From Desulfomicrobium sp. (GTDB taxonomy: Bacteria; Desulfobacterota; Desulfovibrionia; Desulfovibrionales; Desulfomicrobiaceae): a stretch of DNA of 42,358 bases. The translations under genes were made by a program, and so were the position numbers. Shown here in pieces: positions 1-42,358 of this stretch (its first letter is position 1; each line of letters begins with the position of its first letter). A model generated the notes under the pieces. It saw only the letters and a program-made list of their open reading frames with translations. It was not told where the DNA came from and did no database searches. The DNA lies in contig JANJWV010000212.1 of the NCBI GenBank assembly GCA_024709365.1, forward strand, positions 1-42,358, written 5' to 3'.

Positions 1-6
1 CCCCTG

Positions 7-56
7 GGGTACCACTAAACCACCGCCCCTCACCCCCCATGACCGAGGGTACCACT
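7..56. repeat. Short direct repeat in C-rich DNA
   Basis: The 10-mer GGGTACCACT occurs at 7-16 and again at 47-56, 40 bp apart, in C-rich low-complexity DNA that includes an 11-C run at 63-73. No gene is supported before the permease start at 185. What lies upstream of base 1 is unknown, so this could be the tail of an intergenic repeat. Confidence 0.5.
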
Positions 57-131
57 CCCCGGCCCCCCCCCCCTCGCTGGGGTTGGCGGTCCGGCTGCCC
101 CTCCCCGCCGGAGGCATGCCTTCTCCCCCCC

Positions 132-202
132 CGTCACAGCGTGCCTCATGCCCATCCCCCCCTTGCAGGGGGGTGGGGCACGGCATGAGACACGCTGTGA
201 CG
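132..202. repeat. Long imperfect hairpin over the permease start
   Basis: The 12-mer at 132-143 pairs perfectly with 191-202. After one mismatch (C144/A190), the 8-mer at 145-152 pairs with 182-189. The interior holds a run of seven C (156-162) facing six G (168-173) around a TTGCA loop. The ATG at 185 and the next codons form the right arm. It could mask the translation start, act as an attenuator, or be a mobile palindromic repeat that invaded the gene start. The pairing is seen directly; a function is not. Confidence 0.75.
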
Positions 203-970
203 TTGGTGCTGCTGGGCGTTCTTTTCGTGCTGCCCGTGGGCGTGCTCCTGATCCAGGCCGGCGCGCCGGGGTGGCGCTATCCGGACGTGCTTCCGCCGGG
301 GCTGTCCTGGGACGGGTTTGCCCAGGCGCTGCGCAACCCTGGGACCATGCTGGCGGCCCTCGGGTCGTCGGTGGCGTATTCCCTGGCCACCGTGGCCCTG
401 ACCGTGGCCATGACCCTGGGGCCGGCGCGGTTCCTGGCCCGGGCGTCCTTCCGGGGCAAGAACCTGCTGGAAGGGCTCCTGCTCACGCCGGCCCTGGTGC
501 CGGCCATGACCTACAGCATGGGCTTGCACTTCGCGTTCATCCGCCTGGGCCTGGCCGACAGCGCGGTGGGCGTGGTCCTGGTCCTGTCCATCGCCTCCTA
601 CCCCTACATGCTGCGCTCCCTGACCACGGCCTGCACGCACCTGGGCCCGGACTACCGCATCTGCGCCCTGAACCTCGGCGCCTCGCCCTGGCAGGCCTTC
701 CGCCAGGTCGAACTGCCCCTGCTGCTCCCGGCCCTGGCCGCCGGCGGCAGCGTGGTCTTCCTGGTGGCCTTCTCGGAGTACTTCCTGGTCTTCCTCATCG
801 GCGGCGGCACGGTGCCGTCCTTCACGGGCTACCTCTTCCCGGTCATCACCTCGTCGAACCGCGGCCTGGGGGCCATGGTCACGCTCATCTTCCTGACGGT
901 GCCGATAGCGCTTTTCGTGGTGCTGGAACTGCTGCTGGGGGGATATTTCAGAAGGCGGGGCATGAGGTAG
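185..970 (+). CDS. ABC transporter inner-membrane permease
   Basis: This is a 261-residue permease of the binding-protein-dependent ABC importer type. It begins with a hydrophobic segment straight after MRHAV and has about six membrane spans in all. The cytoplasmic EAA-type loop that docks on the ATPase is recognisable (ALNLGASPWQAFRQVELPL). The family resembles the PotC/ThiP/FbpB-like half permeases, so the substrate could be a polyamine, thiamine, metal or anion and cannot be fixed here. The ORF stays open to 83, but the upstream part is low-complexity and proline-rich, so the ATG at 185 is preferred; there is no clear ribosome binding site and the start lies inside a hairpin. Partner permease, ATPase and binding protein are probably to the left of the window. 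Confidence 0.8.
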   Translation: MRHAVTLVLLGVLFVLPVGVLLIQAGAPGWRYPDVLPPGLSWDGFAQALRNPGTMLAALGSSVAYSLATVALTVAMTLGPARFLARASFRGKNLLEGLLLTPALVPAMTYSMGLHFAFIRLGLADSAVGVVLVLSIASYPYMLRSLTTACTHLGPDYRICALNLGASPWQAFRQVELPLLLPALAAGGSVVFLVAFSEYFLVFLIGGGTVPSFTGYLFPVITSSNRGLGAMVTLIFLTVPIALFVVLELLLGGYFRRRGMR

Positions 971-980
971 GAAGGACTTT

Positions 981-1084
981 GATGGACTTTATGGACTGAC
1001 ACGGACTTTCACGGACAATGGTCCCCCCCCACGGAACGGTCCGTGTTCGTCCGTGTTCGTCCGTGTCAGTCCATAAAGTCCATC
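981..1084. repeat. 26-bp perfect inverted repeat with nested repeats
   Basis: Bases 981-1006 are the exact reverse complement of 1059-1084. Inside, CACGGAC at 1010-1016 pairs with GTCCGTG at 1039-1045, and the motif GTCCGTGTTC is repeated in tandem at 1039-1058. A run of CGTCCAT-type repeats continues to about 1112. The element fills the gap between two convergent genes. It looks like a palindromic intergenic repeat or small non-autonomous element, and may also act as a bidirectional terminator. Confidence 0.8.
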
Positions 1085-1122
1085 TCGTCCATCCTCGTCC
1101 ATCTCGTCCATTCTCCCCCTCC

Positions 1123-1926
1123 TCACCCCTCCCGGCTCAAAACGCAAAACCTCTTGTCCTCCGGCGAGAACACCTCGCCCAGCACGTCCTCCACGTGTTC
1201 GCGGCGCGTGGCGAAGATGGTGTTGCAGCATGACCTGAGCTTGTCCTGGGCGCGGCTGTCGACCGGAAGGTCGGGAAAGGCGGGGAGGTCGTAGGATTCG
1301 AAGTCGAGGAGCGGGAAGGCCATGTCCCTGTCCAGGGTCCAGGTCTGGCCGCCGCCTCCCGTGATGGACTCCTTCTGCACCTGCATCTGGTCCATCTTCT
1401 TGGCAAAGCCCAGGGATTCGGAGGGTCGGTTGGACTCATTGACGCCCCTGATGCGCGCGTTGATCTCCGCGCAGCGCTTGCGCAGATGGTCGTGGTTGAC
1501 GGTGATCAGGACACGGCCGGGCTGCAGGGGGTCGGCGAAGGGGGCGCCGTGCATGTAGGCCTCGATGAACCGGGCCAGGGGCTCGTAGACCTCCCAGACG
1601 GTCTTGGCGAAAAGGCCCTTGCGCGTGAAGCTGCGCGGCCGGCGGAACTGCAGGCTGCAGACCTGGTGGGCGTAGAGGGACGGGTCGCCCAGGGTCACGC
1701 CGAGGGCGTCGAACAGCATGCGCGAGGCTGTCTCGGAGCCGAGGAGGCAGTTCAGGCCGGCAAACCACGAGCGGATTTCCACGGCGCTCCCCCTGAGCTT
1801 GGCCGCCTGCTCCTCGAACCAGGCGATCTCGTCATCGAGGGCCTTGCGGGCCCCGAAAAAGTTGTCGGCGGCCTCCTTCAGACCCTCTTCCACCAGGGCG
1901 TCGCCCCATTCGTCCAGAAGCCCCAT
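1123..1926 (-). CDS. Hypothetical protein, 267 residues
   Basis: I do not recognise this protein. It is soluble-looking, with no signal peptide or membrane segment. Residues about 10-60 are acidic and helical (KEAADNFFGARKALDDEIAWFEEQ) and could form a coiled coil. A central part carries an AYMHGAPFADP segment and a later HDHLRKRCAEINARI helix. The C-terminus has a CC pair (KLRSCCNTIF) and ends near CVLSREG. Codon use matches the flanking core genes, so it is very likely real. The start has a good Shine-Dalgarno sequence (GGGAGGG) just upstream on the minus strand. It converges with the permease gene across the inverted repeat and diverges from adk. Confidence 0.75.
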   Translation of the reverse strand: MGLLDEWGDALVEEGLKEAADNFFGARKALDDEIAWFEEQAAKLRGSAVEIRSWFAGLNCLLGSETASRMLFDALGVTLGDPSLYAHQVCSLQFRRPRSFTRKGLFAKTVWEVYEPLARFIEAYMHGAPFADPLQPGRVLITVNHDHLRKRCAEINARIRGVNESNRPSESLGFAKKMDQMQVQKESITGGGGQTWTLDRDMAFPLLDFESYDLPAFPDLPVDSRAQDKLRSCCNTIFATRREHVEDVLGEVFSPEDKRFCVLSREG

Positions 1927-2007
1927 CGTCCCTCCCGTCCTCTCATGGTTGTCGGCCGACCCTAACCGCGCATCCCCTCTCCTGACAAGAGCGCCTCCGA
2001 TCTTTCA

Positions 2008-2036
2008 TTGACAGGCCAAAAGCCTGCCTATAGTAC
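2008..2036 (+). promoter_or_regulatory. Sigma-70-type promoter for adk
   Basis: TTGACA at 2008-2013 is a perfect -35 box. A -10-like TATAGT lies at 2029-2034 (15-bp spacer), or TAGTAC at 2031-2036 with a 17-bp spacer. It stands 30-35 bp upstream of the adk start and its AGGAGGT ribosome binding site at 2054-2060. Confidence 0.55.
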
Positions 2037-2067
2037 TTTGTGAAATTTTTTACAGGAGGTTTTCGCC

Positions 2068-2739
2068 TTGAATATTCTCATTTTCGGACCCAATGGCAGC
2101 GGCAAGGGCACCCAGGGCTCTTTGGCCAAGAAGAAGTACGACCTCGACCACATCGAATCCGGCGCCATCTTCCGCAAGCACATCGGCGGCGGCACGGAAC
2201 TCGGCAAGAAGGCCAAGGAGTTCATCGACCGCGGCGAACTCGTGCCTGACGACATCACCATCCCCATGGTCCTCGACGTGCTGAAGAACTCCAGCCCCAA
2301 CGGCTGGCTGCTGGACGGCTTCCCCCGCTCCATCGTCCAGGCCCAGAAGCTGTGGGAAGCCCTGCAGGCCGACGGCGTGAAGCTGAACTTCGTCATCGAG
2401 ATCCTCCTGCCCCGCGAAGTGGCCAAGAACCGCATCATGGGCCGCCGCCTCTGCAAGAACGACAACAACCACCCCAACAACATCTTCATTGACGCCATCA
2501 AGCCCAACGGCGACACGTGCCGCGTCTGCGGCGGCGAGCTCTCCGCCCGCGCCGACGACCAGGACGAGGGCGCCATCGACAAGCGCCACGACATCTACTA
2601 CGACACCAAGACCGGCACCCTGGCCGCGTCCTACTACTACAAGAACCTGGCCAAGGACGCCGGCTTCAAGTACATCGAACTGGACGGCGAAGGCTCCATC
2701 GACGACATCCGCGCCACGCTCATGGCCCAGCTGGATTAA
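2068..2739 (+). CDS. adk: Adenylate kinase with metal-binding LID
   Basis: Adenylate kinase converts ATP + AMP to 2 ADP in the cytoplasm. The 223-residue chain opens with the P-loop GPNGSGKGTQ (residues 7-16), has the DGFPRS motif at 83-88, and carries a long-form LID. Cys129, His135, Cys151 and Cys154 in the LID match the positions described for the Zn/Co/Fe-binding adenylate kinase of Desulfovibrio gigas, a strong lineage clue. The start is TTG, chosen because a perfect AGGAGGT lies at 2054-2060 and the P-loop then begins at residue 7. A sigma-70-type promoter precedes it and an intrinsic terminator follows. Confidence 0.95.
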   Translation: MNILIFGPNGSGKGTQGSLAKKKYDLDHIESGAIFRKHIGGGTELGKKAKEFIDRGELVPDDITIPMVLDVLKNSSPNGWLLDGFPRSIVQAQKLWEALQADGVKLNFVIEILLPREVAKNRIMGRRLCKNDNNHPNNIFIDAIKPNGDTCRVCGGELSARADDQDEGAIDKRHDIYYDTKTGTLAASYYYKNLAKDAGFKYIELDGEGSIDDIRATLMAQLD

Positions 2740-2764
2740 TCCGCTCGGAAAAAAGACGAACCGG

Positions 2765-2790
2765 AGGCGGGGGCGACCCCGCCTTTTTTT
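2765..2790 (+). terminator. Intrinsic terminator after adk
   Basis: An 8-bp perfect stem (AGGCGGGG at 2765-2772 with CCCCGCCT at 2777-2784) around a GCGA loop is followed by a T-run to 2790. It ends just 6 bp before the mqnA start, so mqnA is read by leakage or from a promoter not recognised here. Confidence 0.8.
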
Positions 2791-2796
2791 ACGCAC

Positions 2797-3639
2797 ATGA
2801 CACTTCGCATCGGCAGAATCGACTATCTGAACATCTGGCACGTCTTCCATCTGCTGGAAGGCGTCTGCCCCGAAGGCCCGGACTTCGGCTACGTGCCCGG
2901 CCACCCCAGCCGCCTGAACGCGGCCCTGGCCGCGGGCGAACTGGACATCTCCCCGTCCTCGTCCTTCGAGTATCTGCTCCACGCCGAAAACTACGAACTC
3001 CTGCCCGGAGCGTCCATCTGCGCCCACGCCGAAGTGCAGAGCGTGCTCTTCCTCTCGCCCGTACCCCCGGCGGAACTGCCCGCTTGGCTCGAACGCAATC
3101 CCGGCCCCGTCTGCCTGACCGGCGCGTCGGCCACGTCCGTGGCGCTCCTGAAGGTTCTCTGGAGCCAGAAGTGGGGGCTGCCCGCACCCAGGTGGCAGGA
3201 GGTCGAGCCCGGCGCCGGCCTGTCCACCGGACGGCCCTTCCTGGAGATCGGCAACATCGCCCTGCGCCATTTCGTGCACCCGCCCCAAGGCTGGCACATC
3301 GTCGACCTGGCCACGGAGTGGGCGGACTGGACCGGACTGCCCTTCGTCTTCGCCGTGTGGATCGTGCGCCGCGGGCTGTCCGGGACCGCACGGGAGCAGC
3401 TCGGGCGGCTGCAGGCGCAAATCGCCGCCATCACCGCCGATCTGGAGGGCCATTTCGAGGCCCTTTCCCGCCTGCCCGACCTGCCCGACTGGCTGACCAG
3501 CCCCGCACTGCTCCGCTACTGGCGGGCCATGAACTACGACCTCGGCCCCCGCGAACAGGCCGGCCTGGCCCTCTTCGGCGAGTGCTGCACGCGGCAGGGG
3601 CTGCTGCCCGGCATGCCCGGCCTGCGCTGGTTTTCCTGA
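2797..3639 (+). CDS. mqnA: Chorismate dehydratase (menaquinone, futalosine route)
   Basis: MqnA dehydrates chorismate to 3-[(1-carboxyvinyl)oxy]benzoate, the entry step of the futalosine pathway to menaquinone. The 280-residue protein starts with the family signature MTLRIGRIDYLNIWHVFHLL and has the periplasmic-binding-protein-like fold pattern: a GELDISPSSSFEYLLH segment near residues 48-63 and a later LEIGNIALRH motif. Length fits the family. Menaquinone is the membrane quinone expected in a sulfate reducer. No other mqn gene is next to it. The start lies 58 bp after adk, downstream of a terminator; the ribosome binding site is weak. Confidence 0.88.
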   Translation: MTLRIGRIDYLNIWHVFHLLEGVCPEGPDFGYVPGHPSRLNAALAAGELDISPSSSFEYLLHAENYELLPGASICAHAEVQSVLFLSPVPPAELPAWLERNPGPVCLTGASATSVALLKVLWSQKWGLPAPRWQEVEPGAGLSTGRPFLEIGNIALRHFVHPPQGWHIVDLATEWADWTGLPFVFAVWIVRRGLSGTAREQLGRLQAQIAAITADLEGHFEALSRLPDLPDWLTSPALLRYWRAMNYDLGPREQAGLALFGECCTRQGLLPGMPGLRWFS

Positions 3640-3722
3640 CGCACCCTGCCGGCCTCAAGTTTTCCGCCCGTCCGGCCGATTGTTCCAATCAGGCGTCATG
3701 TTCCCGAAACCAGGGAGGAGTC

Positions 3723-4007
3723 ATGGACATTCAAGGCATGTCGGGGGGATACTCCCCCGTTTACGACAAGACGACCTTCGGCGCCGCCGTGGTCGGGAAG
3801 ACTCTCGACTACATGCACGGCGGAGGGGCCCCGAAAGCCGCGCCCTTCGACAGGGAAACCTTCGGGGCGGCCGTGGTCAGCACGACCATCGACTACATGA
3901 ACAGAAACACCAACGACCATCAGCACCAGAACTCGTACACCTTCCAGACGGATGTGCTCATGCCCGCGTACACGGGCCGGGGCACGCTTCTGGACAGCTC
4001 GGTCTGA
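3723..4007 (+). CDS. Small protein with an internal repeat
   Basis: This 94-residue protein has no assigned function. It contains a clear tandem duplication: YDKTTFGAAVVGKTLDYMH and, about 28 residues later, FDRETFGAAVVSTTIDYMN. Each unit has the form (Y/F)D-x-x-TFGAAVV-x-x-T-(L/I)DYM. The N-terminus is Gly/Ser-rich and the C-terminus is polar with several His and Gln. There is no signal peptide. A strong ribosome binding site (GGGAGGAG) directly precedes the ATG at 3723, and a perfect intrinsic terminator follows, so it is probably a single-gene transcript. Repeat structure and isolated expression suggest a small structural or regulatory protein; that is inference. Confidence 0.75.
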   Translation: MDIQGMSGGYSPVYDKTTFGAAVVGKTLDYMHGGGAPKAAPFDRETFGAAVVSTTIDYMNRNTNDHQHQNSYTFQTDVLMPAYTGRGTLLDSSV

Positions 4008-4050
4008 GGGAACAGGCATGACGCTCATTGCGGGGCAAGCCCCGCAAGAA

Positions 4051-4082
4051 GGCCCCCGGTGGATCCACCGGGGGCCTTTTTC
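4051..4082 (+). terminator. Strong palindromic terminator
   Basis: Bases 4051-4076 form a perfect 26-base palindrome centred on GGATCC, followed by a run of T at 4077-4081. It ends the transcript of the small repeat protein. Confidence 0.9.
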
Positions 4083-4204
4083 GTGTCGCCGGGTTCGAAT
4101 AAACGCGGATTCAAGTTTTTCGGCGCGCGTCCGATAGATAATGCATGGGCAGGGAAGCCCTTTCCACGCAACGAAATCGGCCACGGACGGCCAAGGAGGC
4201 GGGC

Positions 4205-4411
4205 ATGGGCCTGCGCGTTCTCGAATCCGACTCGCAGCGGCGATGGAGGGACGGACAGCCCTCCTGGGATCTCACCCACCGGCGCAAGAAACACCGGAAG
4301 CAGTATGCCGGACAGGACCAGGGCGCCCCTGCGGGGAAGCCCGATGCGGGGCTCTACGACTCCAAGGGGGAACTGGTCGCGCCGCTCTCGTCCCTGGACA
4401 TCGACATCTGA
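4205..4411 (+). CDS. Small basic protein, 68 residues
   Basis: This is an unrecognised small protein beginning MGLRVLESDSQRRWRDG. The middle is strongly basic (THRRKKHRKQY) and the C-terminus acidic/hydrophobic (SSLDIDI). The ATG at 4205 is preferred over the in-frame ATG at 4145 because AAGGAGGCGGG lies just upstream of 4205. The gene converges with the inositol monophosphatase gene, leaving only 10 bp between stops. The basic patch could bind nucleic acid. Function unknown. Confidence 0.6.
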   Translation: MGLRVLESDSQRRWRDGQPSWDLTHRRKKHRKQYAGQDQGAPAGKPDAGLYDSKGELVAPLSSLDIDI

Positions 4412-4421
4412 CCCCCGGGCC

Positions 4422-5204
4422 TCACCCCTCGTCCCCGAGCCGCAACAGCTCCCGCAGCTCGTCGTGCACGGCGCCGTTCGTGGCCACGATCATGTGGCTG
4501 CCCAGGGTGTAGTCCCCGTCCAGGGCGCTGACGCGGCCTCCGGCCTCCTCCACCAGGAGCCACCCCGCGGCCGTGTCCCAGGGCTTGAGACCCGTCTCGT
4601 AATAGCCGTCGAGCCTGCCGCAGGCCGTGTAGGCCAGGTCCACGGCCGCAGCGCCCATCCTCCGGATGCCCTGGGAAGCCAGCAGCACGCGGCGCAGGCG
4701 CGCACAGACCTCGTCGATCTCCGCATAAAAGGAATACGGAAACCCGGTTGCGATCAGGGCCGACTGCATGACCGCCTCGCCGCTGACGCGGATGCGTTCG
4801 CCGTTCAGGAACGCGCCCTCTCCCCTGACGGCCCAGAAAAGCTCGCCCATGACGGGCAGGAACACCGCGCCGAGTTCCACCCTTCCCCCGCGCCACAGGG
4901 CAACGGAGACGGCGACCATCGGAATCCGGTGCGCGTAGTTCGTGGTTCCGTCCACCGGGTCCACGATCCAGGTCAGGTCGCCGGGTACCAGGGTCGTATG
5001 CGACTCCTCGGCCAGCACGGACGATCCCGGCAGAAGCGCGGGCAGGCGTTCGGACAGCAGGCGCTCAACGGCCAGATCGGTCTGGGTGACCAAGTCGATG
5101 CGCCCCTTGAAGGCGATCTCCCTGGGGTCGTTCCACTGTTCGCGCACCACCTGCCCGGCCTCCCGCACACAGTCCAGAAAACCGTCCACCAGCTGTTTAT
5201 CCAT
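4422..5204 (-). CDS. Inositol monophosphatase family protein
   Basis: This is a Mg2+-dependent, Li+-sensitive-type phosphatase of the inositol monophosphatase/CysQ superfamily, about 260 residues. The metal-site motifs are all present: EES in VLAEESH, DPVDGTTNYAH (DPxDGTxN) and WDTAAGWLLVEEAGG (WDxAAG) near the C-terminus. Substrate could be inositol-1-phosphate, another sugar phosphate or 3'-phosphoadenosine phosphate. In a sulfate reducer the last is attractive but unproven. The ORF is open to 5441, but GGAGGG lies just before tandem ATGs at 5207 and 5204; 5204 gives the better spacing. It is transcribed divergently from the hyuA-like gene. Confidence 0.88.
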   Translation of the reverse strand: MDKQLVDGFLDCVREAGQVVREQWNDPREIAFKGRIDLVTQTDLAVERLLSERLPALLPGSSVLAEESHTTLVPGDLTWIVDPVDGTTNYAHRIPMVAVSVALWRGGRVELGAVFLPVMGELFWAVRGEGAFLNGERIRVSGEAVMQSALIATGFPYSFYAEIDEVCARLRRVLLASQGIRRMGAAAVDLAYTACGRLDGYYETGLKPWDTAAGWLLVEEAGGRVSALDGDYTLGSHMIVATNGAVHDELRELLRLGDEG

Positions 5205-5452
5205 CATATCCCTCCGTTTACGGAATTCTGCTTGCGCTTCGCCTGCAGTCCGGTAAATATGCAACCTGAAAAAGCAACTTGCGTTTCTCCCGCCCGGAGT
5301 CACCAGACTTCGGCGTATGCGGCCAGAGGTGCTGCATGCCCGGAAAAAACTCAAGTCCGACTTCAGCCCGCCCGCGAACGCCTGGCCGGCCGAAGCCGCC
5401 CGGAAGCCGCGGCGTCCGCCCCGGCCAACCGTCAGCCCCAAGGATCGGACAT

Positions 5453-7114
5453 ATGCTTATCGGAATCGATGTCGGCGGAACCCACACGGACGGCGTCTGC
5501 ATCCGGGAAGGCCGGGTGGAAGCCATGGCCAAGGTGCCCACGGATCACGACAACCTGCTTGCGACCATCTCCGAAGTCCTCCGCCTCATCCTCAGGGACT
5601 GCAAGGGCGCGGAAATCCGCACCCTCAACCTGAGCACGACCCTCTCCACCAACTCCATCGTCACCGGCCATACCGAAAAGGTCGGTATGTTCGTCATCCC
5701 CGGCCCCGGCATCAACCCCCAGGCCTACGCCCTGGGCGCGCAGTACCATGTGCTCTCGGGCTGCGTGGACCATCGCGGGGCCGTCTCGGCCAAGGTCCGC
5801 CCCGAGCACATGAAGCCCATGACCGCCCGTTGCCGCGAAGAAGGCATCCGCGTCTACGGCGTGGTCGGCAAGTTCTGCACGCGCAACCCCGAGCAGGAGA
5901 TGGCCATCGCCGAGGCCCTGGCGCCCCAGGCCGACTTCGTGACCCAGGGTCACCGCGTGTCCGAGTCCCTGAATTTCGGCCGGCGCGTGAGCACCGTCTA
6001 CTACAACGCGGCCGTCTGGCGCACCTTCAACACCTTCGCCGACGCCCTGGAGCAGAGCCTCAAGGACCTGAACATCCAGGCCGACATCAACATCGTCAAG
6101 GCCGACGGCGGGACCATGCCCCTGAAGCTCGCCCGGGAAATCCCGGTGCAGTCCATCTTTTCCGGCCCGGCCGCATCGGTCATGGGCATCCTCAGCACGG
6201 CCCCGCAGACCGAGGACGCCCTCATCCTCGACATCGGCGGCACCACCACGGACATGGCCGTGCTTCTGGACGGCATCCCGCTCCTGGAGCGCGACGGCAT
6301 CTCCATCGGCGAGCACCCGACCCTGGTGCGGGCCCTGAAGGTCGAGTCCATCGGCATCGGCGGCGACTCGTTCATCAGCTCCCGCGGCGGGCAGCTGAAC
6401 GTCGGCCCCGACCGCCACGGACCGTGCATGGCCGCGGGCGGCCCGGCCCCGGCCCTCATGGACGCCATGAACGTCCTTGGCCACGCAGCCTTCGGGGACC
6501 GCGAGCGGTCGGCCAAGGGCATCAAGGAAGTGGCCATGGCCCAGGGCCTCTCGGCCCGCGAGTGCGCCGAGCAGGCCGTGCACATGGCCATGTCCGTCCT
6601 CAAGCGCAAGGTCGACGCCTTCCTGAACGCCGTCAATTCCCGGCCCGTGTACACCATCCAGGAAATCCTGGAGGACCGCACGGTCAAGCCGAAGCGCATC
6701 CTGGTCATCGGCGGCCCGGCCGAGGCCATGGTCCCCCTGCTGGAGGAGACCTTCGGCCTGCCCGTCATCGCCCCCCGGCACGCCGAGGTGGCCAACGCCA
6801 TCGGCGCCTGCCTGACCAGGCCGACCCAGTCCCTGGTCCTGACCGTGGACACCTCGCGCGGCAGCTTCACGGTGCCGGGCCTGGGCATCCACAAGCCCAT
6901 CAAACGCACCTACACCCTGGACGAGGCCGTGCACGACGCCACCACCATGCTGCGCGCGGAACTCGACCGCCAGGGCATCCCGGCCGAGGAGGGCGACATC
7001 CAGGTCATCCAGGCCGACGCCTTCAACATGGTCGAAGGCCACTACACCATCGGCCGCAACATCCGCGTCCGCTGCCAGATGCGGCCCGGCGTCATCACCA
7101 CCCTGGAGCCTTGA
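5453..7114 (+). CDS. HyuA-like hydantoinase/oxoprolinase subunit
   Basis: This 553-residue protein belongs to the ATP-dependent hydantoinase/5-oxoprolinase A family, with an actin-like ATPase fold. The N-terminal phosphate loop is IGIDVGGTHTDGV (residues 3-15). Further markers are LSTTLSTNSIVTG, KADGGTMPL, SGPAASVMG and the second phosphate-loop motif LDIGGTTTDMAV. Full-length HyuA proteins are nearer 650-700 residues, so this is a short form, and no HyuB partner is adjacent. The ATG at 5453 is chosen because it starts the conserved fold; the upstream frame is low-complexity. It is followed after 11 bp by the deacetylase-fold gene, so the two are probably co-transcribed. The substrate is probably a cyclic amide or imide, but this is not determined. 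Confidence 0.85.
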   Translation: MLIGIDVGGTHTDGVCIREGRVEAMAKVPTDHDNLLATISEVLRLILRDCKGAEIRTLNLSTTLSTNSIVTGHTEKVGMFVIPGPGINPQAYALGAQYHVLSGCVDHRGAVSAKVRPEHMKPMTARCREEGIRVYGVVGKFCTRNPEQEMAIAEALAPQADFVTQGHRVSESLNFGRRVSTVYYNAAVWRTFNTFADALEQSLKDLNIQADINIVKADGGTMPLKLAREIPVQSIFSGPAASVMGILSTAPQTEDALILDIGGTTTDMAVLLDGIPLLERDGISIGEHPTLVRALKVESIGIGGDSFISSRGGQLNVGPDRHGPCMAAGGPAPALMDAMNVLGHAAFGDRERSAKGIKEVAMAQGLSARECAEQAVHMAMSVLKRKVDAFLNAVNSRPVYTIQEILEDRTVKPKRILVIGGPAEAMVPLLEETFGLPVIAPRHAEVANAIGACLTRPTQSLVLTVDTSRGSFTVPGLGIHKPIKRTYTLDEAVHDATTMLRAELDRQGIPAEEGDIQVIQADAFNMVEGHYTIGRNIRVRCQMRPGVITTLEP

Positions 7115-7125
7115 ACGGAGGGACC

Positions 7126-8433
7126 ATGCTCACCGCACGAAACAGCCTCGGCATCATATTCTTCCCGGCCTTCGACTGGGCCATCTCGCCGACCCACCCC
7201 GAGCGCGAGGAGCGCCTCCTCTACACCCAGGACCAGTTCCGGGAGGAAGGCATCTTCGACATCGAGGGCATCCGCGAATACCGCCCCCTGGTGGCCACCC
7301 AAAAGGACATCCTGCGCCCCCACTTCTGCTTCCCGAACGTGCAGGCCGTGTGCACCGATTCGCACCTCATCTCCGCCGGCGGCGTCATCCGCGCCGCCCA
7401 GCTGGTCATGGAGAAGGAAAGGCAGCGCGCCTTCGCCGTGGTGCGCCCCCCCGGACACCACGCCATGCGCACGGTCCACGGCAGCCGCGGCTTCTGCAAC
7501 ATCAACATCGAAGCCGTGATGATCGAGTGGATCCGCGAGCACTACGGCAACCTGCGCGTGGCCGTGGTGGACACGGACTGCCATCACGGCGACGGCACCC
7601 AGGACATCTACTGGCACGACCCCGACGTGCTCTTCATCTCCCTGCACCAGGACGGGCGCACCCTGTACCCGGGCACGGGCTTCCCGTCGGAGTGCGGCGG
7701 GCCCAAGGCCATGGGGCGGACCATCAACGTGCCCATGCCGCCGCGCACCTCGGACGAAGGCTACCTGATGACCGTGGAGCGCATCGTCATGCCCATCCTG
7801 GAACACTTCAAGCCGGACCTGATCATCAACTCCGCGGGCCAGGACAACCACTTCTCGGACCCCATCACGAACATGAACTTCACGGCCCAGGGCTACGCGC
7901 GGCTGACCGAAATGCTCAAGCCCGACATCGCCGTGCTCGAGGGCGGCTACGCCATCAAGGGCGCCCTGCCCTACGTCAACCTGGGCATCAGCCTGGCCCT
8001 GGCCGGCGTGGACTTCTCGGCCGTGCAGGAGCCGGAGCTGGACCGCGAGAAGATCCGCGAGCAGAAGTCCACCATGGACTACCTCTCGGCCCTGTGCGAC
8101 CAGCTGCCCGAGGTCTACTTCAACCCCAGGCCGTCGGACGCCGTGCGCGAGGGCGGGTATTTCGTGCGCCGCCGCTCCATCTACTACGACACCGACGACA
8201 TCACCGAGAACCAGGTCGAGCGCCTCAAGGACTGCCCCCACTGCCCGGGCCTCTTGATCGTCGAAAGCGAGACGGCCGACACGCCGCGCTGCCTGGGCCT
8301 GCACGTCCCGGTCCAGGGCTGCGACATGTGCAGCCAGGAGGCCGAGGAGCGCTTCGCCAAGGCCCGTCAGGCCGGGTTCGCCTACGCCCAGCTCTCGGAC
8401 CGGGTGACCAAACGCTACGAGTACGCCAAATAG
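7126..8433 (+). CDS. Histone-deacetylase-fold amidohydrolase with Cys-rich tail
   Basis: This is a Zn-dependent deacetylase of the HDAC/acetylpolyamine amidohydrolase superfamily, 435 residues. The catalytic pieces are RPPGHHA (His111-His112), DTDCHHGDGTQ (Asp149, Asp151, His153, His154) and SAGQDNHFSDP (Asp240). Predicted Zn ligands are Asp151, His153 and Asp240, with Tyr275 in LEGGY as transition-state residue. After the fold, about 130 extra residues end in a cysteine cluster: Cys370, Cys373, Cys389, Cys399 and Cys402 (CxxC...C...CxxC), resembling a zinc ribbon. Bacterial members usually remove acetyl groups from polyamines or other small amines. The gene has its own GGAGGG ribosome binding site and follows the hyuA-like gene by 11 bp, suggesting consecutive amide-bond hydrolyses in one pathway. 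Confidence 0.87.
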   Translation: MLTARNSLGIIFFPAFDWAISPTHPEREERLLYTQDQFREEGIFDIEGIREYRPLVATQKDILRPHFCFPNVQAVCTDSHLISAGGVIRAAQLVMEKERQRAFAVVRPPGHHAMRTVHGSRGFCNINIEAVMIEWIREHYGNLRVAVVDTDCHHGDGTQDIYWHDPDVLFISLHQDGRTLYPGTGFPSECGGPKAMGRTINVPMPPRTSDEGYLMTVERIVMPILEHFKPDLIINSAGQDNHFSDPITNMNFTAQGYARLTEMLKPDIAVLEGGYAIKGALPYVNLGISLALAGVDFSAVQEPELDREKIREQKSTMDYLSALCDQLPEVYFNPRPSDAVREGGYFVRRRSIYYDTDDITENQVERLKDCPHCPGLLIVESETADTPRCLGLHVPVQGCDMCSQEAEERFAKARQAGFAYAQLSDRVTKRYEYAK

Positions 8434-8440
8434 CCATTGC

Positions 8441-8470
8441 GGGGCATGGGGTTCCGCACCCCATGCCCCT
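8441..8470 (+). terminator. Hairpin terminator after the deacetylase gene
   Basis: A perfect 12-bp stem (8441-8452 with 8458-8469) encloses a TCCGC loop. The following tract is TTCC rather than a clean T-run, so termination may be partial. Confidence 0.6.
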
Positions 8471-8506
8471 TCCTGCATCCCCCCTGATTTACGGACTCTT
8501 TCTCCT

Positions 8507-8535
8507 CCGTCACCAGCTTGTCACATTTCTTCACA
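8507..8535 (+). promoter_or_regulatory. Probable Pho box upstream of the phosphate genes
   Basis: Three GTCAC-like heptamers recur at an 11-bp period: CCGTCAC (8507-8513), TTGTCAC (8518-8524) and CTTCACA (8529-8535). The 4-bp spacers are CAGC and ATTT. This is the layout of PhoB sites (7-bp repeat, 4-bp spacer). A -10-like TATGAC lies at 8550-8555. The downstream genes are a PhoU-like protein and a phosphate transporter, which fits. The last part overlaps a 9-bp inverted repeat (8520-8528 with 8536-8544). Confidence 0.55.
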
Positions 8536-8690
8536 AAATGTGACTTTTGTATGACGAGAAGCATTGCGCCAATCCGAGCGCGGCATTAATGTCTTCGCGT
8601 TCGCGGCTGGCCCCGCCCGCCGGAACCGCCCGGAGCGCTCCATTCTCCGGGTCTCCCGAGGCTGCAATCACAACGCCGGAGTCCCTGTCC

Positions 8691-9320
8691 ATGGCATTTT
8701 CCATTTTTCCCAGGAACATACACTTTTTCGAGCTCCTCAACAGACAGAACCGCATCCTGAACGAATCCGCCGGACAGCTGGCCAGGATCGTCGAGGACCT
8801 GACCTGCGTGGACGCGGCCTGCAAGACCGTGACCCTCATCGAGGCGGACGCCGACGCGCTCTGCCGCGAAATCGCCAGGGAGCTTTCCCAGACCTTCATC
8901 ACCCCCATCGACCGCGAGGACATCTACCGGCTGAACATGACCCAGGAGGATTCGATCAACCGCATCACGGCCGTCGCCTCGCGCATGCGCCTGTGCGCCT
9001 TCGACTACATCCGCTTCCCCGCCCGCAAGATGGCCCGCAACATGCTGGCCATGACCGCCCTGACGGGGGAGATGATCTGCTGCCTCGAAAGCAAACGCGA
9101 CGTGTCCGACACCATGCGCAAGGTCAAGGAGCTCAAGACCGAGTGCGAGATGCTCTTCTCCACGGGCCTGGCCGAACTGCACGACGTGGAGACGGGCGAC
9201 ACGAAGGAGGTCATCGACATCATGCGCTGGACCCAGGTCTACGACCGCTTCGAGATGGCCATCGAGCGCATCGACGACCTGGCCGACGCCATCGAGGAAG
9301 TGGTGCTGAAAAATGCCTGA
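8691..9320 (+). CDS. DUF47 PhoU-like phosphate transport regulator
   Basis: This is a 209-residue DUF47 (COG1392) protein, an all-helical PhoU-like family that normally accompanies PiT transporters and is thought to modulate them. It begins MAFSIFPRN, the usual start for the family, followed by a run of amphipathic helices (FFELLNRQNRILNESAG, ERIDDLADAIEEVVLKNA). No membrane segment or signal peptide is seen. The frame is open to 8547, but the upstream residues are low-complexity, so the ATG at 8691 is chosen. It overlaps the start of the PiT gene by 8 bp, so the two are translationally coupled. A Pho box candidate lies about 155 bp upstream. Confidence 0.87.
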   Translation: MAFSIFPRNIHFFELLNRQNRILNESAGQLARIVEDLTCVDAACKTVTLIEADADALCREIARELSQTFITPIDREDIYRLNMTQEDSINRITAVASRMRLCAFDYIRFPARKMARNMLAMTALTGEMICCLESKRDVSDTMRKVKELKTECEMLFSTGLAELHDVETGDTKEVIDIMRWTQVYDRFEMAIERIDDLADAIEEVVLKNA

Positions 9321-10323
9321 GCTGCCGATCCTGCTCGTCATCATCGTCCTGGTGGCCCTGGTCTTCGACTTCACCAACGGGGCCCACGACTGCGCCAACG
9401 CCATCGCAACGGTGGTCTCGACCAAGGTCATGTCGCCCCGCTCGGCGGTGATGATGGCGGCCGGCCTGAACCTCTTCGGAGCCCTCCTTGGCGAGGAGGT
9501 GGCCCACACCCTGGGCTCGGGCATCGTCAACACCGACATGGTCATGGGCAGCCAGATCCTGGTGCTGGCCGCCCTCATCGGGGCCATCGCCTGGAACCTC
9601 ATCACCTGGTATTACGGCATCCCGTCGTCGTCCTCCCACGCCCTCATCGGCGGGCTCATGGGCGCGGCCATCTGCCACGCCGGGTTCTCCTCCCTGAACG
9701 GGCTGTCGATATTCAAGAAGGTCCTGCTGCCGCTGGTGCTCTCACCCCTGGCCGGCTTCGGGGTCAGCTACGCGGTCATGACGCTCATCATGCTCATCTT
9801 CTGGCGGGCCAACCGGCACACCGTGTCCCGCTGGTTCGAGAAGCTGCAGATTCTCTCATCGGCCTTCATGGCCACCAGCCACGGCCTGAACGACGCCCAG
9901 AAGACCATGGGCGTCATCACCCTGGCCCTCTTCCTCTTCCACAAGATCGACACCATCCACGTGCCCCTGTGGGTCAAGCTGGCCTGCGCCATGGCCATGG
10001 CCATGGGCACGGCCCTGGGCGGCTGGAAGATCGTCAAGACCATGGGGCACCGCATCTTCAAGCTGGAGCCGGTGCACGGCTTCGCGGCCGAGACCTCGGC
10101 AGCCATGGTCATCACCGGCGCGTCCCTGGTCGGCGCGCCCATCTCCACCACCCACACCATCAGCGCCTGCGTCTTCGGCGTGGGGGCGACCAAGCGCCTC
10201 TCGGCCGTGCGCTGGGGCATCGCCGGCAACCTCGTGGTGGCCTGGGTCCTGACCATACCGGCCTCGGCCCTCATCGCCGGGGCGACCTTCTACGTGTTCA
10301 CGCTCATGGGCATCGCCGACTAG
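9313..10323 (+). CDS. pit: Inorganic phosphate transporter, PiT family
   Basis: This low-affinity phosphate:cation symporter of the PiT/Pho-4 family has 336 residues and about ten membrane helices. Both halves carry the family signature. The first is FDFTNGAHDCANAIATVVST near the N-terminus, the second ATSHGLNDAQKTMGV in the middle. A further internal pair is SSSHALIGGLMGA and ISTTHTISACVFGVG. The ATG at 9313 overlaps the DUF47 stop. The substrate is metal-phosphate or phosphate with H+ or Na+. The gene ends about 50 bp before the TPP riboswitch, with no strong terminator seen between, so some read-through into the riboswitch is possible. Confidence 0.92.
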   Translation: MPELPILLVIIVLVALVFDFTNGAHDCANAIATVVSTKVMSPRSAVMMAAGLNLFGALLGEEVAHTLGSGIVNTDMVMGSQILVLAALIGAIAWNLITWYYGIPSSSSHALIGGLMGAAICHAGFSSLNGLSIFKKVLLPLVLSPLAGFGVSYAVMTLIMLIFWRANRHTVSRWFEKLQILSSAFMATSHGLNDAQKTMGVITLALFLFHKIDTIHVPLWVKLACAMAMAMGTALGGWKIVKTMGHRIFKLEPVHGFAAETSAAMVITGASLVGAPISTTHTISACVFGVGATKRLSAVRWGIAGNLVVAWVLTIPASALIAGATFYVFTLMGIAD

Positions 10324-10331
10324 GCAAGAGC

Positions 10332-10360
10332 TTTACAGCGCCGGCCCTACGCATTACAGG
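10332..10360 (+). promoter_or_regulatory. Candidate promoter of the thi operon
   Basis: TTTACA at 10332-10337 and TACAGG at 10355-10360 are separated by 17 bp, right in front of the riboswitch. The -10 match is weak. Confidence 0.35.
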
Positions 10361-10370
10361 TCTGTGCACA

Positions 10371-10460
10371 CAAGCTGGGGGAGCCCGACAGGGCTGAGAG
10401 GGGACACGTTCCCGACCCTTTGAACCTGACGCAGTTCATGCTGCCGTAGGGAAGCTGGTT
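10371..10460 (+). ncRNA. TPP riboswitch (THI element)
   Basis: The conserved thi-box core is present in order: GGGGAGCCC, GGGCTGAGAGGG, CCCGACCCTTTGAACCTGA and CGTAGGGAAGC. These form the P2/P3 pyrimidine-sensing arm and the P4/P5 pyrophosphate-sensing arm of the TPP aptamer. It lies directly upstream of thiS, and a terminator follows 20 bp later, so TPP binding probably promotes premature termination of thiSGHFE. Confidence 0.95.
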
Positions 10461-10480
10461 CCGGAACCGACCATCCATCG

Positions 10481-10510
10481 AACCGCGCCTCCCCGGCGCG
10501 GTTTTTCTTT
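10481..10510 (+). terminator. Riboswitch-controlled terminator
   Basis: A perfect 9-bp stem (10481-10489 with 10495-10503) around TCCCC is followed by a T-rich tract to 10510. It is the expression platform of the TPP riboswitch. Confidence 0.85.
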
Positions 10511-10549
10511 CGCCTCCCCCCGCTTGCGACACAGAACGCGGAGGCAGCC

Positions 10550-10750
10550 ATGCACATCACCCTCAACGGCAAAAACCGTCAGATCGCGCCGGGCCAGACC
10601 CTGCACGATCTTGTCCTGTCCATGAACCTCGACCCGGCCGTGGTCGTGGCGGAGCTCAACAGCGACATCGTGCCCGGGACGCAGTTCGCCGCAACCGTCC
10701 TGCGCGACGGCGACCGCCTCGAACTGCTGAGCTTCGTCGGCGGCGGCTGA
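10550..10750 (+). CDS. thiS: Sulfur carrier protein ThiS
   Basis: ThiS is the ubiquitin-fold sulfur carrier for thiazole formation; its C-terminal Gly is adenylylated by ThiF and then thiocarboxylated. The 66-residue protein starts MHITLNGKNR and ends FVGGG, with the obligatory terminal Gly-Gly. A GGAGG ribosome binding site precedes the ATG. It is the first gene after the TPP riboswitch. Confidence 0.93.
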   Translation: MHITLNGKNRQIAPGQTLHDLVLSMNLDPAVVVAELNSDIVPGTQFAATVLRDGDRLELLSFVGGG

Positions 10751-10795
10751 GCGCGAGCCGTCCACCTTCCCCCACCACCAACAGCGAGAACCGTC

Positions 10796-11587
10796 ATGGA
10801 ACACACCGATATTTTCGAACTGGGCGGCAAGCGCCTGACCAGCCGCCTCTTCACGGGCACGGGCAAGTACGGCGACGACGGCCTCATCCCGGCCGTGTGC
10901 GAGGCCTCGGGCTCCCAGGTCATCACCGTGGCCCTGCGCCGCGTGGACCTGGACGGCCGCGGCGACAACGTCATGCGCCACATCCCCGGCCACATGACCC
11001 TGCTCCCCAACACCTCGGGGGCGCGCACCGCCGACGAGGCCGTGCGCATCGCCCGCCTGGCCCGGGCCATGGGCTGCGGGGACTGGATCAAGATCGAGGT
11101 CATCTCCGACAACCGCCACCTCCTGCCCGACGGCTACGAGACGGCCAGGGCCACGGAAACCCTGGCCAGGGAGGGCTTCGTCGTCCTGCCGTACATGAAC
11201 CCGGACCTCTACGTGGCCCGCTCCCTGGCCGACGCGGGGGCCGCGGCCATCATGCCCCTGGGCGCGCCCATCGGCACCAACCGCGGCCTGCGGACCGAGG
11301 AGATGATTCGCATCCTCATCGAGGAGATGGACCTGCCCATCATCGTCGACGCCGGCATCGGCACGCCCAGCCAGGCCTGCCAGGCCATGGAGATGGGCGC
11401 GGCGGCCTGCCTGGTCAACACGGCCATCGCCACGGCCGCAGACCCGGTGCTCATGGGCCGGGCCTTCGGCCGCGCCGTGGCCGCCGGACGCGAGGCCTTC
11501 CTGGCCGGTCCCGGCGCCGTGTCCGCCCTGGCCCGGGCCTCGTCCCCCCTGACGGGCTTCCTGGGCGAAACGGGGGGCGCGGCATGA
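10796..11587 (+). CDS. thiG: Thiazole synthase ThiG
   Basis: ThiG is a TIM-barrel enzyme that condenses deoxyxylulose 5-phosphate, dehydroglycine and ThiS thiocarboxylate to the thiazole phosphate of thiamine. It has 263 residues, the normal length. Family markers include [10 protein letters not shown] near residue 18, the barrel segment DWIKIEVI with the Schiff-base lysine, and the phosphate-binding strands [11 protein letters not shown] and [11 protein letters not shown]. It overlaps thiH by 4 bp (ATGA). Confidence 0.95.
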
Positions 11588-12696
11588 GCTTCCTGCCCGA
11601 GGCCCTGCGCCTGCACCGCGAACCGCTGGAGGAGCGGATGGCCGCCGCGACCGGCCACGACGCCCTGCGCGCCCTGGAGCGGGAGCGCGTCGGCGAGGAC
11701 GGTTTCCTGGCCCTGCTCTCCCCGGCCGCGGGCCAACATCTTGAGGCCATGGCCGGGCGCGCCCGGGACCTGACCCTACGCCGTTTCGGCCGCACCGTCA
11801 GCCTCTTCACGCCCCTCTACGTCTCCAACCACTGCGCCAACCACTGCCGCTACTGCGGCTTCGCGGCCCCAAACTCCATCCCCCGCTCCCGCCTGACCAT
11901 GGACGAAGTGCGGGCCGAGGGCGAGGCCATCGCCGCCACGGGCCTGCGGCAGCTGCTGCTCCTGACGGGCGAGTCGCCGGCCAGGGCCGGGGTGGAGTAT
12001 CTGGAGGACTGCGTGCGCGTCCTGCGCCCCCTCTTCCCGTCCATCGCCGTGGAGGTCTTCCCCATGGCCGCGGACGATTACAGGCGCCTGGCCGCGGCGG
12101 GCGTGGACGGGCTGACCGTGTTCCAGGAGACCTACGACCCGGACCTCTACGCCGACCTGCACCCGGCCGGCCCCAAGCGCGACTACGCCTGGCGCCTGGA
12201 CACGCCCATGCGCGGGGCCGAGGCGGGCCTGCGCGTGGTCAACATCGGCGTCCTGCTGGGGCTGACCGGCTGGCGGCGGGAGATCTTCGTCACGGGTCTG
12301 CACGCGGCCTGGCTCATGAAGCGCCACCCCGGCGTGGACGTGGCCGTATCCCTGCCGCGCATGAGGCCCCACGCCGGGGCGTTCCAGCCGGCCAGCCCCG
12401 TGTCCGACCGCGAGCTGGTCCAGGCCATGACGGCCCTGCGCATCTTCCTGCCGCGCCTGTCCATCACCATCTCCACCCGCGAGACGCCGGCCTTCCGCGA
12501 CAACATCCTGCCCCTGGGCGTGACGCGCATGTCGGCGGGCGTCAGCACGGCCGTGGGCGGACACGCCAAGGCGGGCGAAACCGGCCAGTTCGAGATCTCG
12601 GACCCACGCAGCGTGGCCGAGGTCTGCGAGATGCTCAAAAGCCGCGGCTACCAGCCCGTCTTCAAGGACTGGGAACCCCTGGAGGCGAGCGCGTGA
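11584..12696 (+). CDS. thiH: 2-iminoacetate synthase ThiH
   Basis: ThiH is a radical-SAM enzyme that cleaves tyrosine to p-cresol and dehydroglycine, the glycine imine used by ThiG in anaerobes. The 370-residue chain carries CxxxCxxC as CANHCRYC (Cys84, Cys88, Cys91) for the 4Fe-4S cluster. ATG at 11584 overlaps the thiG stop, and the stop overlaps the thiF GTG start, showing tight coupling. Use of ThiH rather than the oxygen-requiring ThiO fits a strict anaerobe. Confidence 0.95.
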
Positions 12697-13319
12697 ATGC
12701 CTTCGAACGCGGCCTGGCCCGGTATCTGGACGAAGGCGCCCTGGCCTTTCTGCGGACCGTCAAGGTTGGGGTCATCGGGGCCGGAGGGCTGGGGTCCAAC
12801 TGCGCCATGCATCTGGTCCGCTCCGGCTTCGCCGACCTGATCCTGGCCGACCCGGACACGGTGGAACCGTCCAACCTCAACCGCCAGCACTTCACCCTGG
12901 CCCAGGTCGGACGGCCCAAGGCCCTGGCCCTGCGCGACAACCTGCTGGCCGTGAACCCCGACGCGCGGATCGAGGCCCACGTCCGGGCCGTGGACGCGGA
13001 CGGCATGGCCGAGCTTTTCGGCTCCTGCCGGGCCGTGGTCGAAGCCGTGGACGACGCCCGGACCAAGAAACTCGTCGTCGAGACGCTCCTGCCCGCGGGA
13101 CGGCTGGTGGTCGGCGCGTCGGGCCTGGGCGGGGCAGGCGTCACGGAGCGCATGCGCGTGTCGCGGCCGCTGCCGAACCTCGTCCTGGTCGGCGACCTGA
13201 CCACGCCCTGCGACGCGGCCACGCCCCCCCTCTCCCCCGGCGTGGGCATGGCCGCGGCCATGCAGGCCGACGCGGTCCTCCACCATTTCCTGACCATATA
13301 TAAGGAGAAGAAACCATGA
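12693..13319 (+). CDS. thiF: ThiS adenylyltransferase ThiF
   Basis: This E1-like enzyme adenylylates the C-terminal Gly of ThiS with ATP. It is the short (208-residue) ThiF type. The nucleotide-binding loop is GAGGLGSN near residues 28-35, followed by DPDTVEPSNLNRQHF, which holds the conserved Asn/Arg/Gln of the active site, and an EAVDDARTK segment. The Zn-binding CxxC pairs of MoeB-like E1s are missing, as is usual for this short group. The start is GTG at 12693, overlapping the thiH stop (GTGA); the stop overlaps thiE. Confidence 0.9.
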   Translation: MNAFERGLARYLDEGALAFLRTVKVGVIGAGGLGSNCAMHLVRSGFADLILADPDTVEPSNLNRQHFTLAQVGRPKALALRDNLLAVNPDARIEAHVRAVDADGMAELFGSCRAVVEAVDDARTKKLVVETLLPAGRLVVGASGLGGAGVTERMRVSRPLPNLVLVGDLTTPCDAATPPLSPGVGMAAAMQADAVLHHFLTIYKEKKP

Positions 13320-13975
13320 ATGGACGCCTGCTCGTCACGAACCTCATCCGCCAGGGCGGCATCTACGGGCTGACGGCCGAAAAATTCTCCCTTGGCCGCA
13401 GCAACCCGGACGTGGTCCGGGCCATGCTCGACGCGGGCGTGCGCATCGTCCAGTACCGCGAGAAGACGAAGAAGATGGGCGCCAAGTACGAAGAGTGCCT
13501 GCAGCTGCGGGCCATGACGCGCGAGGCCGGCGCGGCCTTCATCGTCAACGACGACATCGACCTGGCCCTGCTGGTCGACGCCGACGGCGTGCACGTGGGC
13601 CAGGAGGACCTGCCCGTGGCGGCCGTGCGCTCCCTGGTGGGCGAAGGGCGCGCCATCGGCCTCTCCACCCACTCGCCGGATCAGGCCCGGGCGGCCGTGG
13701 CCGCAGGTGCGGACTACATCGGCGTGGGGCCGATCTTCGCCACGCAGACCAAGGACGACGTCTGCGCGCCCGTGGGCCTGTCCTACCTGGACTTCGTGGT
13801 CCGGGAGATCGACCTGCCCTTCGTGGCCATCGGCGGCATCAAGGAGCGCAATCTGGCCGAGGTGGCCGGTCGCGGGGCGCGCTGCGCGGCGCTGGTGACC
13901 GAGATCGTCGGGGTGCCGGACATACGGGGGAAGGTCGCCGCGTTGCACCGCATACTCGGCGCAGCCCGGCAATAA
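13316..13975 (+). CDS. thiE: Thiamine phosphate synthase ThiE
   Basis: ThiE joins HMP-PP and thiazole phosphate to give thiamine phosphate. The TIM-barrel protein has 219 residues with the family motifs QYREK (pyrophosphate site), FIVNDDIDLALLVDADGVHVGQEDLP, STHS, GVGPIFATQTK and VAIGGI. AAGGAG precedes the ATG, which overlaps the thiF stop by 4 bp. It is the last gene of the unit; only a weak hairpin follows. thiC and thiD are not in the window. Confidence 0.94.
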   Translation: MNGRLLVTNLIRQGGIYGLTAEKFSLGRSNPDVVRAMLDAGVRIVQYREKTKKMGAKYEECLQLRAMTREAGAAFIVNDDIDLALLVDADGVHVGQEDLPVAAVRSLVGEGRAIGLSTHSPDQARAAVAAGADYIGVGPIFATQTKDDVCAPVGLSYLDFVVREIDLPFVAIGGIKERNLAEVAGRGARCAALVTEIVGVPDIRGKVAALHRILGAARQ

Positions 13976-14079
13976 GGCATCCCTTGTCAGACCGCATTCC
14001 TCCTTGATCTGACATGCGTATTGGGCGTACCTGATTCCATCGTCCCACTTTCCCGTATCAATATTACGCGAGGACACGC

Positions 14080-16356
14080 ATGGATACCGGAGCCGTTTCC
14101 ACACACCGCTGGCGTTTTTTCCGTCTGGGAGGTTTCGACCAGGTCCGCCTCGATTCCGCCGAGGACCTTCTCCACCTGAGCGAACTCGACCAGAAGCTCT
14201 GGGCGGCCCTGAGCTGCCCGGTCACGGGGCTGGAGTTCGACCGCCGCACCCTGGCCCTGCTCGACACGGACGGCGACGGCCGCGTGCGCGTCCCGGAGAT
14301 CCTGGCCGCCGTGCGCTGGGTCTGCACCGTGCTGCGCGACCTCAAGCCCGTCATGGAAGGCCGGGAGGCCCTGCCCCTGGCGGCCATCAACGAAGCCGAC
14401 CCCGAAGGGCGGCGCCTGCTGGCCGCCGCCAGGCAGATCCTCAACTTCCTGAACAAGCCGGGGGTGGCGGAGATTTCCGTCGAGGACGTGGCCGGCACCG
14501 AAACGCTGCTCCACGACTCGCCCTTCAACGGCGACGGCGTGATCACCCCGGCCTCGGCCCGCGACGAGGACACGCACGCGCTCATCGAGGAGATCATGGC
14601 CTGCGTCGGCAGCGTCCCGGACCGGGGCGGGGCGGACGGGATCGGCGCCGAGCAGATCGAGACGTTCTTCCAGGCCGCGGCCCTGCATGCCGCCTGGTGG
14701 GAGGAAGGCCAGACCCGGGAGGTCATGCCCCTGGGCGACGGCACGGCGGGTGCGGCGGAATGCATGCGGACGCTGCGGGCCAAGATCGACGACTATTTCA
14801 CGCGCTGCGCCCTGGCGGCCTACGACCCCAAGGCCGGCGAGGCCCTTAGCCCGGCCCTGGCCACCTACGAGGGTCTGTCCCTGCGGGACCTGGCCGCCGA
14901 CCCCGAACTCGAACGGCTGCCCCTGGCCCGCATCGAAGCCGGACGGGCGCTGCCCCTGGGCAGCGGGGTCAACCCGGCCTGGGCTGCCGCCCTGACGACA
15001 TTCCGGGTCCAGGTCGTCGCGCCTCTTCTCGGGGAAGCCGAGAGTCTCGATGCCGAAGGCTGGGAGCGTCTCAAGTCCCTCATGGCCCCCCACGAGGCGT
15101 GGCAGGCGGCCAAGGCCGGGATCGAGGTCGAGGCCCTGGGGCCCGACCGGGTCCGGGCGCTCCTGGCCGGCGACGCCCGGGACCGGCTGAGCAAGGTCCT
15201 GGAGGAGGACCTGAGCCTGGTCGAGCAGGTCGAGAGCTTCGAGGGCGTCATCCGCCTCGTGCACTGCACCCGCGACCTCCTGGGCCTGCTGAACAACTTC
15301 GTGTCCTTCCGCGATTTCTACGTCCAGGACCGCAAGGCCGTCTTCCAGGCCGGCACCCTGTACCTGGACGGACGCGCCTGCGAGCTGTGCATCCGCGTCG
15401 AGTCCCCCGACGCCCACGCGACCCTGGCCGCCCTGAGCCAGACCTACCTGGCCTACTGCCGCTGCACCCGGCGGGGCAGCACCGAGCAGATGTTCATCGC
15501 CGCGGCCTTCACGGGGGGCGACGCGGACAACCTCATGGTCGGCCGCAACGGCATCTTCTACGACCGCGACGGCCAGGACTGGGACGCGGCCATCGTCAAG
15601 ATCATCGAGCACCCCATCAGCGTGCGCCAGGCTTTCTGGCTGCCCTACAAGCGGATGGGACGGATGATCGGGGAACAGATCGCCAAGTTCGCCGCGGCCA
15701 AGGACAGCGCGGTGAACACGACCGCCGGCGCCAGGCTGGCGGATGCCGGCGTCAAACCCGACGCGGCGGTCAAGCCGCCCTTCGACGTGGGCAAGTTCGC
15801 CGGCATCTTCGCCGCCATCGGCCTGGCCCTGGGCGCCATCGGCACGGCCATCGCGACCGTCCTGGGCGGCTTCCTGTCCCTGGCCGTCTGGCAGATGCCC
15901 CTGGTGGTGGGCGGGGTGCTGCTCATGATCTCCGGCCCTTCCATGCTCATCGCCTACCTGAAGCTCAGGCAGCGCAACCTCGGCCCGATTCTCGACGCGT
16001 GCGGCTGGGCCGTGAACACCCGGGCCAGCATCAACATCCCCTTCGGCGCGACCCTGACCAAGGTGGCGGAACTGCCCAAGGGCGCCCAGCGCTCCCTGCG
16101 CGACCCCTTTGCCGAGAAAAAGACCCCGTGGAAACGCTGGGCCGTCATCCTGGCCCTCTTCGTCGCCCTTGGCATGGCCTGGGACAAGGGGTACATCGGG
16201 CAACTGGCGGACGCGCTGAAGCCGCTTTTCGGCGGCAGGCAGACCAACGCCACGCAGCAGGCCGCGCCCGCGTCCAACGTCACCGGCCAGGCCCCGGCGG
16301 CGAAGGCGCCCAACGCCACGGCGGGTCCGGCCGCACCCGCCCAACCATCAAAATGA
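14080..16356 (+). CDS. Large EF-hand membrane protein
   Basis: This 758-residue protein has no assigned function. Residues 62-73 (DTDGDGRVRVPE) form a textbook EF-hand calcium loop with Asp at 1, 3 and 5 and Glu at 12. A second, degenerate loop lies at about 148-159 (Asn150, Asp152, Gly153). Residues 170-560 are soluble. Two or three membrane helices follow at about 573-628 and one at about 687-701. The Ala/Pro-rich tail (708-758) looks like a flexible linker. A GAGG ribosome binding site precedes the ATG. The gene stands alone between the thi operon and a hairpin terminator. Calcium-dependent signalling or envelope organisation is possible, but only the EF-hand and membrane topology are seen. 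Confidence 0.8.
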   Translation: MDTGAVSTHRWRFFRLGGFDQVRLDSAEDLLHLSELDQKLWAALSCPVTGLEFDRRTLALLDTDGDGRVRVPEILAAVRWVCTVLRDLKPVMEGREALPLAAINEADPEGRRLLAAARQILNFLNKPGVAEISVEDVAGTETLLHDSPFNGDGVITPASARDEDTHALIEEIMACVGSVPDRGGADGIGAEQIETFFQAAALHAAWWEEGQTREVMPLGDGTAGAAECMRTLRAKIDDYFTRCALAAYDPKAGEALSPALATYEGLSLRDLAADPELERLPLARIEAGRALPLGSGVNPAWAAALTTFRVQVVAPLLGEAESLDAEGWERLKSLMAPHEAWQAAKAGIEVEALGPDRVRALLAGDARDRLSKVLEEDLSLVEQVESFEGVIRLVHCTRDLLGLLNNFVSFRDFYVQDRKAVFQAGTLYLDGRACELCIRVESPDAHATLAALSQTYLAYCRCTRRGSTEQMFIAAAFTGGDADNLMVGRNGIFYDRDGQDWDAAIVKIIEHPISVRQAFWLPYKRMGRMIGEQIAKFAAAKDSAVNTTAGARLADAGVKPDAAVKPPFDVGKFAGIFAAIGLALGAIGTAIATVLGGFLSLAVWQMPLVVGGVLLMISGPSMLIAYLKLRQRNLGPILDACGWAVNTRASINIPFGATLTKVAELPKGAQRSLRDPFAEKKTPWKRWAVILALFVALGMAWDKGYIGQLADALKPLFGGRQTNATQQAAPASNVTGQAPAAKAPNATAGPAAPAQPSK

Positions 16357-16359
16357 CCG

Positions 16360-16388
16360 GCGCCGGCCCAAGAGCCGGCGCTCTCTCC
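16360..16388 (+). terminator. Hairpin between the EF-hand gene and GNAT gene
   Basis: An 8-bp perfect stem (GCGCCGGC at 16360-16367 with 16374-16381) is followed by CTCTCC, a weak pyrimidine tail. Termination is probably partial. Confidence 0.5.
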
Positions 16389-16400
16389 TGAGGATCGCCG

Positions 16401-16850
16401 ATGTTCAGACTCGTCACGACTGCGGACGAACTCGTCAAGGTGGCCATGATCCGGGCCATCGTTTTCATGGAGGAGCAGGGGATTTCCTGCGCCGAGGAGA
16501 TGGACGGACGCGACCACTCCGCCCTGCACGTCCTGGGCATGATCGACGGGGAGCCCGTGGCCTGCGGCCGCATCCGCTTCCTGGCCGGCGAGGCCAAGCT
16601 GCAGCGCCTGGCCGTGCGCCGGGCCTGGCGCGGTCGGGGCATCGGCGGGAAGCTCCTGGCCTTCATGCTCGACCAGTGCCGTGAGCACGGTTTCCACCGC
16701 TTCGTCCTGAACGCCCAGACCCGGGCCCTCGGTTTCTACGCCCGGCACGGCTTCTGCGCCTGCGGGGAGGAGTTCATGGAAGCCGGCATCCCCCACGTCC
16801 TCATGCGCTGCGTCGAAGAGCCGCCGCCCGAAGGAGCCGTCCCCCTCTGA
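16401..16850 (+). CDS. GNAT-family N-acetyltransferase
   Basis: This 149-residue acyl-CoA-dependent acetyltransferase has the GNAT fold. Acetyl-CoA loop motif A is RAWRGRGIGGKLL (RxGxGxG/A type), preceded by the LQRLAVR strand. The C-terminal ALGFYARHGF helix-strand is typical. The closest general type is the ElaA/YjdJ group acting on small molecules or proteins; the substrate cannot be told. The ATG at 16401 follows GAGGAT. Confidence 0.85.
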   Translation: MFRLVTTADELVKVAMIRAIVFMEEQGISCAEEMDGRDHSALHVLGMIDGEPVACGRIRFLAGEAKLQRLAVRRAWRGRGIGGKLLAFMLDQCREHGFHRFVLNAQTRALGFYARHGFCACGEEFMEAGIPHVLMRCVEEPPPEGAVPL

Positions 16851-16933
16851 GCCGCGCCCGCGGCGCACGACTCCGGCCGGCCCCGCCTCGGGTCCGGGGC
16901 CTCTCACATTCGCCCTCCCAAGGACTTTGACCC

Positions 16934-18088
16934 ATGAAGCAGCTCTCGCCCCTGGCCCTGCAGGCCCTGGTCTTCGCCCTGGTCTCGGCCAGCTTCACCA
17001 CCATCTATCTGGTCCAGCCCGTGCTGCCCGTGCTGCAGGCGGAGTTCGGCGTCTCCATCTCCCGGGCCGCCCAGACCGTGTCCATGGTCATCCTCGGGGT
17101 GGCACTCTCGACCCTCGTCTTCGGACGGCTGGCCGACATGTACCCGGTCAAGCCCTTCATCGCCGTCGGCGGCACGGTGGTAGCCGCGGCGGGGATCGCC
17201 TGCGCCCTGACCGGGAGCCTCGACGCCATCATCGCCCTGCGCCTGGTCCAGGGCTTCGGCATCCCGGCCCTGACCACCTGCCTGGCGGCATACCTGGCCC
17301 GCAACCTGCCCGTGGAGCGCCTGAACGTGGTCATGGGCTCCTACGTCTCGGCCACGGTCGTCGGCGGGCTGGGCGGACGGCTGCTCGGCGGCTGGATCCA
17401 CCCGCCCCTGCACTGGCGCTACGCCTTCGTCACGGCCTCGGTCATGGTCCTGGCCACGGCCGCTGCCGCCGTGGCGCTGCTGCCCGCCGAGGCGCGGCCG
17501 GCCGGCACATCAGACACGGGTCCGGGCTACCTGGAACTCATGCGCCGGCCCGACCTGCTGCGGACCTTCGCCGTGGGCTTCGGCTCCCTCTTCGTCTTCG
17601 GCGCGACCTTCAACTACCTGCCCTTCTACCTGAGCGCCCCGCCCTTCTCGGCGGACACGAACCGCATCACGCTCCTCTACCTGACCTACATCGTCGGAGT
17701 GATCATCGCCCCCCTCTCGGGCAGGTTCAGCAACCGCTTCGGCAACGGCCTGACCATGATCCTGGGCTCCCTGACCTTCGCCGCGGCGCTGCTCCTGAGC
17801 CACGTCCCGCACCTGGGCGTGGTCTGCCTGAGCCTGGGCCTGGCCTGCGCCGGGTTCTTCGCCATCCACGCCGCCGCCGTGGGCAGCATGAACCGCAGGC
17901 TCTCCTCCAGCCGGGGCAGGGCCAATTCGCTCTATATCCTGTGGTATTATCTGGGCGGGTCGGCGGGGATCACGGTCATGGGGTACGGCTTTAAGCACTT
18001 CGGCTGGGCCGGGGTGACGGGGTCGGGGCTGGCCATGCTCGCGCTGCTTCTGGCCGCGGGCGTGCGCGAACTGCGGAGCGGCCGGTGA
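16934..18088 (+). CDS. MFS transporter (YnfM-like)
   Basis: This 384-residue protein has twelve predicted membrane helices. It carries the major-facilitator loop 2-3 motif as GRLADMYPVKP (G-x-L-x-D pattern) and a second related GRFSNRFG in the second half. The sequence resembles the YnfM/arabinose-efflux group of drug:H+ antiporters, so it probably exports a small hydrophobic or sugar-like compound. The ATG at 16934 is the start of the first hydrophobic stretch. Its stop directly abuts the stop of the converging TPR gene, with no spacer. Confidence 0.85.
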   Translation: MKQLSPLALQALVFALVSASFTTIYLVQPVLPVLQAEFGVSISRAAQTVSMVILGVALSTLVFGRLADMYPVKPFIAVGGTVVAAAGIACALTGSLDAIIALRLVQGFGIPALTTCLAAYLARNLPVERLNVVMGSYVSATVVGGLGGRLLGGWIHPPLHWRYAFVTASVMVLATAAAAVALLPAEARPAGTSDTGPGYLELMRRPDLLRTFAVGFGSLFVFGATFNYLPFYLSAPPFSADTNRITLLYLTYIVGVIIAPLSGRFSNRFGNGLTMILGSLTFAAALLLSHVPHLGVVCLSLGLACAGFFAIHAAAVGSMNRRLSSSRGRANSLYILWYYLGGSAGITVMGYGFKHFGWAGVTGSGLAMLALLLAAGVRELRSGR

Positions 18089-18898
18089 TCAGCTCAGGCT
18101 GACCGCGGAAAGGTATCTTCTGAACTTGAGGGCCTCTTCATGGCCCGGGTTGATGCCCAGGCACGTCTCAAGCGTCCTGTCGGCTTCGCCGATGCGTCCG
18201 TCCTCGAAAAACGCCCGGGCCAGGTTGAAGTAGAGGTTCTCGTCCGTCGTGCACAGCTCGATGGCGCGGGCGTAATACCTGCGCGCCTGTTCGAGCATTT
18301 TCTGCTTGCGCAGCTCGATGCCGAACTGGTTGAAGAGATGCTTGTGTTCGGGCGCCGCGAACCCGTCCAGGCCGATGAGCTCCTCGAAGAGCACCTTGGC
18401 CTTTTCGTGCTGGTCGTACTGGAGGTAGGTCAGGCCCAGGCCGAACATGGCCCGCACGTTCTTCTCGTCCAGGCCCAGGGCGTTGGTGTATTCCATGGCC
18501 GCCGAATACGGCTCGCCCTTGGCACGGTGCCGGTCGCCCTTGGCCACGTGCTTGGCGATCCGCTTCATGACCGGCTTGACCTTCTTCAGGAACATGTCCA
18601 CTTCCGGCTGATACTGGGTGATCAGCTCGGCCAGGGTGACCTCCAGGGCCGGTCCCGAGGGGGCCCAGTTGGCGTTCAGGGACTGCAGGGCCAGGAGGTC
18701 GTCGTCGATCTGCTTGGCGTAGTAGTAGAGGGTGCTGTCCTCCTTCTTGGCTGTGGTGCCCGTGCCGATGGTGACCGAGGACCGCTTGGAGCAGACGCAC
18801 TCCAGGCCCAGGTCCGTGGCCATGCAGTACTTGGACACCTCCGCGATGGAGCATCCGTCCTCGGAGATCATTCCCGAGTCCATGTCGATTTTCGTCAC
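18089..18898 (-). CDS. TPR-repeat protein
   Basis: This soluble protein of about 269 residues has an unusual Cys-containing N-terminus (EDGCSIAEVSKYCM, then LECVCSKRSS) that may bind a metal. A helical middle follows, then at least three C-terminal tetratricopeptide repeats (for example NVRAMFGLGLTYLQYDQHEKAKVLFEEL-type units). TPRs mediate protein-protein contacts, so this is probably a scaffold. GTG at 18898 starts 2 bp after the nitroreductase stop and gives VTKIDMDSG; ATG at 18883 is the alternative, and neither has a clear ribosome binding site. It is likely co-transcribed with the nitroreductase gene. Confidence 0.75.
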   Translation of the reverse strand: MTKIDMDSGMISEDGCSIAEVSKYCMATDLGLECVCSKRSSVTIGTGTTAKKEDSTLYYYAKQIDDDLLALQSLNANWAPSGPALEVTLAELITQYQPEVDMFLKKVKPVMKRIAKHVAKGDRHRAKGEPYSAAMEYTNALGLDEKNVRAMFGLGLTYLQYDQHEKAKVLFEELIGLDGFAAPEHKHLFNQFGIELRKQKMLEQARRYYARAIELCTTDENLYFNLARAFFEDGRIGEADRTLETCLGINPGHEEALKFRRYLSAVSLS

Positions 18899-18900
18899 GC

Positions 18901-19560
18901 TCAAAACCAGCGCACCATCTGTTCGAGGGGCCGGCGCTTCTTGCGCCTGGCGGGTTTGACCCGGTAGCCGAAGGCCAGCATGTACGCCACCCCGTACTCG
19001 TCCAGATCCACGCCGAAATCCTCGGCCAGCACCTCGTCCACCTTGTCCTGGGCGTACCCTTCGATGGGGCAGGAGTCGATGCCGACGAGGGCCGCGGCGG
19101 TCATCATGTTGGCCTGGGCGATGTAGCACTGTTTGCAGGCCCAGTCGAACATGGCCCGGTCGCTGTCCAGAAGGCGGAAGTCCGACTGCTGGAAGGTGGC
19201 GTAATATTCCGTACGGGCCGTGATGCGCTCCTCGGGCAGTTCCTGGATGGTGCGCATGAACTCGGCGATGCCGGCGCTGTCGAACTTCAGCAGCGGGGTC
19301 TTCATGGCCAGGCAGACCAGGAAATGGCTGGCCGTGGGAATCTGGGTCTTTCCGCCCCAGGTGTGGGGCAGGAGCTTGCGGCGGAAGTCCATGTCCTGCA
19401 CCACCAGAAAGAGCCAGGGCTCGAAGCCGAAGGAACTCGGCGAGAGCCGGGCCGTTTCCGGAATGAAGAGAAAGTCCTCCTCGGAAATTTTGGCCTCGGG
19501 ATCGAACTCCTTGCAGGCGTGGCGGAACATGAAGGCATCGAGAATGATCTGCTTGTCCAT
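18901..19560 (-). CDS. Nitroreductase-family flavoprotein
   Basis: This is an FMN-dependent NAD(P)H oxidoreductase of the NfsB-like group, 219 residues. FMN-binding features include the N-terminal FMFRHACKEFD segment (R-x-x-K pattern), the RLSPSSFGFEPW loop and the C-terminal region around IDSCPIEGY and LAFGYRVKPARRKKR. It probably reduces nitro compounds or quinones in the cytoplasm. It is divergent from the hydrogenase operon and sits upstream of the TPR gene, 2 bp apart. Confidence 0.88.
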   Translation of the reverse strand: MDKQIILDAFMFRHACKEFDPEAKISEEDFLFIPETARLSPSSFGFEPWLFLVVQDMDFRRKLLPHTWGGKTQIPTASHFLVCLAMKTPLLKFDSAGIAEFMRTIQELPEERITARTEYYATFQQSDFRLLDSDRAMFDWACKQCYIAQANMMTAAALVGIDSCPIEGYAQDKVDEVLAEDFGVDLDEYGVAYMLAFGYRVKPARRKKRRPLEQMVRWF

Positions 19561-19967
19561 GGTCGGTCTCCAGGGAAAGAGTCTTGCGAAGGGCCGGACC
19601 GGAGCCCGCCCTTCTCTGCAGTACGCATGGTCGCCCGCAAGTTCAAGGTCGGGGAGCCCTCAAGTCGGAATCACGCCCTCCACAGCGACGAACTGCGTAC
19701 ACAAAAATACAAAATTTGCCACAAAAAGTGCCACAATTATGAATATCGTAGCACATACTCATAAAATCAGCCCCCCCTATATGTACTCGATATGTACATC
19801 CAGATGTCCGATAGTATTCCATTTTTCTCCACATCCCCATTGACCTGCATCATTTCCCTATGCTATGGGAAAGAAAAGCCAAACTTCGACGCTGCAGAAC
19901 TATGCGGTAACGACTGTGCGCCTTCTCGGCGCCTGTCTTTTTATTCATACACTGATGGAGGTGTGTT
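19561..19967. other. Regulatory region between nitroreductase and hydrogenase
   Basis: This 407-bp divergent intergenic region is more AT-rich than its surroundings from about 19680. It contains ATATGTAC twice (near 19780 and 19790) and the TGCCAC pair near 19720-19735. A possible FNR/CRP-type half-site pair is listed separately. A small hairpin (GCGCC 19918-19922 with GGCGC 19928-19932) precedes CTGTCTTTTT. No coding sequence is convincing here. Confidence 0.5.
19840..19857 (+). promoter_or_regulatory. FNR-like site / -35 element of the hydrogenase operon
   Basis: TTGACCTGCATCAT at 19840-19853 fits the FNR/CRP palindrome TTGAT-N4-ATCAA at 8 of 10 positions. The same TTGACC could act as a -35 box. 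It lies about 115 bp upstream of the small-subunit start. This is weak evidence from one site. Confidence 0.3.
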
Positions 19968-20927
19968 ATGAAGTTTGCGGTAGGTTTAGGCAAACCCGGG
20001 GCCGAGGAACGGCTGGAAAAAAGTGGGATCTCACGTCGAGATTTCATGAAGTTCTGTTCCACCATCGCCGCGGTCATGGGTATGGAGGCGTCCTTCGCCA
20101 ACAAAATCGCCCTGGCGATGACCTCTCCCAAACGTCCTTCCGTGGTCTGGCTGCATAACGCAGAATGCACAGGCTGCTCCGAATCCATTCTGCGCGCAGT
20201 TCGTCCCTTTATCGACGACCTGATCCTGGACACCATCAGCCTTGACTACCACGAGACCATCATGGCCGCCGCTGGTAAAAAGGCAGAAGAAGCCCTCCAT
20301 CAGGCCATCAGTTCGCCCAACGGGTTCCTCTGCGTCGTCGAAGGCGGCATCCCGACCAAGGACAACGGCATCTACGGCAAGGTCGCCGGCCGGACCATGC
20401 TGGAGATCTGCTCCGAAGTCGTGCCCAAAGCCATCGCGACCATCTCCTACGGCACCTGCGCCACCTACGGCGGCGTGCAGGCGGCCGCTCCCAACCCGAC
20501 GGGCGCCCTGGGCGTCAACGACGCCCTGAAGCATCTGGGCGTCAACTCCGTGAACATCCCCGGCTGTCCGCCCAACCCCTACAACCTGGTCGGCACCATC
20601 GTTCACCTGCTGACCCACAACCTGGCCATCCCCGAGATGGACGACATCAACCGTCCCATCATGTTCTACGGCGAGACCGTGCACGAACAGTGCGAACGCC
20701 TGCCCCACTACGAGGCCGGCGAGTTCGCCCCATCCTTCGATTCAGAAGAAGCCCGCAAGGGATGGTGCCTGGCCAAACTCGGCTGCAAAGGCCCCACCAC
20801 CTACAACAACTGCCCCAAGGTCCTGTTCAACCAGACGAACTGGCCGGTCAAGGCCGGACACCCGTGCATCGGTTGCAGTGAACCCGATTTCTGGGACTCC
20901 GCTTCGCCCTTCTACGAAGAAGCGTAA
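19968..20927 (+). CDS. hynB: Periplasmic [NiFe] hydrogenase small subunit
   Basis: The small subunit relays electrons from the NiFe site through three Fe-S clusters to periplasmic cytochrome c3. The 319-residue precursor has a Tat signal: SRRDFMKF with the twin arginines at 23-24, then a hydrophobic stretch. The mature part begins near [18 protein letters not shown], where Cys67 and Cys70 are ligands of the proximal cluster; YGTCA, GCPPNP and the C-terminal Cys set ([25 protein letters not shown]) hold the remaining ligands. TGGAGG precedes the ATG. No membrane anchor tail is present, so the enzyme is soluble in the periplasm. The large subunit follows after 50 bp. Confidence 0.96.
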
Positions 20928-20977
20928 TCGGCTGTTGCGTCAGGCACAAACATCACTGAATCCAGAGGAGAGAACAT

Positions 20978-22687
20978 ATGTCCGGTTGCAAACCCAACCA
21001 AGCCCCGGGTGTCGTCGCCACCCCAATGGATAAGAGCTACAAGGGGCCCATCATCGTCGACCCCGTGACCCGCATCGAAGGCCATCTCAAGATCGAAGTC
21101 GAAGTGGACCAGGGCAAGGTCACCAACGTCTGGTCGAGCTCGCAGCTCTTCCGCGGCCTCGAACTGATCCTCAAGGGCCGCGACCCGCGCGACGCCCAGC
21201 ACTTCACCCAGCGCTCCTGCGGCGTGTGCACCTACACCCACGCCCTGGCCTCGACCCGCTGCGTGGACAACGCCGTGGGCGTGGACAAGAACCTGCCCGA
21301 CAACGCGCGCCTCATCCGCAACCTCGTCCTGGCCGCGCAGTTCCTGCATGACCACATCGTGCACTTCTATCACCTGCACGCCCTGGACTGGGTCGACGTG
21401 ACCGCAGCCCTGACCGCGGACCCGAAGAAGGCCGCCTCCATCGCCAACTCCATCTCCACCCGCCAGACCAAGGCCGAAGACCTCAAGGCCGTGCAGGACA
21501 AGGTCAAGGGCCTGGTGGACTCCGGCCAGCTCGGCATCTTCACCAACGCCTACTTCCTCGGCGGCCACGACGCCTACTACCTGCCGCCCGAAGTCAACCT
21601 CATCGCCACGGCCCACTACCTGGAGGCCCTGCACCTGCAGGTCAAGGCCGCCCGCGCCATGGCCGTGTTCGGCGCCAAGAACCCGCACACCCAGTTCACC
21701 GTGGTCGGCGGCGTGACCTGTTACGAGAGCCTGACCAACGAGCGCATGGCCGAGTTCGTGGGCCTGTTCCAGGAAACCAAGAAGTTCATCGACGAGTGCT
21801 ACATCCCGGACCTCCTGGCCGTGGCCTCCTACTACAAGGACTGGGCCGCCATCGGCGGGACCACCCACTTCATGAGCTTCGGCGAGTTCCCGGCAGTGGA
21901 AAGCGACCTGAACAGCCGCTGGCTGCCCCCGGGCGTCATCCTCAACCGCAACATCGGCCAGGTCGACGCCTTCAACCCGAAGCTGATCGAAGAGCACGTC
22001 CGCCACAGCTGGTATCAGGGCGACAAGGCCCACCACCCCTTCCAGGGCGTGACCGAACCCAAGTACACCTCCTATGAGGACCGGGACCGCTACTCCTGGA
22101 TGAAGGCCCCGCGCTACGACAAGCTGTCCGTGGAAACCGGCCCCCTGGCCACCGTCCTGGTCGCCTACGGCAAGGGCCACCCCGAAGTGAAGAAAACCGT
22201 GGACTACGTCCTCAATTACCTGGGCGTGGGCCCGGCGGCCCTCTTCTCGACCCTGGGCCGCACGGCTGCCCGCGGCATCGAGACCAAGGTCATCGCCGAC
22301 AAGCTCATGGACTGGGTCAACGAACTGGCCGAAAACGTGAAGAAGGGCGACACCAGGATCTACCAGGACTGGAAGATGCCCGACGAGGCCGAGGGCGTGG
22401 GTTTCGTCAACGCCCCCCGCGGCGGCCTGAGCCACTGGATCAAGATCAAGGGCGGCAAGATCGAGAACTTCCAGCTGGTCGTCCCGTCCACCTGGAACCT
22501 CGGCCCGCGTTGCGCCGACGGCAAACTCTCGGCCGTGGAAGAGGCTCTCATGGGCACCCCCATCGCCGACGCCGAACGCCCGGTGGAAATCCTCAGAACA
22601 GTGCACTCCTACGACCCCTGCATCGCCTGCGGCGTGCATGTCATCGACGCCAAGACCAACAAGGTCCGCAAGTTCAAAATCCTGTAA
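20978..22687 (+). CDS. hynA: Periplasmic [NiFe] hydrogenase large subunit
   Basis: The large subunit holds the Ni-Fe active site for H2 oxidation or production. It is 569 residues long. The four cysteine ligands are in RSCGVC (Cys81, Cys84) and DPCIAC (Cys548, Cys551). The codon at the selenium position is TGC, so this is a standard NiFe and not a NiFeSe enzyme. Maturation should cleave after His554, removing the 15-residue tail VIDAKTNKVRKFKIL. The subunit has no signal peptide and is exported with the small subunit. An AGGAG ribosome binding site is present and a strong terminator follows, yet the protease gene lies just downstream. Confidence 0.97.
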   Translation: MSGCKPNQAPGVVATPMDKSYKGPIIVDPVTRIEGHLKIEVEVDQGKVTNVWSSSQLFRGLELILKGRDPRDAQHFTQRSCGVCTYTHALASTRCVDNAVGVDKNLPDNARLIRNLVLAAQFLHDHIVHFYHLHALDWVDVTAALTADPKKAASIANSISTRQTKAEDLKAVQDKVKGLVDSGQLGIFTNAYFLGGHDAYYLPPEVNLIATAHYLEALHLQVKAARAMAVFGAKNPHTQFTVVGGVTCYESLTNERMAEFVGLFQETKKFIDECYIPDLLAVASYYKDWAAIGGTTHFMSFGEFPAVESDLNSRWLPPGVILNRNIGQVDAFNPKLIEEHVRHSWYQGDKAHHPFQGVTEPKYTSYEDRDRYSWMKAPRYDKLSVETGPLATVLVAYGKGHPEVKKTVDYVLNYLGVGPAALFSTLGRTAARGIETKVIADKLMDWVNELAENVKKGDTRIYQDWKMPDEAEGVGFVNAPRGGLSHWIKIKGGKIENFQLVVPSTWNLGPRCADGKLSAVEEALMGTPIADAERPVEILRTVHSYDPCIACGVHVIDAKTNKVRKFKIL

Positions 22688-22697
22688 TCATGTACAC

Positions 22698-22730
22698 AAA
22701 GGGGCCCCGCTTTCCGGGGCCCCTTTCTTT
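22698..22730 (+). terminator. Terminator after the hydrogenase large subunit
   Basis: A perfect 12-bp stem (22698-22709 with 22715-22726) is followed by CTTTCC. It probably makes the structural genes more abundant than the maturation genes downstream. Confidence 0.8.
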
Positions 22731-22809
22731 CCTTGAACCGGCACCCGTTTTTGCGTAGCACAAGCGGCGAAGCGGATATCGTCACCCATTTTCCAACACG
22801 GACCAGTTC

Positions 22810-23295
22810 ATGGCAGACAAGCGCATTCTCGTTCTCGGCGTGGGCAACATCCTTTTCACCGACGAAGGCATCGGCGTGCGCTGCATCGAACGGATGCAGC
22901 AGGACTTCTCCTTTTCGGACAACGTCACCCTCATGGACGGCGGCACCCTGGGCACCAAGCTCATGGGTCCCATCCTCGAGTCGGACTACCTCATCGTCTG
23001 CGACGCGGTCCTCTGCGGCGACGCGCCCGGCTCCGTATACCGCCTCATGGGCGAGGACCTGCGCAAGAGCCTCGCCTTCCGCGACTCCATGCACCAGACC
23101 GACCTGGTCGACACCCTGGGCATGTGCGAACTGGTCGGCAACCGCCCCGAGGCCGTCGTCATCGGCATGGAGCCCGCCGACTACCACACCATGGCCCTGG
23201 AGCTCTCGGAAACCGCCGACCGCTCCATGCCCGTCATGATCGAGTCCGTGGTCAGGGAGATCCTCTCGGCCGGCGGAACCTGCACCCCCAACTGA
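22810..23295 (+). CDS. hynC: Hydrogenase maturation protease
   Basis: This Ni-dependent endopeptidase of the HybD/HyaD (M52) family removes the C-terminal tail of the large subunit. It has 161 residues and begins LVLGVGNILFTDEGIG. The nickel-sensing residues line up with E. coli HybD: Glu19, Asp65 (IVCDAV) and His95 (SMHQTD). It lies 123 bp after the large subunit and 12 bp before the HypC-like gene. Confidence 0.93.
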   Translation: MADKRILVLGVGNILFTDEGIGVRCIERMQQDFSFSDNVTLMDGGTLGTKLMGPILESDYLIVCDAVLCGDAPGSVYRLMGEDLRKSLAFRDSMHQTDLVDTLGMCELVGNRPEAVVIGMEPADYHTMALELSETADRSMPVMIESVVREILSAGGTCTPN

Positions 23296-23306
23296 AGGAG
23301 GCGACC

Positions 23307-23582
23307 ATGTGTCTGGCCATTCCCGCGAAAATTGAATCCATCGAGAACGGCGTTGCCCAGTGCCGCGTCGGCGAAGGCGAGACCTTCGTCACCGCCTCCC
23401 TCATGCTCCTGGACCAGGAAGCCACCCTGGGCGACTACGTCATCATCCACGCCGGCTTTGCCATCCGCAAGCTGGACCTCAAGGAAGCCCAGGAAACCCT
23501 GACCATCCTGCGCGACCTGGCCAACGCCTACGACGAAGTGCAGCGCAAGTACGACAAGGAGGTCGGCGGTGCCGAAGCCTGA
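23307..23582 (+). CDS. hynD: HypC/HupF-type hydrogenase chaperone
   Basis: HypC-family proteins shuttle the Fe(CN)2CO group with HypD and hold the large-subunit precursor. This one has 91 residues and starts MCLAIPAKI, with the essential Cys2. A VIIHAGFAI strand (G-D-Y-V-x-x-H-x-G-x-A) is the other family hallmark. AAGGAGG precedes the ATG. Its last 14 bases overlap the next gene. Desulfovibrio hyn operons carry a similar gene; the symbol follows that usage. Confidence 0.93.
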   Translation: MCLAIPAKIESIENGVAQCRVGEGETFVTASLMLLDQEATLGDYVIIHAGFAIRKLDLKEAQETLTILRDLANAYDEVQRKYDKEVGGAEA

Positions 23583-24393
23583 TGCCGACAAGGTCCTCGG
23601 CTGCCTGACGGGCCTGGCCGTGTGCGAGGCCCTGGCCGAACTTTCCGGGACGACCCCGCCCGTGACCGAGCCCTTGAAGAGCGGACTGTGGGGCGACGGC
23701 ACGTCCATGACCCTGGCCGTGGCCGAGAGCCTGGCCGAATGCGGCGGCGTGGACGAGCGCGACCAGATGGTCCGCCTGACCAGCTGGTTCCGCTACGGCT
23801 ACCAGAGTTCCGGGGAGACCTGCGACCGCATCGACGACACCGTCAAGGCCGCCATCCTGCGCTTCGAACGCACCTGGGACCCCATCGATCAGGACCGGAC
23901 CCAGGGCGACGCGTGCCTGGCCCGCGTGGCGCCGACGGCCATATTCTTCGCGGGTTCGCGCGAAGCGGCGCTGGACGCCTGCGCACGCGCCACCCGCATC
24001 ACCCACTCGGACCTCCGGAGCGTGGACGCCTGCAGGCTGCTGGCGGCCATGCTGGACGAGGCCCTGACAGGCGCGGACAGACAGCGCGTCCTGCGTCCCC
24101 AGCCGCCCGAGGGCCTCTGCCCCGAAGCCGCGAGCCTGTGCGCAGCCGCTCAGGCCCTCGGCGATTGCCCGGCCTGCCTGGCGCTGGCCGCGGCCATGAA
24201 CGCCTTTGCCGGCAGCGACTCCTTTGCCGACGGCTGCGCCCTGTGCCTGCCGAGCGGTCCACGCGCCATGGCCGCCTACGGGCAGCTGGCCGGAGCCTGG
24301 TACGGCTTCGAGGCCATACCCGAGGCCTGGCGGCGGAGCCTGGCCCGCGTGGAGCTCCTGCAGAAGGCTGCGGATTCCTTGCTGAAAAGCTGA
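23569..24393 (+). CDS. Degenerate ADP-ribosylglycohydrolase-fold protein
   Basis: This 274-residue all-helical protein has the outline of the DraG/ADP-ribosylglycohydrolase family: GCLTGLAVCEALAE (11-24), WGDGTSMTLAVAESLAE (41-57), VAPTAIFF, ATRITHSD (141-148) and GQLAGAWYGFEAIPEAW at the end. The metal-binding motifs are broken. The usual TDDT is GDGT (42-45), with the second Asp replaced by Gly, and the C-terminal D-x-D-T motif is replaced by LPSGPRA (227-233). This suggests a pseudo-enzyme that may still bind a ligand or protein. The start is GTG at 23569 inside hynD (14-bp overlap), so translation is coupled to the HypC-type chaperone and a hydrogenase-related role is likely by context. 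It is not frameshifted, and codon use is normal. Confidence 0.75.
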   Translation: MPKPDADKVLGCLTGLAVCEALAELSGTTPPVTEPLKSGLWGDGTSMTLAVAESLAECGGVDERDQMVRLTSWFRYGYQSSGETCDRIDDTVKAAILRFERTWDPIDQDRTQGDACLARVAPTAIFFAGSREAALDACARATRITHSDLRSVDACRLLAAMLDEALTGADRQRVLRPQPPEGLCPEAASLCAAAQALGDCPACLALAAAMNAFAGSDSFADGCALCLPSGPRAMAAYGQLAGAWYGFEAIPEAWRRSLARVELLQKAADSLLKS

Positions 24394-24433
24394 AGTCCGC
24401 CGGAACTTGCCAAAATCCCCCCCCGTCCGTAGC

Positions 24434-24466
24434 ATGGGAACGCCTTTGCGGCGCTCCCATTTTTTT
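24434..24466 (+). terminator. Terminator of the hydrogenase maturation genes
   Basis: An 11-bp stem with one A-C mismatch (24434-24444 with 24450-24460) is followed by seven T. Confidence 0.85.
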
Positions 24467-24531
24467 GCGCCCAAGGCCCTGCGGATGTTGCCCCTTTGCC
24501 GAAAAACACAGACCATAAGCGAGTTTGCAAT

Positions 24532-25836
24532 ATGAGCAGCCGGATATCCTACGCCTTTTTCTTCGTCTTTCTCCTGCTGGCCGGAGCCTTGGGAGCCCTC
24601 TACTACGTCAAGGGCGAGTGGAACCCGCCGACCCTGTCCGTGACGCCCGACCAGTCCACGGCCGGGGCCTCGACGGTGTTCACCGTGACGGCCGCGGACG
24701 CCGACTCGGGCCTCAGGCTCCTGCACGTCACGGCCACGCAGAACGGCAACACCATCGACATCGTCAAGAAGGACCTCCCCGAGGGGACCCGCGACCTGAC
24801 CGAGACCTTCTCCCTGCCCAAAAGTATCTCCAACGGCGCCGTGACCCTCGCCGTCACGGTCAAGGACGCCTCCTGGCATCGCCTGGGCCACGGCAACAGG
24901 GCCGACTTCAAGCGCGACATGACCGTGGACTCAAAGCCCCCCGTCGTTTCCGTCCTGTCGGGCCAGCACAACGTGAACCAGGGCGGCACGGGCCTTCTGG
25001 TCTACAGCACCGACGAGGAGCTGGGCAAAAGCGGCGTGCGCATGGGCAAGCACTTCTTCCCGGGCTACCCCTACCAGCCGGGCAAGTACCTGTGCTTCTT
25101 CGCCATCCCCTACAACGCCGACGTCAAGGCCCTGACCCCGGCATTGGTGGCCTCAGACCTGGCCGGCAACGAGGTGTCCATCGGCTTCTTCTTCAACCCC
25201 AGGGTCAAGGCGTTCAAGCACGACAGCATCAACGTCTCCGACAATTTCCTGCAGTCGAAGATGGGCCAGTTCACGCAGTATTATCCCGACCAGACCCAGC
25301 CCATCGACATCTTCCTCAAGGTCAACAGCGAACTCAGGGCCAAGAATGTCGGCTACCTGCTGCAGCTCGGCAGGGACACGGTGCCCCAGAAGCTCTGGGA
25401 CGGCCCCTTCATCCGCCTGCCCAACAGCGCGCCCATGGCCGGTTTCGCCGACAACCGCACGTACATGCACGGCGGACAGGCCGTGGACAACCAGACCCAC
25501 CTCGGCGTGGACCTGGCCTCCCTGGCCGCCTCGCCCGTCCCCGCCGGCAACACCGGCCGCGTGGTCCTGGCCGAGTTCATGGGCATCTACGGCAACGTGG
25601 TCGTCCTGGACCACGGCTTCGGCGTCCAGTCCCTCTACTCGCACCTGAGCGAGATCCATGTGCACAAGGGCGAGACCGTCCAGCGCGGCCAGATCATCGG
25701 CAAGACCGGCGCCACGGGCATGGCCGGGGGCGACCACCTGCATTTCGGCATGCTCGTCTCGGGCCTCGAAGTGCAGCCCATCGAATGGTGGGACCCGCAC
25801 TGGATCAAGGACAACATCACCTCCAAGCTGCAGTGA
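24532..25836 (+). CDS. M23-family murein endopeptidase, membrane-anchored
   Basis: This is a LytM/M23 metallopeptidase that cuts peptidoglycan cross-bridges in the periplasm. It has 434 residues. An N-terminal membrane anchor ([20 protein letters not shown]) is followed by an Ig-like beta-rich region (about 30-130), a middle domain, and the catalytic domain at about 315-420. Zn ligands His323 and Asp327 (HLGVD) and HLHFG (His402, His404) are present, so it should be active rather than a degenerate NlpD/EnvC type. ATG at 24532 is chosen over the open frame to 24496 because it begins the anchor. A terminator stands on each side, so it is monocistronic. Confidence 0.9.
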
Positions 25837-25838
25837 CC

Positions 25839-25862
25839 AAAGGCCCTCCGGGGCCTTTTTTC
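25839..25862 (+). terminator. Terminator after the M23 peptidase
   Basis: An 8-bp perfect stem (25839-25846 with 25851-25858) encloses TCCG and is followed by a T-run to 25861. Confidence 0.85.
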
Positions 25863-25878
25863 ATGCGTCGCCCCACGG

Positions 25879-25908
25879 GTGACAAGGCGGGGCGGGCTTT
25901 GCTAGAAA
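25879..25908 (+). promoter_or_regulatory. Candidate promoter for ppnP
   Basis: GTGACA at 25879-25884 and TAGAAA at 25903-25908 are 18 bp apart, about 50 bp upstream of ppnP. Confidence 0.35.
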
Positions 25909-25958
25909 GCTGCATCGCCCCGGCCCCGGCCGCAACCCCAGCACCCCACGAGGATCCC

Positions 25959-26273
25959 ATGTCCGAATTCACCAACGTCACCGTGATCAGGAAGGCCAAC
26001 GTCTACTTCGACGGCAAGGTCACCAGCCGCACCATCGTCTTTCCCGACGGCTCCAGAAAGACCCTCGGCGTCATGCTCCCCGGTGACTACGAATTCGGCA
26101 CGGCCGACAGGGAGATCATGGAGATCCTGGCCGGGGACCTCGACGTGCTCCTGCCCGGCGCCGACGGCTGGCAGACCTTCGCCGCCGGCACATCCTTCGA
26201 GGTGCCCGCAAACTCCAAATTCTCCCTCAAGGTCCGGACCCTGACGGACTACTGCTGCTCCTTCGTCAAGTGA
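25959..26273 (+). CDS. ppnP: Pyrimidine/purine nucleoside phosphorylase
   Basis: PpnP (formerly YaiE, DUF1255) is a small cupin that phosphorolyses many nucleosides to base and ribose-1-phosphate. The 104-residue protein has the whole family outline: [20 protein letters not shown] at the start, the [12 protein letters not shown] strand, and [10 protein letters not shown] with the last cupin strand before [15 protein letters not shown] ribosome binding site precedes the ATG. The MBL-fold gene begins 36 bp later and may share the transcript. Confidence 0.92.
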
Positions 26274-26308
26274 CCCGCGGGCCGGACATCCGGCCCGGAC
26301 ACCGCGCC

Positions 26309-27142
26309 ATGAAAATCACCGTCCTGGTGGACAACGCCACCCTCATCGACCGCTATTTCCGGGCCGAGCCCGGCCTGTGTCTGCTCATCGAGGACGCAGG
26401 GCTGAAGGTCCTCTTCGACTGCGGCTACTCGGGCCTTTTCCTGGACAACGCCCGCGCGATGAGACTCGAACTCTCGGACCTCGACGCCGTGGTCCTGTCC
26501 CACGGGCATCTGGACCATACCTGGGGCCTCGAAGCCCTGACCCGTCACCTGTGCGAGGAACGCCTGGAAGGCCGCCCCTGCTCCCGCCCGGCCCTGGTGG
26601 CGCACCCGGCGGCCTTCCGCAGCATCCGCGACGGCGACAACCCGGAACTCGGCCCGCTGCTGGAGCCGGGCAAGCTCTCCCGGCACTTCGCCCTCAAGCT
26701 TTCCGCGGCGCCCCTGCCCATCGGCGAACGTCTTCTCTTCCTCGGAGAAATCCCGCGCCGCCACGCCTTCGAGGTGTCCCCAGGCATCGGCGCCAAGGAG
26801 GGGGACGACGGTCCCGATCTGCTCCCCGACGACTCGGCCCTGGTCTGGCGCGGGGACGACGGGCTGGTCGTGGTCACGGGGTGCTCCCACGCGGGCATCT
26901 GCAACATCGTTGACCACGCCGTGGCCCTGACCGGCGAGACCCGCATCCAGGACGTCATCGGCGGTCTGCACCTCCTGTCCCCCTCGGCGGAACGCCTGAA
27001 CGGCACCGTAGCGCACCTGCGCGCCCTCGCCCCGCAACGCCTGAGCCCCTGCCACTGCACGGACCTGCACTCGAAGGTCGCCCTGACCGGAGCGGCCCCG
27101 CTGCGCGAGGTCGGCGTGGGCCTCACGGTCAGCTACGCCTAG
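26309..27142 (+). CDS. MBL-fold metallo-hydrolase
   Basis: This 277-residue metallo-beta-lactamase-fold protein resembles COG1237, the group that includes the archaeal dihydropterin phosphate synthase of methanopterin synthesis and many uncharacterised bacterial members. It starts MKITVLVDNATLIDRYF. The metal motif is SHGHLDHTWGL (HxHxDH), with further ligands in VTGCSHAGICNI and near the C-terminal CHCTD. The bacterial substrate is unknown. ATG at 26309 is preferred; an in-frame GTG at 26270 overlaps the ppnP stop. Confidence 0.85.
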   Translation: MKITVLVDNATLIDRYFRAEPGLCLLIEDAGLKVLFDCGYSGLFLDNARAMRLELSDLDAVVLSHGHLDHTWGLEALTRHLCEERLEGRPCSRPALVAHPAAFRSIRDGDNPELGPLLEPGKLSRHFALKLSAAPLPIGERLLFLGEIPRRHAFEVSPGIGAKEGDDGPDLLPDDSALVWRGDDGLVVVTGCSHAGICNIVDHAVALTGETRIQDVIGGLHLLSPSAERLNGTVAHLRALAPQRLSPCHCTDLHSKVALTGAAPLREVGVGLTVSYA

Positions 27143-27161
27143 GCCGCCGGGTCAACGGCGC

Positions 27162-27195
27162 AAAAAAAAAGGGACGCTCCGTGAGGAAGCGTCCC
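27162..27195 (-). terminator. Terminator of the CBS-ACT gene
   Basis: On the minus strand, an 8-bp stem (27171-27178 with 27188-27195) runs into a nine-T tract (27162-27170). It lies between two convergent genes and can also slow the plus-strand transcript. Confidence 0.85.
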
Positions 27196-27218
27196 TGCGG
27201 TCGGCGCGGCGGTCCGGC

Positions 27219-27872
27219 CTAGGCCCATTCGTGGGCGAAGTATTCCGGCCCGGCGATCTTGTAGCCCTTGTCCGTGACAACCTTGACGATGGCGGGCATG
27301 TCGTCGGCCAGGACGCGGAAGACGATCAGGCGCTTGCTGTCGCGGTAGAAGGTCGAGGTGGACAGGATGTTCACGCCCAGGTCGAAGAAGAGGCGGCTCA
27401 GTTCGGCCATGACGCCCTTGCGGTCCTCGACCTCGATGGCGATGCGGTTGCCGCCCAGTTCCAGGCCCATCTCCTCGACCAGCACGGCCAGCATGGAGCT
27501 GCGGCTGATGTAGCCCTTGAGGCGGTTGTCCCTGTCGACGACGGCAAGGCCCGCCAGGTCGCGGTCGTGCATGATCTTGGCCGCCACCTCGATCTCCGTC
27601 TCGGGATGCACCGTGGGCATCTCCCTGCGCACCAGATCCTTCACCGTCAGCTTGGAAAAGAGATAATTGAGCTCGTGCTTGCTGAAGGTCGTCGCGCCCG
27701 ACGGCAGGGCGGCCCGGATGTCCTCCTTGGCCACATAGCCTTTGAGCCTCCCGTCTTCGACGACAAGCAGAATCCAGAGTTTGTTCTCCTCCATCATCCG
27801 ATCCGCCTTGATGATCAGGGTGTCGGAGGTGATGGTGGGGACATGCTTCTGCATGGCAAGGCCTACATACAT
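27219..27872 (-). CDS. CBS-domain and ACT-domain protein
   Basis: This soluble protein of about 217 residues has a Bateman module of two CBS domains (about 7-65 and 75-135; MQKHVPTITSDTL and LVRREMPTVHPETEI mark their starts). A C-terminal ACT domain (about 142-215, IAIEVEDRKGVMAELSRLFFDLGVNI) follows. CBS pairs bind adenine nucleotides and ACT domains bind amino acids, so it is probably a small metabolite sensor; no catalytic domain is attached. ATG at 27872 is chosen over the frame start at 27911 because AAGGAG lies just upstream. Confidence 0.88.
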   Translation of the reverse strand: MYVGLAMQKHVPTITSDTLIIKADRMMEENKLWILLVVEDGRLKGYVAKEDIRAALPSGATTFSKHELNYLFSKLTVKDLVRREMPTVHPETEIEVAAKIMHDRDLAGLAVVDRDNRLKGYISRSSMLAVLVEEMGLELGGNRIAIEVEDRKGVMAELSRLFFDLGVNILSTSTFYRDSKRLIVFRVLADDMPAIVKVVTDKGYKIAGPEYFAHEWA

Positions 27873-27917
27873 GGTTTTCTCCTTGGAAAATTGGGTGATT
27901 CCCTCATGCAAAGTGCA

Positions 27918-27946
27918 GTGACAGCCTCGATCCTTTTTGCTATATC
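27918..27946 (+). promoter_or_regulatory. Sigma-70-type promoter for the LysM gene
   Basis: GTGACA (27918-27923), a 17-bp spacer and TATATC (27941-27946) make a good sigma-70-type match about 60 bp upstream of the LysM gene. Confidence 0.55.
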
Positions 27947-28004
27947 CTTGTTTCCATTGCCGGAAATAACCACCATCTGAAACAAGGGTCCGTCCGATAC
28001 ATCC

Positions 28005-29780
28005 ATGAGACGTGCAGTTCTTCTTATTATCGGCCTGTGCTTCCTGACAAGCATAACCAGGCCCGCTTTTTCAGAAAAACCGCTTCGTCTTTTTTTCGAG
28101 AAGAACATCGGCGCCGACGCCGAACCCGGACAGGAGCACACTGTCCGGCAGGGCGAGTGGCTCTTCAAGATCCTGCAGGACAAGGGATACTCGGGCACGC
28201 AGATCCAGCAGCTCATGCCCGGCATACAGGCCCTGAACCCCCACATACCGAACCTGAGCCAACTCAAGCCCGGCCAGATCATCCGCATCCCCGAAAGCGT
28301 CGCTGCCGCGCAGCCGGCCCCGGCCCGGCCGGCTGCGGACATTCCGCCCGAGACCTACGAAAAGCGGGCCTACGTGGTCCAGGCCGGCGACACGCTGGTC
28401 GAAATCCTGCAGCACCAGGGCGTGCCTGCGAACCTGATTTTCGGCAAGTACATGGACCTCTTTCTGGAACTCAACCCATCGGTTCCCGACACCAACACCC
28501 TGCGCGCCGGCCAGGAAATCATCCTGCCCGTGCTCAAGGGCGGCACTTCCCCGGCCATGGCTCCCGCCGAAACACCTCCCCCGCAGGAACCCGTGCAGGC
28601 CGAGAAGGCGCCGGAGCCCGCCCCGGCCCCCGCCCCGGAACCCGCCAAGCCCGTGACGATCGTCGCCGTGCCGGTTTCTCCGGATACGAGAATCGAGGCC
28701 GTCACAAACCAGACGGGAACGCCCAGGCCAGGACAGCCCGGCGTAGCGGCCTCGGCAGCCGCCGGACCGGCCGTCCCGCAGGCGGCCCCCGCGCCCGGAC
28801 CGGCCCCGTCTCCGCGCCCCGAATCACGGCCGCAGGAGCCTGCACAGCCCGAAGCCGCCGATACGAACGTCTCTGCGGCCAATGCAACCGGGCTGGCCGA
28901 AACCCGCATGCCGCAGACAGGCCTCCCGTTCATCAAGACCGTGCTGAAGGAGATGCGCTTCGCGTTCATGCCCGGCGACGAGAGCATGTTCCCCCTCCCC
29001 GGCTCGGGTTGGCTGCATGTCAAACTCTTCGAGACGCCGCTGGTGGAAGCCCCCTGGGGGGACAAGATCCTTTTCTGCCCCGTGCCCAAGAGCGCCGACT
29101 GGATCGCGAACGCCAACAGGCTGGGCATGAAGGTCTGCACCATTTCCCCCCGCTGGTCCCTGCAGGAGGTGCTGGACAAGGTGGCGCAAACCTTCCCCAA
29201 CCATTTCCGCCTGTGGTCCGCGGAGCGCGACCTGGTTCTGACCAGGTCCGGCGTCGGGCTGACCCTGCAGTCACCGCACATGGCCATTGTGGACATGAGT
29301 GGCAAGAAGACGGTCAACATGGTCTGGGCCAGGCAGACGCCGGGCGAATCGCCCCTGCCACAGGGGCTGCACGAAGTCCTGGACGAGGCCCAGGTCAAGG
29401 TCGTCGAACTGGACGCCTACAACGAACTCTCCCGGCTGCCCGCCAGGCCCCGGGATTCCATCTACGTGCCCGTGGCCACGCACATGGACCTCATCCGGGC
29501 CATCAACCCCGCCGACCCCGAGGCCTACTTCGGCCAGAATCTCCCCGCCGACCTGAGCGCCCTCCTGCAGCTGCTGCGCAGCAAGGACAACCTGCAGCAG
29601 GGCATGGCGGGCGCCTCCTGGTCCAGCGGCCCCGGAACCCGCATCGGCATCCAGGTGCCGGCCTGGAACGTGATCGGGGGGGCCTCCCGCGTCATCCTGC
29701 TGGACAGGCGCTTCGCCGACCCGTATCTCGTTTCCGTCCTATCCCGCGAGGGCTACACGTGCTTCGTCCTTCCGGACTGA
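28005..29780 (+). CDS. Exported LysM-domain protein
   Basis: This 591-residue protein has a signal peptide (MRRAVLLIIGLCFLTSITRPAFS, cleavage near residue 23). Two LysM-like domains lie at about 44-96 (HTVRQGEWLFKILQDKG) and 122-176 (YVVQAGDTLVEILQHQG). A long Pro/Ala-rich linker covers about 180-300, and a globular C-terminal part of about 290 residues has no family I recognise. LysM domains bind peptidoglycan glycan, so it is a periplasmic wall-associated protein. The linker resembles that of FimV-like or TonB-like proteins, but no conserved FimV features are evident. The next gene starts 17 bp later, so it may be co-transcribed with hypAB. Confidence 0.82.
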   Translation: MRRAVLLIIGLCFLTSITRPAFSEKPLRLFFEKNIGADAEPGQEHTVRQGEWLFKILQDKGYSGTQIQQLMPGIQALNPHIPNLSQLKPGQIIRIPESVAAAQPAPARPAADIPPETYEKRAYVVQAGDTLVEILQHQGVPANLIFGKYMDLFLELNPSVPDTNTLRAGQEIILPVLKGGTSPAMAPAETPPPQEPVQAEKAPEPAPAPAPEPAKPVTIVAVPVSPDTRIEAVTNQTGTPRPGQPGVAASAAAGPAVPQAAPAPGPAPSPRPESRPQEPAQPEAADTNVSAANATGLAETRMPQTGLPFIKTVLKEMRFAFMPGDESMFPLPGSGWLHVKLFETPLVEAPWGDKILFCPVPKSADWIANANRLGMKVCTISPRWSLQEVLDKVAQTFPNHFRLWSAERDLVLTRSGVGLTLQSPHMAIVDMSGKKTVNMVWARQTPGESPLPQGLHEVLDEAQVKVVELDAYNELSRLPARPRDSIYVPVATHMDLIRAINPADPEAYFGQNLPADLSALLQLLRSKDNLQQGMAGASWSSGPGTRIGIQVPAWNVIGGASRVILLDRRFADPYLVSVLSREGYTCFVLPD

Positions 29781-29797
29781 ACCCCAAGGATTGACCC

Positions 29798-30127
29798 ATG
29801 CCTCACGACTTCCGTGTCTACGGCCATCTGGTCGGGCTCGACCCCGACCGCATGCAGGCCTGCACCGCGCATCTTGCGGCCTACGAATGCGAGGCCGACG
29901 GCAACGTCCTCGACTTCCTGCACGAAGGCGGCTTCGTCGACGTGGACAGCGACCTCGAAGGCCTCCTGCCGCTGCTGGGCCCCGACATTCGCGGCGTCGT
30001 CGACATCATCAACCACCAGGACTGGGAGATGTTCCGCGTGACCATCGCCGGCGGAACCATGACCCGCGCGCGCATCGCTCTGGACAACGCCCTGGACACG
30101 GCTTACGCATCGGAGCGCCGCTCGTAG
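29798..30127 (+). CDS. Small hypothetical protein upstream of hypA
   Basis: This unrecognised 109-residue acidic cytoplasmic protein begins MPHDFRVYGHLVGLDPDRM. It contains CTAHLAAYECEAD, GGFVDVDSDLEGLLPLL and INHQDWEMFRVTI segments. No signal peptide or membrane span is present. AAGGATTGA precedes the ATG. It lies 17 bp after the LysM gene and 16 bp before hypA, so it belongs to the same transcript as the nickel-insertion genes by position. A role in hydrogenase maturation is only an inference from context. Confidence 0.75.
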   Translation: MPHDFRVYGHLVGLDPDRMQACTAHLAAYECEADGNVLDFLHEGGFVDVDSDLEGLLPLLGPDIRGVVDIINHQDWEMFRVTIAGGTMTRARIALDNALDTAYASERRS

Positions 30128-30143
30128 CACACAAGGAGAAATC

Positions 30144-30497
30144 ATGCACGAACTGTCCATCGCCGAGAGCCTCATCAAGATCATCCGCGAGGAAATGGCC
30201 AAGCACGGCCTGACGAAGCTTTTGAACGTCAAGATCGTCTACGGCCAAATCTCGGCCATCGTGCCCGAAGCCCTGGAGACGGCCTTCGAGGTCCTGACCG
30301 TGAACACCCCTTTCGAGGGCGCCAAGGTCGAGTGCGAGGTCAAGCCCATGACGGTCCGCTGCCGGCAGTGCGGCGAGGAGTTCAGCCCTTCCCACGAGGA
30401 GCGCATGATCATGCCCTGCCCCAAGTGCGCCACGGAGTTCGGGCACGAGATCATCTCGGGGCGGGAACTTTACATCGAGAACATCGAAGCCGAATAA
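30144..30497 (+). CDS. hypA: Hydrogenase nickel metallochaperone HypA
   Basis: HypA delivers nickel with HypB to the hydrogenase large subunit. The 117-residue protein starts MHELSIAESL, with His2 as nickel ligand. The zinc site is two CxxC pairs, CRQC and CPKC, in the second half. AAGGAG precedes the ATG. hypB follows after 13 bp. Confidence 0.96.
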   Translation: MHELSIAESLIKIIREEMAKHGLTKLLNVKIVYGQISAIVPEALETAFEVLTVNTPFEGAKVECEVKPMTVRCRQCGEEFSPSHEERMIMPCPKCATEFGHEIISGRELYIENIEAE

Positions 30498-30510
30498 CCT
30501 GGAGGATTGC

Positions 30511-31167
30511 ATGAAAGTCGACGTGGTACGCAACATCCTGGAGGCCAACGACGCCGTGGCCGCGGAACTGAACGCCGATCTCACGGAGCGGGGCATCCTG
30601 AGCCTCAACCTGATGAGCTCGCCCGGTTCCGGCAAGACCACCCTCCTGGAACGCACCCTGACGGACCTCAAGAACGAATTTTCCATGGCCGTCATCGAAG
30701 GCGACTGCCAGACCGAGAACGACGCCCGCCGCGTGGCCGCCACCGGCGCCCGCGCCGTGCAGATCAACACGGCCGGGGGCTGCCACCTCGACAGCGCCAT
30801 GGTCCGCGACGCCGCCGCATCCATGGGCCTGGACGGCATCGACATCCTCGTGGTCGAGAACGTCGGCAACCTGGTCTGCCCGGCCGAGTTCAGCGTCGGC
30901 GAGGACTACAAGGTCACCATCCTGAGCGTGACCGAGGGCGACGACAAGCCCGAGAAGTACCCCTTCATCTTCGCCGAATCCAAGGTCATGATCCTGAACA
31001 AGGTCGACCTGCTGCCCTACGTCAACTTCAGCGTCGAGCGCGCCAGCGCCTTCGCCCGCTCCGTGAACAAGGACATCGAGATCTTCACCCTCTCGGCCAC
31101 CACCGGCCAGGGCATGGACGCCTGGTACGACTGGCTGCGCCGCGAGCGGGCCAAGAAGCAGAAATAG
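30511..31167 (+). CDS. hypB: Nickel-insertion GTPase HypB
   Basis: HypB is a GTPase (SIMIBI class) that powers nickel transfer during hydrogenase maturation. It has 218 residues. The P-loop is MSSPGSGKTT near residue 35; EGDCQTENDA and AGGCHLDS carry the conserved metal-site Cys and His; NKVDLLPY is the G4 motif. The His-rich N-terminal nickel-storage stretch of some HypB proteins is absent. hypCDEF are not nearby, other than hynD at 23307. Confidence 0.96.
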   Translation: MKVDVVRNILEANDAVAAELNADLTERGILSLNLMSSPGSGKTTLLERTLTDLKNEFSMAVIEGDCQTENDARRVAATGARAVQINTAGGCHLDSAMVRDAAASMGLDGIDILVVENVGNLVCPAEFSVGEDYKVTILSVTEGDDKPEKYPFIFAESKVMILNKVDLLPYVNFSVERASAFARSVNKDIEIFTLSATTGQGMDAWYDWLRRERAKKQK

Positions 31168-31189
31168 CGCCGCGCCCCGCGAAAAACGA

Positions 31190-31224
31190 AGCCCACCCTC
31201 CGCAACGGAAGGTGGGCTTTTTTT
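31190..31224. terminator. Bidirectional terminator between hypB and pgm
   Basis: An 8-bp outer stem (31190-31197 with 31211-31218) plus an inner TCCG/CGGA pair is followed by seven T on the plus strand. On the minus strand the same stem is followed by TTCGTTTTTC, serving the convergent pgm gene. Confidence 0.85.
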
Positions 31225-31243
31225 GCGTCGACGGCCCGCCCGC

Positions 31244-32887
31244 CTACGCGTTTCTCAGCACCCCGTCGACCATCTCCTGGGCCTCGGTCTTGATGCGCTC
31301 CAGGTGCTCGCGTCCCAGGAAGCTCTCGACGTAGATCTTGTACATGTCCTCGGTTCCCGAGGGCCGCGCCGCGAACCAGCCGTTCTGCGTCACGACCTTC
31401 AGGCCGCCGATGGCCGCGCCGTTGCCCGGAGCGTGGGTGATCCGGGCCAGGATGGGTTCGCCCGCAAGCGTGGCCGAGGTAACCCGGTCGGGCGTGAGCG
31501 AGGAGAGAACCTTCTTCTGGGACATGTTCGCCGGGGCCTGCAGGCGCTCGTAGATGGGGCTGCCGTGGCGGGCCTCCAGCTCCCGGTAGAGGTCGCCGGG
31601 GTCCCTGCCCGTCACGGCCGTGATCTCGGCCGCCAAGAGGTTCAGCAGAAGGCCGTCCTTGTCCGTGGTCCACACGCCGCCGTCGCGGCGCAGGAAGGAC
31701 GCGCCGGCGCTCTCCTCGCCGCCGAAGCAGCAGGTCCCGGCCAGGAGGTCGTCCACGAACCACTTGAAGCCCACGGGCACCTCCCGGACCTGGCGGCCGT
31801 GGGAGGCCACGACGCGGTCGACCATGGAGCTGGTGACCAGGGTCTTGCCCACCTGCGCCGCCGCGGGCCAGCCCGGCCGGTGCGTCAGCAGGTAGTCGAT
31901 GGCCACGGACAGGTAGTGGTTGGGGTTCATGAGGCCGTGCCCGGCCGTGACGATGCCGTGGCGGTCGGCGTCGGGGTCGTTGGCGAAGGCGATGGAGAAG
32001 GAGTCCTTCAGGGCGATGAGCTTGGCCATGGCCGCGGCCGAGGAGCAGTCCATGCGGATTTTGCCGTCCTTGTCCAGGCTCATGAACATGAAGGCCGGGT
32101 CCACGACGGTGCTGACCACGCGGATGTTCAGCCCGTAGCGCTCGGCGATGGGCTCCCAGTAGGCCTGCCCGGCCCCGCCCAGTGGGTCGACGCCGATGCT
32201 TATGCCTGAGTTCCTGATGGCCTCCATGTCGATGGCGTTGGCCAGGTCCTCGACGTACGGGCCCACGAAATCGTGCTCACGGCACAGCCCCTGCGCCACG
32301 GCCTTCCTGAACGGGACGCGGCGCACGCCCGAGGTGTCGGCCAGCAGCGCGTTGGCCCGCTTCTCGATCCAGCCCGTGACGTCGGTCCCGGCCGGGCCGC
32401 CGTGGGGCGGGTTGTACTTGATGCCGCCGTCCTCGGGCGGGTTGTGGGACGGGGTGATGACCAGCCCGTCGGCCAGGCCCGAGGTCCGGCCGCGGTTGTA
32501 GGTCAGGATGGCGTGGGAGATGACGGGCGTGGGCGTGTAGCCCAGGCCCCGCTGGAAGCGGCAGTCCACGCCGGCCGCGGCCAGGACCTCCAGGGCCGTG
32601 CGCTGGGCCGGCTCGGACAGGGCGTGGGAATCCATGCCCACGAAGATCGGCCCGTCGATGCCCTGCATGGCGCGGTACTCGCACACGGCCTGCGTGATGG
32701 CCAGGATGTGCGTCTCGTTGAAGGACGCCTTGAAGGCGCAGCCGCGGTGGCCGGACGTGCCGAAGGCCACGGCCTGGTCGGGCGCGGACGGGTCGGGTTC
32801 GAGGGTATAGTAGTCGGACACGAGCCTGGGCACGTTGATGCGCAGGCTTTCCGGCACGGGCGTGCCGGCGAGGGGATGTGCTGCCAT
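31244..32887 (-). CDS. pgm: Phosphoglucomutase (alpha-D-glucose-phosphate-specific)
   Basis: Pgm interconverts glucose-1-phosphate and glucose-6-phosphate for glycogen, LPS and nucleotide-sugar synthesis. It is 547 residues, the length of E. coli Pgm. Markers in order are GTSGHRG near 43-49, the phosphoserine loop ITPSHNP with Ser147, the metal loop NDPDADRHG, the sugar-binding [11 protein letters not shown] and the phosphate-binding [10 protein letters not shown] near the C-terminus. ATG at 32887 has AAGGAG just upstream. The preceding gene on this strand is the receiver-TPR protein, about 80 bp away, so they may be co-transcribed. Confidence 0.95.
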
Positions 32888-32967
32888 GGATGCTCCTTGT
32901 TGGTGGATCGGGGTGCGCCGCCGGCCGTCCGCCGTGGCGGGGCCTGTCGGGTCCCGAAGAAATTCGC

Positions 32968-34302
32968 TCAGGCCAGGGCCTGGGAGCGCTTGAGGGCCTC
33001 CCACATGAGCTTGTCGTTGGGGTCCTGCTCGTAGGCCTTCTTGAAGAACGGCTCGCCCGACAGCCCTGCCTTTTCGAAGATAGTGCCGATGTTGTAGGCC
33101 ACGTTCTTGCCCGAGTCGGGCAGGCCGGGATCGACCTCCAGGGCCTTGCGGATCATGGCCAGGGCCTTGGGGATGTCCCGCCCCTCGTTGTAGGCCAGGG
33201 CCATGTTGTAGAGCAGGCCCGGGTTGTCGGGGATGACGGACAGCACGCGCCGGTACTCGGCGATGGCCTCGCGCCATTTGCCCTGCTTGCGCAGCGAGAT
33301 GCCCAGGATGTTGACCGTGGCGATGTCCGAGGCCGTCAGTTCGCCGCCGCGCAGGTCCAGGGCGCGCTTGGAGTAGCGGATGGCCATGTCCGGGTCGCGG
33401 TTGGCGCAGATGGTGGCGATGCGGCTCGACAGGTTGGAGAGCATGTCGGCGGCCTCCTTCTTGGCCAGCTTCATGACCTGCTCGAACATCTCCTCGGCCT
33501 GGGAGTTGTTGCCCCGCGAAATCTCGAGCTCGCCGATATTGAGGATGCGCTGCGTGTCGAGGGGGCTTATCTCGTTCAGGCGGCGCAGGTACTGCAGCTG
33601 CCTCTCCGGGTCCCCGGACTGCTCGTAGAGCATGGCCAGGCGCTTCAGGGGGGCCAGGTAGAGCTCGGAACTCTTGGCCGCGAGCTGGTACATCTCCTCG
33701 GCCCGGGCCATCATGTCCATGCCGCGGTAGGCGTCGCCCTTGATCATGTAGGCCGCCGCGCTCTCGGGCTTCTGCTTGAGGATTTCCTCGGCCACGAGCA
33801 TGGCCTCGCCCCAGCTGCCCGCGTCCAGATAACGCTTGCCCTTGTCGATGAGCTTGCTCAGACGGCCCTGCGGGGCGATGGTGAAGGCCAGCTTCTCGGC
33901 GAAGGAGGCCACGGAGATGGGCTTGGTGATGATGTTGTGTGCGCCCTGTTCGATGAGCAGCGCCGTGGTGTACTGGTCCACTTCCTTGGTCAGAACGACG
34001 ATGCGCACGGCCGGGCAGAGGCGCAGGACGGTGTCCATGATCTGCGCCAGGGTCGATTCCGCGGAGTTGCGGTCCAGGCAGACGACGAACTTGGCCTGTA
34101 TGTCCTGGCGCAGGAGGGCGAAAAGGTCGTCGAGGCGGGTGTACTGGATGAAGCTGGTCCGGGGCAGGCCGAGGCTGCGGAACAGCACGTTCTTGATCAG
34201 TTCCACGAACCCGGCGTCCTCGGTCAGGGACACGAACCTGCCGCCGGCCATGGCGTAGTCGAAGATGGCGTTCCCTATGGCATCCCGCGTATCCTTTTCC
34301 AT
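32968..34302 (-). CDS. Response regulator with TPR output
   Basis: This 444-residue cytoplasmic protein joins an N-terminal receiver domain (about 22-140) to a TPR array (about 145-444). The receiver keeps the key residues: acidic pair Glu28/Asp29, phospho-acceptor candidate Asp77 (VVCLD), Thr105 (VVLTK) and Lys127 (ITKP). The TPR region has about six to eight repeats ([39 protein letters not shown] among them). There is no DNA-binding domain, so output is by protein contact. ATG at 34302 is preferred over the upstream GTG (34308). No histidine kinase is adjacent. Confidence 0.85.
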
Positions 34303-34486
34303 TCGCACCGCCCCTGCATTGACCGCGTTTCAGAACCCGAACCAGGACAACACGGGGAAAATACACCATGCCGCACTGATGTTCAACGCGTTCCTGCCCC
34401 GCCGCCTGTGACGGGTCGGCGCTGTCCCGCCCACTTTCCCCTTGATTTTGCCCCCCGCCTCGCCTAAGAAATTTCCTCCACAACGT

Positions 34487-34564
34487 GCCCCCATAGCTCA
34501 GGTGGATAGAGCACAGGATTCCTAATCCTGGTTTGCCCATGTTCGAGTCATGGTGGGGGCACCA
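34487..34564 (+). tRNA. tRNA-Arg(CCT), intact
   Basis: The cloverleaf is complete. The acceptor stem is GCCCCCA (34487-34493) with TGGGGGC, then discriminator A and an encoded CCA ending at 34564. The D-stem is GCTC/GAGC; the anticodon stem CAGGA/TCCTG frames the loop TTCCTAA, giving anticodon CCT; the T-stem is CCATG/CATGG around TTCGAGT. It decodes AGG. Its 3' end is repeated three more times downstream. Confidence 0.96.
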
Positions 34565-34565
34565 G
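34524..34565 (+). repeat. att-like site 1 (3' end of tRNA-Arg)
   Basis: This is the reference copy of the repeated 3' tRNA segment. Bases 34527-34565 recur exactly (39 of 39) at 36042-36080. Bases 34524-34565 recur with 34 of 42 identities at 37815-37856, and 34540-34567 recur with 27 of 28 at 42053-42080. Confidence 0.9.
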
Positions 34566-34570
34566 ATGAT

Positions 34571-34611
34571 AAAAAGATCCGGCTAGTTAGACACTAGTCG
34601 GATCTTTTTTG
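34571..34611 (+). terminator. tRNA-Arg terminator
   Basis: AAAAAGATCCG (34571-34581) pairs with CGGATCTTTTT (34599-34609), with an inner CTAG/CTAG pair. The outer stem sequence is shared with the hairpin behind the copy at 37815. Confidence 0.85.
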
Positions 34612-34875
34612 TTTTTGAACATCAGGGTCATCCAGGATTATATCTTTAACAATTTGACAAACACAAATAATGGCAAACAGACACATGAAAGACCGTTGAT
34701 TTAATAGAGATTAAATATCTTTGCGCAAATTTCAGATGAATCGTCACAGATAACGAATATTGTATATTTATTATTTTGCAAAACAATATAAATATTACCT
34801 TAGTGTTAAAATCACTCACATTCTCGATAAAAATGATTTTCGTTAAATGCAAATGAGATTTTAAAAAAATTATAT
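34612..34875. other. Very AT-rich non-coding region
   Basis: This stretch is strikingly AT-rich against a GC-rich chromosome. Short open frames on the minus strand here have composition-driven residues only. No gene is supported. The region lies inside the tRNA-flanked segment and looks horizontally acquired or H-NS-like-silenced DNA. Confidence 0.5.
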
Positions 34876-34903
34876 TTGACATATGAAAAATTATGGATAT
34901 CCT
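34876..34903 (+). promoter_or_regulatory. Promoter of the RRM gene
   Basis: TTGACA (34876-34881), a 16-bp spacer and TATCCT (34898-34903) make a good sigma-70-type promoter. The transcript would have a leader of about 95 nt. Confidence 0.6.
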
Positions 34904-34914
34904 CTTTGAGTTCG

Positions 34915-34967
34915 CGGATAAAATAAATTTTTATCCGATTCAGGTGCAACTGTTTTCATCTGAATCT
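34915..34967 (+). promoter_or_regulatory. Structured 5' leader of the RRM gene
   Basis: Two hairpins lie between promoter and start: a 9-bp perfect stem (34915-34923 with 34929-34937) and a 7-bp stem GATTCAG/CTGAATC further on, up to about 34967. A/U-rich stems like these could be temperature-sensitive or be a site of autoregulation by the RNA-binding product. Confidence 0.45.
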
Positions 34968-35003
34968 TGAATTTTCTTCTCTTTTTATTTCGGAGTTATT
35001 GCT

Positions 35004-35279
35004 TTGTCTAAGAACATTTATGTTGGTAATTTGTCCTGGTCGACTTCTGACGCTGATCTGAAGAACATGTTTGCCCCCTATGGAACGGTGACATCCGCAC
35101 ATGTTATCGAAGATCGCGAAACCGGTCGCTCCCGTGGCTTTGGGTTTGTTGAAATGGACGCCGCAGGCGCCGCTAAAGCCATCAGCGAACTGAACGGTGC
35201 TGAGATCGAAGGACGCAACTTGAAGGTCAATGAGGCCCAGCCTCGTGAGAACCGTCCTGCCAGCCGCTCCCGTTATTAG
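35004..35279 (+). CDS. RRM-domain RNA-binding protein
   Basis: This 91-residue protein is a single RNA-recognition motif of the cyanobacterial Rbp/glycine-rich type found in scattered bacteria. RNP2 is IYVGNL (residues 5-10) and RNP1 is RGFGFVEM (about 44-51), the aromatic residues that stack on RNA. The C-terminal tail is Arg/Ser-rich (ENRPASRSRY). Such proteins bind single-stranded RNA and in several bacteria respond to cold. The start is TTG at 35004 with CGGAG just upstream. Promoter, structured leader and terminator make it a self-contained transcript. Codon use is less GC-biased than that of the neighbouring core genes. Confidence 0.93.
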   Translation: MSKNIYVGNLSWSTSDADLKNMFAPYGTVTSAHVIEDRETGRSRGFGFVEMDAAGAAKAISELNGAEIEGRNLKVNEAQPRENRPASRSRY

Positions 35280-35301
35280 TCGATTTCGCCTGATAGCACT
35301 G

Positions 35302-35330
35302 AAAGCCCGTTACTGACGGGCTTTTTTTTT
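35302..35330 (+). terminator. Terminator of the RRM gene
   Basis: A perfect 9-bp stem (AAAGCCCGT at 35302-35310 with 35316-35324) is followed by a run of T to 35330. Confidence 0.92.
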
Positions 35331-35461
35331 GGACTCTACCGGTTGAAGCATGCCTGGATTCAATTACCAGAATCCTGGATTGTAAAGTATGTCTGTAGCA
35401 ACCCTCTGACTGACACAACTCATATTTTTAACATAGAACGAAAATATAAAGGAGATTGCCC

Positions 35462-35626
35462 GTGGCAAAACAAAATTACGCTTTTGAAAAGCGTCAGAGA
35501 GAAAACGCAAAAAAGAGAAAAAAAGAAGAGAAGCGGATGCAAAAAGCAGGGGCGCCAACAGAAAACAGTGAACAGGCTGACAGCCAAGACACCAGAGATA
35601 CAGAAACAGCCCCTGTTCAAAATTGA
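35462..35626 (+). CDS. Small lysine-rich conserved protein, 54 residues
   Basis: This short gene starts with GTG at 35462 and reads (M)AKQNYAFEKRQRENAKK, then a dense Lys/Arg/Glu helix (KRKKEEKRMQK) and a polar tail (TENSEQADSQDTRDTETA) ending PVQN. From memory, very similar small basic proteins of unknown function occur in many proteobacteria. AAAGGAG stands at the right distance (35450-35456). The highly charged N-terminal half suggests nucleic-acid or ribosome contact. It lies downstream of the RRM gene. A longer overlapping frame in another register (35343-35780) is a shadow. Confidence 0.72.
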   Translation: MAKQNYAFEKRQRENAKKRKKEEKRMQKAGAPTENSEQADSQDTRDTETAPVQN

Positions 35627-35810
35627 TATATTTTTAAATAAAATCAAAGTTATTGAGTTATTTCGCATAGAAACTCATCAGCTTGAGAATAGGCGCAAGC
35701 ATTGCCCGGACGACTTTGGCATTTGGGAAAGACTGACGCCACCTGAAACGCCACCCGAACCGGACAAACAACGGTTATGATCCGACACATCCGGCAGGTC
35801 AGGACAAGCC
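35627..35810. other. Non-coding debris between small gene and IS fragment
   Basis: An AT-rich start gives way near 35690 to GC-richer sequence whose conceptual product (PDDFGIWERLTPPE) is not a recognised protein. It may be more broken insertion-sequence DNA. No intact gene is seen. Confidence 0.4.
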
Positions 35811-35966
35811 TTCGGCGGCAATACCGCTCTGACCTCGGCAACGCCGGACAGGCTCCTGCACCATGCCCATTTCGTTCAGATTCGCGGGGACAGTTACCGA
35901 CTCAAGGACAAGCGCAAGTCCGCAATCATCGGCCAGCAGATTCCGGTCATGCAGACAGAGGAATAG
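35811..35966 (+). pseudogene. IS21-family istB fragment (C-terminal end)
   Basis: This open stretch of 51 codons and a stop translates to TALTSATPDRLLHHAHFVQI, then RGDSYRLKDKRKSA. It closely matches the C-terminus of IstB, the AAA+ transposition helper of IS21-family elements (the A-x-x-DRLLHHAH...GDSYRLKDKR block). Everything upstream of it, including the Walker motifs, is missing, and no istA is present. The following bases up to about 36020 (GGGTCAGTTTTCGAG and on) look like the non-coding right end of such an element. It is a decayed relic. Confidence 0.75.
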
Positions 35967-36041
35967 GCCGTGCGGGTCAGTTTTCGAGTTCCGTAGACAT
36001 CGGTGTCTGGCCGATCCCCTTCATTCTAAGCGCTTCCTGAG

Positions 36042-36080
36042 CCTGGTTTGCCCATGTTCGAGTCATGGTGGGGGCACCAG
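36042..36080 (+). repeat. att-like site 2 (exact tRNA-Arg 3' copy)
   Basis: This 39-bp segment is identical to 34527-34565. It starts in the anticodon stem and ends one base after CCA. With copy 1 it brackets a segment of about 1.5 kb carrying the RRM gene, the lysine-rich gene and the istB relic. Confidence 0.9.
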
Positions 36081-36089
36081 CCGACTTAA

Positions 36090-36134
36090 CGGCTCCGGTT
36101 ACTTGCGATAGTCACCGGAGCCGTTTGTCTTTTA
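36090..36134 (+). terminator. Terminator-like hairpin behind att copy 2
   Basis: A perfect 10-bp stem (36090-36099 with 36114-36123) with a 14-nt loop is followed by TTTGTCTTTTA. The layout matches the tRNA terminator, but the stem sequence differs. Confidence 0.7.
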
Positions 36135-36210
36135 CGGCCAGCCCTGCCCCACCTTCCCCACGGCAAACTCCTGTGCGTTCCTGATGGATTGAGCAGTATC
36201 GACATAAAAG

Positions 36211-36239
36211 TTTCCATTTTGGAAAGCTATATATTGACA
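36211..36239 (+). promoter_or_regulatory. Operator/promoter region of higBA
   Basis: The inverted repeat TTTCC-ATTTT-GGAAA (36211-36225) overlaps a -10-like TATATT (36230-36235) and a -35-like TTGACA (36234-36239). It is probably where the HTH antitoxin represses its own operon. Exact promoter assignment is uncertain. Confidence 0.45.
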
Positions 36240-36270
36240 ACAATATGCCCAAAAATTAGACGTCATTCAT

Positions 36271-36585
36271 ATGCACGTCATTTCCATCAAATTATTGCGT
36301 GATTATTGGGAAAGGACACTAGAAAACGCCTATGCCCGGGACCCTTTGTCCGCCTGGCACAGGATCGCCAAAGGGCAGAGATGGAAAACCCCGATGGATG
36401 TCAAGGCAACCTTTGAAAACGCCAGCATCCGGCCAGGGGGGCGAGTCGTCTTCAACTGTGCAGGCAATAAGCTCAGAATCGTGACGTCCATCAATTATGC
36501 GGCAGGGGTCGTCTACGTGAAAGTCGTAGGCAATCATCCGGAGTACGACGCCATCGGCGTCGATACCGTGGACAACTCAAGATAG
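36271..36585 (+). CDS. higB: HigB-family mRNA interferase toxin
   Basis: This 104-residue toxin belongs to the HigB branch (COG4680) of the RelE superfamily, ribosome-associated endoribonucleases that cut mRNA during translation. Family blocks seen are the N-terminal MHVISIKLLRDYWE, then WKTPMDVKATFENASI, RVVFNCAGNKLRIV and VVYVKVVGNHPEYD. The length is normal. The only ATG at the family start is 36271, with no good ribosome binding site. The antitoxin follows after 12 bp. Codon use is less GC-biased than the core genome, consistent with transfer. Confidence 0.9.
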   Translation: MHVISIKLLRDYWERTLENAYARDPLSAWHRIAKGQRWKTPMDVKATFENASIRPGGRVVFNCAGNKLRIVTSINYAAGVVYVKVVGNHPEYDAIGVDTVDNSR

Positions 36586-36597
36586 GAGGCGGGGACC

Positions 36598-37788
36598 ATG
36601 AAGCCTATCCGTGACCATGCGGACCATATGAAGGCACTGGCTCGAATCGAAGAGCTCATTTCGGCCCCCGAAGGATCGCCCGAGGCTGACGAACTGGAAG
36701 TGCTGGCGATTTTGGTCGAAAAATTCGAAGAGGAACACTACCCTATTCCGGAAGCCCCGGTGTCGGAGGTGCTGAAACTCTTCATGGAAGAGAACAACCT
36801 GGCCCCAAAAGATATGGCCAAATTTCTCGGGTCGGCGAGCGCCGTTTCAAAGATCCTGAACGGATCCAAAGATCTGACCGTCAAACAAATCCGCATCCTG
36901 TCCAATGAACTGAAGATTCCCCTGACGGCGCTGGTCGGAGGGACGAGTGAAGAGTCATCCGTGAACTGGGTGGCCTTTCCCTTGGTCGAAATGGCGAGAC
37001 GAGGACTGTTCGGGGAAAAATATCTGCGAGCCTCTTTCAAAACCCTGGCGGGCGAAGCGCGAGAACTGGTGTCAGGTCTTATCGGAAATGCGCGACTGGA
37101 CTTTGCTGCGGCCAGATTGCGGCAGGGAATCAGGCCGGGCCCGGCAAGCGACCCGTATGCCATCAAGGCCTGGCTCGTTGAGGTAGCCAAACGGGCACAG
37201 GACAATCTCCCGGCGCAGCCATACAAGGGGATGAGTCGATCCGAACTGTCCGACCTTGCGCATCTGTCAAAAAAGCGAAGCGGAATGCAGTTGGCCATCC
37301 GCCATCTCGAAGATCTTGGCATTCCCGTAGTTCACGTTCCCCATTACAAAAAATCGAAGGTCGACGGCGGCGTGGTGGTCATCGACGGGGGACGCCCGGC
37401 CATCGGCCTGAGTTTGCGCTATGACCGCAAAGATTATTTCTGGTTCACCCTCCTGCACGAAGCCGCGCACATCGTATGCGGCCACGTGAAGGATTATTTG
37501 GCTGACGATCTTCTCGATCCGGATGATCTGGAAAAGGTCGAGCGCGAAGCGAACGAATTGGTGGAAGACGTGACGATCCCGGCCGAAACATTCCATTCGA
37601 TCATCCCGGACCCGGCAGCGGCAACCCTGGAGTCGGTCATCCGATTGGCCCAGGAGTGCGATGTCGACGTGTCTATCGTCGCGGGCCGCGTGCAATACAA
37701 GGCAAACGAATATCGAAAATTCTCAAGGCTTGTCGGCCGCGGGCGCGTCCGCACCTTTTTTGAAGCCGGGCAGAGCCCTGCAGAGTGA
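36598..37788 (+). CDS. higA: HigA-type antitoxin fused to an ImmA/IrrE-like metallopeptidase
   Basis: This 396-residue protein is far longer than a standard HigA (about 90-140). The N-terminal 115 residues are HigA-like, with an Xre/Cro helix-turn-helix at about 55-110 (FMEENNLAPKDMAKFLG, SAVSKILNGSKDLT). A linker of about 100 residues follows. Residues about 230-340 form an ImmA/IrrE (DUF955) zinc metallopeptidase domain: HEAAH at 287-291 (HExxH) and EREAN around 315-319, which could supply the third ligand. A very strong AGGAGG ribosome binding site sits just before the ATG. The antitoxin should neutralise HigB and repress the operon. The protease domain could cut the antitoxin itself or another repressor on a signal; that is inference. 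Confidence 0.88.
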   Translation: MKPIRDHADHMKALARIEELISAPEGSPEADELEVLAILVEKFEEEHYPIPEAPVSEVLKLFMEENNLAPKDMAKFLGSASAVSKILNGSKDLTVKQIRILSNELKIPLTALVGGTSEESSVNWVAFPLVEMARRGLFGEKYLRASFKTLAGEARELVSGLIGNARLDFAAARLRQGIRPGPASDPYAIKAWLVEVAKRAQDNLPAQPYKGMSRSELSDLAHLSKKRSGMQLAIRHLEDLGIPVVHVPHYKKSKVDGGVVVIDGGRPAIGLSLRYDRKDYFWFTLLHEAAHIVCGHVKDYLADDLLDPDDLEKVEREANELVEDVTIPAETFHSIIPDPAAATLESVIRLAQECDVDVSIVAGRVQYKANEYRKFSRLVGRGRVRTFFEAGQSPAE

Positions 37789-37814
37789 GGCCGACTGGCG
37801 CGTTTGCGCTTTCC

Positions 37815-37856
37815 AACCCCGATTAGCCCATGTCCGAGCCATGGTAGTGGCACCAG
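37815..37856 (+). repeat. att-like site 3 (diverged tRNA-Arg 3' copy)
   Basis: This segment matches 34524-34565 at 34 of 42 positions. Similarity continues into the following hairpin (AAAAGATCCGGC ... CCGGATCTT), so both tRNA end and terminator were duplicated. Copies 2 and 3 bracket the higBA segment. Confidence 0.8.
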
Positions 37857-37864
37857 AGCATCAA

Positions 37865-37910
37865 AAGATCCGGCAGGTTGCAGACTTGCCGGATCTTGTC
37901 TGTTTCTTCG
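37865..37910 (+). terminator. Hairpin behind att copy 3
   Basis: AAGATCCGGCA (37865-37875) pairs perfectly with TGCCGGATCTT (37887-37897), followed by GTCTGTTTCTT. It is homologous in sequence to the tRNA-Arg terminator. Confidence 0.75.
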
Positions 37911-38022
37911 GTTTGAGCTTCCACCGCGGGGTGCGCTGGAAGCCGCAAATTAAAAGTTGACAGCGTCTAACTTTTTGATCAAAGAGTGACTCAAGAGGTA
38001 GGCCATAAAACAATTCTTGCGC
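37911..38022. other. Non-coding stretch before the iron-uptake operon
   Basis: Only short chance frames occur here. The sequence turns AT-rich from about 37950 toward the fbp promoter. No gene or further repeat is recognised. Confidence 0.4.
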
Positions 38023-38045
38023 TACAATGATTAGCCACGGCTAAT
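38023..38045 (+). promoter_or_regulatory. Metal-repressor-like operator over the fbp promoter
   Basis: A -10-like TACAAT (38023-38028) abuts a perfect inverted repeat, ATTAGCC-AC-GGCTAAT (38030-38045). TTAGCC/GGCTAA half-sites resemble DtxR/IdeR-family operators. It lies 100 bp upstream of the ferric-binding protein gene, so iron-dependent repression is plausible. Confidence 0.5.
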
Positions 38046-38144
38046 TAAATTTGATGGCGCCATTCAGAATGAAAACAATTTTTTGTTATTTTTCAGACAA
38101 ATACGTCAACAAGCAACCCCTTAAAACCAAGAATAGGAATTTAC

Positions 38145-39146
38145 ATGACTAAAAAAATCCTCTCCCTGGTCTTCTCCGTGGCAGCCCTGCTCTCCGCGCT
38201 GCCCGCCTTCGCAAGCGAACTCGTCGTCTACTCGGCCCGCGCCGAGCAGCTCATCAAGCCTCTTTTCGATGCGTACACCGCCAAGACCGGCGTGAAGATC
38301 CAGTATGTGACCGACAAGGAGCCCGTCCTCCTCGAACGCCTCAAGGCCGAGGGCGAGCGCACGCCTGCCGACATGCTGATCACCGTCGACGCCGGCAACC
38401 TCTGGCTGGCCGGGGAAGCCGGCGTGATCCAGCCCGTGGTCTCCGAGACTTTGGAAAAGAACATCCCGGCCCATCTGCGCGACCCCGAGAACCGCTGGTT
38501 CGGACTGTCCCTGCGGGCCCGGACCATCGTCTACAACACGGACAAGGTGAAGCCCGCCGATCTCGGCACCTATGCCGACCTGGCCGACCCGAAGTGGAAG
38601 GGACGCCTGCTGCTGCGCACGTCCAAGAAGGTCTACAACCAGTCCCTCGTGGCCGCCCTCATCGCCGAACGCGGCGAGGCCGAAGCCGAGAAGATCGTCG
38701 CCGGCTGGGTGTCCAACACCCCCGTCGAGCCCTTCTCCAACGACGCCCAGGCCATGGAAGCCGTGGCGGCGGGAGTCGGGGACGTGACCATGGTGAACAC
38801 GTATTATTTCGGCAAGCTCATGGAAGAAAAGCCCGCCAGCCCCCTGGCCATCTTCTGGCCCGATCAGGACGGAGCGGGCGTGCACGTGAACGTCTCCGGC
38901 GCCGGGATCACCACCCACGCCAAGCACAAGGACGAGGCCGTCAAACTGCTCGAATGGCTGTCATCCGCCGAAGCCCAGTCCCTGTTCGCCTCCCTGAACA
39001 TGGAGTACCCCGCCAACCCCGCAGTGCCGGCCGACGAACGGGTTGCCGCCTGGGGCGGGTTCAAGTCCAGCACCCTCAACGTCGCCAAGTACGGTGAATA
39101 CCAGGCTGCTGCGATCAAGCTGATGGACCGTGTCGGCTACAAATAA
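38145..39146 (+). CDS. fbpA: Ferric-iron ABC transporter, periplasmic binding protein
   Basis: This is an FbpA/FutA-type ferric-ion-binding protein of 333 residues. The signal peptide (MTKKILSLVFSVAALLSALPAFAS, about 24 residues) leads into ELVVYSARAEQLIKPLFDAY. The iron-site tyrosine pair is in NTYYFG (Tyr220, Tyr221). Mature protein captures Fe3+ in the periplasm and hands it to FbpB. AGGAAT precedes the ATG. The permease starts 1 bp after the stop. Confidence 0.93.
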   Translation: MTKKILSLVFSVAALLSALPAFASELVVYSARAEQLIKPLFDAYTAKTGVKIQYVTDKEPVLLERLKAEGERTPADMLITVDAGNLWLAGEAGVIQPVVSETLEKNIPAHLRDPENRWFGLSLRARTIVYNTDKVKPADLGTYADLADPKWKGRLLLRTSKKVYNQSLVAALIAERGEAEAEKIVAGWVSNTPVEPFSNDAQAMEAVAAGVGDVTMVNTYYFGKLMEEKPASPLAIFWPDQDGAGVHVNVSGAGITTHAKHKDEAVKLLEWLSSAEAQSLFASLNMEYPANPAVPADERVAAWGGFKSSTLNVAKYGEYQAAAIKLMDRVGYK

Positions 39147-39147
39147 G

Positions 39148-40821
39148 ATGCCGGCGGCCCAACCCCACATGCACGCGGAACCGGGCGGGTCGCCCTCCCG
39201 GTTCCGCTTCGCCGCGAACCGTCCCGCCGGCCTGCTCCTGCCCGCAGCGCTCATCGCGGGCGTGGCCGCGCTCCCCATCGCCGTCCTGCTGTACTCCTTC
39301 CTCTCGCCGGAGCGGGAGATCTGGGCGCACCTGGCGGAACACGTCCTGCCGGACCTCGTCGGCAACACCCTGCTCCTCCTGGCCTGCGTGATCCCGCTGA
39401 CGTCCGTCATCGGCATCGGCATGGGGTGGCTGACCGCTGCCTGCGACTACCCGGGCCGGAAATTCTTCTCCTGGGCCCTGACCCTGCCCATGGCCGTCCC
39501 GCCCTACGTCTTCGCCTTCGTCTACCTGGGCCTGCTCGATTTCACCGGGCCCGTGCAGACCGCCATCCGCACGGTTTTCCCCGGCGCGGGCTTCGTGGAC
39601 ATCCGCAACGTCTTCGGCGTTGCCGCCATTCTTTCCCTCGCCTTCTACCCGTACGTCTTTCTGCTGTGCCGCAGCGCCTTCCTCACCCAGGGCCGCACGG
39701 CCATGGAAGCGGCGCAGACCCTCGGGCTGTCGACCACCAGGGCGTTTTTCCGCGTCTGCGTGCCCATGGCGCGCCCCTGGATCGCGGCGGGCCTGACGCT
39801 CGTGTGCATGGAAACCCTGGCCGACTTCGGCGCGGTCTCCATCTTCAACTACGACACGTTCACCACGGCCATCTACAAGGCCTGGTTCGGCCTCTTTTCC
39901 CTGAACGCCGCCTCGCAGCTTTCCGCCGTGCTCGTGGCCTTCGTCCTGGCCGCCCTGGTGCTGGAGCAGCGCTTCCGGGCCAGGCTGCGCTTCACCGGAG
40001 CCGAACGCACCGGCGGCGCGCAGCTGCGCCTGCGGCTGACCGGGGCGCGCGGCTGGCTCGCCTTCGCGGTGTCCGTCCTGGTCTTTGTCCTCGCCTTCGC
40101 CCTGCCCTGCCTGCAACTTCTGGTCTGGGCCTGGGAGGCGGCCGGCCCCGCCCTGTCGCGCTATGTCGACCTCGGCACGAACACGCTGATCCTGGGTCTG
40201 CTAACCGCCGCCGTCACGTCCGCCGCGTCGCTCCTGCTGGCCTGCGCCAGACGCATCGCGCCCGGTTCGGACTGGCTCGTCAAGATCGCGACCCTGGGCT
40301 ACGCCATGCCGGGCACCATCCTGGCCGTGGGCATCTTCATCCCCGCGGCCTGGTTCGACAACGCCATGCTCGACATGATTTCGGCCGCCACGGGCATCGC
40401 CTTGAGCCCGTTCATCCAGGGCTCCCTCGGCCTGCTCGTGGCCGCGTATGCCGTCCGTTTCCTGGCCGCCGGGTTCGGGTCCGTGGACAGCGCCATGCAG
40501 CGCATCACGCCCTCCATCACCGACGCGGCCAGGACCATGGGCTGCCGCGGCGCGGCCCTGCTGCGGCGCGTGTACCTGCCCATGACCCGCACCGGACTGC
40601 TCACGGCCGCCATTCTGGTGCTTGTCGACGTCATGAAGGAGCTGCCCGTCACCCTGATGATGCGCCCCTTCGGCTGGGACACCCTGGCCGTGAAAATCTA
40701 CGAATTCACCTCCGAGGGCGAGTGGCGGCTGGCGGCGGCGCCCGCCCTGGCCCTCGTCGCCGCCGGCCTTCTGCCCATCATGCTCCTCACCCGCAAAACC
40801 GAGACACGGAAGCAGTCATGA
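39148..40821 (+). CDS. fbpB: Ferric-iron ABC transporter, fused permease
   Basis: This 557-residue membrane protein has two tandem permease units (about 12 helices), the FbpB arrangement. Each half shows an EAA loop: EAAQTLGLSTTRAFFRVCVPM in the first and DAARTMGCRGAALLRRVYLPM in the second. ATG at 39148 follows the fbpA stop; an in-frame GTG at 39130 inside fbpA is possible. No good ribosome binding site is visible, so translation is probably coupled. It overlaps fbpC by 4 bp (ATGA). Confidence 0.92.
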   Translation: MPAAQPHMHAEPGGSPSRFRFAANRPAGLLLPAALIAGVAALPIAVLLYSFLSPEREIWAHLAEHVLPDLVGNTLLLLACVIPLTSVIGIGMGWLTAACDYPGRKFFSWALTLPMAVPPYVFAFVYLGLLDFTGPVQTAIRTVFPGAGFVDIRNVFGVAAILSLAFYPYVFLLCRSAFLTQGRTAMEAAQTLGLSTTRAFFRVCVPMARPWIAAGLTLVCMETLADFGAVSIFNYDTFTTAIYKAWFGLFSLNAASQLSAVLVAFVLAALVLEQRFRARLRFTGAERTGGAQLRLRLTGARGWLAFAVSVLVFVLAFALPCLQLLVWAWEAAGPALSRYVDLGTNTLILGLLTAAVTSAASLLLACARRIAPGSDWLVKIATLGYAMPGTILAVGIFIPAAWFDNAMLDMISAATGIALSPFIQGSLGLLVAAYAVRFLAAGFGSVDSAMQRITPSITDAARTMGCRGAALLRRVYLPMTRTGLLTAAILVLVDVMKELPVTLMMRPFGWDTLAVKIYEFTSEGEWRLAAAPALALVAAGLLPIMLLTRKTETRKQS

Positions 40822-41882
40822 ACCCATTCCTGCAGGTCGACAGACTGACCAAACACTACGGCGCCCACCGCGTGGCCGACGGCATCTCCTTCCAACTCGA
40901 AAAGGGCGAGATCGGCTGTCTGCTGGGGCCCAGCGGCTGCGGCAAGACCACGCTGCTGCGCAGCATCGCGGGGTTCGAGAACATCGAATCCGGCAGCATC
41001 GTCCTTGACGGTGAGATCGTCTCCGGCCCGCGCTTCGTGCCGGCTGAAGAGCGCCGCATCGGCATGGTTTTCCAGGATTACGCCCTCTTCCCGCACCTGA
41101 CCGTGGCCGGCAACGTCGGCTTCGGGCTGTCCGGCATGGAAAAAGGCAGGCGGCAGGCCATCGTGCGCACGATGCTCGATACCGTGGGGCTGGCCGACTC
41201 CGGCCACAAGTACCCCTACGAGCTCTCCGGCGGACAGCAGCAGCGCGTGGCCCTGGCCCGCGCCCTGGCCCCGGAGCCGCGCCTGCTCCTCATGGACGAG
41301 CCCTTCTCCAATCTCGACGTCTCCCTGCGGGAATCCCTGTCCAGGGAGATCCGCTCCATCCTGAAGCAGCGAGGCATCACGGCCCTGCTGGTCACGCACA
41401 ACCAGCACGAGGCTTACGCCATGGCGGACAGGATCGGCGTCATCTCCTGCGGGACCATGCACCAGTGGGGCACGCCCCACGAGGTCTACCACCGCCCGGC
41501 CACGGTCACGGTGGCCGGGTTCGTCGGGGAAGGCACGTTCATCGGTGGCAGGGTCGGCGGCGGAAGGCTGCACTGCGGGCTCGGGGAATTCCGGGTGCGT
41601 GCCGAAGCGGATGCGGCAGGGGTTCAGGTGCTGGTACGCCCCGAGGATGTGGTGCACGACGACGCGAGCCCCTTCAAGGCCGAGATCACCTCCCGGACCT
41701 TCCGCGGGTCGAGCATCCTCTACTCCCTGCGCCTGGATACCGGGGACACGGTCCTGGCCCAGGTGCCCAGCCACCACGACCACGCCGTCGGCGAAAGACT
41801 CGGCATCCGCGCCGACCTCGAAGACGTGATCGTCTTCCCGGCCACGGCCGAACCCGAAGCCTGCTCGTTCCCGGGAGACTGA
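40818..41882 (+). CDS. fbpC: Ferric-iron ABC transporter, ATPase
   Basis: This 354-residue ABC ATPase energises Fe3+ import. Motifs in order are Walker A GPSGCGKTT, Q-loop FQDYALFPH, signature LSGGQQQR, Walker B LLLMDEP and the H-loop VTHN. A C-terminal regulatory TOBE-like region (about 235-345, VLVRPEDVVHDD) follows; FbpC-type proteins can bind regulatory iron there. The start ATG at 40818 overlaps the permease stop. Base composition matches the core genome, unlike segments A and B. Confidence 0.94.
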   Translation: MNPFLQVDRLTKHYGAHRVADGISFQLEKGEIGCLLGPSGCGKTTLLRSIAGFENIESGSIVLDGEIVSGPRFVPAEERRIGMVFQDYALFPHLTVAGNVGFGLSGMEKGRRQAIVRTMLDTVGLADSGHKYPYELSGGQQQRVALARALAPEPRLLLMDEPFSNLDVSLRESLSREIRSILKQRGITALLVTHNQHEAYAMADRIGVISCGTMHQWGTPHEVYHRPATVTVAGFVGEGTFIGGRVGGGRLHCGLGEFRVRAEADAAGVQVLVRPEDVVHDDASPFKAEITSRTFRGSSILYSLRLDTGDTVLAQVPSHHDHAVGERLGIRADLEDVIVFPATAEPEACSFPGD

Positions 41883-42040
41883 CACCCCACCGCAGGGGAA
41901 ACAGGCTTCACAAGCATCCGTTCAGGCTCTTCCCTCTGGAGCGTCACCCAAAACCAACCGCCTCTGGCACAAACCTTACTCGTCCGGACATACCAGGTCG
42001 GTGCTCAGGCGCTCCCCAGTATGTCGAACGAATCCTGATC
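41883..42040. other. Non-coding stretch after fbpC
   Basis: No gene, terminator or repeat is recognised here. The short open frames are shadows. It leads straight into the fourth tRNA 3' copy. Confidence 0.4.
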
Positions 42041-42080
42041 TTGGCTAACCCCTGTTCGAGTCATGGTGAGGGCACCAGAT
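42041..42080 (+). repeat. att-like site 4 (partial tRNA-Arg 3' copy)
   Basis: Bases 42053-42080 match 34540-34567 of the tRNA at 27 of 28 positions. Upstream of that, CTGATCTTGGCTAACCC resembles the tRNA only loosely, and the T-stem no longer pairs fully. Together with copy 3 it brackets the fbpABC segment (about 4.2 kb). Confidence 0.8.
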
Positions 42081-42082
42081 TC

Positions 42083-42127
42083 AAAAAAGGTTCCGCGAGT
42101 TACCTGCTCGCCGGAACCTTTTTTTCC
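42083..42127 (+). terminator. Hairpin behind att copy 4
   Basis: AAAAAGGTTCCG-CGAG pairs with CTCG-C-CGGAACCTTTTT with one bulged C, followed by more T. It is the fourth terminator-like hairpin in the same relative position. Confidence 0.75.
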
Positions 42128-42195
42128 CGCTCCACCCGGGTCGCGACCCCTCTTTGCCGACGCTTCCACAGCTGGAAGATTCGACGACGCGATTG

Positions 42196-42213
42196 CATTT
42201 GTCTACACAAATG
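42196..42213 (+). promoter_or_regulatory. Inverted-repeat operator before the BrnT-like gene
   Basis: CATTTGT-CTAC-ACAAATG is a perfect 7-bp inverted repeat 14 bp before the toxin start. CTACAC recurs at once on its right. Toxin-antitoxin complexes usually bind such sites. Confidence 0.5.
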
Positions 42214-42227
42214 ACTACACTTGTAAC

Positions 42228-42358
42228 ATGAAAATTTCGGGATTCGATTGGGACAGCGGCAACTGGCCGAAATGTGGCAAGCACGGAGTCTCCCGCGAAG
42301 AGATCGAGCAGGTGCTGCTTGGCGAGCCGGCCGTGATGCCCGACACGTGTCCCGACGA
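42228..42358 (+). CDS. BrnT-like toxin, partial (runs off window)
   Basis: The first 43 codons are visible. They read MKISGFDWDSGNWPKCGKHG then VSREEIEQVLLGEPAVM, the opening of BrnT/COG2929-type toxins (F-x-W-D ... N-x-x-K-H-G-V-S-x-E-E-x-x-x-v). BrnT is a RelE-fold ribonuclease normally followed by the BrnA antitoxin, which would lie to the right of the window. The ATG at 42228 follows an inverted-repeat operator; no clear ribosome binding site is seen. Confidence 0.7.
   Translation, partial: MKISGFDWDSGNWPKCGKHGVSREEIEQVLLGEPAVMPDTCPD

Follow-up and report, generated by a model that had tools for sequence, protein, structure and literature searches.

PD-lambda-2, which was described by Vassallo et al. 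in 2022, is an Escherichia coli abortive-infection system directed against lambda-vir (PMC9519451). The system is composed of three genes, which code for a HigB-like protein (A), a HigA-peptidase protein (B), and a P4-antitoxin-like protein (C). B alone was toxic and A provided rescue, an outcome that the authors called unexpected, and C was required for defense against lambda-vir (PMC9519451).

Gene pairs of this general type were noted earlier. Makarova et al. (2009) already tabulated RelE genes beside HTH-fused COG2856 peptidases, and they compared the HTH-COG2856 fusion with LexA and put forward the idea of a repressor-protease (PMC2701414). Ernits et al. described HTH-ImmA antitoxins in RosmerTA phage defense and suggested cleavage of the HTH (PMC10440598). 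As for M78 peptidases that act on separate proteins, zinc-activated IrrE cleaves a separate Xre-type repressor (PMC7907104), and ImmA acts on ImmR (PMC2701414; PMC10440598). Our literature search found no account of self-cleavage for any HTH-M78 fusion. Here, we analyzed a 42,358-nucleotide stretch of Desulfomicrobium sp. DNA, referred to as the window, and compared a gene pair within it to these systems.

RESULTS

The window contains a selected HigB/HigA-M78 gene pair

The sequence-only reading had placed a higB gene, followed by a gene for a 396-residue HTH-HEAAH peptidase protein, at positions 36271 to 37788 of the forward strand, and both open reading frames exist as claimed. The features of the locus are listed in Table 1. 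The two genes, referred to as A and B, are separated by 12 nt. Close copies with 89 to 90% identity in B were present in four congeneric genomes, and dN/dS was 0.07 to 0.16 for A, B, and segments of B in most comparisons. Because the values were low across both genes, and were similar for the HTH part, the linker, and the peptidase of B, A and B are under purifying selection over their whole length. Together with the same-genus copies and the invariant zinc-motif residues noted below, these values placed the A-B pair far from a chance arrangement.

Table 1. Positions of the A-B gene pair and its surrounding features in the window
Feature	Position	Strand	Basis
Gene A, predicted HigB-family toxin (PF09907), 104 aa	36271..36585	+	ORF, Pfam, PADLOC PD-Lambda-2_A
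Gene B, M78 (ImmA/IrrE-type) metallopeptidase with fused HigA-type HTH, 396 aa	36598..37788	+	ORF, Pfam, PADLOC PD-Lambda-2_B
AGGAGG ribosome-binding site of B, overlaps A stop codon	36584..36589	+	sequence
HigA-like domain, B residues 1-114 (N-terminal helices and HTH)	36598..36939	+	profile match to HigA, model alignment
M78 peptidase domain, B residues 235-396	37300..37785	+	Pfam, Foldseek
HEAAH zinc-binding motif, B residues 287-291	37456..37470	+	sequence, alignments
Operator-like palindrome TTTCC-ATTTT-GGAAA	36211..36225	+	family-wide motif search
-35 box TTGACA, 8 nt 3' of palindrome	36234..36239	+	sequence
tRNA-Arg (CCT), array anchor; 3' 46 nt (34519-34564) = repeat copy 1	34487..34564	+	
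tRNA-Arg 3'-end repeat copy 2, left border of A-B unit	36034..36079	+	
tRNA-Arg 3'-end repeat copy 3, right border of A-B unit	37810..37855	+	
Terminator-like stem-loop, downstream of B and of third repeat	37865..37897	+	

Gene A was assigned to the HigB family, as had been proposed from its sequence, via a match to the Pfam family HigB_toxin (PF09907; E 1.4e-23, 83 bits, cut-off 27) and via intact HigB residues, which are described below. A alone matched the HigB structures 5ifg and 5ycl at 1.3e-6, and a profile built from A relatives gave a 5e-13 match to HigB in the solved HigBA complexes of E. coli and Shigella. In PADLOC, A matched the PD-Lambda-2_A models only (PDLC03979 at 1.6e-27), and an NCBIfam search of A found no family.

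B is predicted to be a complete HigA with an added M78 domain

In the case of the N-terminal part of B, Pfam placed an HTH_3 domain at residues 59-111 (29.9 bits, cut-off 23), and a profile of 44 B relatives gave an 8e-15 match, spanning residues 5-113, to HigA in those HigBA complexes. The structural model predicted for B had a mean pLDDT of 87, and its residues 3-114 overlaid HigA (6kmq_B) with a Z of 10.0 and an rmsd of 4.7 over 108 residues. The NCBIfam search of B yielded sub-threshold matches only; among them, TIGR02607 (antidote_HigA) scored 16.3 bits and fell under its cut-off of 47.7.

In the case of the C-terminal part, Pfam placed a Peptidase_M78 domain at residues 265-362 (30.5 bits, cut-off 22). 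H287, E288, H291, and the downstream acidic ligand E315 were invariant in the 44-sequence alignment, part of which was retrieved with a pattern containing HE; H287, E288, and H291 were also invariant in 12 sequences that were retrieved without an HE-containing pattern. Foldseek matched the peptidase part to Deinococcus PprI/IrrE (8sln and 8slm) with probabilities of 1.0 and 0.98 and an E-value of only 0.01 to 0.06. Since the Foldseek/PDB search of the B model gave no match at an E-value of 0.001 or below, the Foldseek matches to HigA and PprI are to be read by probability and coverage, not by E-value. Taken together, the HigA profile match, the model overlay, and the PprI/IrrE match indicate that the predicted B protein is a complete HigA plus an added M78 domain, which is more than an HTH beside a peptidase. 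This agrees with the earlier proposal of a HigA-type antitoxin fused to a peptidase of the ImmA/IrrE kind.

Relatives of the pair are widespread and mostly lack gene C

Our survey yielded 103 loci with a near-full-length B, which were located in 80 genomes, 16 viral contigs, and 7 plasmids. (For the viral contigs, a scan with a single-protein query gave no matches, and an alignment query did give matches.) A immediately preceded B in 99 of the 103 loci, which came from many phyla, and HEXXH was kept in 102 of 103, although one of the two scan patterns contained HE and this part of the set was biased. A C gene was located downstream in 12 of the 98 testable loci. In the window, positions 37789-38144 contained no C-type ORF (P4 beta-like, about 375 aa), and the next gene coded for a solute-binding protein. 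The C model PDLC03983 had no match in the genome that contains the window (G000) or in nine relatives, and the control genomes were likewise silent; PADLOC does recognize C at other loci.

In the B trees, C-bearing relatives and three E. coli loci formed one clade of 14 rows with an SH-aLRT of 100. The window B fell outside this clade and was 31 to 35% identical to the E. coli PD-lambda-2 B proteins. It matched the PADLOC model PD-Lambda-2_B (PDLC03982) at 7.7e-92 with 306 bits over residues 1-390, and members of the C-bearing clade scored 588 to 621 bits against the same model. Two C-bearing loci, L110 and L146, stood apart from the 14-row clade and are possibly intermediates or separate recruitments of C.

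A few loci departed from the usual arrangement. In L107 and L145, B was intact but no intact A preceded it, and L145 retained a remnant of the A C-terminus. In the G002 copy, an insertion of about 156 nt at the 3' end of A (L045:6818-6975) altered the last residues of A and separated A from B. We considered whether this copy (L045/L005) was a broken higB and rejected the idea, as the change was restricted to the C-terminus of a 98-aa protein and the insertion was located after the domain. Because the change lies past the HigB domain, it provided no evidence on polarity.

HigB residues are kept in the two-gene form and lost in the PD-lambda-2 clade

The window A retains N66, R69, H89, and Y92, which correspond to N65, R68, H88, and Y91 of E. 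coli HigB in our alignment, and their conservation suggests that these residues have a catalytic role in HigB. At least three of the four were present in 84 of the 86 loci that lacked C, and none of the four was present in any of the 11 PD-lambda-2 clade members that were surveyed; this correlation between the residues and the C gene rests mainly on one lineage, with three state changes on the tree. The E. coli PD-lambda-2 locus was detected in 8 of 5426 genomes at the search sensitivity used, and the residues were missing from A in all four of the loci in which they were examined. HigB of L110 and L146, the two C-bearing loci outside the clade, keeps all four.

Since A keeps all four of the HigB residues that were lost in the PD-lambda-2 clade, we predict that the window pair has the classical polarity, with A as the toxin and B as the antitoxin. 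The reversed polarity of E. coli PD-lambda-2 would be explicable in the same terms, because A in that system is a HigB fold without the residues that are presumed to be catalytic. The sequence-only reading had assumed the classical polarity; this is still favored because A keeps its residues, but the assumption has to be set against the toxicity of the peptidase protein of E. coli PD-lambda-2. The contrast in toxin residues between the two-gene form and PD-lambda-2 appears to be the new and testable point of the comparison.

A family-wide palindrome is located beside the -35 box of A

Of 93 dereplicated loci, 40 had the motif TTCCC-N5-GGGAA ahead of A, compared to an average of 0.26 after dinucleotide-preserving shuffling, and the spacing between the palindrome and TTGAC was 7 to 9 nt in most relatives having both. 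The combination of palindrome and -35 box occurred once in the genome, at the A promoter, and the E. coli PD-lambda-2 loci carried the same kind of palindrome. The A promoter was missed by a sigma-70 scan because TTGACA is not followed by a good -10 box. The family-wide palindrome beside the -35 box is a putative operator and lends strong, if indirect, support to the prediction that B acts through its HTH as a repressor of the A-B operon.

The pair is a discrete unit in a tRNA-Arg(CCT) repeat array

As shown in Table 1, the pair is bordered by copies of a tRNA-Arg 3'-end repeat; a fourth 46-nt copy is located at about 42030. The array spans 34487-42123, and most of the copies are followed by a terminator-like stem. 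Its units in the window contain an RNA-binding protein, the HigB/HigA-M78 pair, and an iron-type ABC transporter. In the same-genus genome G008 (L053), one repeat joins both flanks and the A-B pair is absent, which represents an exact empty site. Thus, A and B form one discrete unit, about 1.8 kb in length, that was gained or lost at the repeat. The suggestion that the pair serves island stability received circumstantial support only, in that tRNA-end repeats flank the pair as a unit.

Same-genus arrays elsewhere contained Fic, HipBA, BrnT, or HI1420-type antidote genes at the same locus. The window itself ends inside a BrnT-like gene (about 42190-42358), just past the fourth repeat; at the DNA level, this end was 81% identical to a stretch of G007 (L048) that contains BrnT, and the 43-aa fragment alone had no Pfam match. 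Tyrosine recombinase genes were located beside the repeats or the tRNA in three genomes (G001:C3:349642-350148, and G007:C19 and G012:C1 next to tRNA-Arg(CCT)), and the recombinases are candidates for moving the array units. In G013 (L046:2432-2930), A was cut at about codon 58 by an IS3-type-looking transposase gene that reached the contig end, and no B was found anywhere in that genome.

DISCUSSION

The window pair is a member of a widespread, previously predicted family that is related to PD-lambda-2. It shares with PD-lambda-2 the A-B gene order, a HigB-like A, an HTH-M78 B, and a similar operator-like palindrome. However, PD-lambda-2 has gene C, its A is without the HigB residues that the window A keeps, and its B belongs to a separate clade. 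We rejected the assignment of the window to PD-lambda-2 in the strict sense because C is absent. The pair fits the description of the RelE and COG2856-HTH pairs in Makarova et al., namely, a RelE-superfamily toxin in an operon with an Xre-HTH-M78 protein, and nothing essential sets it apart from them; analyses of the operator, the catalytic residues, and polarity are absent from the sections of that paper that cover these pairs (PMC2701414). The fusion therefore could not be upheld as a novelty, given that HTH-peptidase proteins beside RelE-type toxins appear in those sections of the 2009 work (PMC2701414) and a similar cleavage idea was put forward for RosmerTA (PMC10440598).

Other systems were more distant. 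The HigBA modules of E. coli K-12 and Shigella (5ifg, 5ycl, and 6kml) have a homologous HigB, a HigA homologous to B residues 1-114, the toxin gene first, and an HTH antitoxin, but HigA stops after the HTH (138 aa) and is without a peptidase domain. The antitoxin of RosmerTA (RmrT-RmrA) is an HTH-ImmA fusion (PMC10440598); however, the RmrA models matched the window B weakly, in the peptidase region (21.8 bits), and A had no RmrT match. With RmrT missing and the RmrA match weak, the window was rejected as a RosmerTA locus. In CapH-CapP and IrrE/PprI-DdrO, an M78 peptidase likewise works on an HTH regulator, but the repressor and the peptidase are separate proteins and a HigB-type toxin partner is absent.

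The explanation that we favor, with somewhat better than even confidence, is that A and B make up a bicistronic type II toxin-antitoxin module akin to K-12 HigBA, with an M78 domain in the antitoxin as a likely release switch. On this account, A would be an mRNA-cleaving HigB, B would silence A by binding it through the HigA-like N-terminal domain, and the HTH of B would repress the operon at the palindrome beside the -35 box; homology and conserved sites suggest these steps. By analogy with IrrE (PMC7907104) and ImmA, the M78 domain is most likely the release switch and may be activated by zinc, DNA, or an infection signal. Once activated, it might cut B at a site that separates its HTH from its peptidase domain, either in cis or in a dimer, or it might cut a partner. 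Cleavage would derepress the operon and free HigB, and translation would then stop. Self-cleavage of B, which the sequence-only reading had suggested as a trigger that would not need Lon or Clp, is plausible, but the repressor cut by IrrE or ImmA is a separate protein. Points against this explanation are the weak Foldseek E-values for the M78 region (0.01) and the opposite polarity of the sole tested relatives, the E. coli PD-lambda-2 proteins (PMC9519451).

That opposite polarity could also apply to the window, with the B metallopeptidase as the toxic effector and the HigB-fold A as its antidote. Such an arrangement was tested directly in E. coli PD-lambda-2 (PMC9519451), and the A and B proteins of the two systems are homologous. 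We nevertheless consider it quite improbable for the window, whose A keeps the HigB residues lost in every surveyed A of the PD-lambda-2 clade and whose B lies outside that well-supported 14-member clade at 31 to 35% identity. In L107 and L145, moreover, B is intact and has no intact A beside it, which argues that B alone can be tolerated.

It is unlikely, although less so, that the M78 domain is a sensor or cuts some other substrate, for instance a separate Xre regulator or a protein of the phage or host, and that the toxin is released via Lon/Clp-type turnover of B. The known M78 peptidases IrrE, ImmA, and CapP do cut a separate HTH protein, and E. coli HigA serves as an antitoxin without a peptidase, as the HigBA structures indicate. 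However, no separate Xre substrate gene was found within the unit, and the strictly kept fusion and invariant zinc site across the family suggest a function tied to B itself. A selfish or island-stabilizing addiction cassette, in which cells that lose the tRNA-anchored unit die and there is no dedicated phage role, would account for the flanking tRNA-Arg(CCT) 3'-end repeats, the exact empty site in a same-genus genome, and the toxin-antitoxin-type genes (Fic, HipBA, BrnT, and HI1420-type antidote) at the same locus in relatives. As an account of the pair in its own right, we regard it as very unlikely: it is compatible with the HigBA-type module instead of excluding it, the PD-lambda-2 relatives give abortive phage defense, and the G013 remnant, in which A is cut by an IS-like insertion and B is gone, indicates that the module can be lost. 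As for the link to phage defense that the sequence-only reading had raised, it is real for the related three-gene PD-lambda-2 system (PMC9519451).

The toxin-antitoxin module in the window is one of hundreds, and its value lies in the comparison with PD-lambda-2. We tentatively suggest, at slightly less than even confidence, that polarity switched within the family: HigB would be a live toxin in the widespread two-gene form that includes the window pair, whereas in the derived three-gene PD-lambda-2 lineage HigB would have lost its active site and become the antidote, the HTH-M78 protein the toxic effector, and a third gene would have been recruited. The conserved putative operator could be used as a reporter in screens for the trigger. 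The roles of toxin and antitoxin may thus have swapped in one lineage, and, if true, such a switch would show a toxin-antitoxin pair rewired into a defense system.
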